Shown piece by piece: positions 1 to 64,000 of a stretch of DNA of 64,000 nucleotides. Numbering within the stretch: position 1 is the first letter of the stretch; every line of letters begins with the position of its first letter. The DNA is taken from NCBI RefSeq assembly GCF_004310865.1, contig NZ_SIXI01000002.1, positions 372,001 to 436,000 on the forward strand, read 5' to 3'. A model generated the notes under the pieces. It made no database searches. It was given only the letters and a program-made list of their open reading frames with translations, and had not been told where the DNA came from. The stretch comes from Aquabacterium lacunae. GTDB lineage: Bacteria; Pseudomonadota; Gammaproteobacteria; Burkholderiales; Burkholderiaceae_C. The position numbers and the translations under genes were made by a program.

Positions 1-604
1 CCGCGCCTGGAAGGCTTACACCATCGCCGCCAGCGGCGTTCGGGAAGGCCACAAGGTGCTCGACATTGCCGGTGGCACGGGTGATCTGTCGTTGGCGTTT
101 GCCAAACGGGTGGGTGAGCGCGGCATGGTCGTGCACACCGACATCAACGAGGCCATGCTGGGCACCGGGCGCGACCGCCTGGTCAACGCCGGCGTGATGC
201 TGCCCACCACGCTGTGCGACGCCGAAAAGCTGCCCTTCCCCAGCGACACCTTCGACATCGTCACGGTGGCCTTCGGCCTGCGCAACATGACCCACAAGGA
301 CGCGGCCCTGAAAGAGATGTGCCGCGTGCTCAAGCCGGGTGGTCGCCTGCTGGTGCTGGAGTTCTCCAAGGTGGCCAAGCCTCTGGAAAAGGCCTACGAC
401 TGGTACAGCTTCAAGCTGCTGCCCAAGATCGGCAAGGTGGTGGCCAATGACGAAGACAGCTACCGCTACCTGGCTGAATCCATCCGCATGCACCCTGACC
501 AGGCCACCCTCAAGACCATGATGAAGGACGCCGGTTTCGGACACGTCGACGTCCACAACATGACCGGCGGCGTGGTGGCCCTGCACATGGGCCTGAAGTG
601 CTGA
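1..604 (+). CDS. ubiE: Demethylmenaquinone/2-methoxy-6-polyprenyl-1,4-benzoquinol methylase UbiE (5' truncated)
   Basis: SAM-dependent C-methyltransferase of ubiquinone (and menaquinone) synthesis. The gene enters from the left edge; the reading frame starts at base 2 and about 200 residues are visible, so roughly the first 45-50 of a usual ~245-residue protein are missing. Seen in the sequence: WKAYTI near the edge, the SAM-binding motif [11 protein letters not shown], the motif [11 protein letters not shown], and the UbiE-typical ESIRMHPDQ followed by a C-terminus ending MGLKC. A MerR-type gene starts 13 bp after the stop on the same strand. The family assignment is firm; which quinone is the main substrate cannot be read from the sequence. 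Confidence 0.95.
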
Positions 605-617
605 TCTGAGGGCTGCG

Positions 618-1451
618 GTGGTCCACACGCTCCTGAGCGTCACGGCACTGTCCAAGGCCACTGGCGTTGGCGTGCGCAACATCCGCGCGTGGCAGACGGC
701 CGGTCTGCTGCCGCCCCCATCCCTGCAGGGGCGGCGCGCCCTGTACAGCAGCCTGCACGCCCAGCGGGTGGAGCTGATCAAGGAGCTGCGCGGCCTGGGT
801 TTTGGCCTGGATGCCATCGGCGCCATGCTGGCCGAAGTGCCCATGACGGCCAACACCACGCAGTCGCTGGTCACCCAGATGTTTTCGCAGGGCTTCTTCC
901 AGGTCGAAAAGCCCGAGTACCGTACCCTGGAACAGCTGGCTTCTCACTGGGGTGAGCGTGCCACGCCCGAGCAGGTGGCGCAGCTCATCCGCAACGGTCT
1001 GTACCGCCAGGTCTCGCCCCCCGGTACGCCCTTGAACGAAGCGGTGTTCGAGGTGCTCAGCCCCAGCCTGTGGTCGATCGGCAAGCAGCTGGCCGACCTG
1101 CGCATGCCCATGAGCACCGTGCTGGGCCTGCAAGAGCGCCTGATCGAGCAGTGCCGCAGCCTGGCCAAGATGTATGTCGATCAATTCGTGGTCAGCATGG
1201 TGCAGCAGATCAGGCGCGAAACCGATTCACCCGAATTGCCACCCAGTGTGCTGAGGGGCATCCATCAGTTGATCGAACGCCTGCGCCCCATCGCGATCGG
1301 ATCGGTGTCAGCCGCCTTCCCGGTGGTGCTGCAGCAGGAATTCGACCGCGATGCGCTCGATCTGATCATGCAGCAACTGGCTCAGGCCTTCTCGGACGGC
1401 AACTCGCCAGAGGGCCCGACGCCAGGCACCGACCGCTCAGAGCCCGTCTGA
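618..1451 (+). CDS. MerR family transcriptional regulator
   Basis: 277-residue DNA-binding protein starting at GTG 618, with a GAGGG stretch just upstream. Residues ~7-75 form a MerR-type winged helix: LSKATGVGVRNIRAWQTAGLL is followed by an RALYSS wing and the RVELIKELRGLGFGLDAIGAML helix. The remaining ~200 residues lack the short cysteine/histidine metal-binding C-terminus of metal-sensing MerR proteins and look like a helical effector or oligomerisation domain, so the signal is unknown. It may be co-transcribed with ubiE. Its last 70 bp overlap the convergent flavin reductase-like gene, and both frames remain intact there. Confidence 0.85.
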   Translation: MVHTLLSVTALSKATGVGVRNIRAWQTAGLLPPPSLQGRRALYSSLHAQRVELIKELRGLGFGLDAIGAMLAEVPMTANTTQSLVTQMFSQGFFQVEKPEYRTLEQLASHWGERATPEQVAQLIRNGLYRQVSPPGTPLNEAVFEVLSPSLWSIGKQLADLRMPMSTVLGLQERLIEQCRSLAKMYVDQFVVSMVQQIRRETDSPELPPSVLRGIHQLIERLRPIAIGSVSAAFPVVLQQEFDRDALDLIMQQLAQAFSDGNSPEGPTPGTDRSEPV

Positions 1452-2020
1452 AAGAACTCGCCTCCGGCGATGTGATGCAGCATGTGCTGGGCAGGCTGCA
1501 AAGGCAACCAGCGCCCTGAGGCGTAAGCCCGGGCATCGGCCCACGCGGCCACCACCTCGGCCAGCACCAGGTCATGGCGCGCCAGCACCTCAGGCTCGGG
1601 CAGGCAACGGCATTCCAGCCAGGCCACGCACCCGGCCACCAGCGGGGCCCGCACCTGCTCGGCCCGGTGGGCCTGCAAGCCGGCATCCCGCCACTTGTCG
1701 AGCGTGCGGCCGGTTTCCGTGCCCACACGCCGCACGGCATCGGCCTGCCCCGCCACCGGCACGTTCAGCACGAACTCGCCAGAGGCTTCCAGCCACTCGC
1801 GCGTCAGCGTGTTGCGGTCGACCACCACAGCCACCTTGGGCGGGTTGAAATCCAGCGGCATGTTCCAGGCGGCAGCCATCACGTTGCATCGCTCGCCATG
1901 GGCAGTTGACACCAGCACCGTGGGGCCGTGGTTGATCAGACGGTAGGCCTGTGGCAGGGGCACCGGGGTCAGCCATTCGGGGCGGTCCAGCCAGACAGGA
2001 GAGGCGGTGGCGGTGTTCAT
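1382..2020 (-). CDS. Flavin reductase family protein
   Basis: About 212 residues; ATG at 2020 is preferred over an upstream in-frame extension that has no coding character. The fold is the FMN-binding split barrel of flavin reductase-like proteins: HGPTVLVSTAHGERCNVMAAAWNMPLDFNPPKVAVVVD is the typical opening, followed by a FVLNVP strand. Members reduce free flavins or act as flavin-binding oxidoreductases in the cytoplasm; the substrate here is unknown. It is divergent from the MaoC-Pta gene (start 2233) and convergent with the MerR gene, with a 70 bp tail overlap (1382-1451). Confidence 0.85.
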   Translation of the reverse strand: MNTATASPVWLDRPEWLTPVPLPQAYRLINHGPTVLVSTAHGERCNVMAAAWNMPLDFNPPKVAVVVDRNTLTREWLEASGEFVLNVPVAGQADAVRRVGTETGRTLDKWRDAGLQAHRAEQVRAPLVAGCVAWLECRCLPEPEVLARHDLVLAEVVAAWADARAYASGRWLPLQPAQHMLHHIAGGEFFQTGSERSVPGVGPSGELPSEKA

Positions 2021-2232
2021 GCCCGAAGTATGACAAGGCGCCGAGATGGCCCGCGCCGCATGGCTTTTGCGGCCAGAACGCCACACCGGTCACGGTGCAC
2101 TGTGGCGTGCGTGCCAAGGACTGACAGAAGTGCTTGACGTTCATGCACCCGCATGAAATGCTGCGCCGCAACATGACAGGCCACGGTCATGCCAAGCACT
2201 TCAAACCCACACGCGGACACACCCTCTTCGCC

Positions 2233-3663
2233 ATGAAACAAGCTCAGACCCTGCTGGAAAATCGCACCTACGACGAGCTCCAGCCCGGCGACAGCGCCAG
2301 CCTCACCCGCACCCTGACCCGTGAAGACATCGAGGTCTTCGCCATCCTGAGCGGTGATGTGAACCCGGCCCACCTGGACGACGCCTACGCCGCCCAGACG
2401 CCCTTCCACAAGGTGATCGCGCATGGCATGTGGGGTGGCACGCTGATCTCGACCATCCTGGGCACCCAGCTGCCCGGCCCCGGCACCATCTACGTGGGCC
2501 AGCAGCTGCGCTTTCTGCGTCCGGTCAGTGTGGGTGACGTCATCACCGTGACCGTGACGGTGCAGGAAAAGCGCGACAAGCACATGGTGCTGCTCGACTG
2601 CCTGTGCACCAACCAGGCCGGCAAGTCGGTGATCAGCGGCACGGCCGAAGTGATGGCTCCCACGCAGAAGGTGCGGCGTGAAAGTGCCCCGCTGCCCGAG
2701 CTGACCCTCACGCGCCACGAAGGCTTTGCCCGGCTGATGGCCCTGACCGCATCGCTGCCGGCCGTCGACTGCGCCGTGGTCTTTCCCACCACAGCCTGCA
2801 GCCTGCGTGCAGCCGTGGTGGCGGCACAGGCTGGCCTGGTGCGCCCCTGGCTGATCGGCCCGCGCGCCACCATCGAGGCCGTGGCCCGCGAAGCCGCCCT
2901 GCCACTGGCCGGCTGCGAATGGGTCGAAGCCGACACCGCCGAAGCCGCCGCAGAGCAGGCCGTGGCACTGGTGCAGGCCGGCAAGGTGCAGGCCATCCAG
3001 CAAGGCCAGATTGACGTGCGCCCACTGCTGCAGGCCGTGCTGACCCATGAAGGGGGCCTGCGCACCCAGGGTCGCATCAGCCACGCCGCGGTGGCCGACG
3101 TGCCGGGCTATGGACGCCCGCTGATCATCACCGACTCGGAAGTGCACATCCACCCCACGCTGGACGACAAACGCGACATCCTGAACAACGCCGCCGCCCT
3201 GGCCCGCCGCCTGGGCATGTCGCCCCGCGTGGCGCTGCTGTCGGCCACCCAGACGCTGAACACCAACCTGAGCTCGTCGATCGACGCCGCCGCACTGTGC
3301 AAGGCCTACGCACGCCAGAAGGGCGAGCACTTCGACATCGACGGCCCCCTGCCCTTCGACGCCGCCGTGAGCCCTGAGGTGGCCCGCCTGCGCCACCCTG
3401 GCTCCAGCGTGGCCGGTCGCGCCAACATCCTGCTGGCGCCCAACCTGGAAACGGCCAACCTGCTGGTCAAGCAGCTGGCGTACATGGGCCAGGCCGAAGT
3501 GGCCGGCCTGGTGCTGGGTGCCCAGGTGCCGATCCTGCTGTGCAACGACACCGACAGCGAGCGCAGCCACATCGCCTCGGCGGCCCTGGCCCTGCTGATG
3601 GCGCGCGGCGACGATGCCGTGGCCAGCGACAAGGGCTCGCCGGCTCTGCGTGTGGCGGCCTGA
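2233..3663 (+). CDS. Bifunctional MaoC-type enoyl-CoA hydratase / phosphate acyltransferase
   Basis: 476-residue fusion from ATG 2233; ATG/TTG codons up to 100 bp upstream are in frame but encode an atypical low-complexity lead. Residues ~1-150 are a MaoC-like hot-dog hydratase with the catalytic motif around DVNPAHLDDAYA and HGMWGG. Residues ~160-470 are a phosphate acetyl/butyryltransferase (PTA/PTB) domain, with GLVRPWLIGP, HPTLDDKRDILNNA, GPLPFDAAVS and RANILLAPNLETANLLVKQL. By family it could link R-hydroxyacyl/enoyl-CoA chemistry to acyl phosphates, or supply monomers for polyhydroxyalkanoate, but that role is inferred. A hairpin terminator follows at 3725-3754. Confidence 0.9.
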   Translation: MKQAQTLLENRTYDELQPGDSASLTRTLTREDIEVFAILSGDVNPAHLDDAYAAQTPFHKVIAHGMWGGTLISTILGTQLPGPGTIYVGQQLRFLRPVSVGDVITVTVTVQEKRDKHMVLLDCLCTNQAGKSVISGTAEVMAPTQKVRRESAPLPELTLTRHEGFARLMALTASLPAVDCAVVFPTTACSLRAAVVAAQAGLVRPWLIGPRATIEAVAREAALPLAGCEWVEADTAEAAAEQAVALVQAGKVQAIQQGQIDVRPLLQAVLTHEGGLRTQGRISHAAVADVPGYGRPLIITDSEVHIHPTLDDKRDILNNAAALARRLGMSPRVALLSATQTLNTNLSSSIDAAALCKAYARQKGEHFDIDGPLPFDAAVSPEVARLRHPGSSVAGRANILLAPNLETANLLVKQLAYMGQAEVAGLVLGAQVPILLCNDTDSERSHIASAALALLMARGDDAVASDKGSPALRVAA

Positions 3664-3724
3664 AGCACAGGCCTCTCCCGCCCCGATGCGAGCGAGGGCA
3701 TGATCAAGGCATGAGCTGGGCATG

Positions 3725-3754
3725 AAAAAAGCCGCTGCAGGGCAGCGGCTTTTC
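3725..3754. terminator. Bidirectional intrinsic terminator
   Basis: Perfect inverted repeat GCCGCTGC / GCAGCGGC with a two-base centre, flanked by six A on the left and T4 on the right. It can stop the MaoC-Pta transcript on the plus strand and the ilvC transcript on the minus strand (U-run from the A6). It sits between the two convergent stop codons, 3663 and 3798. A second small stem, ACCGAC/GTCGGT, lies at 3765-3778. Confidence 0.85.
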
Positions 3755-3797
3755 CCTGGGGCCCACCGACAGGTCGGTAGGCCGGCCAGCCAGGCGA

Positions 3798-5383
<1,586 letters not shown>

Positions 5384-5514
5384 GGAATCGTCCTTTCAGG
5401 CTCTTGAGTCAGGGGCCGGTAAGCCGCCTGCCGTGGCCGTGAAGCAGCGATGAACAAAGGGGGAACAGCGTCCCGGGCCACTCCACCTGTGGGCCCCCCA
5501 GGGGCTTGAGGCTT

Positions 5515-5572
5515 GACCCCGAGGCGACGTGCCGGCAAGCGCGGCGCCTGGGGCCCCGAGTGGCTCGGGGTC
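5515..5572 (-). other. Alternative hairpins in the ilvI-ilvH intergenic region
   Basis: Three GC-rich arms lie in the 207 bp between ilvI and ilvH: GACCCCGAG (5515-5523), CCCCGAG (5554-5560) and CTCGGGGTC (5564-5572). The third can pair with the second, giving a 7 bp stem and 3 nt loop, or with the first, giving 9 bp, so the two structures exclude each other. There is no T-run, so this is not a classical terminator. It could affect mRNA stability or relative expression of the subunits. No reading frame here looks coding. Confidence 0.4.
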
Positions 5573-5590
5573 TTGGCTTTCAGCGAGCGG

Positions 5591-7342
5591 TCACAGCTCC
5601 TCGGAGCCCAGCAGCATCTCGGAGATGCCCTTGCCGGCCTGCACCATCGGCCACACGTTTTCGGTGGGGTCGGTGCGGATGTCCAGGAACACGGAGCGGT
5701 CCTTGATCTTGATGGCTTCCTTGAGGGCGCCTTCGACATCGGAGGGGCGCTCGATCAGCATGCCCACGTGGCCATAGGCCTCGGCCAGCTTGACGAAGTC
5801 AGGCAGCGCGTCCATGTACGAGTGCGAGTAGCGGCCGCCGTAGTCCAGCTGCTGCCACTGGCGCACCATGCCCAGGTAGCGGTTGTTCAGCGACAGCACC
5901 TTCACCGGGGTGTTGTATTGCTTGCAGGTCGACAGCTCCTGGATGCACATCTGGATCGAGCCTTCGCCGGTGATGCAGAACACCTCGGCGTCGGGCTTGG
6001 CCAGCTTGATGCCCATGGCGTAGGGCAGGCCCACACCCATGGTGCCCAGGCCGCCGGAGTTGATCCAGCGGCGGGGCTCTTCGAACTTGCTGTACTGCGC
6101 GGCGAACATCTGGTGCTGGCCCACGTCTGACGTGATGTAGTAATCGGTGCCGGCGGTCAGCTCGGCCAGCTTCTCGACCACGTACTGCGGCTTGATGACG
6201 TCGTCAGAGGTCTTGTACTTCAGGCAGTCGCGCTTCTTCCACTCGTTGACCTGGTTCCACCAGGCCGCCAGGGCATTGGGGTCCGGGCGGGTGGTCGATT
6301 CCTTGATCTGGGCGATCATTTCCTGCAGCACGTCCTTCACATCACCCACGATGGGGATGTCGACCTTGACGCGCTTGGAAATCGACGAGGGGTCGATGTC
6401 GATGTGGATGATCTTGCGTTCGACCTGGGCGAAGTGCTTGGGGTTGCCGATCACGCGGTCGTCGAAGCGAGCGCCCACGGCAATGACCACGTCAGCGTTC
6501 TGCATGGTCATGTTGGCTTCGTAAGTGCCATGCATGCCCAGCATGCCCAAGAAGGTCTTGTCGGAGGCGGGGATGGCGCCCAGACCCATCAGGGTGCTGG
6601 TGCTGGGGTAGCCCAGCATGCCGACCAGTTCGCGCAGTTCATTGGAGGCTTCACCCAGGATCACACCGCCGCCGGTGTAGATGTAGGGGCGCTTGGCGGT
6701 CAGCAGCAGCTGCACGGCCTTGCGGATCTGACCACCATGGCCCTTGCGCACCGGGTTGTACGAGCGCATTTCCACCGTTTCGGGGTAGCGGAACGCGGTG
6801 GTCTTGAGCGAGACGTCTTTCGGGATGTCGACCACGACAGGGCCGGGGCGGCCGGTGCGGGCGATGTGAAAGGCTTTCTTCAAGGTCACGGCCAGGTCGG
6901 CCACGTCCTTGACGAGGAAATTGTGCTTGACGATGGGGCGCGTGATGCCGACGGTGTCGCACTCCTGGAAGGCGTCCAGGCCGATCGCGGGCGTGGGCAC
7001 CTGACCGGTGATGATCACCATCGGGATGGAGTCCATGTACGCGGTGGCGATGCCGGTGATGGCATTGGTCACACCGGGGCCGGAGGTCACCAGCGCAACG
7101 CCGACGTCGCCGGTGGCGCGCGCGTAGCCGTCAGCGGCGTGCACAGCGGCCTGTTCGTGGCGAACCAGCACGTGCTCGATGGTGTCCTGCTTGTACAGGG
7201 CGTCGTAGATGTACAGGACCGCGCCGCCTGGGTAGCCCCAGATGAATTTGACGTTTTCGGCCTGCAGGCAGCGGACGAGGATGTCCGAGCCGTTGAGGAT
7301 TTCAGCCGCACTGCCTTGTGCGTTGCCTTGAGACATGTCCAT
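5591..7342 (-). CDS. ilvI: Acetolactate synthase large (catalytic) subunit, ThDP-dependent (IlvI/IlvB)
   Basis: 583 residues from ATG 7342, chosen because GGAAAGG lies just upstream; the open frame reaches 7450 but the extra part is not family-like. The enzyme condenses pyruvate with pyruvate or 2-oxobutyrate. The ThDP family architecture is complete: N-terminal pyrimidine-binding domain with the catalytic-glutamate region HEQAAVHAADGYARATG, a central FAD/nucleotide domain (RFDDRVIGN), and a C-terminal PP domain with GEGSIQMCIQELSTC and a downstream NNRYLGMVRQWQ (the GDG-N motif). First gene of ilvI-ilvH-ilvC. Confidence 0.97.
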   Translation of the reverse strand: MDMSQGNAQGSAAEILNGSDILVRCLQAENVKFIWGYPGGAVLYIYDALYKQDTIEHVLVRHEQAAVHAADGYARATGDVGVALVTSGPGVTNAITGIATAYMDSIPMVIITGQVPTPAIGLDAFQECDTVGITRPIVKHNFLVKDVADLAVTLKKAFHIARTGRPGPVVVDIPKDVSLKTTAFRYPETVEMRSYNPVRKGHGGQIRKAVQLLLTAKRPYIYTGGGVILGEASNELRELVGMLGYPSTSTLMGLGAIPASDKTFLGMLGMHGTYEANMTMQNADVVIAVGARFDDRVIGNPKHFAQVERKIIHIDIDPSSISKRVKVDIPIVGDVKDVLQEMIAQIKESTTRPDPNALAAWWNQVNEWKKRDCLKYKTSDDVIKPQYVVEKLAELTAGTDYYITSDVGQHQMFAAQYSKFEEPRRWINSGGLGTMGVGLPYAMGIKLAKPDAEVFCITGEGSIQMCIQELSTCKQYNTPVKVLSLNNRYLGMVRQWQQLDYGGRYSHSYMDALPDFVKLAEAYGHVGMLIERPSDVEGALKEAIKIKDRSVFLDIRTDPTENVWPMVQAGKGISEMLLGSEEL

Positions 7343-7664
7343 GATGAAAGAACCTTTCCGAATTTCTCTAACGAAAAACGATCGGTGCCCCTCCTCGCAA
7401 CCCAGGGCCCTGAGGGCGCCCTGACTCACAGCTTCACGGTGACGGATCACCGCAAGGCTCGCCCTTGTGAGGCGGATTCGAAGCCTGCGCGGACTGCCAC
7501 TGCGAGCGTATCGCGCCGCAGCTCAGCCCAGATCGGGATGACGCAAAAACGCAGATTATCGCACCAAGCCCGGCTTTCGGGTGCATTCCGGGCGAATTCG
7601 CACGGACAAGGCATAATCCGGCCGCGTCGACGTCCTCACAACCGCCTCACGGCCTGCCCTGCCT
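7343..7664. promoter_or_regulatory. Divergent promoter region of the ilv operon and the sigma-factor operon
   Basis: 322 bp without a credible gene, separating ilvI (minus) from the sigma-factor gene (plus). The hexamer CATAAT at 7612-7617 could be a -10 for the plus-strand genes, with only a poor -35 upstream. I saw no leader peptide rich in branched-chain codons and no terminator, so classical ilv attenuation is not evident here. Confidence 0.4.
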
Positions 7665-8246
7665 TTGCCTGCTGCTCCGTCACCCGCAGACGAACTCGAT
7701 GAGTTCCTGGCCAGCGTGGAAAAGCGCGCGTTCAAGCGGGCGCTGTATGCCGTGCGCGATGAGGAAGCCGCCCTCGACATCGTGCAGGACAGCATGATCC
7801 GGCTCGTGACCAGCTACGCCGACCGGCCCGCCGCCGAGTGGCCCATGCTGTTCCAGCGCATCCTGTCGAACGCCACGCTGGACTGGTTCAGGCGCCAGAA
7901 AGTTCGCAATGCGGTGTTTCACACCATGAGCGATCTGGAAGCCACGGTGTCGGGCGATGGCGATGGCGATGTCGACCTGCTGGAAATCCTGGCGGTGGAG
8001 GCCCTGGGCACGGAAGGTGCTGAGGAAACCGCCAACCGCGGCGAGGTGCTGCGGATCATCGAAGAAGAAATTCAAAATTTGCCGGCGCGTCAACGCGAAG
8101 CGTTTCTGATGCGTTACTGGGAGGAACTGGATGTCGCAGAGACGGCTGCAGCCATGGGTTGCTCGGAGGGCAGCGTGAAAACGCATTGCTCCCGGGCCGT
8201 TGCTGCATTGGCCAAGGCCCTCAAAGGCCGAGGCATTGGCCTGTGA
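7665..8246 (+). CDS. RNA polymerase sigma-70 family (ECF-like) sigma factor
   Basis: About 193 residues. Region 2 is visible at ~15-75 (RALYAVRDEEAALDIVQDSMIRLV, then WPMLFQRILSNATLDWFRRQK). Region 4 is at ~125-185 (LPARQREAFLMRYWEELDVAETAAAMGCSEGSVKTH). An acidic GDGDGDVDLLE insert lies between them, and there is no region 1 or 3, as in ECF factors. The only reasonable start is TTG at 7665, so the true start is uncertain. It heads a five-gene plus-strand cluster. The next gene encodes a single-pass membrane protein and could be its anti-sigma factor (inference). Confidence 0.88.
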   Translation: MPAAPSPADELDEFLASVEKRAFKRALYAVRDEEAALDIVQDSMIRLVTSYADRPAAEWPMLFQRILSNATLDWFRRQKVRNAVFHTMSDLEATVSGDGDGDVDLLEILAVEALGTEGAEETANRGEVLRIIEEEIQNLPARQREAFLMRYWEELDVAETAAAMGCSEGSVKTHCSRAVAALAKALKGRGIGL

Positions 8247-8284
8247 TGTCACCAGACCCCGGCACCCACGACAGGACACGCACC

Positions 8285-8905
8285 ATGGACACCACTGGCA
8301 AGCCCCTCACCCCGGCCCAGGTTGAAGCCCTGGAGGCCCGTTTCGCCCTGCGACTGACGGCGCGTCTGGACGACAGCAGCGCGTCGGTCGGCCACGAGGT
8401 GTCCGAGCGTCTGCGTGTGGCCCGCATGCAGGCCGTGGCCGCAGCCCGCAATGTGCGGGCCACCCAGGCCGTGGTGGCCACAGCAGCAGCCCCCCTTCGT
8501 GCACCCCAGTGGCAACTGGCAGGGCCTGCCTCGGCAGGCAGCCCCGGCTTTGCCCGCCACATCGACCATGGCCGCCGCCTGGAAGACAAGCCCACCGGCT
8601 GGGGCTGGCGCATCGCCTCGGCCCTGCCGATCATTGCCCTGGTGGCGGGGCTCTGGGGCATCCACTGGTGGCAGCGGCAACAACAGGTCGATGCGGCAGC
8701 CGACATCGACATGGCCCTGCTGGCAGACGACCTGCCACCAGCTGCCTATGCCGACCCGGCCTTTGAAGAATTCCTGCGGGCTGGCTCGCCCATGCCGGCC
8801 GTGATGCCCGCAGAAGACACCCTGCCTCAAGGTGCTGACACCCCGAACGATGCGGGCGATGCCAGCGACACCGACGAATCTGCCACCGAAACCACCGAGA
8901 GCTGA
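8285..8905 (+). CDS. DUF3619-like single-pass membrane protein (candidate anti-sigma factor)
   Basis: 206 residues from ATG 8285. An alternative ATG at 8246 overlaps the sigma gene's stop as TGATG and would add 13 residues, suggesting translational coupling. The N-terminal ~110 residues are cytoplasmic-like and helical, a transmembrane helix follows at ~115-137 (ASALPIIALVAGLWGIHWW), then a short segment with the family-typical ADDLPPAAYADPAFEEFL and an acidic Asp/Thr/Glu tail. The domain is of unknown function. An anti-sigma role is inferred only from topology and position directly after a sigma gene. Confidence 0.8.
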   Translation: MDTTGKPLTPAQVEALEARFALRLTARLDDSSASVGHEVSERLRVARMQAVAAARNVRATQAVVATAAAPLRAPQWQLAGPASAGSPGFARHIDHGRRLEDKPTGWGWRIASALPIIALVAGLWGIHWWQRQQQVDAAADIDMALLADDLPPAAYADPAFEEFLRAGSPMPAVMPAEDTLPQGADTPNDAGDASDTDESATETTES

Positions 8906-8911
8906 GCCCCG

Positions 8912-9700
8912 ATGCCCCTGAACGCCTGGATCGCCCTGCCCCTGACTGCCCTGGCCCTGTGCGCCGGGCTGGTGGCTTCGGCCTGGGCGACAGGCTCGGC
9001 ACACGCCAGACCCGACGCCAACACAAACGCCGCCGGCGCACCTCGCCAGGACAACGAGTGGCTGCGCCTGGGGGCCCAGGAGCGCACGGTTCTGGCGCCC
9101 CTGGCGTCTCAATGGGGCCAGATGAGCGACGATGTGCAGGACAAGTGGATCGGCGTGGCCCGCCGCTACCCGACCCTGTCGGCCGATGGCCAGGCCCGCG
9201 TGCGCGACCGCATGAAAGCCTGGTCGGCCGCCTCCCCGACCGAGCGGAACGAGGCGCGCCTGCGCTTCCAGAAAGCCCGCGAACTGGCACCGGCCGAGCG
9301 CCAGCAGAAGTGGGAGGCCTACCAGGCCTTGCCCGCCGACAAGAAAGCCGAGTTGCTGGAGCAGGCCAAGGCCAAACAGGCCGCGGCCAACCCTTCGGCC
9401 CCCTCCCCCGGGCAACGTCAGGCGGCCATGCCTGACCGCAAGACCAACCTGGTGCCGACCACCCCGACACCGCAGGCGGCCGCCCGCAAACCGGTGTCAG
9501 CCGCCGTGGTCAAGGCGGGCCCTGGCGCCACCACCCAGCTGATGACCCAATCGGCACCCAAACCACCGCTGTACCAGCACAGCGGCCTGCCCAAGATCGC
9601 GGCCACCAAGCCATTTGTCGACCCGCAGACCATGCTGCCCAAGAAGGGGCCGCAAAGTGCGGGCATGACGCCTGTGGCAACATCGAGTCCCAGCCCCTGA
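8912..9700 (+). CDS. DUF3106-like exported helical protein
   Basis: 262 residues, starting 6 bp after the previous stop. Residues 1-26 look like a Sec signal peptide (IALPLTALALCAGLVASAWA). Residues ~48-155 contain repeated short helices with the pattern L-x-P-L-x-x-x-W and S/T/P-x-x-x-R/K (APLASQWGQMSDDVQDKW, RYPTLSADGQARVRDRMKAW, ASPTERNEARLRF), characteristic of DUF3106. The last ~100 residues are Pro/Ala/Lys-rich and probably disordered. Likely periplasmic. By analogy with sigma systems that have a periplasmic sensor it could sense the signal for the adjacent sigma factor; this is inference. Confidence 0.8.
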   Translation: MPLNAWIALPLTALALCAGLVASAWATGSAHARPDANTNAAGAPRQDNEWLRLGAQERTVLAPLASQWGQMSDDVQDKWIGVARRYPTLSADGQARVRDRMKAWSAASPTERNEARLRFQKARELAPAERQQKWEAYQALPADKKAELLEQAKAKQAAANPSAPSPGQRQAAMPDRKTNLVPTTPTPQAAARKPVSAAVVKAGPGATTQLMTQSAPKPPLYQHSGLPKIAATKPFVDPQTMLPKKGPQSAGMTPVATSSPSP

Positions 9701-9756
9701 GCTTCATCGGGGCACCCGCCCCGTGACCCGGTGCACCCTGGTGCACACTGCCGCGC

Positions 9757-10335
9757 ATGTTCCGTCCGCCGCCCACCCCTCCCCTGACCCACGCGCAATG
9801 CGTGGCCCGCGCTCAGCACAGCGCCCCCGCCCTGATTCGCCGCCTGGCCGCCATCGTGTATGAAAGCACCCTGCTGTTCGGGGTGGTCATGTTCGCGGGC
9901 ATCGTTTTCGGTGTGCTGGTGGACCAGAAGCACGCCCTGGCCCACCGCAACGGGCTGCAAGCCACCATGTTCGCCGTGCTGGCCCTGTACTTCGTGGGCT
10001 TTTGGGTGCGTGGTGGCCAAACCCTGGCCATGAAGACCTGGCACCTGCGCCTGCTGCGTCGCGATGGCCTGCCCGTGCGCCCCCTGCAGGCGGCGCTGCG
10101 CTTTGCCTTGTCATGGCTGTGGTTCTTCCCACCGCTGCTGCTGGCCTGGGCCATGCAGTGGCACAGCGCCAAAGAGATCACCAGCCTGCTGCTGGTGTGG
10201 TTCGTGCTGTACGCCCTGTTGTCGAAGGCGCTGCCCCAAGGGCAGTTCCTGCACGACCAGATCTGCCGCACGGCCCTGGTCGACACCCGACCCGACGACC
10301 AGCTGCCCGCTCACCCCAACGCCAGAAAGCCCTGA
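9757..10335 (+). CDS. RDD family integral membrane protein
   Basis: 192 residues with an RDD-type arrangement: the N-terminal RRLAAIVYESTLLFGVVMFAGIVFG carries the Arg-x-x-Ala start and first hydrophobic helix, with further helices at ~68-85 and ~113-150. FWVRGGQTLAMKTWHLRLLRRDG between the helices is the conserved RDD loop. Function is generally unknown; some members are linked to ion or solute transport. It lies 56 bp after the DUF3106 gene and only 2 bp before the LOG gene, so the cluster is probably co-transcribed. Confidence 0.85.
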   Translation: MFRPPPTPPLTHAQCVARAQHSAPALIRRLAAIVYESTLLFGVVMFAGIVFGVLVDQKHALAHRNGLQATMFAVLALYFVGFWVRGGQTLAMKTWHLRLLRRDGLPVRPLQAALRFALSWLWFFPPLLLAWAMQWHSAKEITSLLLVWFVLYALLSKALPQGQFLHDQICRTALVDTRPDDQLPAHPNARKP

Positions 10336-10337
10336 CC

Positions 10338-10964
10338 GTGAAAGCCCCTGCCACTTTTTCCGTGTGCGTGTACTGTGGCTCACGTGACGGCACACGCCCG
10401 GCTTACCTGGCCGCTGCCCAGGCCTGCGGCCAATCACTCGGCCAGCGCGGCTGGCAACTGGTGTATGGCGGCGGCAGCACGGGCCTGATGGGCGCCGTGG
10501 CCGACGCCACATTGCAGGCCGGCGGCCCGGTCATCGGCATCATCCCGGACAAACTCATCCAGCGCGAGCTGGGCCATGGTGGTGTGACCGAGCTGCAGGT
10601 GGTGGGCTCGATGCACGAGCGCAAGCACAAGATGGCCCAGCAATCGGACGCTTTCGTGGCCCTGCCCGGCGGCATCGGCACCATGGAAGAGATCTTCGAG
10701 ATCTGGACCTGGCGTCAGCTCGGCTACCACAGCAAGCCACTGGGCCTGCTCAATGTCGATGGCTGCTACGACCACCTGCTGCGCTTCATTGACGCGCTGC
10801 GCGATGAAGGCTTCCTGTGGCCCGATGTGCAGGAGCTGCTGCTGATCGACACCGACATCGAGCGCCTGCTCGACCGACTGCACACCGAAGCCCGGCGCCT
10901 GAAAGCACAAACGCCGCCGGAGCTGCAGGTGGCAGCGCCAGGCGGCGTGGCCGACGGGACCTGA
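10338..10964 (+). CDS. LOG family protein (TIGR00730 Rossmann fold; putative nucleoside 5'-monophosphate phosphoribohydrolase)
   Basis: 208 residues from GTG 10338, 2 bp after the RDD stop. It has the family opening FSVCVYCGSRDGTRPAYL, the nucleotide-binding LVYGGGSTGLMGAVADA, and the hallmark PGGIGTMEEIFEIWTWRQLG (PGGxGTxxE). Homologues release adenine or cytokinin base from nucleoside monophosphates in the cytoplasm; the physiological substrate in bacteria is often unclear. The stop at 10964 is 32 bp from the convergent P-II stop, with no clear terminator between. Confidence 0.9.
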   Translation: MKAPATFSVCVYCGSRDGTRPAYLAAAQACGQSLGQRGWQLVYGGGSTGLMGAVADATLQAGGPVIGIIPDKLIQRELGHGGVTELQVVGSMHERKHKMAQQSDAFVALPGGIGTMEEIFEIWTWRQLGYHSKPLGLLNVDGCYDHLLRFIDALRDEGFLWPDVQELLLIDTDIERLLDRLHTEARRLKAQTPPELQVAAPGGVADGT

Positions 10965-10996
10965 TCAGCAGGCCCGGAACCAAGCGGCTGAAGGCG

Positions 10997-11407
<411 letters not shown>

Positions 11408-13123
11408 TCAGGCCCGGTAGCGAGACGTGATGGGATAGCGCCAGTCGCGTCCGAAGGCGCGGTGCGTGATGCGGATGCCCACCGGTGCCTGCCGGCGCTT
11501 GTACTCGTTGATCTTGAGCAGGCGCGTGACCTTGTCGACATCGGCCGCGGGGTACCCTGCGGCCACGATGTCTTCGATGGACTGATCCTGCTCCATGTAG
11601 CGCTGCAGGATGGCGTCCAGCACGTCGTACTCGGGTAGGCTGTCCTGGTCTTTCTGATCGGGGCGCAATTCAGCCGAGGGCGGGCGCGTGATGATGCGCT
11701 CGGGGATGGGCTCGACCTGCCCTTGCGCGCGGGCCTGGGCGTTGCGCCAGTTCGACAGGCGGTACACCGTGGTCTTGACCAGGTCCTTGATGACGGCAAA
11801 GCCGCCGGCCATGTCGCCATACAGCGTGCAATAGCCGGTGGCCATTTCGCTCTTGTTGCCGGTGGTCAGCACGATGGCACCCGTCTTGTTCGACAACGCC
11901 ATGAGCAGGGTGCCGCGGATGCGGGCCTGGATGTTTTCTTCGGTGGTGTCTTCGGCGCGGCCCACGAACAGCGGCGCCAGCGACGCCTTGAAGGCTTCGA
12001 ACTCGGGGGCGATCGCGATCTCGTCGTGGTGCACACCCAGGCGGTCGGCCATGTCGCGGGCGTCGATCCAGGAGATGTCGGCCGTGTAGGGCGAAGGCAT
12101 CATCACGGTGCGCACCTTGTCGGCGCCCAGCGCATCAACCGCAATGGCCAGCACCAGGGCAGAGTCGATGCCGCCCGACAGGCCGATGATGGCGCCCGGA
12201 AAGCCGTTCTTGCCGATGTAGTCGCGCACGCCAGTGACCAGCGCGGCCCAGATTTCGGCGTCAGCGTCGAGCAAAGGCTCGGTGCGGGCTGGCGCCACCG
12301 TCACGGCCTGCCCGGGCCCACCCGCCTGCAGCTGCACGTGCAGCACATCGGACTGGAAACTCAGGGCGCGGGCCTGCACACGCCCCTCGGCATCGAGCAC
12401 GAAAGAAGCGCCGTCGAACACGACCTCGTCCTGGCCGCCCACGAGGTGGGCATAGACCAGCGGGCAGCCGCTGCGGGTGGCGCGCACGGCCATGCGCTGT
12501 TCGCGCTCGGCGGCCTTGCCGGCATGGAAGGGCGAGGCGTTCAGCACCAGCAGGGCCTGGGCCCCGGCCGCGCAGGCGGCGTCGGCGGGCTCGTCGAACC
12601 AGGCGTCTTCGCAGATCAGCACACCCAGGCGGATGCCCTGCGCGTCGATCACCAGGGGACCAAAACCGGCGTCACGGCCGCTGACGAAGTAGCGGCGCTC
12701 GTCAAACACCTGGTAGTTGGGCAGGTCGCGCTTGGCATAGGTGCCGACCACGGCGCCGGCCTGCAGCACGCTGGCGGCATTGACCAAGCCGGGCACCGAC
12801 CAGGAGCGGGTGCGGGCATCGCCCAGGCGCGAAGGCGCGGGGTGGCCGACGACCACCTGCAGATCAGGCAGGTCGGCCAGCTGTTCGGCCATGCCCACCA
12901 GGGTGCTCTGGCAGTCGTCGATGAAGCGCGGGCGCAGCAACAGGTCTTCGGGCGGGTAGCCGCACAGCGAGAGCTCGGGCGTGACCACCAGGCGGGCGCC
13001 ATCGGCATGGGCCTGACGTGCCAGCGCCACCAGCTGGCGGGCGTTGCCGGCCAGGTCACCCACCACGGGATTGAACTGGATCACGGCCACTGACAGAGGG
13101 CCGTGCGAGAAAGAGTGAGGCAT
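11408..13123 (-). CDS. nadE: Glutamine-dependent NAD+ synthetase
   Basis: 571 residues from ATG 13123. The N-terminal ~270 residues are a nitrilase-type glutaminase domain with the catalytic glutamate region (VTPELSLCGYPPEDLLL) and the cysteine in LGVLICEDAWF. The C-terminal half is an ATP-pyrophosphatase synthetase with GLSGGIDSALVLAIAVDALG, TTGNKSEMATGYCTLYGDMAGG, and PPSAELRPDQKDQDSLPEYDVLDAIL. It amidates nicotinic acid adenine dinucleotide using glutamine-derived ammonia. Linkage to glnB is common in betaproteobacteria. Confidence 0.96.
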   Translation of the reverse strand: MPHSFSHGPLSVAVIQFNPVVGDLAGNARQLVALARQAHADGARLVVTPELSLCGYPPEDLLLRPRFIDDCQSTLVGMAEQLADLPDLQVVVGHPAPSRLGDARTRSWSVPGLVNAASVLQAGAVVGTYAKRDLPNYQVFDERRYFVSGRDAGFGPLVIDAQGIRLGVLICEDAWFDEPADAACAAGAQALLVLNASPFHAGKAAEREQRMAVRATRSGCPLVYAHLVGGQDEVVFDGASFVLDAEGRVQARALSFQSDVLHVQLQAGGPGQAVTVAPARTEPLLDADAEIWAALVTGVRDYIGKNGFPGAIIGLSGGIDSALVLAIAVDALGADKVRTVMMPSPYTADISWIDARDMADRLGVHHDEIAIAPEFEAFKASLAPLFVGRAEDTTEENIQARIRGTLLMALSNKTGAIVLTTGNKSEMATGYCTLYGDMAGGFAVIKDLVKTTVYRLSNWRNAQARAQGQVEPIPERIITRPPSAELRPDQKDQDSLPEYDVLDAILQRYMEQDQSIEDIVAAGYPAADVDKVTRLLKINEYKRRQAPVGIRITHRAFGRDWRYPITSRYRA

Positions 13124-13327
13124 CGTGAAATCCGGGACGAGATGGCGCGGGGCCACCGGCTTTGCAATGGTAGCGCCTGGCCCGGATCCTGCTGGCATCT
13201 GGGACACAGATGCACCTGCATCAAACAGGACATGGGGGCGAAATGCCGTTCAAACCCCTAGATTCGGACAGAAACAAGGGTGCGAAACTGAACGGATAAC
13301 GATTCCTACACGAGACACCAGGGTCCC

Positions 13328-13852
13328 ATGGCCAACACAGACACCCCATCGACTGCGCTGCCGCCGATCCTCGACATCGAGGCGTCGGGTTTTGGCCTGG
13401 GCAGCTACCCGATCGAGATCGGCATCGTGATGCCGGACGCCCGCAGCTGGTGTTCGCTCGTGCGGCCCGAGCCGGCCTGGCAGCACTGGGACCCCAACGC
13501 GGCCACCGTGCACAACATTTCGCGCGAGCAGTTGCTGCAACACGGGCGCAGCCCGGCCGAGATCGTGGCGGTGCTGAACGACTGGCTGCGCGGCATGGTG
13601 GTGTACTCAGACGCCTGGGCCCACGACTACACCTGGCTGAACAAGCTGTACGACGCCGCCGATCGCAGCCCCAGCTTCCGGCTGGAAAACCTGCGGGCCC
13701 TGCTGTCGGATGCCGAAGCCGCGCTGTGGCACGAGGCCAAACAGCGCGTGGCCGTGCAGGCCTGCCTGCCGCGGCACCGCGCCAGCAGCGACGCGCGCCT
13801 GCTCCAGCTGACCCTGCAGTCCCTGCGCGCCGCGCAACCCGCGGCAGCCTGA
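13328..13852 (+). CDS. DEDDh 3'-5' exonuclease-like protein
   Basis: 174 residues. Exo I motif ILDIEASGFGLGSYPIEIG places the two metal-binding acidic residues at Asp15 and Glu17. Exo II is VYSDAWAHDYTWLNKLYDA. The third motif, HRASSDARL, has the H-x4-D spacing of DEDDh nucleases. All four acidic residues and the histidine appear present, so activity is expected. It is a stand-alone nuclease domain without a polymerase or helicase partner; the substrate is unknown. A small inverted repeat (ACCTGG/CCAGGT, 13856-13870) lies between it and the convergent kinase gene. Confidence 0.8.
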   Translation: MANTDTPSTALPPILDIEASGFGLGSYPIEIGIVMPDARSWCSLVRPEPAWQHWDPNAATVHNISREQLLQHGRSPAEIVAVLNDWLRGMVVYSDAWAHDYTWLNKLYDAADRSPSFRLENLRALLSDAEAALWHEAKQRVAVQACLPRHRASSDARLLQLTLQSLRAAQPAAA

Positions 13853-13881
13853 GCAACCTGGCGCCCAGGTCGGGGCACCGA

Positions 13882-15573
13882 TCAGACGCCTTCGAGGGCC
13901 TTGCGCTGGTCGGCCTCTTGCTGACGCAGTTTCACGCACTGGGCGTGCGATTTGAAACGCGGACGTTCGCACTGGCGTTTCATGCACAAGGCATGCGCAA
14001 TGAAGATGCGCCCACCACAGGCGTCGGCAGGACTGCGTGCGCTGTCGGCGGAGGCCTGCGGACGTTCAGCCGTGCGCTCCGGGGCGCGAGACGGCGCGCG
14101 TTCGGTGTCTGCCGTGCGCTGCGATGCCTGTCCGGCTGACCGCTGTGCCTCACGCCTGTCCGGCTGTTCTGGCGCACGCTCGGCCACACGTTCACGCGGA
14201 GGCTCGGCTGCTGAGACCGCCGGCGGGGACACCCCTCTGGCGCCAGCTGTAGGCAGCGAAGCACCCGCCGGGGCGGCGACTGTGGCCGAAGCCGCGAGCC
14301 CGGCTTGTGGTGTCTGGGCTTGAAGGTCCGGTTGGCCTGTGACGGGTCCTCGCCCGGCCCACAGCACGGCCAGACCCACCAGCCCCATCCCCGCCAGCCC
14401 CAGGGCTGCGGCACGGAACCAGGCCGACTGCCGCAAGCCCGTCAGCATGCCCATGCCACCAGATGATGCCGATGCAGACGCCTCCGCCAGACCTGTGGCC
14501 TCGTGCGACACGGCATCAGGCCGGCTGACCAGCATCGTGGGCGCGAAGGTGGGCTCGCGGGCGGGCGCCGACGCGGGGTCAGGCCGAACTGGCGCCTGGG
14601 TGGTGCGCATGATCGACTGGGTGACGGGTGGCAAGGGCTCACCCAGCAGGCTGGCTCGCCACTGGGCCACCGAGGCCAGCCGGTGCTCGGGGCGCACGGC
14701 CAGCCCCCGGTCGATGGTCTCCAGCAAGGCCGGCGGATAGTGCTGTCCGAAATCACGCCCGAGCTCATCGGCCATGGACGACAGCGGTGCCAGATCGTCG
14801 TGCACCGCCCGGGCGGTGGATGGCACCGGGGTGCGGCCGGTCAGGCAATAGTGCAGTACGGCCGCCAGCGCGTACAGGTCGGTCCAGGCCCCCTGGCGCA
14901 GGTGGCTGGTTTCGGCGTACTGCTCGATGGGCGCGAAGCTCGGCTTGAGGATGGCCGTGAGGCTTTGGGTGTGGTCGCTGATCACGCGCCGTGCCGCGCC
15001 GAAGTCGAGGAGCACCGGGCGCATGCCTTCGGGTGCATCGGCATCGGGCACGATCAGGATGTTGTCGGGGGCCACGTCACGGTGATAGACCTGCTCCCGG
15101 TGCAACAACTCCAGAGCGCCCAGCAGGGGCTCCATCAGGGCGCGCAACCACGCCTGGCTGGGGGGAGCACTCATGGCCTTGCGGGCGGTGTAGAGCGTGG
15201 CGCCTTCGTAACACGGCATGACCATGTAGGCTGTGCCCTGGGCCTCCCAGAAGCGGAACACACGCACCAGCGAGGGGTGATCGAATCGGGCCAGCAGACG
15301 GGCCTCGTTCACGAACGACTGCAAGCCCAACTCGAAGGCTGCACGGTGCTGGGGCGACCGCAAGACGATGCCGCCATCGTCCCCGCGAGCCGCCAGCGTG
15401 ACGGGCAGGTACTCCTTGATGGCGACCTGGCGCTGCAACTGCGGGTCATGGGCGCGATAGACCACCCCGAAACCACCCACACCCAGCACGCCTTCGACGA
15501 CGTACTCGTTGAGCTGGAAGCCGACTGGCAGGGTGTCTCTCGACGCGGGGGGAACAGAAGACGACGTGTTCAC
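13882..15573 (-). CDS. Transmembrane serine/threonine protein kinase
   Basis: 563 residues from GTG 15573; there is no good ribosome site, and TTG 9 codons upstream is possible. The Hanks-type kinase domain (~24-290) has the glycine loop GVGGFGVV, Lys53 in VAIKEYL, HRDVAPDN (catalytic Asp166; the usual Lys of HRDxKxxN is Ala) and the DFG motif in LLDFGAARRV. A Pro/Ala-rich linker leads to one transmembrane helix (~390-410), then an Ala/Arg/Glu-rich extracytoplasmic part. The end carries a compact cysteine motif (CGGRIFIAHALCMKRQC, then CVKLRQQEADQ). Targets are unknown. It is divergent from a diguanylate cyclase gene. Confidence 0.88.
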   Translation of the reverse strand: MNTSSSVPPASRDTLPVGFQLNEYVVEGVLGVGGFGVVYRAHDPQLQRQVAIKEYLPVTLAARGDDGGIVLRSPQHRAAFELGLQSFVNEARLLARFDHPSLVRVFRFWEAQGTAYMVMPCYEGATLYTARKAMSAPPSQAWLRALMEPLLGALELLHREQVYHRDVAPDNILIVPDADAPEGMRPVLLDFGAARRVISDHTQSLTAILKPSFAPIEQYAETSHLRQGAWTDLYALAAVLHYCLTGRTPVPSTARAVHDDLAPLSSMADELGRDFGQHYPPALLETIDRGLAVRPEHRLASVAQWRASLLGEPLPPVTQSIMRTTQAPVRPDPASAPAREPTFAPTMLVSRPDAVSHEATGLAEASASASSGGMGMLTGLRQSAWFRAAALGLAGMGLVGLAVLWAGRGPVTGQPDLQAQTPQAGLAASATVAAPAGASLPTAGARGVSPPAVSAAEPPRERVAERAPEQPDRREAQRSAGQASQRTADTERAPSRAPERTAERPQASADSARSPADACGGRIFIAHALCMKRQCERPRFKSHAQCVKLRQQEADQRKALEGV

Positions 15574-15671
15574 AACGGCGCAGCTTATCAAATGACCGGC
15601 GAGCAGCCGTTCAAGCTTCGGGTTTCGTGGCCGATAACCTGGGCACTGATGTTGTTTCAGTCGGGGTGTCC

Positions 15672-16865
15672 ATGTCTTCACGATCGATGATGACCATGGG
15701 GACGCCCACCCTGGCCCAGCACCGCTGGGTGGCCTTTTCAGGGGCTGCCCTGGCCACCACCGCTGGCGCCATGTTGCTGTCGTCTTCCAGTCCTTGGCTG
15801 GGCCATGTGGCCTGGCTGTCTGCCACCGGGTGTGTGGCATGGGCCGCGCATTGCCTGGGACGCCAGCGTGGCGAGACCCAGCAAACCCATGACCGGTACC
15901 AGGACGCCTTGCGCGCCCTTCAGGCCACCGACGCCACCGCCCCAGCGGGCGCCCACCTCCTGCAAGCGGCCTTCCAGCACTCCCAGGCGCCCATGGTGAT
16001 CACTGATGCACTCGACCGCATCGTCATGGTCAACCAGGCCTTCGCCCGCCTGTGCGGCATGAGCACCGATGCCTTGCTGGGCCAGAGCGCCGAACTGCAC
16101 GGGCTGGCGCCCCTGCGGCCCTCGCACCTGCCCGGTGTCGACCAGCACCTGCGTGACGGCACCCGTTGGGCGGGAGAATCGGCCATCACGGCACACGACG
16201 GCGCCGTGCACGAGATGTGGCTGGCCGTGAGTGCCCTGCGAGATGCGCAGGGCCGCATCACGCACCACAACCGCGTGTTCCAGGACATCGCGCCGCTGAA
16301 AAAACAGTTGCGCCAGATGGCCGATCAGGCCCGCCATGACAGCCTGACCGAGTTGCCCAACCGCCGGGCTTTCTCGGAGCATCTCTTCCACGCCATGGCA
16401 CGTGCGCGCCGTGAACCCAAGACACTGGCCGTCATGGCTGTGGACCTGGACGGCTTCAAGGCCGTGAACGACACGCATGGCCACCATGTGGGCGACCTGC
16501 TGCTGCAGCAGGTGGCGCGGCGACTGCAAGCCTGCGTGCGCACCACCGACATCGTCTGCCGACTGGGAGGCGACGAGTTCATGGTGATCCTGGAAGGTGC
16601 GGGCATGCCGCACGAAGTCGAGCGCATCGGCCAGCGCATCCTGACCTGCCTGAGCGAGGCCTACACCCTGGAACGCCACCACGTGAAGGCCACGCCCAGC
16701 ATCGGCCTGGTGGTGCACCAGCCGCACGAAAACGAGGCGGCCCTGATGCAACGGGCCGATGCCGCGATGTACAGCGCCAAACGGGCGGGCAAATGCCGCA
16801 TGGTGCTGGACCTGGGTGACACACCCGCGCCTGTGGAAGGCCGCACGACAGCCCGTGTCGCATGA
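15672..16865 (+). CDS. Membrane-anchored PAS-GGDEF diguanylate cyclase
   Basis: 397 residues from ATG 15672, which has a GGGG-type site upstream; GTG 15627 is an alternative. Two N-terminal membrane segments (~19-40 and 43-62) are followed by a PAS domain (~95-205; PMVITDALDRIVMVNQAF) and a GGDEF domain (~220-385). The active site LGGDEF (299-303) is canonical, and RTTD at 290-293, five residues upstream, is a complete inhibitory I-site. It should therefore make cyclic-di-GMP with product feedback. There is no EAL domain. It could feed the LapD receptor encoded at 51-53 kb, but nothing in the sequence proves pairing. Confidence 0.92.
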   Translation: MSSRSMMTMGTPTLAQHRWVAFSGAALATTAGAMLLSSSSPWLGHVAWLSATGCVAWAAHCLGRQRGETQQTHDRYQDALRALQATDATAPAGAHLLQAAFQHSQAPMVITDALDRIVMVNQAFARLCGMSTDALLGQSAELHGLAPLRPSHLPGVDQHLRDGTRWAGESAITAHDGAVHEMWLAVSALRDAQGRITHHNRVFQDIAPLKKQLRQMADQARHDSLTELPNRRAFSEHLFHAMARARREPKTLAVMAVDLDGFKAVNDTHGHHVGDLLLQQVARRLQACVRTTDIVCRLGGDEFMVILEGAGMPHEVERIGQRILTCLSEAYTLERHHVKATPSIGLVVHQPHENEAALMQRADAAMYSAKRAGKCRMVLDLGDTPAPVEGRTTARVA

Positions 16866-16866
16866 A

Positions 16867-16899
16867 ACCCCGTGAACCGGGGTGGCACCAGGTTGGTGC
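16867..16899 (+). terminator. Tandem hairpins after the diguanylate cyclase gene
   Basis: Two adjacent perfect stems begin 2 bp after the stop: ACCCCG/CGGGGT (16867-16883, 5 nt loop) and GCACCA/TGGTGC (16885-16899, 3 nt loop). There is no T-run, so termination would be weak or factor-assisted. They separate the cyclase from the NADH dehydrogenase promoter. Confidence 0.4.
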
Positions 16900-16924
16900 A
16901 AATCCACACACTGTGGTCGGGTAC

Positions 16925-16933
16925 TGGTATAAA
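16925..16933 (+). promoter_or_regulatory. Extended -10 promoter candidate for the NADH dehydrogenase gene
   Basis: TGGTATAAA contains an extended -10 (TG-N-TATAAA) with no convincing -35 at the usual distance. Transcription would start near 16940, about 70 bp before the ATG at 17011. The assignment rests on motif match only. Confidence 0.4.
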
Positions 16934-17010
16934 CACTGACAAGCCTCAAGCGCTGCCGTGTGGAGACGTGCAGACGCTTGTCAAAAACAACCAGACACTG
17001 ACACACCCTC

Positions 17011-18555
17011 ATGGCCGACATCCGCACGCCTGCGCCCCCTGCTTCACCTCGCCCCCGCGTCGTCATCGTGGGGGCCGGCTTCGGTGGTCTGGAGGCCGCC
17101 AAGGCCTTTGACGGTGCCGATGTCGATGTCGTGGTGGTCGACCGCACCAACCACCACCTGTTCCAACCCTTGCTGTACCAGGTGGCCACCGCAGGCCTGC
17201 CGGCCCCGGCCATTGCCAGCCCGATCCGTCACATCCTGCGCAACCAGATCGCCCGAGGCCATCTGACGGTGCTGATGGGCGAGGTCACCAGCCTCGACAC
17301 GGCGTCGAACTGCGTGGTGCTCGACGGTGGCGAACACCTGCACTACGACCACCTGATCGTCGCCGCCGGCGCCACCCACAGCTACTTCGGCAACGACCAG
17401 TGGGCCAAGTACGCCCCCGGCCTCAAGACCCTGGGCGACGCCTTCACCATCCGCCGCCGCGTGCTGACGGCCTTCGAGCAGGCCGAACGCGAGAACGACC
17501 CCGTGGCCCGGGAGCAATGGCTGACCTTCGCCGTGGTGGGCGCTGGCCCGACCGGCGTGGAGATGGCCGGCACCATGGCCGAAATCGCCCAGCAGACGCT
17601 GCGTTCGGAGTTCAAGCGCATCGACTCGCGCCGCGCGCGGGTCATCCTCATCGAAGGTGCTCCGCGGGTGCTGGGCACCTTCCCGGAAGACCTGTCGGCC
17701 AAGGCCAAGGACCAGCTCGAAGGGCTGGGTGCCGAGGTGCTGACCGGCGCCAAGGTGACCAACATCACGGCCTTCGGCATTCACTACGACCTGGGCGAGA
17801 AGCAGGCCGATGGCAGCGTGCGCAACGTGTCGCACTTCCTGCCCACCCGCACCGTGGTGTGGGGCGCCGGCGTGGCTGGCTCACCGCTGGGCCGCGCCCT
17901 GAGCAAGAGCACGGGTTGTGCACTCGACCGCGCAGGCCGCGTGGTGGTCGAGCCCGACCTGACCGTGCCCGGCCACGGCAACATTTACGTGGTGGGCGAC
18001 CTGGCCTCGGCCAAGAGCTACCTCGACCCCGAGAACCCCACCCCGGTGCCTGGCGTGAGCCCGGGTGCCAAGCAGATGGGCCGCAAGGCCGCCAAGAACA
18101 TCCAGCGCAAGCTCAAGGGCCTGGCGCCGCAGTCGTTCCGCTACTTCGACTACGGCTCGCTGGCCACCATCGGCAAACGCGCGGCCGTGGCCATGATCGA
18201 CATCCCGTTCACGAAAAAGCGCATCAAGTTCAGCGGCTTTTCGGCCTGGCTGTTCTGGCTGTTCGTGCACGTGTACTTCCTGATCGGCTTCCGCAACCGC
18301 ATGGTCGTGTTCATGGACTGGGCCTGGGCGTACTTCACCTCGCAGCGCCACGCACGCGTGTTCCCCGACCCGCACGCCCTGGAGCCCAACGCCATGCTGG
18401 TGCGGGTGCCCCCCGTGGCCGTGGTGACGGGCAACAACCCCGACCTGGCCGTGAACCCGGTCAAGCACCCACCCACGGCGCCCACGGCGCCTGCTGCCTC
18501 GGCCACCGGGACCCAGGCCCCGCAGCCCAACGACGGCCAGAACCGCGCCGCCTGA
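17011..18555 (+). CDS. Type II NADH:quinone oxidoreductase-like FAD-dependent oxidoreductase
   Basis: 514 residues. The N-terminal FAD-binding motif VVIVGAGFGGLEAAKAF (~17-33), HHLFQPLLYQVATAGL and the second Rossmann motif FAVVGAGPTGVEMAG are typical of NDH-2. A conserved FAD loop (NIYVVGDLAS) and quinone-region AKQMGRKAAKNI follow. A hydrophobic amphipathic segment near ~410-435 (FSAWLFWLFVHVYFLIGFRNR) matches the membrane-binding C-terminus. It would transfer electrons from NADH to quinone without proton pumping. The last ~50 residues are an unusual Pro/Ala/Thr-rich tail. A weak AAGCCC/GGGCTT stem lies at 18580-18607. Confidence 0.9.
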   Translation: MADIRTPAPPASPRPRVVIVGAGFGGLEAAKAFDGADVDVVVVDRTNHHLFQPLLYQVATAGLPAPAIASPIRHILRNQIARGHLTVLMGEVTSLDTASNCVVLDGGEHLHYDHLIVAAGATHSYFGNDQWAKYAPGLKTLGDAFTIRRRVLTAFEQAERENDPVAREQWLTFAVVGAGPTGVEMAGTMAEIAQQTLRSEFKRIDSRRARVILIEGAPRVLGTFPEDLSAKAKDQLEGLGAEVLTGAKVTNITAFGIHYDLGEKQADGSVRNVSHFLPTRTVVWGAGVAGSPLGRALSKSTGCALDRAGRVVVEPDLTVPGHGNIYVVGDLASAKSYLDPENPTPVPGVSPGAKQMGRKAAKNIQRKLKGLAPQSFRYFDYGSLATIGKRAAVAMIDIPFTKKRIKFSGFSAWLFWLFVHVYFLIGFRNRMVVFMDWAWAYFTSQRHARVFPDPHALEPNAMLVRVPPVAVVTGNNPDLAVNPVKHPPTAPTAPAASATGTQAPQPNDGQNRAA

Positions 18556-18625
18556 CCGCAGCGGCACCCCTGACCGCACAAGCCCTCGGCCCATGTGCCT
18601 GGGGCTTTGGTGGCATCATCAAAGC

Positions 18626-20479
18626 ATGAGTGCCACCCCCATCACCCAACGCCTGCAGGCCCTGCGCGCTGCGCTGGCCGCACGCGGCATCCAGGCCGCG
18701 CTGATCCCCTCCAGTGACCCGCACCTGTCGGAATACCTGCCCGAACGCTGGCAGGGCCGGCAATGGCTCAGTGGCTTCACTGGCTCATCGGGCACCCTGC
18801 TGGTGGCCGCCGACCGCGCCGCCCTGTTCACCGACAGCCGCTACTGGGCGCAGGCCGAGACCGAGCTGGCCGGCACCGGCATCGACCTGGTCAAGCTGGA
18901 CGGCGCCTTCTCGCCCGCCTGTGCGCGCTGGCTCGCCGATCTGGGCTTGTCTGGCCAGCCCGCGCTGGCCTTCGATGGCCTGGTCATGGGCCTGGCCGCG
19001 GTGCAGCAACTGAAGGAAGCCCTTCAGGCGCAGGCCCCAGCGTGGCAGGTGCAGCCGCAACTTGACGTGCTGGAGGCCATCTGGGCCGACCGCCCCGGCC
19101 TGCCCACGGCCGCGGTGTACGAACACACCGCCCCTTTTGCCTGCACGTCGCGCGCCGACAAGCTGTCGGCCTTGCGCCAGGCCATGGGGGCCCGAGGGGC
19201 CAGCCACCACTGGATCGCCACGCTCGACGACCTGGCCTGGGTGCTGAACCTGCGCGGCGCCGATGTGGACTACAACCCCGTGTTCCTGGCCCACCTGCTG
19301 GTGCATGCCGATGGGGCCGAGTTGTTCGTGCCCGAGGGCAAGGTGGCACCCGAACTGGCCGAGCGGCTGGCGGCCGATGGCGTGCAACTCAGGCCCTACG
19401 CCGAGGCGCTGGACGCCCTGGCGGCCCTGCCCCCAGGCAGCGTGCTGCTGATCGACCCCAAGCGTGTCACCCATGGCCTGCGCCAGCGTGTGCCTGCTCA
19501 CACCCGCGTGGTCGAGGCCCTCAACCCGACCACGCTGGCCAAATCACGCAAGACCGATGCCGAGGCCGAGCACATCCGCGAAGCCATGGAACGAGACGGC
19601 GCGGCCATGTGCCGGTTTTATGCCTGGTTCGAGCAGGCCCTGGGGCGCGAAGCCATCAGCGAGCTGACAGTGGACGAACGCCTCAGCGCCGAGCGCGCCA
19701 AGGAGGCCGATTTCGTGTCGCTGAGCTTCCCCACCATTGCCGGTTTCAACGCCAATGGCGCCCTGCCCCACTACCGCGCCACACCCGAGGCCTTTGGCCA
19801 CATCAGCACGCCACAAGGCCTGGTGGCCCAGGGCCTGCTGCTGATCGATTCGGGTGCGCAGTACCTGGGTGGCACCACCGACATCACCCGGGTGTGGCCC
19901 ATTGGTCAGCCCAGCGCTGCGCAAAAGCGCGATTACACCCTGGTGCTCAAGGGCACCATCGGCCTGTCACGCGCCCGCTTCCCGCAGGGCACGCTGGCCC
20001 CCATGCTGGATGCCCTGGCGCGGGCGCCCCTGTGGGCCGAAGGCATCGATTTCGGCCATGGCACGGGGCATGGTGTGGGCTACTTCATGAACGTGCACGA
20101 AGGGCCGCAGTCCATTTCCAAGGCTGTGCCAAACGCCGACATGGCCATGCAGCCGGGCATGATCACCTCCATCGAACCCGGCCTGTACCGCCCTGGGCGC
20201 TGGGGCATCCGCATCGAAAACCTGGTGCTGAATGTGGCCCTGCCACCGGTGCAAAACGCGGAGCCGGGCGAGCCCGAACATGGTCAGTACCTGGCGTTTG
20301 AAACCTTGACGCTGTGCCCGATCGACACGCGCTGCATCGACCTGACACTGATGCGGGCCGATGAAGTGCAATGGCTGAATCAGTACCACGCCGAGGTTCG
20401 CCGCCGGCTGGCGCCCCGGGTCGAGGGCGATGCACTGACATGGCTGTTGGCGCGCACCGAGCCCGTGCCGACGCACTGA
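18626..20479 (+). CDS. Xaa-Pro aminopeptidase (M24 family metallopeptidase)
   Basis: 617 residues from ATG 18626, the three-domain large form of aminopeptidase P. Two creatinase-like N-terminal domains (SDPHLSEYLPERWQGRQWLSGFTGSSGTLLV) precede the pita-bread catalytic domain (~310-540). Metal ligands are visible: two Asp in LIDSGAQYLGGTTDITRVW, His in GHGTGHGVGYFMNVHEGP, and Glu in ITSIEPGLYRPGRWGIRIEN and FETLTLCPID. It removes N-terminal residues preceding proline in cytoplasmic peptides. It converges on a histidine kinase gene with 21 bp between stops. Confidence 0.93.
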   Translation: MSATPITQRLQALRAALAARGIQAALIPSSDPHLSEYLPERWQGRQWLSGFTGSSGTLLVAADRAALFTDSRYWAQAETELAGTGIDLVKLDGAFSPACARWLADLGLSGQPALAFDGLVMGLAAVQQLKEALQAQAPAWQVQPQLDVLEAIWADRPGLPTAAVYEHTAPFACTSRADKLSALRQAMGARGASHHWIATLDDLAWVLNLRGADVDYNPVFLAHLLVHADGAELFVPEGKVAPELAERLAADGVQLRPYAEALDALAALPPGSVLLIDPKRVTHGLRQRVPAHTRVVEALNPTTLAKSRKTDAEAEHIREAMERDGAAMCRFYAWFEQALGREAISELTVDERLSAERAKEADFVSLSFPTIAGFNANGALPHYRATPEAFGHISTPQGLVAQGLLLIDSGAQYLGGTTDITRVWPIGQPSAAQKRDYTLVLKGTIGLSRARFPQGTLAPMLDALARAPLWAEGIDFGHGTGHGVGYFMNVHEGPQSISKAVPNADMAMQPGMITSIEPGLYRPGRWGIRIENLVLNVALPPVQNAEPGEPEHGQYLAFETLTLCPIDTRCIDLTLMRADEVQWLNQYHAEVRRRLAPRVEGDALTWLLARTEPVPTH

Positions 20480-20500
20480 AAGCCCTTCGGGGCAGGCGTC

Positions 20501-22378
20501 TCAGGCGGTGGCGCGCCGGCGTTCGCCCTGTCCCATCAGGGCCCGCGCTGTGCGACGGCCACCACGCAGCAGGTGCCGCCGGATCACCTTCACCAGGTCG
20601 CCCTGGTGAAAGGGTTTGGCCAGGTGGTCGTCCATGCCAGCTTCGAGGCAAGCCCTCTGATCTTCCACCTGCGCAGCAGCCGTCAGCGCGATGATGGGCA
20701 GGCGTTCGCCCCCCTTGTGCTGTTCGACTGACCGGATGTGACGGGTGGCTTCGAAGCCGTCCATCTCGGGCATCTGGCAATCCATCAGGACCAGATCCGC
20801 CTCGTGCAGGGTCAGCCACTCCAGGGCCTGCCGCCCGTTTTCTGCCGTGGCCACCACCAGGCCCAGTTGCTCCAGTTCGGCCTGGGCCACCATGGCGTTG
20901 ACCGGGTTGTCTTCGACCAGCAGCACCGTGCCATGAAGCGGGGTGCGAGGCTCTGTGGGCGTGGGCCAGGTGTTGAGCGTGCCCATGGCGGTCGACGGCA
21001 CAGCCAGCGCTGGTCCGGGCACCACCTTGAGCGGCAGCACGCATCTGAACAGCGTGCCCTCGCCCAATTGACTGTCGCACACCAGCTCGCCCCCCATGGC
21101 CTCGCACACCTGACGCGCAATGCTCAAGCCCAGACCGCTGCCGGGGCTCTTGCGCCGGTGGCTGCCGTCGAGCTGCTGAAAGGCGTCGAAGATGCGCTCC
21201 GTCTCGCTGGGCGCCATGCCAATGCCGGTGTCCTGCACTTCGATGTGGAACCACGACCTGTCGCCACCGGGTTCGGTGAAGCCCTGGTGCAGCCGCACGG
21301 TGATCTGACCGCGCTCGGTGAACTTCACGGCGTTGGACAACAGATTGCCCAGCACCTGGCGTATGCGGTCACCGTCGGCTTGCACCCAGACCCCGTCAGG
21401 CAGGCGATTCTCCAGCTCGACCGACAGACCTTTGTCGAGCGCCGAGACTTCGGCCACTGCGGCGGCATCGCGCACCAGCTCGTGCAGGGCCACCTGCCGC
21501 TCGGCCAGCTCCAGCTGGCCAGACTGCAGACGCGCATGGTCGAGCACATCATTGATCACGTGCAGCAGGTGCTGCCCCGCGCCCTGCAGCAAGTTCAGGC
21601 GCTGGTGAGCCTCCTGGGTCTGCAACTCGCTTCGCAGCATGCGTGAAAGGCCCAGGATGCCGTGCAGCGGCGTGCGAAGCTCATGGCCCATGGCGGCCAG
21701 GAAATGACCTTTGGCCTCCTGCAATTGCTCGGCCTCGTTCAGGGCCTGGGCTCTGGCCTCGGCAATGTGGTCACTCTGGAAACGCAACTGAAGCAGTTCG
21801 CCCAGGCGCCGGTGGCTGCGCACGGCCTCGACCCACAAGATGACGGCAAAGCCGAGCAAGGTGATGGTACCGAACAGGCCGTAGTCGGAGCCCAGGGTCA
21901 GGCAATAGCCGACACCTGGCAACAGCACTGGCGCCAGCCAGAGCGCTGCCGCACGCTGGTCGGGCATCAGCATGAGCGTGCCACTGGCCGCCATGCCTGC
22001 CACCGAGCCCAGGACAATGGCCTGAAGGTCGGTGCGCCCGTGCAAAGGCAGCATCCAAACAGACAGTCCCCACACGGTGGCATAGGCCAGGGTGTACACC
22101 AGGAATCCGCGGCGCCAGTGCGGCGCTTCGGGGTCTGCGGCGTGACGAAAACTCAGGGCGTGGTGCGCCCGAAGCAGGGACAGCAGCAAAGCACTGATCA
22201 TCCAGACCATGGCCCCCCTCAGGCTGGCCTCAGGGCGCATGTGGTTGACCAGCGCCACCAGCATCACTGCGAACACGGCCGCCCAGAGAGAGGCCAAGGG
22301 CACATGGGCGTGCAGCATGCGCGTTCGGGCATGCTGCATCTGGCTCTGCATGGATGGAGGATGGGACTGGGGCGACAT
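20501..22378 (-). CDS. Hybrid sensor histidine kinase / response regulator
   Basis: 625 residues. Residues ~25-185 hold six or seven hydrophobic helices in a 7TM-like sensor region without a large periplasmic domain. HisKA has the phospho-acceptor His232 (AMGHELRTPLHGILGLSRML), and HATPase_c has the N box (LGNLLSNAVKF) plus DTGIGM and GSGLGL. A receiver domain (~484-605) carries the acidic pocket LLVEDN, phospho-acceptor Asp533 (LVLMDCQMPEMDG) and the Lys in LAKPFHQGD. No Hpt domain or separate regulator is encoded nearby, so the downstream partner is unknown. Confidence 0.93.
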   Translation of the reverse strand: MSPQSHPPSMQSQMQHARTRMLHAHVPLASLWAAVFAVMLVALVNHMRPEASLRGAMVWMISALLLSLLRAHHALSFRHAADPEAPHWRRGFLVYTLAYATVWGLSVWMLPLHGRTDLQAIVLGSVAGMAASGTLMLMPDQRAAALWLAPVLLPGVGYCLTLGSDYGLFGTITLLGFAVILWVEAVRSHRRLGELLQLRFQSDHIAEARAQALNEAEQLQEAKGHFLAAMGHELRTPLHGILGLSRMLRSELQTQEAHQRLNLLQGAGQHLLHVINDVLDHARLQSGQLELAERQVALHELVRDAAAVAEVSALDKGLSVELENRLPDGVWVQADGDRIRQVLGNLLSNAVKFTERGQITVRLHQGFTEPGGDRSWFHIEVQDTGIGMAPSETERIFDAFQQLDGSHRRKSPGSGLGLSIARQVCEAMGGELVCDSQLGEGTLFRCVLPLKVVPGPALAVPSTAMGTLNTWPTPTEPRTPLHGTVLLVEDNPVNAMVAQAELEQLGLVVATAENGRQALEWLTLHEADLVLMDCQMPEMDGFEATRHIRSVEQHKGGERLPIIALTAAAQVEDQRACLEAGMDDHLAKPFHQGDLVKVIRRHLLRGGRRTARALMGQGERRRATA

Positions 22379-22506
22379 GGCAGATTCTTTGGAAATCGTG
22401 CTGCCAGTGTTGCAAGCGCCCCCCTCAGGCCTTCATAGCAAATCCCCTCGGGCTCCCCCACTGTCACCGTGAATTCTGGACATTCGATCCCCCCTGCCCG
22501 CGGGGG

Positions 22507-22854
22507 TCAGCGCAGCCGTCCCACATAGCGCTGCGACAGTTCTGCACTACGGGAGACTGACTCGCTGCGCGACTCAGGGCGCAGTTCGCTGTCGTGCCAG
22601 CGAGAAGGCACCTCGTTGGCGGCTTCGCTGGCCTTGGCCGGGCGGCGTGGGCGCAAGGGTTCAAAAGCCGCCTCAAGCCGGTCGGCCAGGGTGTTCAGGT
22701 CAGGATCCTGTTCGGCGCGGCACAAGCGCACCATGGCCAGGGCGTACTCCACATTGCTGGCCATCCATTCGGTGTCGGTGACACGACCCAGCTTGCGTCG
22801 CATGGCGACGTGCAGGTGGGCGGCGATGGCGAGGCGTTGGCTGTCTGTGCTCAT
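22507..22854 (-). CDS. Hypothetical protein
   Basis: 115 residues, unrecognised. ATG 22854 is preceded by GGGAG at good spacing, supporting a real gene. The N-terminal ~65 residues are predicted helical (RLAIAAHLHVAMRRKLGRVTDTEWMASNVEYALAMVRLC), and the C-terminal ~45 are rich in Arg, Ser and Glu and likely disordered. There is no signal peptide or membrane helix. It lies alone between the histidine kinase (same strand, 128 bp away) and a divergent glutathione transferase. Confidence 0.65.
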   Translation of the reverse strand: MSTDSQRLAIAAHLHVAMRRKLGRVTDTEWMASNVEYALAMVRLCRAEQDPDLNTLADRLEAAFEPLRPRRPAKASEAANEVPSRWHDSELRPESRSESVSRSAELSQRYVGRLR

Positions 22855-23020
22855 GGAAACTCCCTGGTTCGGTTCTCGGCATGTGCAAATATGGTGCCAA
22901 GTTGTGACAAATGGTCAGCCTCTGCACAGGGGGTCCCCCGCGAACACGGGGCCGATTTTCAGAAGGCGCACCGAAAAGGCACACTGTGAGATCCCAGCAC
23001 AGCCCCCTCACGGTTTTTCC

Positions 23021-23686
23021 ATGCGCCTGAGCATCTCGCACAAGACCTATTCCTCGTGGTCACTTCGCCCCTGGTTGCTGATGAAGCAGCTGGGCATTGC
23101 CTTTGAAGAACACATGGTGCTGTTCGGCGACGAGCCCGCCTGGCAGGCCTACCGACAGCAGGTGCCCTCGGGCAAGGTGCCCGCGCTTCACACACCCGAA
23201 GGCCTGGTGTGGGATTCCATGGGCATCACCGAATACCTGGCCGAACGTTTTGAAGGGGTGTGGCCCGACGCCCCGGCCGCGCGTGCGTGGGCCCGTTGCG
23301 CGGCCGCCGAAATGCACAGCGGCTTTGGCACGCTGCGCACGCAGTGCTCGATGAACACGCTGCGCACCTTTGAGATGAAGGCCATCGACGCGGCCTTGCA
23401 GAAAGACCTCGACCGCCTGCAGGCGCTGTGGGGTGAAGGCCTGCAGCGCTTCGGCGGGCCCTTCCTGGCGGGCGATCGCTTCACAGCGGTCGACGCCTTC
23501 TTTGCGCCCGTGGCCTTCCGGCTCAAGGCCTACCAGCTGCCCGTGCAGCCCGAGGTTCAGGCCTATGCCGAGCGCCTGCTGGCCTTGCCGGCCGTGCAGG
23601 AATGGGTGCAGGCCGCGCGCAGCGAGCCCACCGACCCACCGCACGAAGAAGCCTGCACCGGCTGGGCGAACCCCGTCAGTCCTTGA
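23021..23686 (+). CDS. Glutathione S-transferase family protein
   Basis: 221 residues from ATG 23021. The N-terminal thioredoxin-like domain begins MRLSISHKTYSSWSLRPWLLMKQLGI, with Ser in SSWSLRP as the likely catalytic residue, and PSGKVPALHTPEGLVWDSMGITEYLAE contains the cis-Pro and the Asp-Ser glutathione contact (DS). The all-helical C-terminal domain includes GPFLAGDRFTAVDAFFAPV with the N-capping motif. Substrate unknown. Its 3' end overlaps the convergent enoyl-CoA hydratase-like gene by 11 bp. Confidence 0.9.
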   Translation: MRLSISHKTYSSWSLRPWLLMKQLGIAFEEHMVLFGDEPAWQAYRQQVPSGKVPALHTPEGLVWDSMGITEYLAERFEGVWPDAPAARAWARCAAAEMHSGFGTLRTQCSMNTLRTFEMKAIDAALQKDLDRLQALWGEGLQRFGGPFLAGDRFTAVDAFFAPVAFRLKAYQLPVQPEVQAYAERLLALPAVQEWVQAARSEPTDPPHEEACTGWANPVSP

Positions 23687-24506
23687 ACTGGGGCGTCTGC
23701 TTGGCCATGCTGGCCATCATGGCCGCCATCAGGTCGGACGACATCAGCATGGCCGAGTTCCAGGTGGCGATGTAGTTCAGGCCGTCGGCCACGCTGTGGT
23801 CGCGGCTGTAGTTCAGCATCTCCTTGGTGCCTCGGATGCTCAGCGGCGATTTGGCCGCGATCTGGGCCGCCAGTTCGCGCACGCCGGCCACCAGGGCCTC
23901 GCGGCTGTCGTACACCGTGTTGACCAGGCCGATGCGCTGGGCCTCGTCGGCCAGCACCTTGCGGCCCGTGAAGGCCATCTCGCGCACCAGGCCCTGGTGC
24001 CCGATCAGCTTGGGCAGGCGCTGCAGGGTGCCCACGTCGGCCACCATGCCGATGTCGATTTCCTTGATGGTGAAGTAAGCGTCGGCGCTGGCGTAGCGCA
24101 TGTCGGCGCAGCAGATCAGGTCGACCCCACCGCCCACACAGCCGCCGTGGATGGCGGCCAGCACGGGCTTGCGGCACTTTTCCAGGCTGGTCAGGGTGTC
24201 CTGCAGCTCCAGCACCAGGGCGCGCAGCTTCTCGCGCGAGCGGCCATCGCACTCGTCCTTGATCTGGCCTTGCAGGCCCATCATCATGGTCAGGTCGATG
24301 CCGGAGGTGAAGTGCTTGCCCTCGCCTTCCAGCACCACCACGCGCACCTCGGGCGTGCGGTCAGCCCATTGCATGGCCGAACGGATGTCCTGCCACATGG
24401 CCCAGTTCATGGCGTTGGCCTTGTCCGGGCGGTTCAGGGTGACGGTGGAGATGTGGTCGGCCAGCGCAATGCGCAGGGTCTCCAGCTGAGGCGTTTCAAT
24501 GCTCAT
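23676..24506 (-). CDS. Enoyl-CoA hydratase/isomerase family, delta(3,5)-delta(2,4)-dienoyl-CoA isomerase-like
   Basis: 276 residues from ATG 24506, with AGGAG upstream. Crotonase fold: oxyanion loops at KHFTSGIDLTMM and HGGCVGGGVDLICCADMRYA. The segment FTIKEIDIGMVADVGTLQRLPKLIG carries the Glu and Asp typical of dienoyl-CoA isomerase (ECH1 type) rather than simple hydratase. It would shift 3,5-dienoyl-CoA to 2,4-dienoyl-CoA during oxidation of unsaturated acids. It starts 23 bp after the stop of the 2,4-dienoyl-CoA reductase gene, so the two form an operon acting on consecutive intermediates. Confidence 0.9.
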   Translation of the reverse strand: MSIETPQLETLRIALADHISTVTLNRPDKANAMNWAMWQDIRSAMQWADRTPEVRVVVLEGEGKHFTSGIDLTMMMGLQGQIKDECDGRSREKLRALVLELQDTLTSLEKCRKPVLAAIHGGCVGGGVDLICCADMRYASADAYFTIKEIDIGMVADVGTLQRLPKLIGHQGLVREMAFTGRKVLADEAQRIGLVNTVYDSREALVAGVRELAAQIAAKSPLSIRGTKEMLNYSRDHSVADGLNYIATWNSAMLMSSDLMAAMMASMAKQTPQFKD

Positions 24507-24529
24507 GGCGTGCTCCTGAAGGTGTGCGC

Positions 24530-27418
<2,889 letters not shown>

Positions 27419-27727
27419 GCACCAGGCCGAGTACACCGAATGGGCCGCCCGCATGGCCGCCCTGGCCCGCACCATGCCGGGCTATGTGTCGCACAAAGGC
27501 TTCACGGCCGACGATGGCGAGCGCGTGACCGTGGTGGAATTCGACTCTCTGGACGCCACGCAGGCCTGGGGCCGACACCCCGAGCACCTTCAGGCCATGA
27601 AGCGCGGCCGCGAAGCCTTTTACCTGCAGTACAGCCTGCAGGTGTGCGAGGTGCGCAAACACCACCACTTCGACACCACCCGGCCTGCAGCGGACACCCC
27701 GCCCCGCTGAGTCGGCATCGTGCTTGC

Positions 27728-29797
27728 ATGGCGCCCAGCAGCCCCACCCCAGCCTGCCTCGCCATGACAACACCTGCACACACAGCCCACGCCTCGGCCA
27801 ACCCGCCGAATCGCCCCCTGATCCGCCTGTACCAGGACTGGCTGGCCGAACACCGGGGCCTGCAGTTCAACAGCTATGGCGAGCTGTGGCGCTGGAGCGT
27901 GGACGAGCCCGAAGCCTTCTGGCGCAGCCTGTGGGACCACGATGGCTTCGAATCGCCCACGCCGCCCACCGTGGCGCTGGCGAATGCCCAGATGCCAGGC
28001 GCGCAATGGTTCCCGGGCACGCAGGTGAACTACGCCCAGCGCGTGCTGCGCCACGTGGCCGCCGCCGAAGCGGCCGGCGTGCCCGCCATCGTGAGTGACG
28101 ACGAACTGGGCCAGGCCCGCGAGCTGGGCTGGGCCGAACTGCAACGCCAGGTGGCCTCGCTGGCCCTGAGGCTGCGGGCGGCCGGGGTGGGCCGCGGCGA
28201 CCGCGTGGCGGCCTACCTGCCCAACATCCCGGAAACCATGGTGGCCTTCCTGGCCTGCGCCAGCCTGGGCGCCATCTGGAGCGTGTGCGCGCCCGACATG
28301 GGCACGCAGGCCGTGACCGACCGCTTCAGCCAGATCACGCCCAAGCTGCTGATCGCCACCGACGGCGTGTACTACGCGGGCAAGGCCATCGACCGCAGCG
28401 AGACCGTGCAGGCCCTGCGCGCCGCCTTGCCCAGCGTGCAGACCCTGCTGATGGTGCGCAGCCCGCATGCCCGGCAGGTGCTGCCCGCCGACATCGACTA
28501 CGAAGACGCCATTGCCGACACGGGTGAAGCCGTGCAGGCCTTCACGCCCGAATGGCTGCCCTTCGACCACCCGCTGTGGGTGGTCTATTCCAGCGGCACC
28601 ACCGGCCTGCCCAAGCCCATCGTGCATGGGCATGGCGGCATCCTGCTGATCTCGGCGGCCAGCGGCAAGCATTACGACATCGGCTGCAGTCACGCGGCCA
28701 ACAACCTGGGCGAACGCTTCCACTGGTACAGCTCGACCGGCTGGATCATGTGGAACGCGCAGCTGGCCGGCCTGCTGGACGGCGCCACCGTGTGCCTGTT
28801 CGACGGCAGCCCAGGTGGCAGCAAGGACCAGCCCGACTGGGGCGTGTTGTGGCGCTTTGCCGCCCGCCACCGCGTGACCTGGTTCGGGGCAGGCGCGGCG
28901 TTCTATGCCAGCTGCATGAAGGCCGGCATCACCTTGAGTGACTTCGGTGACCTGCGCCGCATCCGCGCCCTGGGCTCGACCGGCTCGCCCCTGGCCGAAG
29001 ACGTGCAGCGCTGGGTGAGCGACCAGTTCGCTGCACTGGGCACCCCGGACATCTGGTGGAACAACATTTCGGGTGGCACCGACTTCGCGGGGGCCTTCAT
29101 CGGCGGGCACCGCGAGCTGCCGATCCAGCCCGGGCGCATGCAATGCCGCATGCTGGGCTGCGCCGTGGAAGCCTGGAGCGAGCAAGGCCAGGCCGTGACC
29201 GACGAAGTGGGCGAGCTGGTGTGCCGCAGCCCCCTGCCCTCGATGCCGCTGTACTTCTGGGGCGACGAGGGCAACGCCCGCTACCTGGGCAGCTACTTCG
29301 ACACTTACCCCGGCGTGTGGCGCCATGGCGACTGGCTGAAGGTGCACGACGACGAGAGCTGCATCATCTACGGCCGCAGCGACGCCACCATCAACCGGCA
29401 TGGCCTGCGCATGGGCACCAGCGAGCTCTACAACGCGGTCGAGGCCCTGCCCGAGGTGCTCGACAGCCTGGTGATCGACCTGGAGTACCTGGGCAAGGAA
29501 AGCCGCATGATCATGTTCGTGAGCCTGCGGCCCGGCTTCACGATGGACGCCGCACTGCTCGCCCGCGTGCAGGGGGCCATTCGGCAGGCGGTGTCGCCTC
29601 GCTTCGTGCCCGACGAAATCCTGCAGGCCCCCGAGATCCCGCGCACGCTGTCGGGCAAGAAGCAGGAAGTACCGATCAAGAAGGTGTTCCTGGGACAGCC
29701 CCTGGCCAAGGTGGTCAACCGCGACGCCATGGCCAACCCGGGCTGCCTCCCTTGGTACCAGGCCCGCGCCGACGAGCACCTGGCACGCCAGGGCTGA
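27728..29797 (+). CDS. Acetoacetate--CoA ligase (acetoacetyl-CoA synthetase)
   Basis: 689 residues from ATG 27728; ATG 27764 is an equally possible start, and neither has a strong ribosome site. It is an acyl-adenylate-forming enzyme with the A3 motif VVYSSGTTGLPKPIVHGHGG, A5 STGWIMWN, the GDWLKVHDDESCIIYGRSDATINRHG hinge region, and the catalytic Lys region TLSGKKQEVPIKK. FNSYGELWRWSVDEPEAFWRSLWD near the start is typical of the acetoacetyl-CoA synthetase subgroup. It activates acetoacetate with ATP and CoA. The product joins beta-oxidation and the PhaB reaction. It follows padR and the ABM gene, probably in one transcript. Confidence 0.93.
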   Translation: MAPSSPTPACLAMTTPAHTAHASANPPNRPLIRLYQDWLAEHRGLQFNSYGELWRWSVDEPEAFWRSLWDHDGFESPTPPTVALANAQMPGAQWFPGTQVNYAQRVLRHVAAAEAAGVPAIVSDDELGQARELGWAELQRQVASLALRLRAAGVGRGDRVAAYLPNIPETMVAFLACASLGAIWSVCAPDMGTQAVTDRFSQITPKLLIATDGVYYAGKAIDRSETVQALRAALPSVQTLLMVRSPHARQVLPADIDYEDAIADTGEAVQAFTPEWLPFDHPLWVVYSSGTTGLPKPIVHGHGGILLISAASGKHYDIGCSHAANNLGERFHWYSSTGWIMWNAQLAGLLDGATVCLFDGSPGGSKDQPDWGVLWRFAARHRVTWFGAGAAFYASCMKAGITLSDFGDLRRIRALGSTGSPLAEDVQRWVSDQFAALGTPDIWWNNISGGTDFAGAFIGGHRELPIQPGRMQCRMLGCAVEAWSEQGQAVTDEVGELVCRSPLPSMPLYFWGDEGNARYLGSYFDTYPGVWRHGDWLKVHDDESCIIYGRSDATINRHGLRMGTSELYNAVEALPEVLDSLVIDLEYLGKESRMIMFVSLRPGFTMDAALLARVQGAIRQAVSPRFVPDEILQAPEIPRTLSGKKQEVPIKKVFLGQPLAKVVNRDAMANPGCLPWYQARADEHLARQG

Positions 29798-29834
29798 TCA
29801 GGCGGTCAGGCGGCGGCCCCGGCGCAGCAGCGCA

Positions 29835-30530
29835 TCAGCCCATCACCACGGGCCCGCCTTTGGCGATGGCCCGCTGGTAAGCCGGGCGCGCCACCATGCG
29901 GTCGCGGTAGGCCATGAGGTGCGGGTACTGCTGCGCACCGCCGGCACGCTGCAACAGGGCCTCCACGGCGAAGCTCATCTGGAAATCAGCCAGGGTCAGG
30001 TGCTGGCCCGCGAACCAGGTGTGGCGCGACAGGTGGGCTTCGATGAAGGCCAGGCTGGTGCTCAGGTTCGGGTCGATCAGCTGCTGCTGCACACGCTTGC
30101 ACAACTCGCGCGCGATGGGCCGCACGAAGAACGGCATGGGCTGCGTGGGGATGGTCATGAAGACCAGCTTCATCACGGCCCAGTTCATCAGCGAGCCTTC
30201 GGCAAAGTGCATCCAGAAACGCATCTGGAAGGCCTCGGGCGTGCCGCGCTCGGGCACCAGATGGACCAGTTCATCGGGCCAGCGGCCGCCCTGAGCCAGA
30301 TGACGCTCGGCGATGTGCTCCAGAATGGGCGCCGATTCGGCCACCGCCAGGCCGTCGTCCGTGACCACGGGTGATTTGCCCAGCGGGTGCACCTTCTTGA
30401 GCTCGGGCGGCGCCAGCCTGGTGACCGGGTGCCGCTTGTACAGTTTCAGTTCATAGGGCAGGCCCAGCTCCTCCAGCAGCCACAAGATGCGTTGCGAGCG
30501 CGAAGTCTCCAGGTGGTGGACGGTGATCAT
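29835..30530 (-). CDS. Glutathione S-transferase family protein
   Basis: 231 residues. The thioredoxin-like domain starts MITVHHLETSRSQRILWLLEELGLPYELKLY, with Ser in SRSQR the likely catalytic residue; GKSPVVTDDGLAVAESAPILEHI has the cis-Pro and the Glu-Ser glutathione contact. The helical C-terminal domain contains TWFAGQHLTLADFQMSFAVEALL. It resembles YfcG/beta-type bacterial transferases; substrate unknown. It lies 42 bp after the SDR gene on the same strand, suggesting an operon. Confidence 0.9.
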   Translation of the reverse strand: MITVHHLETSRSQRILWLLEELGLPYELKLYKRHPVTRLAPPELKKVHPLGKSPVVTDDGLAVAESAPILEHIAERHLAQGGRWPDELVHLVPERGTPEAFQMRFWMHFAEGSLMNWAVMKLVFMTIPTQPMPFFVRPIARELCKRVQQQLIDPNLSTSLAFIEAHLSRHTWFAGQHLTLADFQMSFAVEALLQRAGGAQQYPHLMAYRDRMVARPAYQRAIAKGGPVVMG

Positions 30531-30572
30531 GGGGCAGACTTTCGATGACGAAGGACAGCTGGGCGGCGTGGA

Positions 30573-31358
30573 TCACACCGGGCGGAACACGCGGGCCACG
30601 ATGTGTCGCAGCAACCAGCGCGGCGTGAAGCGGGTGGACCACACGCCCAGCTTGTTGACCAGGCCCGGCACCACGATGGCCTGGTTGCGCATGAGTGCAT
30701 CGACCGCGGTGTCGGCCACGCTGGCTGCGCTGGCAAAAGGCACCTTGTCGGCCAGCGAAATGCGCCGGGCCTTGGAGGCCACCTGCACGAACTCGCTCTG
30801 CGTCGGGCCCGGGCACAGGGCCGTGACGGCAATGCCGTGCGGCGCGAGTTCGTGGTGCAAGGCTTCGCTGTACGACAGCACATAGGCCTTGCTGGCGAAG
30901 TACACCGCCATGCCCGGACCGGGCTGGAAGGCGGCAGTGGACGCCACATTCAGGATGCGGCCCCTGCCCTGCCGCTTCATGGCCGGCAGCAGCGCGTGCG
31001 TGAGTTCGGTCAGGGCGCGCATGTTCAGGTCGATCATGCGTTGCTCGTCGGCCCACTGGTTGTCGAGGTGGTAGCCAATGTGGCCCAGGCCGGCGTTGTT
31101 CACCAGCACCTCGGGCTGCAGGCCCTGTGCCGCCAGAGCGGCGGCCAGTTGCTGCACGCCATCGGCGTCGGCCAGGTCCTGTGGCAGCACGTGGCAACGC
31201 ACACCATGCTGCTGAGCCAGTTGCTCGGCCAGAGTCTGCATGGGGCCCTTGCGGCGGGCCACCAGCACCAGGTCATGGCCACGGCGGGCCAGGCTGCGGG
31301 CGATCTGCTCGCCAATGCCAGAGGAGGCGCCAGTCACCAGGGCCAGAGGTCTCGTCAT
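30573..31358 (-). CDS. Short-chain dehydrogenase/reductase (SDR family)
   Basis: 261 residues from ATG 31358, with GGGAG upstream. Classical SDR: cofactor motif TGASSGIG (10-17), NNAG (87-90), and the catalytic Ser140, Tyr153 and Lys157 (YFASK). ARRKG after the second strand suggests NADP preference. The C-terminal stretch with Trp/Arg/Val-rich residues (TPRWLLRHIVARVF) may touch the membrane. Substrate unknown; such proteins are often annotated as acyl or steroid reductases. It heads a two-gene unit with the downstream glutathione transferase. Confidence 0.9.
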   Translation of the reverse strand: MTRPLALVTGASSGIGEQIARSLARRGHDLVLVARRKGPMQTLAEQLAQQHGVRCHVLPQDLADADGVQQLAAALAAQGLQPEVLVNNAGLGHIGYHLDNQWADEQRMIDLNMRALTELTHALLPAMKRQGRGRILNVASTAAFQPGPGMAVYFASKAYVLSYSEALHHELAPHGIAVTALCPGPTQSEFVQVASKARRISLADKVPFASAASVADTAVDALMRNQAIVVPGLVNKLGVWSTRFTPRWLLRHIVARVFRPV

Positions 31359-31500
31359 GCGGAGTGCTCCCAAAAACTACCCGGCTGAAACGCCAGGCAC
31401 ATCGGGTGTGCATTGTGAGGCCAGCGACCCAGATTTCAGCCCGGCGTGGCGCACATGACAGACGTGATGCGAGGTCTCATGCGAAGCCTCGCACAAGAGC

Positions 31501-32943
31501 TCAGGGCCTGGCCTGCGCCACGGGCCCTTCGGCTGGCACATCCGCCAGCGGCACATGGCCACCCAGCGCCTGCACCAGGCCCACATAGCTGCTGAGCTGG
31601 CTGTAGCGGGCGTCGGCCAAGGCCAGTTCGGCGGTGCGGCGGGCCTCCTGGGCATCCAGCCACGCCTTGAGCGGCTCAGCCCCGGCGCGGTAGCGCGCCT
31701 CGGTCAGGCGCTCGACCTTGAGGACCTGCTCCAGGCGGGTCTGCAAGGCCTGCGTTTGCCGTTCGGCCTGCACCTGGGCCGACAGCCCCTTGTCGACATC
31801 GGACAACGCCTGGTAGAGGGTCTGGCGGAAACCGAGCACCGTGGCATCGGCATCGGCCTGGGCGATGGCCGTGTTGCGCGCCATCTCGCGGAACTGCACA
31901 AAAGGCAACAGCAGCGAGCCAGCCAGGGTGCCCACCGGGTCACGCAACACGTCCTTCAGGTCCTGGCTGCTGCCACCCACGGCCCCCGTGAGCGTGAGCC
32001 TGGGGTAGTAGGCGGTGCGCGTGGCCGTGACACCGGCGTGGGCCTCCCGCATGCGGTACTCGGCCGCGCGCAAGTCGGGCCGGCGGGCCAGCACCTCGGC
32101 CGGCACGCCCGCACGCACCACAGGCCATGGCGTGGCTGGCCAGGTGTATTGCGCTGGCAAGCTGGCCGACTGCGTGGGGCCGTCGAGCAGCAGGGCCAGG
32201 GCCTGACGGGTTTCTTCGCGGGTCTGCACCAAGGCGGCCAGGACGGCCTCCTGGGCCGACACCGCCTGCTGGGCCTGGGCCTGCTCCAGCCCACCCACAC
32301 TGCCTGCCTTGTACTGCGCTGCCACCAGGGTCTGGGTCTTGCGAGCGTAGTCCAGGCTTTGCTGGGCCGACTGTACGCGCTGGTCCAGATAGGCCATCTG
32401 CCAGTACAGGCGGGCCGTGGTGCCTACCAGGCTCAGGGCCAAGGCGCGGCGGTCGTCTTCGGTGGCCTTGGCCTCCCAGACCTGCACATCGCGCAAAGCC
32501 GACACACGCCCCCAGAAATCAAGCTCCCAGGTGGCGCTCAGGGTGGCACTGCTGCTGCGGGTGGTGCTGCCACCTTCCAACGGGCGAGCCCCCTGGGCGC
32601 TGAGGCTGGCGGCCACCGTGGGCCAGCGGTCGGCATCGGCCAGGTCGGCGCGCAAGCGGGCCTGGCGAACCTTGAGCGCTGCCGCTGACAGGCTCAGGTT
32701 CTCGGCCAGCACGCGCTGAACCAGGGCATCGAGTTGTGCGTCGTTGAAGGCGGTCCACCAGGCCTCGTCCAGGGCCAGGGTGCCAGCCAGGGCGGCGGTG
32801 CCTGCAGCCTGCTGCTGCCACTGCGCAGGCACGGTGGCCCCAGCCCGCTCGGGCAGCCCGGTGCCTGCCTGCTGAGTCGCACAACCGGCCAGGCTCGTGG
32901 CCACGGCGGCCAGCAGGGTCAGGGTGAAACGAACGGTGCGCAT
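31501..32943 (-). CDS. Outer membrane efflux lipoprotein (NodT/RND outer membrane factor family)
   Basis: 480 residues from ATG 32943 (GGAGAA upstream). The signal peptide ends in a lipobox (LAAVATSLAGC), so the N-terminus is lipidated. Two OEP repeats follow, with WWTAFNDAQLDALVQRVLAENLSLSAAALKVRQAR and ATWELDFWGRVSALRDVQ as in NodT/OprM proteins, and a second repeat around RRPDLRAAEYRMREAHAGVTATRTAYYPRL. It forms the trimeric outer membrane channel. It is the last gene of macA-macB-omf, 26 bp after macB, so it should serve that tripartite pump. Confidence 0.92.
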   Translation of the reverse strand: MRTVRFTLTLLAAVATSLAGCATQQAGTGLPERAGATVPAQWQQQAAGTAALAGTLALDEAWWTAFNDAQLDALVQRVLAENLSLSAAALKVRQARLRADLADADRWPTVAASLSAQGARPLEGGSTTRSSSATLSATWELDFWGRVSALRDVQVWEAKATEDDRRALALSLVGTTARLYWQMAYLDQRVQSAQQSLDYARKTQTLVAAQYKAGSVGGLEQAQAQQAVSAQEAVLAALVQTREETRQALALLLDGPTQSASLPAQYTWPATPWPVVRAGVPAEVLARRPDLRAAEYRMREAHAGVTATRTAYYPRLTLTGAVGGSSQDLKDVLRDPVGTLAGSLLLPFVQFREMARNTAIAQADADATVLGFRQTLYQALSDVDKGLSAQVQAERQTQALQTRLEQVLKVERLTEARYRAGAEPLKAWLDAQEARRTAELALADARYSQLSSYVGLVQALGGHVPLADVPAEGPVAQARP

Positions 32944-32969
32944 GTTCTCTCCGGTGTTCTTGTGCAAGG

Positions 32970-34949
32970 TCAAGGGCGAGCCAGGGCATCGACAGGATCC
33001 AGCCGCGCCGCATTGCGCGCTGGCAGGAACCCGAAGACCACCCCGATCAGGCTGGACACGCCAAAGGCGGTCACGATGGATTGTGTGCTGTAGATCAGCT
33101 GGAAGCTGCTGCCCATGGCGGCAAACACCTCCCCGATGGCCAGGGCCAGGGCAATGCCCAGCACCCCACCAATCAGGCAGACCAGCACCGCTTCGATCAG
33201 GAACTGCTGAAGGATGTCATTTTGCCGAGCGCCCACGGCCATGCGCACGCCGATCTCCTGGGTTCGCTCGGTGACCGACACCAGCATGATGTTCATCACC
33301 CCGATGCCACCCACGATCAGAGAGATCACGGCGATCGACGAGATCAGCAGCGTCATGGTCTGCGTGGTGCTTTCCATGGTCTGGCGGATGCTGTCGCTGT
33401 TGCGAGCGAAAAAGTCCTTGCTGCCATGGCGCTGGGTGAGCAAACGGGTGATGCCCTGTTCAGCCGCCACGGCCGAGACATCGTCCTTGATGCGCACGGT
33501 GATGCTGCGCAGCGAACTGGTGCCGATCAGCCGGCGCATGCCCGTGGTGTAAGGCACCCACACGTTCAGGTTGTCGCCGAAACTGAAGGCGTTGTTCTGC
33601 GGTTGGGTGACACCCACCACGCGCACCGGCAGGCGCCCCAGGAAGATGACCTGGCCCACCGGGTTCTCGCCCGGCTGGAACAGCGCATCGCGGGTGGCCG
33701 GGTCGATCACGGCGTCTTGCGCAGCCGTGCGCACGGCCTCTGCATCAAAGGCCATGCCCTTGTCCATGGCGTAGCCCTTGACCTGGAAAAACTGCTCACC
33801 CACCCCACTGACGTTGGCCGAGGCTTCCACGTTGCCACGCCGCAAGGTGACGCTGGTACTCACCCCCGGCGAGACGCTGTCCACGTAGGGCAACGCAGCC
33901 AGCACGCGGGCGTCGTCAGGCACCATCGTGCGGATCCGGCTGGCCATGCGGTCACCGAAGTTCTTGCCCGGGAAAAAATCGATGGTGTTGGTGCCCATCG
34001 CATTGATGTTGGCCAGCACCCGCTGCCGTGAACCCTCGCCCAGCGCCACCATCGACACCACCGACGCAATGCCAATGATGATGCCGAGCATGGTCAGCAA
34101 GGTGCGCAGGCGGTGGCCGGCCATGGCCCGCAATGCCATCGTGAAGGCTTCGGTCAGGCGCCCCCATTGCGACAGCCAGCGGTCCCACCAATGCCCAGGG
34201 CCTTGACCACCGGCCAGAGGGCGCTGAGCGGCCTGAGGCGCTGGCGGCAAAGGGTCGGCCGGGGTGTGCGCGCGGTCGTCCACCACACGGCCATCGCTGA
34301 CCTCGATGATGCGCTGCGCATTGCGCGCCACCTGGGGGTCGTGGGTCACCAGGATGACGGTGTGCCCCTCGGCATGCAGCTCGCGCAGGATCTTCATGAC
34401 CTCCTGCCCCGAGGCCGAATCGAGCGCCCCGGTGGGCTCGTCGGCCAGGATCACATCACCGCCATTGACCAGTGCGCGCGCGATGCTCACACGCTGCTGT
34501 TGCCCGCCCGACAACTGCCCTGGTCGGTTGTTGAGCCGCTCGCCCAGCCCCAGCCGCCTGAGCAGCGCCTCCGTGCGTTCACGACGCTCGGCCTTGCCTT
34601 TGCCCGCATAGATGGCCGGGATCTCGGCATTGCCCACGGCGCTGAGGTCACCCAGCAGGTGGTAGCGCTGAAAGATGAACCCGAAATGCTCTCGGCGCAG
34701 TCGCGCCAGTTCGTCGGGCATCAGCGTGGCTGTCGACTGACCGGCCACACGGTACTCGCCACGCGTGGGGCGATCGAGGCAACCCAGGATGTTCATCAGG
34801 GTCGACTTGCCAGAGCCCGAGGCGCCAATGATGGCCACCATCTCGCCCGCGTGGATGCTCAGGTTCACGCCCTTGAGCACGGCCACCACACCATCCCCCG
34901 ACGGGTACTCCCGCCAGAGGTCCTGCACCTGCAGCAACGGCTGATTCAT
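32970..34949 (-). CDS. macB: MacB-type ABC transporter (ATPase-permease fusion)
   Basis: 659 residues. The N-terminal ATPase (~1-235) has Walker [10 protein letters not shown], signature LSGGQQQRV and Walker [13 protein letters not shown], and the Q-loop region [21 protein letters not shown]. The first transmembrane helix is at ~285-305. A large periplasmic MacB core domain (~310-520) and three C-terminal helices of the FtsX fold follow. Members are mechanotransmission pumps exporting macrolides, peptides, toxins or siderophores from the periplasm through a TolC-like channel. Substrate here unknown. It starts 15 bp after macA. Confidence 0.95.
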
Positions 34950-34964
34950 GTGTGCTCAGCCCGT

Positions 34965-36185
34965 TCAGAACATGCGCGGTGGGCCACCTGCACCGCCAGC
35001 CTTCTTGCCATCGCCTGCGGCCTCACCCACCACCACCAGCTCGCCTTCCTTCAGTCCGTCGAGCACCTGGGCCTGCACACGGTTGTTCAAGCCCACCTTC
35101 ACCTGGCGGGTCTCGACCCGGGCCTTCTCGCCCTCACCCACCAGCACCTTGACCTCGTAGTGCCCGCCCTTGCCGCGCTTGCCCAGCGCAGAGGCTGGAA
35201 TCAGCAGGGCGTTGTCGGCCTTGTCGAGCACGATGGACACCTGCGCCGTCATGGCCACCCGCAGGCGGCGATCGGGGTTGGGCACCTCGAACAGTCCGTT
35301 GTAGTACACCGCTGCCGTCGTGTTGGTGACGGGCGTGGTGGTCTCGGTCTGCTCCGACTCGGGTGTGGGCTCGATGGCGCGCAACCGGGCTTCGTACTTG
35401 CTGCGCGTGTCACCCAGGATGGTGAAGTACACCGGCAGGCCAGGCTTGACTCGTACCACGTCGGCTTCCGAAATCTGCGCCTTGATGGTCACGGTGCTGA
35501 CGTCGGCCAGCTTGATCATGACCGGCGCGCTCTGCACGGCGTTCACGGTGCGGCCTTCTTCGGCCACCAGGGCCGAGACAACGCCGTCCATGGGCGCCAC
35601 GATGCGGGCGTACCCCAGGTTCACCTTGGCCGTGTCGGCCGACACCGACTGCTGCTCGCTCTGCGCATCCAGGGCCTTCACCTCGGCGCGCAGCGTGGCC
35701 ACAGCGGCCCGGGCTTCTTCAAGGCTCTGGCGCGAGGTGGCGTCCTGCTGGGCCAGGTCCTGCTGGCGCTTGAGGACCAGCTCTGCCTGCTCCAGCGAGG
35801 CGAGGCGGGCCAGACGCTGTGCCTGGATGTTGCGAATCGCCGCTTCGGCATTCTTCAGGGCATTTTGCTGGGTGACCGCATCGATCTCGGCCACCGGGTC
35901 ACCCTTTTTGAGCTCGTCGCCCAGCTTGACATGCAGCTTGCGGATCTGCCCGGACACCTGGGCGCCCACCGACACCTGCTTGAGCGGACGGATGGTGCCC
36001 GTGGCCAGCACCGTGTCTTCGATGTCACCGCGCTCGACGGCGGCCGTGATCACTTCAGGCGGCTTGGCCTTGGGAAACCATTGGGTCTTGACGCCCCAAC
36101 CGATGCCGGCCAACACCAGGGCGGCCACCAGGCCCTTCACGGAAAACACATGGCCCACCCAGGCAGTACGCTTTGTTGCAGTCAT
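34965..36185 (-). CDS. macA: MacA-type periplasmic adaptor (membrane fusion protein)
   Basis: 406 residues from ATG 36185; a TTG six codons upstream is an alternative. The N-terminal membrane anchor (~18-36) is followed by a lipoyl/barrel-sandwich half (VLATGTIRPLKQVSVGAQVSGQIRKLHVKLGDELKKGD), a long coiled-coil hairpin (~100-190), the second lipoyl half (ARIVAPMDGVVSALVAEEGRTV) and beta-barrel and membrane-proximal domains. It bridges MacB and the outer membrane factor. The C-terminus is Gly/Ala-rich. First gene of the efflux operon; upstream DNA carries operator-like repeats. Confidence 0.93.
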   Translation of the reverse strand: MTATKRTAWVGHVFSVKGLVAALVLAGIGWGVKTQWFPKAKPPEVITAAVERGDIEDTVLATGTIRPLKQVSVGAQVSGQIRKLHVKLGDELKKGDPVAEIDAVTQQNALKNAEAAIRNIQAQRLARLASLEQAELVLKRQQDLAQQDATSRQSLEEARAAVATLRAEVKALDAQSEQQSVSADTAKVNLGYARIVAPMDGVVSALVAEEGRTVNAVQSAPVMIKLADVSTVTIKAQISEADVVRVKPGLPVYFTILGDTRSKYEARLRAIEPTPESEQTETTTPVTNTTAAVYYNGLFEVPNPDRRLRVAMTAQVSIVLDKADNALLIPASALGKRGKGGHYEVKVLVGEGEKARVETRQVKVGLNNRVQAQVLDGLKEGELVVVGEAAGDGKKAGGAGGPPRMF

Positions 36186-36203
36186 CCCGGAAGTGTGCCC
36201 CAA

Positions 36204-36256
36204 GGTGTTTCATCGCTTGTGAAGCATGGATATACGCTTTGTAAAGCTGAAACACC
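36204..36256. promoter_or_regulatory. Nested inverted repeats upstream of macA
   Basis: A 9 bp inverted repeat GGTGTTTCA / TGAAACACC (36204-36212 and 36248-36256) encloses two similar small palindromes, GCTTGTGAAGC (36215-36225) and GCTTTGTAAAGC (36236-36247), centred about 21-22 bp apart. The arrangement looks like a two-site operator over the macA promoter. No regulator gene is adjacent, so the binding protein is unknown. Confidence 0.5.
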
Positions 36257-36272
36257 CTCGGCCCCCTGGGCC

Positions 36273-37205
36273 TCAGAAGGCGGCCTGACCGGACAGGTAC
36301 AGGCCCTGCTGGTTCTTGAGCGTGGCGATGTTGCCCAGGTTCACCCAGGCCAGGGTCAGGCTGGCATGGCGCCAGGGAAACCAGGCCATGAACAGGTCCC
36401 AGGCATCCTCCTCCTCGAACCCGGGCACCTGGCGCAAAGCATCGGGCTTGGCGCGGTATTCGCCGCCCAGCACCAGGTCGTCGCGCAGCATCACCGCCAG
36501 CGACATCTCGGGGTGCCAGCGGCGCCCGCCGATGTCGGCCCCGCCGAAGCCCAGCAGGCCGAACTGGTTGGCGCGGGTGTTGCGCAAGGTGACATTGGCC
36601 AGCACGTTCTTGCCACCCAGGGCGCCCAGCCACACCTTGGTGGCCGTGAGGTACAGGTCGACATCGTCGGTGGCGCGAGCGCCCAGGGCGCGGGCCAGGG
36701 CCTTGTCATCGGTGCTCTTGTACTGAATGCCCACCGACACCTGGGGCCACCAGCGGTCCTGGTCATACACCGCGTCGCCGAGCACCTTGGCCTTGGCACC
36801 CACGGAGGTCATCTCGACCGATTTGCCCGGGGCCACCTGGTCACTCAAGGTGAAACTCCAGCGCGCCATGCTGATCTCCAGCCGGTCCCGGATGCCGATG
36901 GCCGCACCGGCCGCCTTCAACTCGTACCCATCCTGGGTGCGCAACCGGGTGGTGTAGGCCGAACCGCCCACCTGGTCGCTGCTGCCTGTGCCCGCGATCA
37001 CGGCCCAAGGTGTGAGACCGCCACCGGCTGCGCCCTCGACCTGCGTCACGCCCCAGGTGGCCAACAGGCGGTCACCTGCACGTGCTGGCGGTGCCATCAG
37101 CAGCGCAGCACCGATCAAGAGGCTCGTAGCCCCAAGCATCCAGCCTGCGTGGGCCACCGGTGGATTCAACAAGGGCTTGGCGCGGGCGTGGCGGGAATGT
37201 GTCAT
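36273..37205 (-). CDS. DUF3034 family exported protein
   Basis: 310 residues from ATG 37205. A long basic N-terminus leads to a signal sequence at ~22-43 (WMLGATSLLIGAALLMAPPARA). The mature part begins GDRLLATWGVTQVEGAAGGGLTPWAVIAGTGSSDQ, the hallmark of DUF3034, and shows alternating beta-strand patterns (SVGIQYKSTDD, NVLANVTLRNTRANQFGLLGF, DDLVLGGEYRAKPD) ending in Phe, as expected of an outer membrane beta-barrel. Function unknown. It is divergent from the globin-cupredoxin pair, and the family often neighbours such redox proteins, suggesting a shared role (inference). Confidence 0.82.
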   Translation of the reverse strand: MTHSRHARAKPLLNPPVAHAGWMLGATSLLIGAALLMAPPARAGDRLLATWGVTQVEGAAGGGLTPWAVIAGTGSSDQVGGSAYTTRLRTQDGYELKAAGAAIGIRDRLEISMARWSFTLSDQVAPGKSVEMTSVGAKAKVLGDAVYDQDRWWPQVSVGIQYKSTDDKALARALGARATDDVDLYLTATKVWLGALGGKNVLANVTLRNTRANQFGLLGFGGADIGGRRWHPEMSLAVMLRDDLVLGGEYRAKPDALRQVPGFEEEDAWDLFMAWFPWRHASLTLAWVNLGNIATLKNQQGLYLSGQAAF

Positions 37206-37323
37206 GAACAGGTCCCTGAGGGTGACGAACGTTGCTGGCTTATCGGCAGCCACGGACGCAGCTTGAGCTCAACTTTTGCCGGCACCAGCCGACAACACCT
37301 CAGAACCCTCAAGGAGCTCTGCC

Positions 37324-37740
37324 ATGCACCGCCTGATCCTGTCCCTGCTCATCGCCAGCCTTGCCGCCTGCAGCCACACCCCATCGGTGCCGCTGTACCG
37401 GCAACTGGGCGGGCCTGATGGCATCCAGGACATCGTCGGTCGCACCTTGACCCGCGTGGCGCAGCACCCCACAGCCGGGCGCACTTTCAAAGGCGTGAAA
37501 ATGCCTTTCCTGGTCGACTCGGTCAGCAAGTACGTCTGCAAGGTGGCCGATGGCCCTTGCGTGTATGAGGGCGAAAACATGGTCCGTGCCCATGCCGACC
37601 TGGGGCTGCAAGGCTCGGAATTCGATGTGATGGTGAGCGTGCTGCGCGAGGAGCTCGACCGTGCAGGCGTGGGTGACGCCGCCAAGAACGAACTGTTGCG
37701 CCGGCTTGCGCCCAGCCGCCGCGACATGGTGCAACGATGA
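37324..37740 (+). CDS. Lipoprotein-anchored group 1 truncated haemoglobin
   Basis: 138 residues from ATG 37324, with AAGGAG upstream. A lipoprotein signal peptide precedes Cys16 (LIASLAAC). The mature part is a short 2-over-2 globin: LYRQLGGPDGIQDIVG opens the fold, and YEGENMVRAHADLGLQGSEFD contains His90 as the likely proximal haem ligand. Cys72 and Cys79 (YVCKVADGPCVY) could form a disulfide in the periplasm. Most truncated globins are cytoplasmic, so export and lipidation are notable. The next gene encodes a cupredoxin whose upstream in-frame ATG overlaps this stop, implying co-translation. Possible roles are NO/O2 binding or electron transfer. Confidence 0.88.
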   Translation: MHRLILSLLIASLAACSHTPSVPLYRQLGGPDGIQDIVGRTLTRVAQHPTAGRTFKGVKMPFLVDSVSKYVCKVADGPCVYEGENMVRAHADLGLQGSEFDVMVSVLREELDRAGVGDAAKNELLRRLAPSRRDMVQR

Positions 37741-37769
37741 GACAGGGCGCCACCTTCCGGGAGCTTTCC

Positions 37770-38363
37770 ATGTCGACACTGTCCTTGCGCACCGGGCTGG
37801 CAACCGCCCTCGTCGCCCTGCCCATGGCCTGCTGCTGGGCAGCACCACAGGCCTTCACCGTGCTCAATGAAGCCGGGCAACCGCTGCCCATGGCGGTGGT
37901 GTCCGTGATCACGGCCAAGGGCGACAAAGCCAACGCAGGCGGCACGGTGATCGAAATGGGGCAGCGCAACCGCCAGTTCACACCCACCGTGGTGGCCGTG
38001 CCCGTGGGGGGGGCCGTCAACTTCCCGAACTACGACACGGTGCGTCACCACGTGTATTCGTTTTCGCCCGTCAAGAAATTCGAGATCAAGCTGTACGCGG
38101 GCACACCGAATGCACCCATCGTGTTCGACAAACCCGGCACGGCCACCCTGGGCTGCAACATCCACGACGGCATGATCGGCTACATCCACGTGGTCGACAC
38201 GCCGTTTTATGGTGTGACGGATGCGCAGGGCCGGCTGACGATCGACGTGCCCGGTGGCGAACACAAGGTGCGCATCTGGAGCCCCGCCATGGGTGAAAAC
38301 GCCGCACCGGTCGAATTCAACCTCAAGACCGGGCCGGCTGCCACGTACCGTGTGAAGGGCTGA
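37770..38363 (+). CDS. Periplasmic cupredoxin-like protein (annotated elsewhere as methylamine utilization protein)
   Basis: 197 residues from ATG 37770 (GGGAG upstream); an in-frame ATG at 37737 overlaps the globin stop. Signal peptide ~1-24, cut near CWA-APQ. The N-terminal part (~25-75) looks like a carboxypeptidase-regulatory-like beta domain. The plastocyanin-like part has FPNYDTVRHHVYSFS with ligand His93/94 and GCNIHDGMIGYI with Cys129, His132 and Met135, a complete type 1 copper C-x2-H-x2-M pattern. It should be a periplasmic electron carrier. Despite the common name, no methylamine dehydrogenase genes are in the window. Confidence 0.88.
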   Translation: MSTLSLRTGLATALVALPMACCWAAPQAFTVLNEAGQPLPMAVVSVITAKGDKANAGGTVIEMGQRNRQFTPTVVAVPVGGAVNFPNYDTVRHHVYSFSPVKKFEIKLYAGTPNAPIVFDKPGTATLGCNIHDGMIGYIHVVDTPFYGVTDAQGRLTIDVPGGEHKVRIWSPAMGENAAPVEFNLKTGPAATYRVKG

Positions 38364-38427
38364 CCTCGGCAAACCGTCGAGCGCACGGCCACACACACAG
38401 CCACGCGCACAGCGACATTGCGCGCAC

Positions 38428-39471
38428 TCAATCCGGCATCAACAGATCGGCCAGACCCGGCTCGGCCAGCAAGCGCTGGCGCCAGCCCTCCAGCGCCTGA
38501 ACATCGGGGCCTGACACCGCCAAGGCCACACTCAGCAGCAACCGCCCTTGTGCGGGCGTGAGCCACCCCACCGCAGGCATCGCCTCATGGCCTGGCGGCG
38601 CAATACCCCCCCGCGCCACGCGGGAAGCGCGCCACACAGGCTGAGGCTGCTGCTGCAACGCAGCCAGAAGATGGGCATGTGCTGTGCCGTGTCCGGTGCA
38701 GGCGAGCAACCACCCTTGAGGCGCTGGCACATGGGCCGCCAACGCCTGCACCAAGGTGGCCTGAGCATCGGCATGCGACACGATGCAAGGCACCCAGGGC
38801 AAGGTCTCGGCATGCAACAAGGGCTGCGCGCCTGCCTGCTCGAGGCGGCCCCAACTGGGCGGCCACAGAGCCAAGGCCGGGCTGGCGGGCGGCTCCGCAG
38901 GCAGGGGGCACACGCCGCCCCCGTCAAATGCATCGATGGCCCAGCTGTGGGCCTTGCGCACGGCAAGGGCAGGCCACAAGCGCCCCTGCACCGCCACGGC
39001 CACGCCGCGTGCCTGCCCAGCCCAGGCCTGCGCACACCGCACAGCCAAGGCCAGATTGGCCGGCCCGTCGGCCTCGGCCGAAGTGGCCGGGCGCATGGCG
39101 GCCGTCAACACCACGGGCTTGACCGGCGGCAGCAGCACCTGCAGCAGCAAGGCGGTTTCTTCCAGCGTGTCGGTGCCGTGCGTGACCACCACGCCCGCCA
39201 CCACCGGGTCGTTCAGCGCCTCCAGGCACGCGGCCAGCAAGAGGCGCCACTGGGGCCACCCCATGTCCTTGCTGTCCACCTGACACACCTGGTGGCACTG
39301 CAGCGGCACGCCCGCCAGGGCCGGCACGGCCGCCACCAGCGCCTCGACACTCAGGCTGGCGGCCTGGTAATCACGGTCGCGGCCCGTGTGCGACACCCCG
39401 GCAATCGTGCCGCCCGTGCCCAGAACCCTCACCACACCGGCAGAACCTGCCGCGGCCTGCGCTGCGCTCAT
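38428..39471 (-). CDS. L-asparaginase, type I/II family
   Basis: 347 residues from ATG 39471, with GGGGGA upstream. The first catalytic motif VLGTGGTIAG gives nucleophile Thr19, and the second, VVTHGTDTLEETALLL, contains the Thr-Asp pair and is followed by VVLTAAMRPATSAEADGPANL. It hydrolyses asparagine to aspartate and ammonia. There is no clear signal peptide, so it is probably cytoplasmic. A Cys/Pro-rich middle region is more divergent than usual. It is divergent from lexA, and its start lies 43 bp from the LexA boxes, so damage-linked expression is possible but unproven. Confidence 0.9.
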   Translation of the reverse strand: MSAAQAAAGSAGVVRVLGTGGTIAGVSHTGRDRDYQAASLSVEALVAAVPALAGVPLQCHQVCQVDSKDMGWPQWRLLLAACLEALNDPVVAGVVVTHGTDTLEETALLLQVLLPPVKPVVLTAAMRPATSAEADGPANLALAVRCAQAWAGQARGVAVAVQGRLWPALAVRKAHSWAIDAFDGGGVCPLPAEPPASPALALWPPSWGRLEQAGAQPLLHAETLPWVPCIVSHADAQATLVQALAAHVPAPQGWLLACTGHGTAHAHLLAALQQQPQPVWRASRVARGGIAPPGHEAMPAVGWLTPAQGRLLLSVALAVSGPDVQALEGWRQRLLAEPGLADLLMPD

Positions 39472-39513
39472 GCATCCCCCGCTGATGCCGGAAACCGACA
39501 CCCACACAAAACA

Positions 39514-39547
39514 CTGGACAAACAAACAGCCCTGTATAGAATCACAG
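39514..39547 (+). promoter_or_regulatory. lexA promoter with two tandem LexA boxes
   Basis: CTGTATAGAATCACAG (39532-39547) is a consensus CTGT-N8-ACAG SOS box. CTGGACAAACAAACAG (39514-39529) is a second, one-mismatch box 2 bp upstream. They overlie a promoter: -35 TGGACA (39515-39520), 16 bp spacer, -10 TAGAAT (39537-39542). This supports LexA autorepression from two operators; the ATG is 20 bp after the second box. Confidence 0.85.
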
Positions 39548-39566
39548 AAACCAACCGGGCTTCGCC

Positions 39567-40268
39567 ATGAACGATAAACCCAAACTCACACCGCGCCAGC
39601 AGGAAATCTTCGAGCTGATCCAGCGCACCATCGCTCGCACCGGCGCACCGCCCACCCGGGCCGAAATCGCCGCCGAGCTGGGCTTCCGTTCGGCCAATGC
39701 CGCCGAAGAACACCTGCAGGCCCTGGCCCGCAAAGGCGTCATCGAGCTGGTGGGCGGTACGTCCCGCGGCATCCGCCTGAAGGCAGCCACCCTGCGCACG
39801 GTGAACGAAAGCCGTCGCACGCCTGACAACGGTGGCCTGCTCGACACCCTCAGCATGACCCTGCCGGGCCTGGAGCAACTGTCGCTGCCGCTGGTCGGGC
39901 GCGTGGCCGCCGGTCACCCCATCCTGGCGCAAGAGTCGATCGAAGCCACCTACCACGTCGAGGCCGGCATGTTCGCCAAGCGCCCCGACTTCCTGCTGCG
40001 CGTCAAGGGCATGAGCATGAAGAACGTCGGCATCATGGACGGCGACCTGCTGGCCGTGGCCCGCGTGCGCGAAGCCCGCAACGGCCAGATCGTGGTGGCC
40101 CGCATCGGCGATGAAGTCACCGTCAAGCGTTTCAAGCGCATGCCCGACCACATCGAGCTGCTGCCCGAAAACGAAGATTTCGAACCCATCGTGGTCACCC
40201 CTGAGCAGGGTGATTTCGAGCTCGAGGGTCTGGCCGTGGGCCTGATCCGCAACCAGTTCCTGAACTGA
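39567..40268 (+). CDS. lexA: LexA repressor (SOS regulator, S24 autoprotease)
   Basis: 233 residues, about 30 longer than the E. coli protein, with the extra length in the hinge (~78-108). The N-terminal winged helix (~1-70) has [16 protein letters not shown] and [26 protein letters not shown]. The cleavage site is Ala115-Gly116 ([10 protein letters not shown]), with catalytic Ser150 ([13 protein letters not shown]) and Lys187 (EVTVKRF). It represses DNA-damage genes until RecA-stimulated self-cleavage. The gene is preceded by two LexA boxes and followed by a structured region and a small gene. Confidence 0.97.
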
Positions 40269-40277
40269 TCTCTTCCT

Positions 40278-40329
40278 CCGGTGCGGGTGGCGGGCATTGG
40301 CCCTGGTCACCAGGGCGATCCCGCGCCGG
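40278..40329 (+). other. Structured intergenic element after lexA
   Basis: Nested pairing: an outer 10 bp stem CCGGTGCGGG (40278-40287) with CCCGCGCCGG (40320-40329, one G-U pair) encloses a perfect 7 bp hairpin GCCCTGG-TCA-CCAGGGC (40300-40316). There is no T-run. It could be a processing or stability element between lexA and the small gene at 40380, or a weak terminator. Confidence 0.45.
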
Positions 40330-40379
40330 AAGGCCCATCCACGAATCCTGCCGAACTTCTTGCTTCATCGGAGTTCACC

Positions 40380-40604
40380 ATGATTCACCACTTTGCACGC
40401 GCTCTGGCCATCCGCGAATCGGCTCGCCATGCCCCCCGCCCCACTGGACAGCCCGCCCCCATGGCCGTGGCCAACCAGCCTGCGCGCCCCAACCCCCTGC
40501 GCATCCGCCGCGACCCGCAAGACACCCGCCGCACCGTCATCACCGGCCGCTTTGCCGATGTGTGTGCCGCACTTGACCGCCTGGTCGAGCTCGAAGCGGC
40601 CTGA
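40380..40604 (+). CDS. Small basic hypothetical protein downstream of lexA
   Basis: 74 residues from ATG 40380, with GGAG 6 bp upstream. Not a family I recognise. It opens MIHHFARALAIRES and has an Arg/Pro-rich middle (PNPLRIRRDPQDTRRTVITGRFADVC) ending in an acidic helix (AALDRLVELEAA). There is no signal or membrane segment. The fragment RRTVITGRFADVCAALDRL resembles a small beta-helix module rather than random sequence, and codon use matches neighbours. It lies 111 bp after lexA on the same strand and may be part of the SOS transcript. Confidence 0.55.
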   Translation: MIHHFARALAIRESARHAPRPTGQPAPMAVANQPARPNPLRIRRDPQDTRRTVITGRFADVCAALDRLVELEAA

Positions 40605-40631
40605 GGCCCCCTCCCGGCGCCATCCGGCATG

Positions 40632-40656
40632 AAAAAGCCCCGGCATGCCGGGGCTT
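40632..40656 (-). terminator. Intrinsic terminator of the pha operon
   Basis: Perfect stem AAGCCCCGGC / GCCGGGGCTT around an AT centre (40635-40656), with A5 on its left, which is a U-run on the minus strand. It lies 67 bp beyond the phaB stop and ends the phaC-phaA-phaB transcript. It could also stop the plus-strand small gene weakly. Confidence 0.85.
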
Positions 40657-40722
40657 GGTGCGCGGGCTGATGCCGCTTGCACGGACACTGCCTACCCACC
40701 GGGCAGGCAGCGCAAACAGGCG

Positions 40723-41460
40723 TCAACCCATGTGCAGGCCGCCGTTCACCGAGAAGTCGGCGCCGGTGGCAAAACCTGCCTCGTCGCTGGCCACCCAGGA
40801 CACCATCGAGGCGATTTCCTCGGGCATGCCCAGGCGCTTGACCGGGATGGTGGCCACGATCTTGTCCAGCACGTCCTGACGGATCGCGCGCACCATTTCA
40901 GTGCCAATGTAGCCGGGCGACACGGTGTTCACGGTCACGCCCTTGTTGGCCACTTCCTGGGCCAGGGCCATCGAGAAGCCATGCATGCCAGCCTTGGCGG
41001 CCGAGTAGTTGGTCTGACCGAACTGGCCCTTTTCGCCGTTCACCGAGCTGATGTTCACGATCCGGCCCCAGCCACGGTCCACCATGTCGTCAATGACCTG
41101 CTTGGTCACGTTGAACATGCTGTTGAGGTTGGTGTCGATCACGGCATCCCAGTCGGCCTTGCTCATCTTGCGGAACATGCCGTCGCGGGTGATGCCGGCG
41201 TTGTTCACCAGCACATCGACCGGGCCGAATTCGGCCTTCACGCGCTGGAAGGCTTCCACGGTCGAGTCCCAGTCGGACACGTTGCCCACCGAGGCATAGA
41301 AGGTGTAGCCCAGCGCCTTTTGCTCATCGAGCCACTTGTTGTAGTCGCGGTTGGGGCCGCAACCAGCGATCACCAGCATGCCGTCCTTGTGCAGGCGCTG
41401 GCAGATGGCGGTACCGATGCCACCCATGCCACCGGTGACGTATGCAACTTTCTTGGCCAT
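40723..41460 (-). CDS. phaB: Acetoacetyl-CoA reductase (NADPH)
   Basis: 245 residues, family length. SDR fold: cofactor motif TGGMGGIG (9-16), NNAGITRDG (86-94), catalytic Ser139, Tyr152 and Lys156 (QTNYSAAKAG). The segments GNVSDWDSTVEAFQRVKAEFGPVDVL and PGYIGTEMVRAI are close to Cupriavidus PhaB. It makes (R)-3-hydroxybutyryl-CoA for the synthase. Last gene of phaC-phaA-phaB, 93 bp after phaA. Confidence 0.97.
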   Translation of the reverse strand: MAKKVAYVTGGMGGIGTAICQRLHKDGMLVIAGCGPNRDYNKWLDEQKALGYTFYASVGNVSDWDSTVEAFQRVKAEFGPVDVLVNNAGITRDGMFRKMSKADWDAVIDTNLNSMFNVTKQVIDDMVDRGWGRIVNISSVNGEKGQFGQTNYSAAKAGMHGFSMALAQEVANKGVTVNTVSPGYIGTEMVRAIRQDVLDKIVATIPVKRLGMPEEIASMVSWVASDEAGFATGADFSVNGGLHMG

Positions 41461-41553
41461 GTCTTGCTCCTCGTTCAGGAATTGGAGAGTGAAGTGAGGC
41501 CCCCGAGCGCGGCGCGCTGCATGCGGGGCCTGTCAGTGAACCGGTGCCGAAAC

Positions 41554-42732
41554 TCAGCGCTCGACCGTGAGCGCCACGCCCATGCCACCGCCGATGCACA
41601 GCGAGGCAATGCCCTTCTTGGCGTCACGGCGCTGCATTTCATGCAGCAGCGACACCAGAACGCGGCAACCGGAGGCGCCAATGGGATGGCCAATGGCAAT
41701 CGCGCCCCCATTGACGTTGACCTTGCTGGTGTCCCAGCCCATTTCCTTGTGCACGGCGCAGGCCTGTGCCGCAAAGGCTTCATTGATTTCCAGCAGGTCG
41801 AGCTCAGACGCCTTCCAGCCGGCGCGCTCCAGCGCACGGCGCGAAGCGGGCACGGGGCCCATGCCCATCAGTGCGGGGTCCAGGCCAGCACTGGCGTACG
41901 ACGCGATGCGTGCCAGCGGGGTCAGGCCCAGTTCCTTGGCCTTGGCCGCGGTCATCACCATCACGGCGGCCGCGCCGTCGTTCAGACCCGACGCATTACC
42001 GGCCGTCACCGAGCCGTTCTTGTCGAACGCGGGGCGCAGGCCGGCCAGGGCTTCGGCGCTGGTCTTCTTGTTGATGAACTCGTCGTCGGCGAAGACGATG
42101 GGATCGCCCTTCTTCTGCGGGATCACCACGGGCGCGATCTCGGCCTTGAACTTGCCGGAGGCCTGCGCTTCAGCCGCCTTCTGCTGCGAAGCCAGCGCCA
42201 GGGCATCCTGTTCTTCACGGGTGATGCCGTACTGCTTGGCCACGTTCTCGGCGGTGATGCCCATGTGGTACTGGTTGTAAACGTCCCACAGGCCGTCGTT
42301 GACCATGGTGTCGACCATGCTCCAGTTGCCCATGCGCTGGCCATCGCGGGAATTCGGCACCACGTGCGGCGACAGGCTCATGTTTTCCTGGCCGCCGGCG
42401 ATCACAATCTCGGCATCGCCGTCACGGATGGCCTGCACAGCCAGCATCACGGCTTTCAGGCCCGAACCGCACACCTTGTTGATGGTGTAGGCGGGCACGC
42501 CCTGGGGCAGTCCGGCCTTGATCACGGCCTGGCGTGCGGGGTTCTGTCCGCAGCCGGCCTGCAGCACCTGGCCCATGATCACTTCACTGATCTGCTCGCC
42601 CTTCACGCCTGTGCGGGCCAGCAGTTCCTTGATGACCACGGCGCCGAGTTCTGCCGCTGGGGTCTTGGCGAGGGTACCGCCAAACTTGCCCACAGCCGTC
42701 CGCACGGCCGCCACAATCACGATGTCAGTCAT
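41554..42732 (-). CDS. phaA: Acetyl-CoA C-acetyltransferase (beta-ketothiolase)
   Basis: 392 residues, family length. Catalytic triad: Cys88 in [12 protein letters not shown], His349 in [13 protein letters not shown], Cys379 in [12 protein letters not shown]. It condenses two acetyl-CoA to acetoacetyl-CoA, the first step of polyhydroxybutyrate synthesis, and can work in reverse. It lies 69 bp downstream of phaC, in the canonical phaCAB order. Confidence 0.97.
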
Positions 42733-42801
42733 TCAGCATCTCCTTTGTTGGGTGTGCCTGCGAGCTCGTGACCCGCAAGCACGGGGGGATCAGTGCAAGA
42801 T

Positions 42802-44790
42802 TCAGGCCCGGCGCTTGACAAAGCGGCCAGGTGCCGGCTCGATGGCCGGATAGGCCTTGCTGCCGGGCTGCGCGGGAGCCTTCACCCAGGCGCCGCCGTG
42901 CTGGTCCAGCCAGGCCGCCCAGGTGGGCCACCAGCTGCCGGGCTGCTCGTCGGCCGCGGCCAGCCAGGCCTTGTGGTCGGTGGGCAGCTTGCTGCCGCTC
43001 TTGAGCGACCAGAACGAACGCTTCTTTTTCTCGGGCGGGTTGATCACACCGGCAATGTGGCCCGAAGCGCCCAGCACGAAGGTTTTTTCGCCCGTGAGCA
43101 AGCGGGTCGAGGCGTAGGCGCCGTCCCAGGGCACGATGTGGTCCTCGCGCGAGCCGTAGATGAAGGCCGGCATGTCCAGGGTGCGCAGGTCGAGCTTCTC
43201 GCCGCACACCGTGAGCTTGCCGGGCTGCTTGAGCTTGTTCTCGAGGTAGGTGTTGCGCAGGTACCAGCAGTACATGGGGCCCGGCAGGTTGGTGCTGTCG
43301 CTGTTCCAGTACAGCAGGTCGAAGGCCGGGGGCATTTCACCTTTGAGGTAGTTGCCCACCACATAGTTCCACACCAGGTCGTTGGCACGCAGGAAGCTGA
43401 AAGTGGTGGCCAGGTCGGCCCCCTTCATCAGACCGCCACCGGCCGGGCTGTTGGGACCCATGCTCATTTCGCGCATCTGCACCATGGCCTCATCGACGAA
43501 CACGTCCATGGTGCCGGTGTTGGCGAAATCGAGGAAGGCCGTCAGCAGCGTCAGGCTCTTGACCGGCTTTTCACCGCGGGCAGCCAGCACGGCCAGGGCC
43601 GTGGCGATCAGGGTGCCGCCGATGCAAAAGCCCAGGGCGTTGATCTGCTCGGTACCCACGATGTCCTTGACCGCCTGGATGGCGCGGATCACGCCGTGCT
43701 CGATGTAGTCATCCCAGGTGGCCTTGGACAGTGATTCGTCGGCATTGACCCAGCTGACCACGAACACACGCTGGCCTTGCGACACGGCGTAACGCACCAG
43801 CGAGTTCTCGGGCTGCAGGTCCAGGATGTAGAACTTGTTGATGCAAGGCGGCACCAGCAGGAAGGGCGTGGCACGCACCTTCTCGGTCAGGGGCTTGTAC
43901 TCGATCAGCTGGAAGAAGGCGTTTTCGAAGACCACAGTGCCTTCGGTGGTGGCCACATTGCGGCCCACCTCGAACACCGACTCATCGGTCTGCGACATGT
44001 GGCCCTGGCGGATGTCGTGCAGCAGGTGCTGAATGCCCTTGGTGATGCTTTCACCCTTGGTGTCCAGCGCCTTCTTCTGCGCTTCGGGGTTCAGGGCCAG
44101 GTAGTTCGAGGGCGAGGCCGCGTCGATCCATTGCTGCACGGCAAAGCGCACGCGCTCGCGGGCCTTGTCGTCGCCCTGCAGCTGGTCGGCCAGGGTGCGC
44201 AATGTGCGGGCATTGAGCAGGTACATCGCGGCCAGGTAGGCGCTGCCCGGGTTGCTCTTCCATTCCGGCGAGGCAAAGCGGCGGTCGTCGAGCGACAGTT
44301 CGGTGGGCTTTTCCAGCGCGGTGTTCCACAGGCTGGCAGCCTGCTGCATGTAGTCGTGCTGGATCTTGCTCAGCGCATCAGACGGCACGCTCAGGCCAGC
44401 CAGAGACTGCAGCGAGCTGAACATGCCCTGGCCCAAGGCAGCGCCCGCCTGGGGATCGAATGAGGGCGTGGGCATGGCCTGCTTGAGGGCGTCCAGGCCG
44501 GGCATGGCGGCAGCCCCCTGGCCTTGCCACAGGCGCGACCAGGCATCGGGCTTGAGCCATTCACCCATGGCACCCAAAGCCGAGGCGTCAAAGCCGGGCA
44601 TGTTCAAGCCAGGCATGGCGCCCAGGCCTGGAAACCCTTGCGGTGGCGCTTGACGGGCGTCCTGGGCACTGGCACTGCCTGCACGCTCGGCGCGAGAGGC
44701 GGTGGACCGGGGGGATTCCGCTGCGCGCGCCGAGGCGCTCGAACGGGGCTTCGTGGTCGCGGTACTGCGGCGTCCAGTGCTTGCTGCCAT
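42802..44790 (-). CDS. phaC: Class I polyhydroxyalkanoate synthase
   Basis: 662 residues from ATG 44790 (AGGAG upstream), somewhat longer than the ~590 of Cupriavidus. The extra length is a low-complexity Ser/Ala/Arg N-terminus (~1-50) and Met/Pro/Gly-rich stretch (~55-110). The alpha/beta-hydrolase core has the lipase-like box with Cys389 (ALGFCIGGT), Asp550 (YGSREDHIVPW) and His578 (GASGHIAGVINPP). It polymerises 3-hydroxyacyl-CoA on granule surfaces. The residues before Cys389 and the long N-terminus fit class I (no PhaE or PhaR partner). It heads phaCAB. Confidence 0.97.
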   Translation of the reverse strand: MAASTGRRSTATTKPRSSASARAAESPRSTASRAERAGSASAQDARQAPPQGFPGLGAMPGLNMPGFDASALGAMGEWLKPDAWSRLWQGQGAAAMPGLDALKQAMPTPSFDPQAGAALGQGMFSSLQSLAGLSVPSDALSKIQHDYMQQAASLWNTALEKPTELSLDDRRFASPEWKSNPGSAYLAAMYLLNARTLRTLADQLQGDDKARERVRFAVQQWIDAASPSNYLALNPEAQKKALDTKGESITKGIQHLLHDIRQGHMSQTDESVFEVGRNVATTEGTVVFENAFFQLIEYKPLTEKVRATPFLLVPPCINKFYILDLQPENSLVRYAVSQGQRVFVVSWVNADESLSKATWDDYIEHGVIRAIQAVKDIVGTEQINALGFCIGGTLIATALAVLAARGEKPVKSLTLLTAFLDFANTGTMDVFVDEAMVQMREMSMGPNSPAGGGLMKGADLATTFSFLRANDLVWNYVVGNYLKGEMPPAFDLLYWNSDSTNLPGPMYCWYLRNTYLENKLKQPGKLTVCGEKLDLRTLDMPAFIYGSREDHIVPWDGAYASTRLLTGEKTFVLGASGHIAGVINPPEKKKRSFWSLKSGSKLPTDHKAWLAAADEQPGSWWPTWAAWLDQHGGAWVKAPAQPGSKAYPAIEPAPGRFVKRRA

Positions 44791-44975
44791 GGTTCTCCTC
44801 TTGAACGGATCAGCGTCAGGTTTCAACGCGTTGCGAAACCATTGTTGCCCTATTCTGTCGAAGAAATTTTGACGAAAGGCCCGTGGCGGGAACTTTTCAG
44901 ATCATTTCCCGAGCGGGCGTCAACCACCCGATCTGTGGGGAGCATTCCCCCGACCCGCAGACCGGGGGGTGTCCG

Positions 44976-45335
44976 GTGTTCCAAGTCCTTGTTTTTGTTA
45001 TGTGGATCGTTGCAATCGCCTGGATGTTCGTGGCCGTTCTGATGGCCATCGCTGAAGCCACCTCACCGATTGGCACGGTGCTGGGCGCCTTCTTCACTTT
45101 GTTGCTTTATGGCATCTTCCCGGTGTCCATCGTCATGTACATCCTTTTGACACCCCAGCGACGGCGGGCACGGCTGGCGGCGGTCCAGCGAGAGGCGGAA
45201 CAGGCTGCCCGCAGCGCCCAACCTGCCCAGGCGGTGACGCCCGCCGTGGCAGAGCCCCCCTCAGCGGGGCCGCAACCAGATGCAGGCGGCCTGCCGACCG
45301 GTGACCCCATCACGCCGGAACGAAAAGAACCTTGA
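44976..45335 (+). CDS. Small two-helix membrane protein, hypothetical
   Basis: 119 residues from GTG 44976, chosen because GGGGGG lies 7-12 bases upstream; an open frame from 44883 and an ATG at 45000 are alternatives. Two hydrophobic helices (~1-25 FQVLVFVMWIVAIAWMFVAVLM and ~34-58 IGTVLGAFFTLLLYGIFPVSIVMYILL) are followed by a basic stretch (TPQRRRARLAAV) and a Pro/Ala/Glu-rich cytoplasmic tail. No family recognised. The last 75 bp overlap the convergent pgeF gene. It is divergent from phaC with about 185 bp between; a link to PHA is not supported. Confidence 0.7.
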   Translation: MFQVLVFVMWIVAIAWMFVAVLMAIAEATSPIGTVLGAFFTLLLYGIFPVSIVMYILLTPQRRRARLAAVQREAEQAARSAQPAQAVTPAVAEPPSAGPQPDAGGLPTGDPITPERKEP

Positions 45336-46151
45336 GGGCTGGCTGACGGTGCACCAGCGCCCCCCATCCACCTGCTGCACGCCCAGACCGTTCAGGCGCT
45401 CGCGCCCCAAGGCGGGCAGATCGGCCAGCCAGCGCAACGCGCCGTCCCGCAGGCCCTGGGGCCGGAAAGCTGGGTGATGCTGCCCTGGCGCCAGGCCAAA
45501 GCCTTCCAGCACGGCGGCGCTCACTTCGAAAGCCTCCGGGCCAATGCAGGGGCCCAGCCAGGCCCGCAACTCGGCGGGCTCGCAACCCGTGGCCTCGCAC
45601 AAGGCACTCACACCCGCATCGATGACACCACCGGGTGTGGGCGAACCCGCCCCGCACAGACCACGCCAGCCCGCATGCAGGGCGGCCACACCCCGCCCAT
45701 CGGGCGCCGCCAGCAGCACCGGCAGGCAATCGGCCACCATCACCGTGCACACCAGGCCGGGCTCGGTGGTGAACGCCCCGTCGGCCACCGGAATGGCCGT
45801 GGGTTGCCCATCGGCACACGCACGGCCCATGGCGTCCCGGCTCAGGCGCACCACCCGCACCCCATGCACCTGGTTCAGCCAGACCGGCTCGGCACCGCAG
45901 CACTGCGCCAGCAAGGCCCGGTTGGTGGCCACGGCAGCAGGCGAATCGCCCACGTGGTCGCCGAGATTGAAGGCGTCGTAGGGCGCTGCCGACCCCTGCC
46001 CCAAGACAGGCAAGGCCCGGGTGCTCATCCACATGCCCACCTGGGGCCCGAACGCTGTCGGCCCAGGGCCGGCAGATGCATGCAACTCTGGCCACCAGGG
46101 GGCAGCCAGCTCGGTCATGGGGGGCATGAACTGGGCAGAAATCGGGTCCAT
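45261..46151 (-). CDS. pgeF: Purine nucleoside phosphorylase YfiH/LACC1 family (polyphenol oxidase-like, PgeF)
   Basis: 296 residues from ATG 46151; later in-frame ATGs cannot be excluded. The family signature is complete: YDAFNLGDHVGDSPAAVATNR, the first His in WLNQVHGVRVV, the Cys in MVADCLPVLLA and the second His in AALHAGWRG, which bind zinc at the active site. Homologues are multi-copper-oxidase-named but act on purine nucleosides, and in E. coli YfiH also edits peptidoglycan precursors. Cytoplasmic. Its 3' end is shared with the opposite membrane-protein gene (45261-45335). Confidence 0.9.
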   Translation of the reverse strand: MDPISAQFMPPMTELAAPWWPELHASAGPGPTAFGPQVGMWMSTRALPVLGQGSAAPYDAFNLGDHVGDSPAAVATNRALLAQCCGAEPVWLNQVHGVRVVRLSRDAMGRACADGQPTAIPVADGAFTTEPGLVCTVMVADCLPVLLAAPDGRGVAALHAGWRGLCGAGSPTPGGVIDAGVSALCEATGCEPAELRAWLGPCIGPEAFEVSAAVLEGFGLAPGQHHPAFRPQGLRDGALRWLADLPALGRERLNGLGVQQVDGGRWCTVSQPSRFFSFRRDGVTGRQAACIWLRPR

Positions 46152-46254
46152 GGACAGGCAAGGTGAGGGGCTATCATCGCCACCCGATGCTAACCCCGAC
46201 CGCCTGACGCCGTCTGCCAGGGCTGCATGCCCCGGCCACGCCCCGCTCTCCGAC

Positions 46255-46836
46255 ATGCCCCTTGCTTTGCCCATGGGCCCACGTGCTGCCTTGCGCCTGG
46301 CCCGATCCCGGCCGCCCCGGCCGCACTGGCCCGTCACCCCGGTGGACCCGGCCCTCATGGCCTGGCTGGCCGCACCCGGCTCGCTCACGGCGCGCCTGAT
46401 GGCACACGGCCCTGTGACGGTGAAGCGTTGTCGGCAAGGCACCGCCCGCCTCACAGCCCCGGAGCGCAAGGCCCTGCGGGCCACTGCAGGCCATGTGCGT
46501 GAGGTGGTGCTGAGCGTGGCGGGCCAGCCCACCGTGTGGGCGCGCAGTGCCACGCGGGCCCGCGGGCTCAAAGGCCCGTGGAAAGCCGTGCGGGGCCTTG
46601 GCACCCGGCCGCTGGCCGAATTGCTGTTCAGCCACGCCCGCGTGCTGCGTGGCCCCCTGGCGCAGCACACCTGGCGCCGCGGCAGCCCGGAGCAGCGTCG
46701 AGCCAGCAAAGACCTGGCAGCCCAGGGCGCCAGCCAGCCCCCCCGATGGGCGCGCGCCTCGGTGTTTGCCCATCAAGGCCAGCCCCTGCGCGTGATGGAG
46801 GCCTTCTTGCCCCATGTGGCAGTGTGGCGCCCCTGA
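46255..46836 (+). CDS. ubiC: Chorismate lyase (chorismate--pyruvate lyase)
   Basis: About 193 residues from ATG 46255; ATG 46273 is an alternative, and no strong ribosome site is seen. UbiC converts chorismate to 4-hydroxybenzoate and pyruvate, the entry step of ubiquinone synthesis. Diagnostic parts: VREVVLSVAGQPTVWARSATRA, the loop GTRPLAELLFSHARVLRGPL and the C-terminal RASVFAHQGQPLRVMEAFLP, with the catalytic Arg and Glu regions preserved. Together with ubiE at the left edge it indicates a ubiquinone-using organism. Confidence 0.85.
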   Translation: MPLALPMGPRAALRLARSRPPRPHWPVTPVDPALMAWLAAPGSLTARLMAHGPVTVKRCRQGTARLTAPERKALRATAGHVREVVLSVAGQPTVWARSATRARGLKGPWKAVRGLGTRPLAELLFSHARVLRGPLAQHTWRRGSPEQRRASKDLAAQGASQPPRWARASVFAHQGQPLRVMEAFLPHVAVWRP

Positions 46837-46920
46837 GCGTGCAGCCTGACCAGACTTTGCCCTTGGCGTTGCCAGTTCGGGCAGGGCATGTCGTCATGTG
46901 AATGCCCTACACTGCCACGC

Positions 46921-47466
46921 ATGCATTTCTCCAGGCGCATCGAACACTGCCCCATGTGTGGCACCCGGGTCGACCACCGCATTCCCGACGACGACAACCG
47001 GGAACGCGCCGTGTGCCCCGCCTGCCACCACATCCAGTACGTGAACCCTTTGAACGTGGTGGGCACCCTGCCCGTGTGGGGTGAGCAGGTGCTGCTGTGC
47101 CGCCGCAACATCGAGCCCCGCAAAGGCTTCTGGACGCTGCCGGCCGGGTTCATGGAACTGGGCGAAACCACCGAAGAGGGCGCCGCCCGCGAAACCGACG
47201 AAGAAGCGGGCGCCCAGATCGAAATGCAAGGGCTGTATGCCGTGCTGAATGTGGTGCACGCCGGACAGGTGCACCTGTTCTACCGCGCCCGGCTGCTGAG
47301 CACCGAATTCAACCCTGGCCCCGAGACCATGGAAGCGCGCCTGTTCCACCAGAGCGAGATCCCCTGGGGCGACCTGGCCTTTCGCACGGTCAAGCTGACC
47401 CTGGAGCGCTACTTCGCCGAACGCGACAGCGGTCAATTTGACGTGCATTGTGTCGATATCACCTGA
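46921..47466 (+). CDS. Nudix hydrolase with N-terminal zinc ribbon
   Basis: 181 residues from ATG 46921. The N-terminus has two Cys pairs (CPMCGTRV and CPACHHIQYVNP) forming a zinc ribbon as in NudC-like and related hydrolases. The Nudix box GFMELGETTEEGAARETDEEAG matches GX5EX7REUXEEXGU. It hydrolyses a nucleoside diphosphate linked to another moiety, with ADP-ribose or NADH as candidates; the exact substrate is unknown. It lies 84 bp after ubiC and 39 bp before the type I secretion gene. Confidence 0.9.
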   Translation: MHFSRRIEHCPMCGTRVDHRIPDDDNRERAVCPACHHIQYVNPLNVVGTLPVWGEQVLLCRRNIEPRKGFWTLPAGFMELGETTEEGAARETDEEAGAQIEMQGLYAVLNVVHAGQVHLFYRARLLSTEFNPGPETMEARLFHQSEIPWGDLAFRTVKLTLERYFAERDSGQFDVHCVDIT

Positions 47467-47505
47467 CAACGTGACTTGGGCTTGCTGGGCGAGCCCCGAC
47501 GCCCC

Positions 47506-49785
47506 ATGAGCGACCCAACCCAGAACCCCGGGAGCGCTGCCCCCGCCGTGCCTCAGGCCCCGGCCTCAACGCCAGCCCCCGAGGCCGTGGGCCCCCATGC
47601 GACCTCCGAGGCCACCGAGGCCGCTGCCGCTCCGCCGGTCATCCCGCCGCAGCACCGCTTGCGCGAAGACCTGATCACGCCCGACCCTCTGCTCGACTGT
47701 CTGGTCGAGGTGTGCCGCCTGCACGGCATGGGCGCATCGCGCGCTTCGCTCACGGCGGGGCTGCCGGCCACCGAGGGCGGCCTGACCGTGCCCCTGGCCG
47801 AACGCGCTGCAGCACGCGCAGGCCTGGCCACCCGCCTGCAACGCGTGGCACTGGACAAGGTGGACGCCCTGACGCTGCCCGCCATCGCGCTGCTGCACAA
47901 CCAGCAGGCTTGCGTGCTGCTGGGCATCGATGGCAAGCAGGCCCGAGTGCTGCTGCCCGACACTGGCCAAGGCAGCGTGACCCTGCCCCTGGACGAACTG
48001 CAGGCCCGCTACAGCGGCGTGCTGATGTTCGCCCGCCCGCACTTCCGCTTCGACGAACGCACCCCCAACCTGCGGCCCACCCGCAGCGGCCACTGGTTCT
48101 GGAGTTCGGTGCTGGCCCAGCGCTTCGTGTACCGCGACGTGCTGTGGGCGGCCCTGCTGATCAACCTGTTCGCTCTGGCCTTCCCGCTGTTCTCCATGAA
48201 CGTGTACGACCGGGTCGTGCCCAACCACGCCACCGAGACCCTGTGGGCGCTGGCGGTGGGCGTGCTGCTGATCCTGGGTGGTGACCTGTTCATGCGCCTG
48301 CTGCGCAGCCATTTCGTCGACGAGGCCAGCGCCCGCATCGACGTGCAGATTTCGGCCCGGCTGATGGAGGCCGTGCTGGGCATGCGGCTGGAGAACCGTC
48401 CGCAGTCGGTGGGCTCGTTCGCCGCCAACCTGAGAGGTTTCGAGCAGGTGCGTGACTTCATTGCGTCGAGCACCGTCACGGCCCTGATCGACCTGCCCTT
48501 CGGCCTGCTGTTCCTGATGGTCATCGCGTGGATCTCGCCCTGGCTGGTGCTGCCCGTGGTGGTGGTGTTCCTGATCGTGCTGATCAGCGGCTACACCTTG
48601 CAGCACCGCCTGCACGAACTGTCGCAAAGCACCAACCAGGCCGCGGCGCAACGCAATGCCACCCTGATCGAAAGCCTCACCGGCATCGAGACCATCAAGG
48701 CCCAGGGGGCCGAAGGCCTGATCCAGGCCCGCTGGGAGCGCGCCAATCAGTTCCTGGCCGCCACCAATGTGCAGATGCGGGCCCTGTCGTCGACCGCGAT
48801 GTACAGCACAGCCACACTGACGCAAGTGGTGTCGGTGGTCACGGTCATCATCGGGGTGTACCTGATCTCCGAGCGCATGCTGACCATGGGCGGCCTCATC
48901 GCCGTGAACATGCTGGCCAGCCGCGCACTGGCCCCAGCCAGCCAGATCGTGGGCCTGTTGATGCAGTATCAAGGGGCTCGCACGGCCATGGAATCGCTTG
49001 AGCAGATCATGGCGCGCCCGCTGGAGCGCCCTGCCGACCAGACCTACGTGCAGCGCCCGCAACTGCGCGGCGAGATCGAGTTCCGGCATGTGTCGTTCAA
49101 CTACCCGAACCGCAAGGATTCGGCCCTGGACGACCTGTCGTTCAAGATCCAGCCCGGCGAGAAGGTGGCCCTGATCGGCAAGGTGGGTTCGGGCAAGAGC
49201 ACCATGCTCAAGCTGATCCAGGGCCTCTACCAGCCCTCGGAAGGCGCCGTGCTGCTCGATGGCATCGACATGCGCCAGCTTGATCCAGCCGACGTGCGCC
49301 GCAACCAGGGCCACGTGTCGCAAGACGTGACCCTGTTCTACGGCACGCTGCGCGAGAACATCACCTTCGGCATGCCGCACGCGACCGACGACGCCATCGT
49401 GCAAGCCGCCGAAACCGCTGGCATGGCCGATTTCGTGGCCCGCCACCCGCAAGGCTTCGACATGCAGGTGGGCGAGCGCGGCGAGCTGCTGTCGGGCGGC
49501 CAGCGCCAGAGCGTGGGCATTGCCCGCGCCGTGCTGCACAACGCCCCGCTGCTGCTGCTCGACGAGCCCACCAGTGCGATGGATTTCTCCACCGAAGCCT
49601 TCGTCACCCAGCGCATCGGGCAGTTCGCACAGGGCAAGACGGTGGTCCTGGTCACGCACCGCACCTCCATGCTGTCTTTCGTCGATCGCATCATCGTGAT
49701 CGACCAGGGCAAGATCGTGGCCGACGGCCCCCGCGAGCGGATCATGCAGGCCCTGCAGGCCGGCCGCATCGCCCGCGCATCGTGA
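47506..49785 (+). CDS. lapB: Type I secretion ABC transporter, LapB-like
   Basis: 759 residues from ATG 47506. A Pro/Ala-rich lead (~1-50) precedes a C39-peptidase-like domain (~55-185) whose first motif lacks the catalytic Cys (PDPLLDCLVEVCRLHG is not QxxxC), so it is a degenerate docking domain as in HlyB and LapB. Transmembrane helices span ~210-480. The ATPase has Walker A GKVGSGKST, signature LSGGQRQSVG and Walker B LLLLDEPTSAMD. It exports a large repeat adhesin in one step with LapC and a TolC-like channel. The next gene begins 11 bp later. No adhesin gene is in the window. Confidence 0.93.
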   Translation: MSDPTQNPGSAAPAVPQAPASTPAPEAVGPHATSEATEAAAAPPVIPPQHRLREDLITPDPLLDCLVEVCRLHGMGASRASLTAGLPATEGGLTVPLAERAAARAGLATRLQRVALDKVDALTLPAIALLHNQQACVLLGIDGKQARVLLPDTGQGSVTLPLDELQARYSGVLMFARPHFRFDERTPNLRPTRSGHWFWSSVLAQRFVYRDVLWAALLINLFALAFPLFSMNVYDRVVPNHATETLWALAVGVLLILGGDLFMRLLRSHFVDEASARIDVQISARLMEAVLGMRLENRPQSVGSFAANLRGFEQVRDFIASSTVTALIDLPFGLLFLMVIAWISPWLVLPVVVVFLIVLISGYTLQHRLHELSQSTNQAAAQRNATLIESLTGIETIKAQGAEGLIQARWERANQFLAATNVQMRALSSTAMYSTATLTQVVSVVTVIIGVYLISERMLTMGGLIAVNMLASRALAPASQIVGLLMQYQGARTAMESLEQIMARPLERPADQTYVQRPQLRGEIEFRHVSFNYPNRKDSALDDLSFKIQPGEKVALIGKVGSGKSTMLKLIQGLYQPSEGAVLLDGIDMRQLDPADVRRNQGHVSQDVTLFYGTLRENITFGMPHATDDAIVQAAETAGMADFVARHPQGFDMQVGERGELLSGGQRQSVGIARAVLHNAPLLLLDEPTSAMDFSTEAFVTQRIGQFAQGKTVVLVTHRTSMLSFVDRIIVIDQGKIVADGPRERIMQALQAGRIARAS

Positions 49786-49796
49786 AGGAGCCCCGC

Positions 49797-51233
49797 ATGA
49801 AACGACTTGCCAATGCAGGCCTGGCCCTGGTGGGTGCGCTGGAACGCATCCGCCTGCTGATCTCGCCGGTGGCCAACCGTGCCATCGATGGCCTCACGGG
49901 GCCACGCATTTCCGAGGCCCAGGCCCGCGACGCTGGCATGGCCCCCTTCGAGGCTCAGGCTGAAGCCGCGATGAGCCAGGCCGCCACCTACCGTGCCCAG
50001 TCGCTGGTGCGCTGGGCCCTGGTGCTGACCGCCGCCTTGATCGTGTGGGCCGCCCTGGCCGAAGTCGACGAGGTCACCAAGGGTGACGCCAAGGTCGTGC
50101 CCTCGCGCCAATTGCAGGTGATCCAGGCACTCGACGGTGGCGTGGTGACCGACATCCGCGTGAAAGAGGGCGATGTGGTCGAGGCGGGGCAGTTGCTGCT
50201 CAAGATCGACGAAACCCGTGCCACCTCGGGCGTGATGGAAAGCGCGGCGCAGACCTTCTCGCTGCAGGCCAAGCTGGCCCGCCTCAAAGCGCTCGCCGAA
50301 GGCACCACCTTCACGCCACCGACGCCGGAAACCGACGAAGAGCGCAACGTGGTCGACGAAGAGCGCAACCTGTACGAAAACCGGCGCTTCGAATTGAGCA
50401 ACCAGGTGGGCATCAGCCAGCAGCAGCTGGCGCAACGCCAGCAGGAGCTCAGCGAAGTGCGGGCCCGGCGCGAATCGGCCAGCCGCTCGCTGGAGCTGTC
50501 CCAACAAGAGCTGAGCAAGACCCGCCCGCTGCTGCAGACCGGCGCCGTGTCGGAAGTGGAAGTGCTGCGCCTGGAGCGCGAGGTGACCCGTGCGCGTGGC
50601 GAGGTCGAGCAATCGGGCGCGCAAATCGCCCGCGTGCAGGCCGCCATCTCGGAGGCCAGCCGCAAGATCCAGGAGACCGAACTCTCGTTCCGCAACGAGG
50701 CACGCAAGGAACTGTCGGAAACGCTGGGGCGCCTGAATTCGCTGAATCAAGGCGCCGTGGCCCTGGCCGACAAGGTGGACAAGGCCTCGGTGAAGTCACC
50801 TGTGCGCGGTCGCGTTCAGCGCCTGCTGGCCAACACCGTGGGTGGCGTGGTGCAACCAGGTCGTGACATTGTCGAGATCGTGCCGCTGGACGACGCCCTG
50901 GTGCTGGAGGCCAAGGTGGCCCCCAAGGACATCGCCTTCATCCACCCTGGGCAGGCCGCCACCGTGAAATTCACGGCCTACGATTTCTCGGTGTACGGTG
51001 GGCTGGAAGCTGTGGTCGACAACATCAGCCCGGACACCGAAACCGACGAACGCGGCCAGCAGACCTTCTATGTGGTGCGCGTGAAGACCAAAGCCACCAA
51101 CTTCAGCGCCAAGATGCCCATCATCCCCGGCATGACCGCCGAAGTGGACATCCTGACCGGCAAGAAGACGGTGCTGTCCTACCTGCTCAAGCCCGTGCTC
51201 AAGGCCAAGGCCTACGCCCTGCGCGAGCGCTGA
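49797..51233 (+). CDS. lapC: HlyD-family type I secretion adaptor, LapC-like
   Basis: 478 residues from ATG 49797, with AAGGAG upstream inside the lapB tail. A cytoplasmic lead (~1-70) precedes one membrane helix (~78-92, WALVLTAALIVWAALAEVDE). The lipoyl halves flank a long coiled coil (~140-330, rich in Glu/Gln/Arg), and the conserved C-terminal AKVAPKDIAFIHPGQAATVKFTAYDFSVYGGL is the HlyD signature. It bridges LapB and the outer membrane pore. A strong terminator follows at 51277. Confidence 0.93.
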   Translation: MKRLANAGLALVGALERIRLLISPVANRAIDGLTGPRISEAQARDAGMAPFEAQAEAAMSQAATYRAQSLVRWALVLTAALIVWAALAEVDEVTKGDAKVVPSRQLQVIQALDGGVVTDIRVKEGDVVEAGQLLLKIDETRATSGVMESAAQTFSLQAKLARLKALAEGTTFTPPTPETDEERNVVDEERNLYENRRFELSNQVGISQQQLAQRQQELSEVRARRESASRSLELSQQELSKTRPLLQTGAVSEVEVLRLEREVTRARGEVEQSGAQIARVQAAISEASRKIQETELSFRNEARKELSETLGRLNSLNQGAVALADKVDKASVKSPVRGRVQRLLANTVGGVVQPGRDIVEIVPLDDALVLEAKVAPKDIAFIHPGQAATVKFTAYDFSVYGGLEAVVDNISPDTETDERGQQTFYVVRVKTKATNFSAKMPIIPGMTAEVDILTGKKTVLSYLLKPVLKAKAYALRER

Positions 51234-51276
51234 GACAGCCCACCAAAGCCCCTCTCAACAAGCCCCCGCAAAGACA

Positions 51277-51308
51277 AGGCGCCCAGACAAGGTCTCGGGC
51301 GCCTTTTT
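51277..51308 (+). terminator. Intrinsic terminator after lapC
   Basis: AGGCGCCC (51277-51284) pairs with GGGCGCCT (51297-51304); inner AGAC/GTCT extends the stem with a one-base bulge, followed by T5 (51304-51308). It ends the lapBC transcript 44 bp after the stop and faces the convergent lapD stop at 51329. Confidence 0.88.
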
Positions 51309-51328
51309 GATGACCGGAGGTGCAATGC

Positions 51329-53245
51329 TCAGGGCGCCTTGACCGCCGGGCCGGTGGCGCCGTCGATGCCACAGGCCCAGAGGTGGGACAGGTCGTCGAC
51401 ATCGTTCACGCCTTCGCCGTACACCTGCAGGCCCAGGCTGTGCAGCATGGTCACGATGCCCGACACAAAGGCACGGCGTGCGCCATCAGAGGCCACGCCC
51501 TGCACCACCGAGCCATCGAGCTTGACGTAATCCAGGCCGGCCTCGAACAGGAACTCCACGCGGGTAAGGCGATCACCCGCATGCTCCAGGCCCACGCGCA
51601 CGCCCAGCGCCTTGAGCTGCTTGCACAACTCACGCACCATCGCAAAGTTGTCCACTGCCGCCGATTCAGCCACTTCCAGCCACAGCGACCGGGCGGCATC
51701 GCCCGACTCCATCAGGCGGGTGCGCAGCAGCGGCAGGAACTGGCTGTCGAGCAGCGATGCCGGAGACAGGTTCACGCCACGCTGGATGCCGTCGTCCCGA
51801 ATGGCCGAGATGGCCAGGTCGACCGCCAGCAAATCCAGGCGGGCCACCAGACCGCAGCGCAAGGCCATGGGCAACCACTGCGCCGCTGTTTCATAGGGCC
51901 CCTGTGGGTCGAGCTGCAGACGCATCGGGCATTCGTGGTGGATCAGGCGCCCCTCGCGGTCGATCACCGGGAAGCGCACCAGCTGCCCACGACGCTGCGC
52001 AATGGTGTCCCCCAGACGGCGACGCCACTGGTCTTCACCCAGCATGGCGGCCTGACCGGCCTGCTGATGGGCCGACTCGACCGCGAACTCTGAACGGCTT
52101 TCGGCACGGGCCAGGGCCGAGTCGGCCAAGGCCAGCAAAGCACCCATGGCTTCACCGCGGTGCCAGCTGGCAGCGCCCACCACAGCTCGCCCGTGCACCC
52201 CTTCTTCAGCAAACAGGCGCCGCAAGGCGTCGGCCATGTGCTCGGGCTGGGGCAGCGGCACGCCACTGTCGCCCATGGCGATGGCGAAATCCGGGCCGTT
52301 GAGGCGCCCGATCAAGGTGCCCGGCACGCCCTGGGTCACCTCCTGCATCGCCGCCGACAGCCGGCGAAGGAGCTGGTCGGTCTGCTTGTGGCCCACCGAC
52401 CGGTTGATGCTGGCCAGGTCCACCACGCGCACCAGCCAGATCGAACCGCCGGAGGGGCCGTCATCGCTGTTGAGCATGTTCTGCAGCTGCGCCACGAAAT
52501 GGCTGCGCAGCGACACCCCTGTCAAACCATCACAGCAGGCCTGCTGACGCAGCTGCTCCACCTGCGAGGCTTGCTCGTCGAACAGGCTTTTCAGGCGTCC
52601 GACCACGGTGTTCATGGCCTGCGACAGGCGGGCCAGCTCAGGCACTCGGGGCTCTTCCACCGTGATGAAACGGCGCTCCATCAGGGCCTCGGCCTGGCTC
52701 ACGGTGGCATCCAGCGGACGGCGAATGCCACGCACGCCAATCGACGCCACCACCCCGGCCACACCGCCCAACAATGCCAGCAGGAAGCCGGTCTTGAGCG
52801 CGCTTTCCCACAGCTGGTCGTAGGCGAACCCGGAATGGCTGACCACCTCGACCGAGCCCAGCGCCCGCCAGCCATCGGTGACCTGGGCCACGCCCGCTGG
52901 CGATTCGATGTTGACCAGACTCACGAACCAGTTGGGCGCACTCTGATTGGCGTGCCGCGTGGCGGCTTCGTGGTTGGACACGACTTTGCCGGCCGCATCG
53001 AGCAGCCGGATCGACCGGTAAAAGCCCGTGTCGAACTGCGCCGACACGGCCAGGTCCATCAGGGACAGGTCCCCGCGCTGCTGCGACAGGCTCAGGGCCA
53101 GAGATTGCGCGTTGTCGGCATTCTTCAGGCGCAACTGGGTTTCCAGATAGTCTCGCGAAGAGGCCATCCAGACCGCAAAACTGCCGATGAACGCCACCAT
53201 CAAGGTGGCGGACAGCAACAACCAGATCTGGCGAATCAGCGACAT
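51329..53245 (-). CDS. lapD: LapD-like c-di-GMP receptor (degenerate GGDEF-EAL, inside-out signalling)
   Basis: 638 residues. A first membrane helix (~7-29), a periplasmic LapD/MoxY-type domain (~30-150, with FYRSIRLLDAAGKVV and PNWFVSLVNIESPAG), a second helix (~152-172), a HAMP linker, then GGDEF-like and EAL-like domains. Both catalytic motifs are broken: NGPDF replaces GGDEF (GRLNGPDFAIAM) and ECP replaces EAL (IHHECPMRLQL). So it should bind, not make or degrade, c-di-GMP. In Pseudomonas such a receptor holds the protease LapG when c-di-GMP is high. lapG is 27 bp upstream in the same operon. Confidence 0.94.
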   Translation of the reverse strand: MSLIRQIWLLLSATLMVAFIGSFAVWMASSRDYLETQLRLKNADNAQSLALSLSQQRGDLSLMDLAVSAQFDTGFYRSIRLLDAAGKVVSNHEAATRHANQSAPNWFVSLVNIESPAGVAQVTDGWRALGSVEVVSHSGFAYDQLWESALKTGFLLALLGGVAGVVASIGVRGIRRPLDATVSQAEALMERRFITVEEPRVPELARLSQAMNTVVGRLKSLFDEQASQVEQLRQQACCDGLTGVSLRSHFVAQLQNMLNSDDGPSGGSIWLVRVVDLASINRSVGHKQTDQLLRRLSAAMQEVTQGVPGTLIGRLNGPDFAIAMGDSGVPLPQPEHMADALRRLFAEEGVHGRAVVGAASWHRGEAMGALLALADSALARAESRSEFAVESAHQQAGQAAMLGEDQWRRRLGDTIAQRRGQLVRFPVIDREGRLIHHECPMRLQLDPQGPYETAAQWLPMALRCGLVARLDLLAVDLAISAIRDDGIQRGVNLSPASLLDSQFLPLLRTRLMESGDAARSLWLEVAESAAVDNFAMVRELCKQLKALGVRVGLEHAGDRLTRVEFLFEAGLDYVKLDGSVVQGVASDGARRAFVSGIVTMLHSLGLQVYGEGVNDVDDLSHLWACGIDGATGPAVKAP

Positions 53246-53272
53246 ACCGGCTCCCGGGTGAAAGTTGTCATC

Positions 53273-53998
53273 TCACCACCACCCTTCAGACTTGGCTTTG
53301 CTCAATACCTCTCTCCAGCGCGACAGCCGCGCCACAGGGTCGCCCGCGGTGGTCGCGCCGACGCCCTGCCACAGACCCTCGGCATTGAAGCTGAACACCG
53401 GCGCCAAGTCTGGCCGGCGGGAGGCGGGTCTGATGTCCGTGATCAGATTATCGAGAATCAGAGGCTCTGCATTGGGTTCGGCGTAATAAGCCAACACCAT
53501 GTGCGCCTGGATTGTTCCGGCGTTTTGCGCGCGCACGTACACCATCCGCATTTTCGCGGGGGTTACCCCCAGGTGGATGAGGCTGAAGAATTTGGCAATC
53601 GCGTAGTCTTCGCAATCGCCCTGCCCTTTGGCCAGAAACTCCATCGGACTGGCCCAGTAATCGACCATGCCCCAGGCGTCCTTGTCTTCCCGATACTGAA
53701 CCTGGCGGTTGTAGAAGGTGTTGACGGCACGCAGCTTGTCGACTTCGTCCACATTTTCAACAGCCGTCATTTCCTGCACCAGGGCCTGGGTGCGCGACGC
53801 AGCGCCGGGCCCGGCTTTCTGAGCACTCTGCAACAGGCGGGGGCCATCGATGGCGTTGCCAACCAGCAACAAGGTCTGCAGCAACGCGACCAGCCCGCAT
53901 TGCCCAAAGGCACGAGAGCCCAGGCGAAGGGCCATCGCGGCCCTCGCCCACCCTCTGCCTTGCGCAAAGACCGCTTCAGTACGCCACATGTGCCTCAT
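53273..53998 (-). CDS. lapG: LapG-like periplasmic cysteine protease (transglutaminase-like, BTLCP)
   Basis: 241 residues from ATG 53998; ATG 53989 and a TTG 35 codons upstream are alternatives. A hydrophobic export segment (~33-51) precedes the mature protease. Catalytic triad: Cys129 (GQGDCEDYAIAKFF), His166 (TIQAHMVLAYY) and Asp183 (LILDNLITD). The Trp in EDKDAWGMVDYWASPMEFL is family-typical. It cleaves the N-terminal region of a large adhesin, releasing it from the cell surface unless sequestered by LapD. First gene of lapG-lapD, divergent from the outer membrane gene at 54222. Confidence 0.94.
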   Translation of the reverse strand: MRHMWRTEAVFAQGRGWARAAMALRLGSRAFGQCGLVALLQTLLLVGNAIDGPRLLQSAQKAGPGAASRTQALVQEMTAVENVDEVDKLRAVNTFYNRQVQYREDKDAWGMVDYWASPMEFLAKGQGDCEDYAIAKFFSLIHLGVTPAKMRMVYVRAQNAGTIQAHMVLAYYAEPNAEPLILDNLITDIRPASRRPDLAPVFSFNAEGLWQGVGATTAGDPVARLSRWREVLSKAKSEGWW

Positions 53999-54193
53999 TC
54001 CGCCGGATCGTTGAACAGTATCGACAGCTGGCCCACCGAACTTGAGCGTGCATTTTTCACCCCATGAGGGCCCCCACTCAGGGGCTGCAACAAAAGGTGT
54101 CAACGCGCCATTGACACTAAACTACAGCTCGCAGGTTTTCGGCCGATAAAAAAGCCGTATTCCAAGGCCTGCAGACCCCTTTTGACATCCTGT

Positions 54194-54207
54194 TTGCAGC
54201 GCTGCAA
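54194..54207 (+). promoter_or_regulatory. Palindrome upstream of the TolC-like gene
   Basis: Perfect 14 bp palindrome TTGCAGCGCTGCAA ending 14 bp before the GTG start at 54222 and just upstream of the GGAGG ribosome site. A TTGACA hexamer lies at 54182-54187 and another at 54111-54116, without clear -10 partners. It could be an operator or a hairpin in the mRNA leader. Confidence 0.4.
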
Positions 54208-54221
54208 CCGGAGGCTTACCA

Positions 54222-56054
54222 GTGACGATCACTTCTTTCCGCCTTGCCCTGACCACCACCGCGCTGGCCGCCCTGTCCTGCGTGGCACAGGCTCAGCAAG
54301 CCGGCCTGCCGGCGGCCGCCCAGAAGGCCATCTCGACCAACCCGGAAGTCACGGCGCGCTACAACGCCCTTCGCGCAGCTGCCAACGAACAGGACGTGGC
54401 ACGTGGTGGCCTGCGCCCGCAGGTGAACCTCGACGCCGAAGTCGGCCGCAACCGCGACAAGATCGACGGTCGTGCCCCCGAGTCGCAGTCGGGCTCTCGC
54501 ACCGGCCTGTCGCTGAGCGTGAACCAGATGCTGTGGGACGGCCAGGCCACCCGCAAGGAAGTCGAGCGTCTGGGCCATGCGCGCCTGACCCGCTATTTCG
54601 AATTTGTCAGCGCCACCGAAGATTCGGCACTGGAAGCCTCGCGTGCCTACGTCGACGTGGCGCGCTTCCGCCGCCTGGTCGAACTGGCCGAAGACAACTA
54701 CGTGCAGCACAAGTACGTGTTCGACCAGCTGCAAAGCAAGGTCAAGGCCGGCGTGGGCCGCGGTGTCGATTCCGAACAGGCCAATGCCCGCCTGTCGCTG
54801 GCCGAATCGAACCTGACCACCGAGATCGCCAACCTGCACGACGTGTCGGCCCGCTACCTGCGCGTCGTGGGTGAGCCGCCCGAAGCCAAGATGGGCTCAC
54901 CGCGCGAGGTCCTGGCCCGCAACGCCTTCAAGAGCAATGCCGACGCCACCGTGCAGGCCATGGCCCGCAACTCGGCCGTGACCGCCGCCATCGAGAACGT
55001 GCGCGCCGCCGAAGCCCAGGCCGAGTCGCGTGACGGCGCGTTCCAGCCCAGGGTGGAAGCCCGCCTGCGCACTGGGGCCGGCCGCAACTACGACGGCCAG
55101 ACCGGTCAGCGCAACGACACGCTGGGTCAGATCGTGCTGAACTGGAACCTCTACAACGGCGGCTCCGACCAGGCCCGCGTGCGCCAGTTCGCCGACCTGC
55201 TGAACCAGGCGCAAGATCTGCGCGACAAGGCCTGCCGCGATGTGCGCCAGACCGCCGCCATCGCCCAGAACGACATCGGCAAGCTGAAGGACCAGCTCAC
55301 GGCCCTCGACCGCAACGTGCTGGCAATCGAAAAGGCCCGTGACGCCTACCGCCAGCAGTTCGACATCGGCCAGCGCAGCCTGCTGGACCTGCTGAACGCC
55401 GAGAACGAGCTGTACACCGCCAAGCGCGCCTACGCCAACGCCGAACACGATCTGATGCTGGCCCAGGCCCGCACCCTGGCCGTGACCAACACCCTGGTGT
55501 CCTCCCTGGGCCTGAGCCGCACCGACGATGGCAGCGCCGACCTGGCCGCCAACTGGCAAGCCGCCGAAGACGCGGCCCAGCGCTGCCCGAACGTGGTGAT
55601 CGACCCCAAGGCCACCGCCCGCGAAGAGCTCGATGCCCGCGCCAAGCGCATGGCGGGCCCTGCCGTGGCCACACCGGTGGCCGCGCCCGCTCCCGCGGTC
55701 GAACCCATGGCCACCGAGGCGAACGTCAAGACGGTGGAAGACCGCCTGCGCGACTGGGTGGCCACCTGGATGGCCAAGGACATCAACAAGTACTTCACCT
55801 TCTACGCCAAGGAATTCGCCCCGGCCCGCTACACCTCGGCCAAGTGGATCGCCGAGCGCCGTCGCCTGGTCACCAAACCGGGGGAAATCGACATCAAGGT
55901 GTCGGACGTGAAGGCGTCGGCACAGGGCCCTTACGTGGTCACCTCCTTCAAGCAGGTCTACAACTCGAAGGACTTCAAGGACGTGAGCCAGAAGACCCTG
56001 ACCTGGCGCTATGTCGACAACGACTGGATCATCTTCAAGGAAAGCAACCGCTGA
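54222..56054 (+). CDS. TolC-family outer membrane channel fused to a C-terminal NTF2/SnoaL-like domain (LapE-like)
   Basis: 610 residues from GTG 54222, with GGAGG upstream. Signal peptide ~1-24 (ALTTTALAALSCVAQA). The two TolC repeats (~25-450) include NPEVTARYNALRAAANEQDVARGGLRPQV and the second-repeat ARSRDGAFQPRV-type segment, and FDIGQRSLLDLLNAENELY is the AggA/LapE signature. A Pro/Ala linker (~465-498) leads to an added ~110-residue domain (500-610: VEDRLRDWVATWMAKDINKYFTFYAKEF ... WRYVDNDWIIFKE) that looks like an NTF2-like fold, absent from classical LapE or TolC. It is the likely exit pore of the LapBC exporter. Confidence 0.9.
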   Translation: MTITSFRLALTTTALAALSCVAQAQQAGLPAAAQKAISTNPEVTARYNALRAAANEQDVARGGLRPQVNLDAEVGRNRDKIDGRAPESQSGSRTGLSLSVNQMLWDGQATRKEVERLGHARLTRYFEFVSATEDSALEASRAYVDVARFRRLVELAEDNYVQHKYVFDQLQSKVKAGVGRGVDSEQANARLSLAESNLTTEIANLHDVSARYLRVVGEPPEAKMGSPREVLARNAFKSNADATVQAMARNSAVTAAIENVRAAEAQAESRDGAFQPRVEARLRTGAGRNYDGQTGQRNDTLGQIVLNWNLYNGGSDQARVRQFADLLNQAQDLRDKACRDVRQTAAIAQNDIGKLKDQLTALDRNVLAIEKARDAYRQQFDIGQRSLLDLLNAENELYTAKRAYANAEHDLMLAQARTLAVTNTLVSSLGLSRTDDGSADLAANWQAAEDAAQRCPNVVIDPKATAREELDARAKRMAGPAVATPVAAPAPAVEPMATEANVKTVEDRLRDWVATWMAKDINKYFTFYAKEFAPARYTSAKWIAERRRLVTKPGEIDIKVSDVKASAQGPYVVTSFKQVYNSKDFKDVSQKTLTWRYVDNDWIIFKESNR

Positions 56055-56071
56055 TCGGCGAAGGCTCCTCG

Positions 56072-56097
56072 AAAAGCGCCCTGCGGGGCGCTTTTTT
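56072..56097 (+). terminator. Intrinsic terminator after the TolC-like gene
   Basis: AAAAGCGCCC (56072-56081) pairs with GGGCGCTTTT around a TGCG loop, followed by T6. It lies 17 bp after the stop codon. Confidence 0.92.
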
Positions 56098-56168
56098 CAT
56101 GGCCTGATCACGAGGCCGCACGGGTTGCCCCTTGCGCACGCTGGCCCGGAACTCGCTACAGTGGGTTT

Positions 56169-56498
56169 ATGCGCACGTTCCGAGATGCCGTCCAAGGCGT
56201 GTGGTGCATCAGCTGGCACCCCGAGAGCGACGACCTGCGCTTCGAAAGTCTGGCCAGCGTGCTGGCCAACAACCGCGTGGCCTTCCCGGGGCAGCACAAA
56301 GGCGTGCTGTGGGTGTTCGGCCATGACCTGGCCGACATGATGGCCCTGGGTGACGACGGTGGCGCCGAGCACCATGGCATGCGGGTACAGCAGGCCTGCA
56401 CCATTTACCGCACCTTCAGGGCCCAGGGCCTGACGCCGCAGTGGTTCCCCATGGCCGTGGAAAGCGACGAACGCTGGCGCTGGCTGGTCGAGGGCTGA
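56169..56498 (+). CDS. Hypothetical protein, conserved-looking
   Basis: 109 residues. Not a family I recognise. It is compact and mixed alpha/beta, rich in Trp (CISWHPESDDLRFESLASVLANNRVAFPGQHKGVLWVFGHDLADMMALGDDGG), and ends PQWFPMAVESDERWRWLVEG. There is no signal peptide or membrane helix. It sits between a terminator and the convergent tsaD stop (4 bp away). The real start could be slightly later, but codon use matches real genes. Confidence 0.65.
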   Translation: MRTFRDAVQGVWCISWHPESDDLRFESLASVLANNRVAFPGQHKGVLWVFGHDLADMMALGDDGGAEHHGMRVQQACTIYRTFRAQGLTPQWFPMAVESDERWRWLVEG

Positions 56499-56502
56499 AG
56501 GC

Positions 56503-57594
56503 TCAGGCCAGGCTGGACAGGTCCCAGCGGGGCTTGACCTCGAAGGTGGCAGCGCGCTGAGGCTCGGCCAGCCCCGCCTGCAGGCGCATGGCCGCCGCCA
56601 GCGCGATCATGGCGCCGTTGTCGGTGCACAGGTGCAGTTCGGGGTAGTGCACACGCACCCCGCGCCGCTGGCAGGCCTGATTCAGCTGCTCACGCAGCAG
56701 CCGGTTGGCCCCCACGCCGCCAGCCACCACGATGCGCTTAAGGCCCGTCTGCTTGAGAGCCGCCAACGATTTCTTCACCAGCACCTCAACAATCGCGGCC
56801 TGAGCCGATGCCGCCAGGTCCACCAGGGTGGCACGGTGCTCGGGCGCGGCCAGCGCTTCAGGCTGGTCCAGCCAGCCCAGACGCACCAGATGGGTGCGCA
56901 CAGCGGTTTTCAGGCCTGCAAACGAGAAGTCCAGGTTGCCGCTGTGCAGCATGGGGCGCGGCAGCTCGAACGCATCGGTGCGCCCGCCTTCCGCCAGGCG
57001 CGACAGGTGGGGGCCTCCCGGGTAGGGCAAGCCCATCAGTTTGGCCGATTTGTCGAAGGCCTCCCCTGCGGCGTCGTCCACGGTTTCGCCCAGCAGGGCG
57101 TAGCGGCCCACGCCGTCCACGCGCATCAGTTGCGTGTGCCCACCCGACACCAGCAAGGCCACGAACGGGAACTCCGGCGGGTCGGCCGACAGGAACGGCG
57201 ACAGCAGGTGCCCCTCCAGGTGGTGCACGCCCAGCAGCGGGCGCTCCAGGGCCACGCCCAGGGCACAGGCCACGCCCGCGCCCACCAGCAAGGCACCAGC
57301 CAGGCCAGGCCCCTGGGTGTAAGCGATCAGATCGACCTCGGGCAGGGCCACCTGGGCCTCGGCCAGCACCTGGCGCGCCAGGGGCACCACACGGCGGATG
57401 TGGTCTCGCGAGGCCAGCTCGGGCACCACACCACCATAGGCCTGGTGCATGTCGATCTGGCTGTGCAGCGCGTGCGCAAGCAGACGCGGCGCGCCACCTG
57501 GCTCGGTGCGCACCAGGGCCACCCCGGTTTCGTCGCAGGAAGACTCGATGCCCAGCACAAGGCGGGCGGCAGTGGCATCACGCAGATCAGACAT
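56503..57594 (-). CDS. tsaD: tRNA N6-adenosine threonylcarbamoyltransferase
   Basis: 363 residues. It transfers threonylcarbamoyl to A37 of ANN-decoding tRNAs with TsaB and TsaE. ASKHA fold with [17 protein letters not shown] at the start, the metal-binding HxExH in [11 protein letters not shown] (His125, His129), [23 protein letters not shown], and the C-terminal [14 protein letters not shown] plus [13 protein letters not shown] with a metal-binding Asp. Full length. It is divergent from the nitrate transporter operon, with 250 bp between. Confidence 0.97.
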
Positions 57595-57664
57595 GCCCGC
57601 CAGTGTAGTTCCCCCTCCTGCCCCCGGTACGCACCAGCATCGGGCACCCCACGCCCGAAAGGGC

Positions 57665-57680
57665 TGGCACAGGGTTTGCA
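57665..57680 (+). promoter_or_regulatory. Sigma-54 (RpoN) promoter of the nitrate transporter operon
   Basis: TGGCACAGGGTTTGCA matches TGGCACR-N4-TTGCW at every conserved position; GG (57666-57667) and GC (57678-57679) are exactly 12 bp apart. Transcription should start near 57691, leaving a leader of about 150 nt before nrtA. It implies an enhancer-binding activator such as NtrC; I did not find a clean NtrC site upstream. Confidence 0.88.
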
Positions 57681-57693
57681 GTACATGCAGTGA

Positions 57694-57742
57694 GCAAGGT
57701 CAAGGGCGACCTTGCGTGACTTGGGTGCCAACGTTGGAGCCC
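57694..57742 (+). promoter_or_regulatory. ANTAR-type tandem hairpin leader (hexanucleotide loops)
   Basis: Hairpin P1: stem GCAAGGTC/GACCTTGC (57694-57715) with the six-base loop AAGGGC. Hairpin P2: stem GGGTGCC/GGAGCCC (57723-57742) with the six-base loop AACGTT. Both loops have A at position 1 and G at position 4, the hallmark of RNA targets of ANTAR antiterminators such as NasR/NasT. They start just after the predicted sigma-54 start site and precede an intrinsic terminator, as in other nitrate assimilation leaders. The ANTAR protein gene is not in the window. Confidence 0.8.
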
Positions 57743-57755
57743 GAGCCTTCCGGAC

Positions 57756-57819
57756 AAAGGCGTCCCGTTGAACCCGACCGCGGCCACTGGCCGGCCGGGC
57801 ACACGGAGACGCCTTTTTT
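57756..57819 (+). terminator. Leader terminator of the nitrate transporter operon (attenuator)
   Basis: AAAGGCGTC (57756-57764) pairs with GACGCCTTT (57808-57816) and runs into T6 (57814-57819). The enclosed segment folds further (CCCG...CGGG and GGCC...GGCC). A short alternative stem GCCTT/AAGGC (57745-57749 with 57757-57761) would capture the terminator's 5' arm, a possible antiterminator. It lies 26 bp before the nrtA ATG, so read-through is needed for expression. Confidence 0.85.
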
Positions 57820-57844
57820 GTTTTCGAACAGGAACGCTTGCATC

Positions 57845-59089
57845 ATGAACTCGCAGGATCTGAATCTGACCCGCCGCACCCTCCTGAAGACCGCGGCCGC
57901 TGCCACCACCGTCGGTGTCGTGCCCGGTTTGCAATCGGCGGTCTGGGCCGCTGGCTCCGACAAGCCTGAGCTGGAGGAGGTCAAGATCGGCTTCATTCCG
58001 CTGACCGACTGCGCCTCGGTGGTGATGGCTTCGGTGCTGGGCTTCGACAAGAAGTACGGCATCAAGATCGTGCCCTCGAAGGAAGCGTCGTGGGCGGGTG
58101 TTCGTGACAAGCTGGTCAACGGTGACCTGCACATGGCCCACGTGCTGTACGGCCTGATCTACGGCGTGCAGATGGGCATTGGCGGCCCCAAGAAGGACAT
58201 GGCCGTGCTGATGAACCTGAACCACAACGGTCAGGCCATCACGCTGTCGAAGAAGGTGGCCGATGCCGGCGGCAAGGACGGCGCCTCGCTGGCCAAGCTC
58301 ATGACCACCGACAAGCGCGACTACACCTTCGCCCAGACCTTCCCGACCGGCACCCACGCCATGTGGATCTACTACTGGCTGGCGACTTACGGCATCAACC
58401 CGATGAAGGACGCCAAGGTCATCACCGTGCCGCCGCCTCAGATGGTGGCCAACATGCGCGTGGGCAACATGGACGGCTTCTGCGTGGGCGAACCCTGGAA
58501 CCACCGCGCCATCATGGACGGCATCGGCATCACGGCGGCCACCACCCAGGACATCTGGAAAGACCACCCCGAAAAGGTGCTGGGCACCACCGACGAATTC
58601 GTCAAGAAGTACCCCAACACCGCCCGCGCCGTGATCATGGCCGTGCTGGAAGCCGGCAAGTGGATCGACGCCAGCCTGAGCAACAAGCTGAAGATGGCCG
58701 AAACCATTGCCGCCAAGTCGTATGTGAACACCGGCGTCGACGCCATCAACCAGCGCATCCTGGGCCGCTACCAGAACGGCCTGGGCAAGACCTGGGACGA
58801 CCCCAACCACATGAAGTTCTTCAACGACGGCACCGTGAACTTCCCGTACCTGAGCGACGGCATGTGGTTCATGACCCAGCACAAGCGCTGGGGCCTGCTG
58901 AAGGATCACCCCGATTACATGGCCGTGGCCAAGCAGGTCAACAAGGTCGAGCTGTACAAGCAGGCCGCCAGCGCGGTGAACGTGCCCATCCCCAAGGATG
59001 TGCTGCGCACCACCAAGATGATCGACGGCACCGTCTGGGACGGCAAAGACCCCAAGAAGTACGCCGACGGCTTCAAGGTCAAGGCCTGA
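57845..59089 (+). CDS. nrtA: Nitrate ABC transporter substrate-binding protein (NrtA/NasF family)
   Basis: 414 residues from ATG 57845. The N-terminus carries a twin-arginine type signal (LTRRTLLKTAAAATTVGVVP), suggesting Tat export to the periplasm. The mature protein is of the NrtA/CmpA group: EEVKIGFIPLTDCASVVMASVLGFDKKYGI opens the fold, with FPTGTHAMWIYYWLATYGINP, PPPQMVANMRVGNMDGFCVGEPWNHRAI and the C-terminal WFMTQHKRWGLL. Substrate could be nitrate, nitrite or, less likely here, bicarbonate. It is first in nrtA-nrtB-nrtD and is preceded by a sigma-54 promoter and attenuator leader. Confidence 0.93.
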   Translation: MNSQDLNLTRRTLLKTAAAATTVGVVPGLQSAVWAAGSDKPELEEVKIGFIPLTDCASVVMASVLGFDKKYGIKIVPSKEASWAGVRDKLVNGDLHMAHVLYGLIYGVQMGIGGPKKDMAVLMNLNHNGQAITLSKKVADAGGKDGASLAKLMTTDKRDYTFAQTFPTGTHAMWIYYWLATYGINPMKDAKVITVPPPQMVANMRVGNMDGFCVGEPWNHRAIMDGIGITAATTQDIWKDHPEKVLGTTDEFVKKYPNTARAVIMAVLEAGKWIDASLSNKLKMAETIAAKSYVNTGVDAINQRILGRYQNGLGKTWDDPNHMKFFNDGTVNFPYLSDGMWFMTQHKRWGLLKDHPDYMAVAKQVNKVELYKQAASAVNVPIPKDVLRTTKMIDGTVWDGKDPKKYADGFKVKA

Positions 59090-59170
59090 TCTGGCCAGTT
59101 TCTTGCTGAAAACCTGACAGGGCCGGCACAGGCTGGCCCTTCCCTTCGACCAACTCCCCAGGAGATCACC

Positions 59171-60097
59171 ATGGTCAGTGCCGTTTTCCACAGCCCCCTG
59201 GATGCCAGCCGAGACGTGCAGGCATCGACATCCACAGAATCCCCCGCTGCTGCTCCCATGTCCGCTGTTTCCACCCCTGCCGCTGCGACCTCGCCCGCAG
59301 CACCCAAACCTTCGAGGCCGCCCATCGACTGGGGCCAGCTGGCCTTCAATGCCCTGGCACCCGTGGCCGGCCTCGCCCTGCTGATCGGCATCTGGGCCCT
59401 GCTCACCATCAAGGGCGAGGGCGCCTTCCCCACGCCCATGGCCACCTGGGAAGCGGCTGTGGCCCTGTTCTCCGACCCGTTCTACAGCAATGGCCCCAAC
59501 GACCAGGGCATTGGCTGGAACATCTGGTTCTCGCTCAAGCGTGTGGCCATGGGCTTTGGCCTGGCCGCGCTGGTGGGCATCCCGCTGGGCTTCATCATCG
59601 GCCGCAGCAAGGTGATCAGCGCCATGCTCAACCCCATCATCAGCCTGCTGCGCCCGGTCTCGCCGCTGGCCTGGCTGCCCATCGGCCTGCTGGTGTTCAA
59701 GTCGGCCGACCCCGCCGCCATCTGGACCATCTTCATCTGCTCGATCTGGCCCATGATCATCAACACGGCCGTGGGCGTGCAGCGCGTGCCTGAGGATTAC
59801 CTGAACGTGGCCAAGGTGCTGAACCTGAGCGAGTGGAAGATCGTCACCAAGATCCTGTTCCCCTCGGTGTTGCCCTACATGCTGACCGGCGTGCGCCTGT
59901 CGGTGGGCACAGCCTGGCTGGTGATCGTGGCGGCCGAAATGCTGACCGGCGGCGTGGGCATCGGCTTCTGGGTCTGGGACGAGTGGAACAACCTGAACGT
60001 GCAGCACATCATCATCGCCATCTTCGTGATCGGCATCGTCGGTCTGCTGCTGGAACAGGCCCTGATGGCCGTGGCCAAGCGCTTCAGCTTCGAGTAA
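59171..60097 (+). CDS. nrtB: Nitrate ABC transporter permease
   Basis: 308 residues. An Ala/Pro/Ser-rich cytoplasmic lead (~1-50) precedes six helices of the binding-protein-dependent permease fold (~57-300). The EAA loop is seen in VPEDYLNVAKVLNLSEWKIVTKILFPSVLPYMLTGVRLSVGTAWLVIVAAEML, which matches NrtB closely. It starts 81 bp after nrtA. Transports the anion across the inner membrane with NrtD as ATPase. Confidence 0.93.
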   Translation: MVSAVFHSPLDASRDVQASTSTESPAAAPMSAVSTPAAATSPAAPKPSRPPIDWGQLAFNALAPVAGLALLIGIWALLTIKGEGAFPTPMATWEAAVALFSDPFYSNGPNDQGIGWNIWFSLKRVAMGFGLAALVGIPLGFIIGRSKVISAMLNPIISLLRPVSPLAWLPIGLLVFKSADPAAIWTIFICSIWPMIINTAVGVQRVPEDYLNVAKVLNLSEWKIVTKILFPSVLPYMLTGVRLSVGTAWLVIVAAEMLTGGVGIGFWVWDEWNNLNVQHIIIAIFVIGIVGLLLEQALMAVAKRFSFE

Positions 60098-60129
60098 CCC
60101 CTTCTGCCTGAACGAAACCGGAGATTCAC

Positions 60130-60930
60130 ATGACTGCTTTCATCGACGTCAGCCAGGCCGAAATGGTGTTCAGCACCAAAAAGGGGCGCTTTCATGCCCT
60201 GCGGGACATCAACCTGCAGATCCACAAGGGCGAGTTCATTGCCCTGATCGGGCACTCGGGTTGCGGCAAGTCCACCCTGCTGAACCTGATCGCCGGCCTG
60301 CTGAGCCCCAGCAGCGGTGGCCTGATCTGCGACAACAAGGAAATTGCCGGGCCGGGTCCCGAACGGGCCATGGTGTTCCAGAACCACTCGCTGCTGCCCT
60401 GGCTGACCTGCTTCCAGAATGTGTACCTGGCCGTGGAGCGTGTGTTCGGTGGCAAGGAAAGCAAGGAGAAGCTCAAGCAGCGCACCAACGACGCACTGGC
60501 GCTGGTGAACATGAGCCACGCCAGCCAGAAGCGCCCGAATGAAATCTCGGGCGGCATGAAGCAGCGTGTGGGCATTGCCCGCGCCCTGGCCATGGAACCC
60601 AAGGTGCTGCTGATGGACGAGCCCTTCGGTGCCCTGGACGCCCTCACCCGCGCCCACCTGCAAGACGAGCTGCTCAAGATCGTGGCCCGCACGCAGAGCA
60701 CCGTGGTGATGGTGACCCACGACGTGGACGAGGCCGTGCTGCTGTCGGACCGCATCGTGATGATGACCAATGGCCCGGCCGCCACCATCGGCGAGATCCT
60801 GGACGTGCCGCTGGCACGCCCGCGCAACCGGGTCGAGCTGGCCGAAGACCCGACCTACATGCACTGCCGCAAATCGGTGCTCGACTTCCTGTACACCCGC
60901 CACGGCGTGGCGCACAAGACCGCGGCCTGA
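60130..60930 (+). CDS. nrtD: Nitrate ABC transporter ATP-binding protein
   Basis: 266 residues, a single ATPase domain without the NrtA-like extension of cyanobacterial NrtC. Walker A GHSGCGKST, Q-loop VFQNHSLLPWLTC, signature ISGGMKQRVGIARALAME, Walker B VLLMDEPFGALDALTR and the switch His in VVMVTHDVDEAVLLSDR are all present. It powers uptake. It starts 32 bp after nrtB. No nitrate or nitrite reductase gene follows; instead an orphan sigma-54 element lies 38 bp downstream. Confidence 0.94.
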   Translation: MTAFIDVSQAEMVFSTKKGRFHALRDINLQIHKGEFIALIGHSGCGKSTLLNLIAGLLSPSSGGLICDNKEIAGPGPERAMVFQNHSLLPWLTCFQNVYLAVERVFGGKESKEKLKQRTNDALALVNMSHASQKRPNEISGGMKQRVGIARALAMEPKVLLMDEPFGALDALTRAHLQDELLKIVARTQSTVVMVTHDVDEAVLLSDRIVMMTNGPAATIGEILDVPLARPRNRVELAEDPTYMHCRKSVLDFLYTRHGVAHKTAA

Positions 60931-60968
60931 CAGGCCCCGACACGGCAGCCCATCACCCCGGAGAAAGC

Positions 60969-60984
60969 TGGCACACCCTTTGCA
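60969..60984 (+). promoter_or_regulatory. Second sigma-54 (RpoN) promoter, with no gene downstream
   Basis: TGGCACACCCTTTGCA again matches the full TGGCACR-N4-TTGCW consensus, with GG (60970-60971) and GC (60982-60983) 12 bp apart. It shares the sequence GCTGGCAC with the promoter at 57665. The predicted start is near 60995. Downstream are only a terminator (61075-61108) and the antisense lgt gene. Confidence 0.85.
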
Positions 60985-60994
60985 TACTTCTCCA

Positions 60995-61108
60995 GTGGGA
61001 CGCGGGAGCTCAGAGCGACGGCGTCCTCCTCAGCGGGGGTCAGTGGGTCCGCGAAAACTCCACAGACCTCTTTACGCCCCAGGGCTCACCCCCTGGGGCG
61101 CTTTTTTT
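60995..61108 (+). ncRNA. Candidate sigma-54-dependent small RNA
   Basis: Interval from the predicted sigma-54 start to the end of the terminator T-run, about 114 nt. No convincing reading frame is inside. A 5' stem GGACGC/GCGTCC (60998-61003 with 61021-61026), a GC-rich middle that can fold (GCGG/CCGC around 61032-61052), and a single-stranded-looking A/C-rich stretch (61053-61074) precede the terminator hairpin and a U7 tail suited to Hfq. It does not show the two A1/G4 hexaloops of the nrtA leader. Alternatively it is a leader left after loss of a downstream nitrate gene. Confidence 0.55.
61075..61108 (+). terminator. Strong intrinsic terminator of the orphan sigma-54 unit
   Basis: Perfect 10 bp stem CGCCCCAGGG (61075-61084) / CCCTGGGGCG (61091-61100) with a six-base loop, then T7 (61102-61108). 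It is oriented for plus-strand transcripts and ends 17 bp before the 3' end of the antisense lgt gene. Confidence 0.93.
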
Positions 61109-61124
61109 GTGCGGCCGTCAGGGC

Positions 61125-61934
61125 TCAGGCCCGGGCTGGTGAACGCCAGACACCTCGGTGAGCCAGCACCAGAAACAGCGCGCCTGCCCCAATCATGGGC
61201 ACGCACAGCCATTGGCCCATGCTCATGTTCAGTGCCAGCAGGCCCAGGAAATTGTCGGGCTCGCGGAAATACTCGGCCACGAAGCGGAAGCTGCCATAGC
61301 CGATCAGGAACCAGGCCGCCACAGCCCCCAGCGGACGCGGCTTGCGCCCGTACCACCACAGCAGGGCGAACAGCAGCACGCCCTCCAGTGCGAACTGGTA
61401 CAGCTGAGACGGGTGGCGCGGCAGCTCACCTGCACCACGGAACACCATGCCCCAAGGCAGTGCAGGGTCGGCCACGCGGCCCCACAACTCGCCATTGATG
61501 AAGTTGCCCATGCGGCCCGCAGCCAGGCCCACCGGCACACAGGGCGCCACCACGTCGGCCACCTCGAAGAAGTGCCGACGGGTCTTCCATGCGTAATAGG
61601 CCATGGCCGCGATCACGCCCAGCAGGCCACCATGGAAGGCCATGCCCCCCTGCCACACGGCCAGGATCTCGGCCGGGTGCGCCAGGTAGTAAGCCGGCTT
61701 GTAGAACAGCACATACCCCAGGCGCCCGCCCAGCACCACCCCGAGCACGCCCACGAAGAGCATGTCTTCGATCTCCTGCGGGTTCCAGGTGCCGGCATAC
61801 GGGGCACGGGCTGCCCGCAGGCGGGCCAGCAGATAGAACATGGCAAACGCAGCCAGGTAGGTCAGGCCATACCAGTGCACCTGCAGCGGGCCCAGGCTCA
61901 GGGCAATCGGGTCGAATTGAGGGTGTTGCAGCAT
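61125..61934 (-). CDS. lgt: Prolipoprotein diacylglyceryl transferase
   Basis: 269 residues with about seven membrane helices. It attaches diacylglycerol to the lipobox Cys of prolipoproteins at the inner membrane. The Lgt signature [18 protein letters not shown] holds the essential Arg and the Asn-Gly-Glu, preceded by the His-Gly region ([13 protein letters not shown]), and [13 protein letters not shown] follows. The efflux outer-membrane factor and the globin in this window are expected substrates. Divergent from the antiporter gene. Confidence 0.96.
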
Positions 61935-62012
61935 GGGCCGAACGATAACGCATGCGACACCACTGGCCGCCCTCAGGGCTGACAGGCATCACCCGCTGAT
62001 ACCATCGCGCGC

Positions 62013-63269
62013 ATGAACCCGAGCACCATCCAGCTGATCGGGGCCGTCATTTTTGGCGTGGCCCTGCTGCACACTTTTTCCACCAAGTTTTTTGAACATC
62101 TGGCCCACACGCGCCCCAACCATGCGGGCCTGTGGCACTTCCTGGCCGAGGTGGAGGCCGTGTTCGGTTTCTGGGCCATGGTGCTCATGGTCATCATGTT
62201 TGCCACCGAGGGCAAGGCGGTGGCCACGGCCTACCTCGACAGCCGCAACTTCACGGAGCCCCTGTTCGTGTTCGCCATCATGGTGTGCGCTGCCAGCAAG
62301 CCCATCATCCAGATGGCCAGTGCGCTCACCCGCATCCTCACACGCCTGGTGCCCCTGCCCGGCAATGTGGCCCTGGTGTTCGTGACCTTGTCGGTCGTGC
62401 CCTTGATGGGATCGTTCATCACCGAGCCGGCCGCCATGACCTTGGCCGCCCTGCTGCTGCGCGACAGCATCTACAGCCAGCCCATTTCACAGAAGCTGCG
62501 CTATGCCCTGCTGGGCGTGTTGTTCGTGAACGTGTCGATCGGCGGCACGCTCACGCCCTATGCCGCGCCCCCGGTGCTGATGGTGGCCGCCCAATGGGGT
62601 TGGGACCTGAGCTTCATGCTCACGCACTTCGGCTGGAAGGCGGCCCTGGCCGTGGGCATCAATGCACTGGGCGTGGCCTTGCTGTTCGCCAAAGAGCTGC
62701 GCGCCGTGCCGCGCGCTGCGCTGTCGGCCGAGGCACTGCCGCCGCTGACCGTGCAGGGCATCCACCTGGCTTTCCTGGCTGGCATCGTGGTGTTCGCCCA
62801 CCACCCGGCCGTGTTCATGGGCCTGTTCCTGTTCTTCCTGGGCTTCACCACCGCCTACGAGCGTTACCAGTCCCCCCTGATCCTGCGTGAGGGCCTGATG
62901 GTGGCCTTCTTCCTGGCAGGTCTGGTGGTGCTGGGCGGGCAGCAGCAATGGTGGCTGGAGCCGCTGCTGATGAGCATGGACGCCGACGCCATCTACTTCG
63001 GGGCCACGGCCCTGACGGCCATCACAGACAACGCGGCCTTGACCTACCTGGGCTCGCTGGTGCAAGGCTTGAGCCCCGAGTTCAAGTACGCCCTGGTGGC
63101 CGGTGCAGTGACCGGTGGTGGCCTGACCATCATTGCCAATGCACCCAATCCGGCGGGCGCGTCCATCCTGAAGGGCAAGTTCGACGAAGAGGCCATCGGA
63201 GCCGGTGGACTGTTCCTGGCCGCCCTGGGGCCCACCTTGGTGGCCATGGCATGCCTCAAAGGGCTGTGA
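62013..63269 (+). CDS. Putative Na+/H+ antiporter
   Basis: 418 residues with about 11-12 hydrophobic helices. It resembles the putative Na+/H+ antiporter family (Na_H_antiport_3): FGVALLHTFSTKFFEHLAHTRPNHAGLWHFLAEVEAVFGFWA at the start, GSFITEPAAMTLAALLLRD, SIGGTLTPYAAPPVLMVA and TAITDNAALTYLGSLVQGL with a membrane-embedded Asp. Ion specificity is predicted, not shown. A strong hairpin terminator follows at 63301. Confidence 0.85.
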   Translation: MNPSTIQLIGAVIFGVALLHTFSTKFFEHLAHTRPNHAGLWHFLAEVEAVFGFWAMVLMVIMFATEGKAVATAYLDSRNFTEPLFVFAIMVCAASKPIIQMASALTRILTRLVPLPGNVALVFVTLSVVPLMGSFITEPAAMTLAALLLRDSIYSQPISQKLRYALLGVLFVNVSIGGTLTPYAAPPVLMVAAQWGWDLSFMLTHFGWKAALAVGINALGVALLFAKELRAVPRAALSAEALPPLTVQGIHLAFLAGIVVFAHHPAVFMGLFLFFLGFTTAYERYQSPLILREGLMVAFFLAGLVVLGGQQQWWLEPLLMSMDADAIYFGATALTAITDNAALTYLGSLVQGLSPEFKYALVAGAVTGGGLTIIANAPNPAGASILKGKFDEEAIGAGGLFLAALGPTLVAMACLKGL

Positions 63270-63300
63270 GCGCGAACACGGCCGACTGCAGCAGGCCATG

Positions 63301-63330
63301 AAAAAAGCCCGTCCAGTGGACGGGCTTTTT
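63301..63330. terminator. Bidirectional intrinsic terminator
   Basis: AAAAAGCCCGTCC (63302-63314) pairs with GGACGGGCTTTTT (63318-63330) around AGT. It serves the antiporter gene on the plus strand (T5) and ilvD on the minus strand (A6 read as U-run), between the convergent stops 63269 and 63350. Confidence 0.93.
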
Positions 63331-63349
63331 CGTCAGGCGCAGAAAGCGA

Positions 63350-64000
63350 TCAGCGCTTGATCTGCGACAGGTCGCGCACGGCGCCCGTGTCGGCCGAGGT
63401 GGTCAGCAGGGCATAAGCCTGCAGCGCAGCCGACACGTAACGCTCGCGGTTCACCGGCTTCCAGGCCTGCTCGCCCCTGGCTTCCATGGCGGCGCGGCGC
63501 TTGGCCAGTTCTTCGTCAGAGATGGCCAGGTTGATCGACCGGTTGGGGATGTCGATCTCGATGGTGTCGCCGTTTTCGACCAGTGCGATCGCACCACCGC
63601 AAGCGGCTTCCGGCGAGGCATGGCCAATCGACAGGCCCGAGGTGCCACCCGAGAAGCGACCGTCGGTCAGCAAGGCGCACTGCTTGCCCAGGCCACGGCT
63701 CTTGAGGTACGAGGTGGGGTACAGCATTTCCTGCATGCCGGGGCCGCCCTTGGGGCCTTCGTAGCGGATGATGACCACGTCGCCAGCCTGCACTTCTTCG
63801 CCGAGGATGCCTTCGACGGCATCGTCCTGGCTTTCGTACACGCGGGCGGTGCCGGTGAACTTCCAGATCGATTCGTCCACACCCGCGGTCTTGACGATGC
63901 AGCCCTTCTCGGCGATGTTGCCGTACAGCACGGCCAGGCCGCCGTCCTTGGTGAAGGCGTGCTCGACCGAGCGGATCACGCCCTTTTGGCGGTCGGTGTC
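63350..64000 (-). CDS. ilvD: Dihydroxy-acid dehydratase (3' part; cut by the window edge)
   Basis: C-terminal ~217 residues are visible; the gene continues past the right edge. Seen: [25 protein letters not shown] with the conserved Cys, [37 protein letters not shown], and the metal and active-site region [27 protein letters not shown] with the catalytic Ser. This Fe-S enzyme dehydrates the dihydroxy acids produced by IlvC. It is 56 kb from ilvI-ilvH-ilvC, so the pathway is split in this genome. Ends at the shared terminator 63301-63330. Confidence 0.97.

Follow-up and report, generated by a model that had tools for sequence, protein, structure and literature searches.

A conserved candidate small RNA gene with a sigma-54 promoter motif beside the nitrate transporter genes of Aquabacterium lacunae

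In the stretch of the Aquabacterium lacunae genome analyzed here (64,000 nucleotides, hereafter the window), the genes of a nitrate ABC transporter are followed by a -24/-12 promoter motif and an intrinsic terminator, and then by lgt on the opposite strand. The order of the genes is tsaD (minus strand), a sigma-54 motif at position 57665, nrtA, nrtB, nrtC/D, the element under study and lgt (minus strand); coordinates are given in Table 1. A first-pass annotation had proposed a self-contained noncoding RNA of about 114 nt with its own promoter and terminator, a proposal that the comparative evidence described below strongly supports, and its coordinates and distances proved accurate. The full-consensus promoter motif TGGCACACCCTTTGC begins 38 bp past the nrtC/D stop at 60930, the terminator is formed by a perfect 10-bp stem (CGCCCCAGGG-CTCACC-CCCTGGGGCG, 61075-61100) followed by a C and by seven T residues at 61102-61108, and the frame of the antisense lgt ends beyond it, 16 bp separating the T run from the lgt frame end at 61125. 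The statement that no reading frame lies in between stands in part only: a 242-aa open frame (60770-61498) crosses the RNA interval, overlapping nrtC and the antisense lgt, and single genomes, the one of the window included, do keep open frames across it. A coding function was rejected, as each of the three frames (relative to the linker) has a stop in some of 30 relatives.

Table 1. Positions, within the window, of the candidate small RNA gene, its parts and its neighbors
Feature	Position	Strand	Basis
Sigma-54 (-24/-12) promoter motif TGGCACACCCTTTGC of the small RNA	60969-60983	+	Motif match; looser form at fixed distance in the genus
Small RNA gene (candidate), ~114 nt	60995-61108	+	5' end inferred, ~12 nt past the GC of the -12 element
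5' hairpin H1	60997-61027	+	Predicted fold; covariation in the genus
Conserved pyrimidine-rich linker UCCUCCUCAGC, proposed anti-Shine-Dalgarno pairing region	61024-61034	+	Sequence conservation
Middle hairpin H2, loop motif GCGAA	61035-61071	+	Fold; 100% of cells paired in the genus alignment
Intrinsic terminator, 10-bp stem and T7	61075-61108	+	Sequence; covariation
nrtC/D, ATP-binding protein of the nitrate ABC transporter, neighbor on the upstream side	60130-60930	+	TIGR01184, 345.5 bits (cut-off 291.8)
lgt, convergent neighbor	61125-61934	-	TIGR00544
tsaD	56503-57594	-	Named by sequence similarity

The genome of A. lacunae contains a gene for sigma-54, and exact copies of TGGCACN5TTGC are found three times in the window against 0.36 expected, a number reached in 2 of 100 shuffles. 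Besides the copy considered here, one precedes nrtA (57665) and one lies on the minus strand at 22885-22899; in the latter case the next minus-strand frame of at least 150 aa is about 500 bp further and appears, by eye, to encode a sensor kinase-like protein. The segment 60994-61111 is predicted to fold at -58.7 kcal/mol (z -3.19), and none of 200 shuffles folds as well. In the window species the first bases of the linker overlap the closing pairs of H1, and the fold predicted for the window's own copy pairs part of the linker.

Within Aquabacterium, a DNA search located the element in 31 of 42 genomes, that of the window included, and divergent copies after nrtC were recognized in three more (G013, G020 and G033), bringing the number to 34 of 42. 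Five genomes have neither a DNA match nor a close nrtC that could be found (G005, G023, G029, G035 and G039), and in G001, G028 and G036, 3 of the 42, there is no DNA match and the RNA is absent after nrtC; of these three loci (L257, L261 and L256, respectively) two have nrtC almost directly against lgt and one keeps only a terminator. All 30 genus loci compared carry a promoter-like motif, in a loose form, 60-61 nt before CTCAGCGGGGGTC. The motif is there even though, for 25 of the 30 fetched loci, the DNA alignment that retrieved them does not reach the promoter, beginning no earlier than query base 77. The linker TCCTCAGC is invariant in the 30 copies, which a BLAST-type search tends to favor; among the three divergent copies found through nrtC, two keep TCCTCAGC and one has TTCTCAGC. 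The G033 copy (L258) represents a natural linker variant, with CTTCTCAGC and a -12 element reading TTTCGC. Ungapped identity amounts to 32% just before the promoter and to 99% in the linker. The first-pass annotation had pointed to a putatively unpaired A/C-rich stretch of the kind found in Hfq-bound sRNAs; the most conserved part is instead the pyrimidine-rich linker that precedes that stretch.

The three hairpins are likewise maintained. In the alignment of 30 copies, 97.8% of 979 cells are paired, compared with at most 53.3% in controls in which the pairing was slid, and two-sided changes occur at 16 of 35 pairs against 8.2 expected in shuffles, none of 500 shuffles being as good. The covariation signal comes mostly from H1 (8 of 11 pairs) and from the terminator (7 of 13), H2 being nearly invariant: five of its 11 pairs never vary, five change on one side and one on both. 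Many of the one-sided changes give G-U pairs, which on the other strand would be A-C mismatches, and the RNA strand is therefore the one chosen in the first-pass annotation. As judged from these alignments, the element is under selection as an RNA, with a conserved three-part structure and promoter motif, and its conservation across the genus dismisses the idea that promoter and terminator came together by chance. In L093, L103, L109, L091 and Aquabacterium copies the loops of H1 share the motif CAGAG, found as GGCAGAGC with covarying stems in the Piscinibacter-type copies and as GCCAGAGC in many of the Aquabacterium copies; this is perhaps a second functional motif.

The distribution of the element beyond the genus was assessed with models and with sequence patterns. 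Among 399 genomes of the family, model R1 matched 16 at E<=0.001, nine of which have promoter, hairpin and linker and were taken as real: five of Aquabacterium (L041 among them) together with L037, L038, L043 and L047. The layout is absent from the matches L039, L040, L042, L044, L045, L046 and L048, which were taken as chance terminators. Several of the weak matches to the family model display the order sigma-54 promoter, hairpin, UCUCCUCAGC, short hairpin and terminator. A pattern combining promoter and linker, applied to the 399 genomes of the family, matched 42 times in 40 of them, versus 15 times for the reversed control, and 23 of the 42, in 8 genera, look true by eye. Model R2, run on 399 genomes of the order, matched one genome only, from the same family, a weak negative given that it also missed the genome of the window. 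With a stricter pattern applied to 84,980 species, for which about 7 chance matches are expected by a rough estimate, 70 stretches were obtained. Eight of them (L079, L083, L095, L108, L130, L133, L134 and L139) were dropped before counting, by eye on layout and organism, and 62 with hairpin and terminator were accepted, a set that overlaps the genus and family genomes, so the counts are not additive. The accepted copies belong to Aquabacterium, Rubrivivax, Piscinibacter, Methylibium, Aquincola, Azohydromonas, Leptothrix and relatives, their taxon labels being Burkholderiales genera or only Burkholderiales, beta-, Proteobacteria or Pseudomonadota; Rubrivivax gelatinosus, R. benzoatilyticus and Aquabacterium parvum are among the carriers, and NCBI places Aquabacterium and Rubrivivax in the Sphaerotilaceae. 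The element was not matched in the plasmid records searched.

The constancy of YTCCTCAGCRGGG and of GGCAC-N5-YTGC in these 62 copies is no evidence, because the search pattern itself fixes those letters. The T that precedes YTCCTCAGCRGGG does not vary among the 41 copies aligned in A2, from which L091 and L125 (no T4 run in the stretch tested) and, on purpose, 19 Aquabacterium-type copies are omitted. Helix 1 in the beyond-genus covariation test consists mostly of pattern-fixed letters and is not taken as evidence either, and as A2 misaligns H1 this hairpin was tested sequence by sequence. A hairpin stands directly before the linker in all 62 copies, with 49 distinct stems and a mean z of -2.97 (61 of 62 below -1, mononucleotide shuffles), and a terminator-like site follows the linker in every copy by a loose test; the terminator covaries outside Aquabacterium too. 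In other genera H2 has a shorter GGGC...GCCC form. The fold predicted for R. gelatinosus leaves UGUCUAUCUCCUCAGC free between two hairpins, and in that of L103, a Piscinibacter copy, the linker lies within an outer helix.

Based on these sequences, we hypothesize, with a probability of roughly 0.7, that the element is an autonomous gene for a trans-acting sRNA, dependent on sigma-54 and probably controlled by NtrC, and that the linker of this RNA pairs with ribosome-binding sites. We infer that sigma-54 RNA polymerase, activated by an enhancer-binding protein that is most likely NtrC, phosphorylated when nitrogen is limiting, would start near 60995 and produce a transcript of about 114 nt reaching the terminator at 61108. 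In this transcript a 5' hairpin would be followed by a single-stranded pyrimidine-rich linker, (U)UCCUCAGC, by another hairpin and by the terminator with its U tail. The complement of the linker, GCUGAGGA, matches purine-rich ribosome-binding sites, and in view of this complementarity action in trans is the most likely mode: the RNA, probably bound by Hfq at its U tail, would pair with the translation starts of target mRNAs and thereby repress them. The locus has the features expected of a sigma-54-dependent sRNA gene, namely a -24/-12 promoter in the proper place and a stand-alone terminator with no coding function, and with an unpaired conserved seed and a U-rich 3' tail the predicted RNA resembles trans-acting sRNAs of the Hfq type, a resemblance in layout only.

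Control by nitrogen is likely, as far as it can be deduced from the DNA. The consensus for NtrC binding, TGCACCN5GGTGCA, was allowed up to two mismatches, and such sites were found between +100 and +260 from the promoter in 13 of the 62 copies, as compared with 0.6 (maximum 2) in mononucleotide shuffles; within the 150 bases before the promoter none of the 62 copies has one. The sites found lie past the terminator, mostly outside Aquabacterium. Sites with a single mismatch occur in L086, L097, L105 and L121, none of them Aquabacterium-type; that of L097 overlaps the end of lgt, and those of L105 and L121 lie between the terminator and a sense gene. The only site in an Aquabacterium-type copy (L138) falls inside lgt, and in loci of the L104, L105, L121 and L140 type the sites may belong to the sense gene that follows. 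When three mismatches were allowed, two control palindromes were also denser near the element, at 0.74 versus 0.46 and 0.99 versus 0.39 per kb, the NtrC pattern giving 2.02 versus 0.91.

Potential targets were sought with several patterns. In seven genus genomes CGCTGAGGAN{3,11}ATG gave 61 matches, of which 30 were inspected, and one of these, in the genome of the window, precedes a gene for a urea-transporter ATP-binding-like protein, named by reading its sequence. In ten genomes CTGAGGAGAN{0,9}ATG gave 51 matches (50 inspected) against 1 for the reversed pattern, a control that proves nothing about the RNA since reversal destroys the ribosome-site motif itself. The candidates that recur, named by eye, are cynS-, enoyl-CoA-hydratase- and DUF2147-like genes, with amino-acid-binding-protein-like genes elsewhere. 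As a conserved target cynS was discarded, since no more than 7 of 26 genomes have CTGAGGA ahead of the cynS start. When up to two mismatches were allowed, each of 12 genomes had one match to the full complement of the Rubrivivax linker at what its sequence shows to be the RNA gene; elsewhere in these genomes there were six matches in total, against two for the reversed pattern. Matches to GCTGAGGAG are weak evidence because this is also a natural junction of stop codon and ribosome site. No target conserved across genera emerged from these limited pattern searches, by which short or imperfect seeds could be missed, and the model may be mistaken as regards pairing in trans and targets. Immediately ahead of the promoter, the 3' region of nrtC contains GCTGAGGAGCA or CCGAGGAGCA in L054, L006, L008, L009, L011 and L014, a motif partly complementary to the linker which may be a remnant ribosome site or a pairing partner in cis.

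Other readings of the element have to be weighed against an autonomous sRNA, and the gene neighborhoods bear on most of them. In 38 of the 62 copies nrtC lies directly upstream, and a terminator between nrtC and the promoter was not seen, so that read-through from nrtABC would end at the terminator of the RNA. The element could then chiefly serve the nrtABC mRNA as its 3' UTR and terminator, and the small RNA be a by-product or a processed 3' fragment, as is the case for GlnZ, which is reported to be released from the glnA 3' UTR in enteric bacteria (PMC9731577). In the other 24 copies, however, nrtC is absent from that position. Fifteen of these lie within 100 nt of a divergent tsaD, oriented as the tsaD that precedes nrtA in the window; a further copy is 599 nt from tsaD and three are more distant; near the remaining five tsaD was not found within the DNA stretches examined. 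In 12 of the 38 copies with nrtC, tsaD is also present further upstream in that orientation. The arrangement amounts to a slot, tsaD - [nrtABC] - RNA, in which, on this comparison of loci, the RNA persists whether or not the transporter genes are present. The persistence of the RNA without nrtABC argues against a mere 3' UTR, as does the fixed distance of the promoter motif, and we regard this explanation as unlikely; the suggestion in the first-pass annotation that the RNA is made together with the upstream operon does not hold in general.

The first-pass annotation had made its proposal depend on whether the same promoter drives a protein gene elsewhere, and the downstream side was examined for this: antisense lgt follows in 30 of 30 genus loci, and in the wider set the neighbor is an antisense ferredoxin gene in 29 copies, antisense lgt in 22 (51 of 62 taken together) and neither in 11; at least 5 of these 11 have a sense gene 54-119 nt past the terminator. 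By eye, the sense gene is phosphatase-like (LVRHGQASFG) in L104, L105, L121 and L140 and codes for an amino-acid ABC binding protein-like product in L131; L084 and L115 are possible further cases by their reading frames. Such copies would suit a leader or attenuator of a protein gene, perhaps of the ANTAR/NasT type as before nrtA, whose downstream gene was lost in this lineage, and the nrtA leader (57690-57826), with two hairpins and a terminator behind a sigma-54 promoter in the same nitrate locus, and two ANTAR matches over the cut-off in the same genome (G000:C11:366709 and 349249) point in that direction as well. Against it, the antisense neighbors prevail, the sense genes differ among copies, the terminator-like site is present in all 62, the part most conserved is the linker between hairpins, and the tandem A-N-N-G hexaloops were not seen in H1 and H2 when the loops were read by eye. 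As the gene behind the RNA varies from copy to copy, the RNA cannot be a leader dedicated to one of them, and we hold this explanation to be improbable; read-through may still take place in the strains with a sense gene. An antisense regulator of, or a roadblock for, the convergent lgt would fit the short distance between the two and the presence of lgt beside the RNA in all 30 genus loci; yet where ferredoxin or neither gene adjoins, hairpin, linker and terminator are kept, and the exchange of lgt for other neighbors speaks against such a role to the point of making it very unlikely. The RNA might also bind a protein, as a sponge, rather than pair with mRNA, since the conserved linker and the motifs in the hairpin loops, GCGAA for H2 in Aquabacterium and CAGAG for many copies of H1, could be protein sites and a conserved mRNA target was not found. 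Known sponge RNAs carry a motif repeated within one RNA. Here no such repeat was seen, the linker is unpaired in the predicted fold of R. gelatinosus and it is anti-Shine-Dalgarno in sequence, and a sponge seems to us an unlikely function.

We accordingly retain a sigma-54-dependent sRNA acting in trans as the preferred reading. A wider and more tentative idea, which we consider possible but rather doubtful, is that it constitutes a general post-transcriptional arm of the nitrogen-limitation response, specific to a lineage of Sphaerotilaceae-type Burkholderiales (Aquabacterium, Rubrivivax and relatives), in which a sigma-54/NtrC-driven anti-Shine-Dalgarno RNA would act on many intra-operon stop-start junctions (GC-UGA-GGAG) and would have been kept through loss and gain of the adjoining nitrate transporter. 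Among the papers listed by searches of an open-access library there was no sRNA study of these genera and, to our knowledge, few sRNAs driven by sigma-54 have been described. A structurally defined sRNA family with named carriers would offer an entry point to RNA-level nitrogen control in these bacteria, and genomes with and without nrtABC beside the same RNA provide a natural comparison.

With regard to known systems, leaders of the NalA/nasF (NasT-ANTAR) type belong to nitrate loci, where a sigma-54 promoter precedes their hairpins and terminator, and their hallmark is a pair of tandem hairpins with hexaloops bearing A1 and G4, together with a downstream gene. The element shares with them the promoter, the hairpins, the terminator and the locus, and differs in lacking a downstream sense gene in the genus, though at least 5 of the 62 wider copies have one, and in showing no tandem hexaloops. 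The segment 57665-57826 before nrtA contains an exact sigma-54 promoter motif, two hairpins and, immediately ahead of the start of nrtA, a third hairpin that resembles a terminator; its loops include AAGGGC, and the second hairpin, CC-AACGTT-GG, can form a hexaloop in the predicted fold. That segment looks like a NasT/ANTAR antitermination leader and, in its predicted fold, fits the type better than the RNA described here. NrsZ of Pseudomonas is a stand-alone sRNA dependent on sigma-54 and NtrC, and the candidate RNA resembles it in the sigma-54 promoter, in being a stand-alone sRNA gene and in its nitrogen logic; the two were set apart by description, on the basis of another host group, another gene neighborhood and the lack here of any Rfam family at threshold.

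In the Rfam scan no family reached its gathering threshold, either in the window or in the loci of 12 relatives. Below threshold, RF02871, the ncS54 of Burkholderia cenocepacia, scored 29.8 bits over the whole model against a gathering score of 43 and was rejected; among six genus loci scanned only the window copy (L001) matched at E up to 0.01, the five others being without a match. The two RNAs have the same layout of hairpin and terminator in the 3' half. The level of ncS54 is reported to rise 3.1-fold in biofilms and 2.0-fold on starvation, and the words rpoN, nitrogen and nitrate have no match in the main text of that paper (PMC5688073). GlnZ, in turn, is made from the glnA 3' UTR under nitrogen limitation in E. 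coli and relatives, and has in common with the present RNA a tie to nitrogen limitation and a place adjoining a nitrogen-assimilation operon (PMC9731577). In contrast to GlnZ, which is released from a 3' UTR, the RNA described here is preceded by a sigma-54 promoter motif of its own and is also found where the neighboring operon is missing, the two sequences having been compared by the Rfam scan only. Nitrogen sRNAs such as GlnZ and NrsZ would be its closest functional counterparts, and the element is best regarded as a putative new family within the kind of sigma-54-dependent sRNAs.
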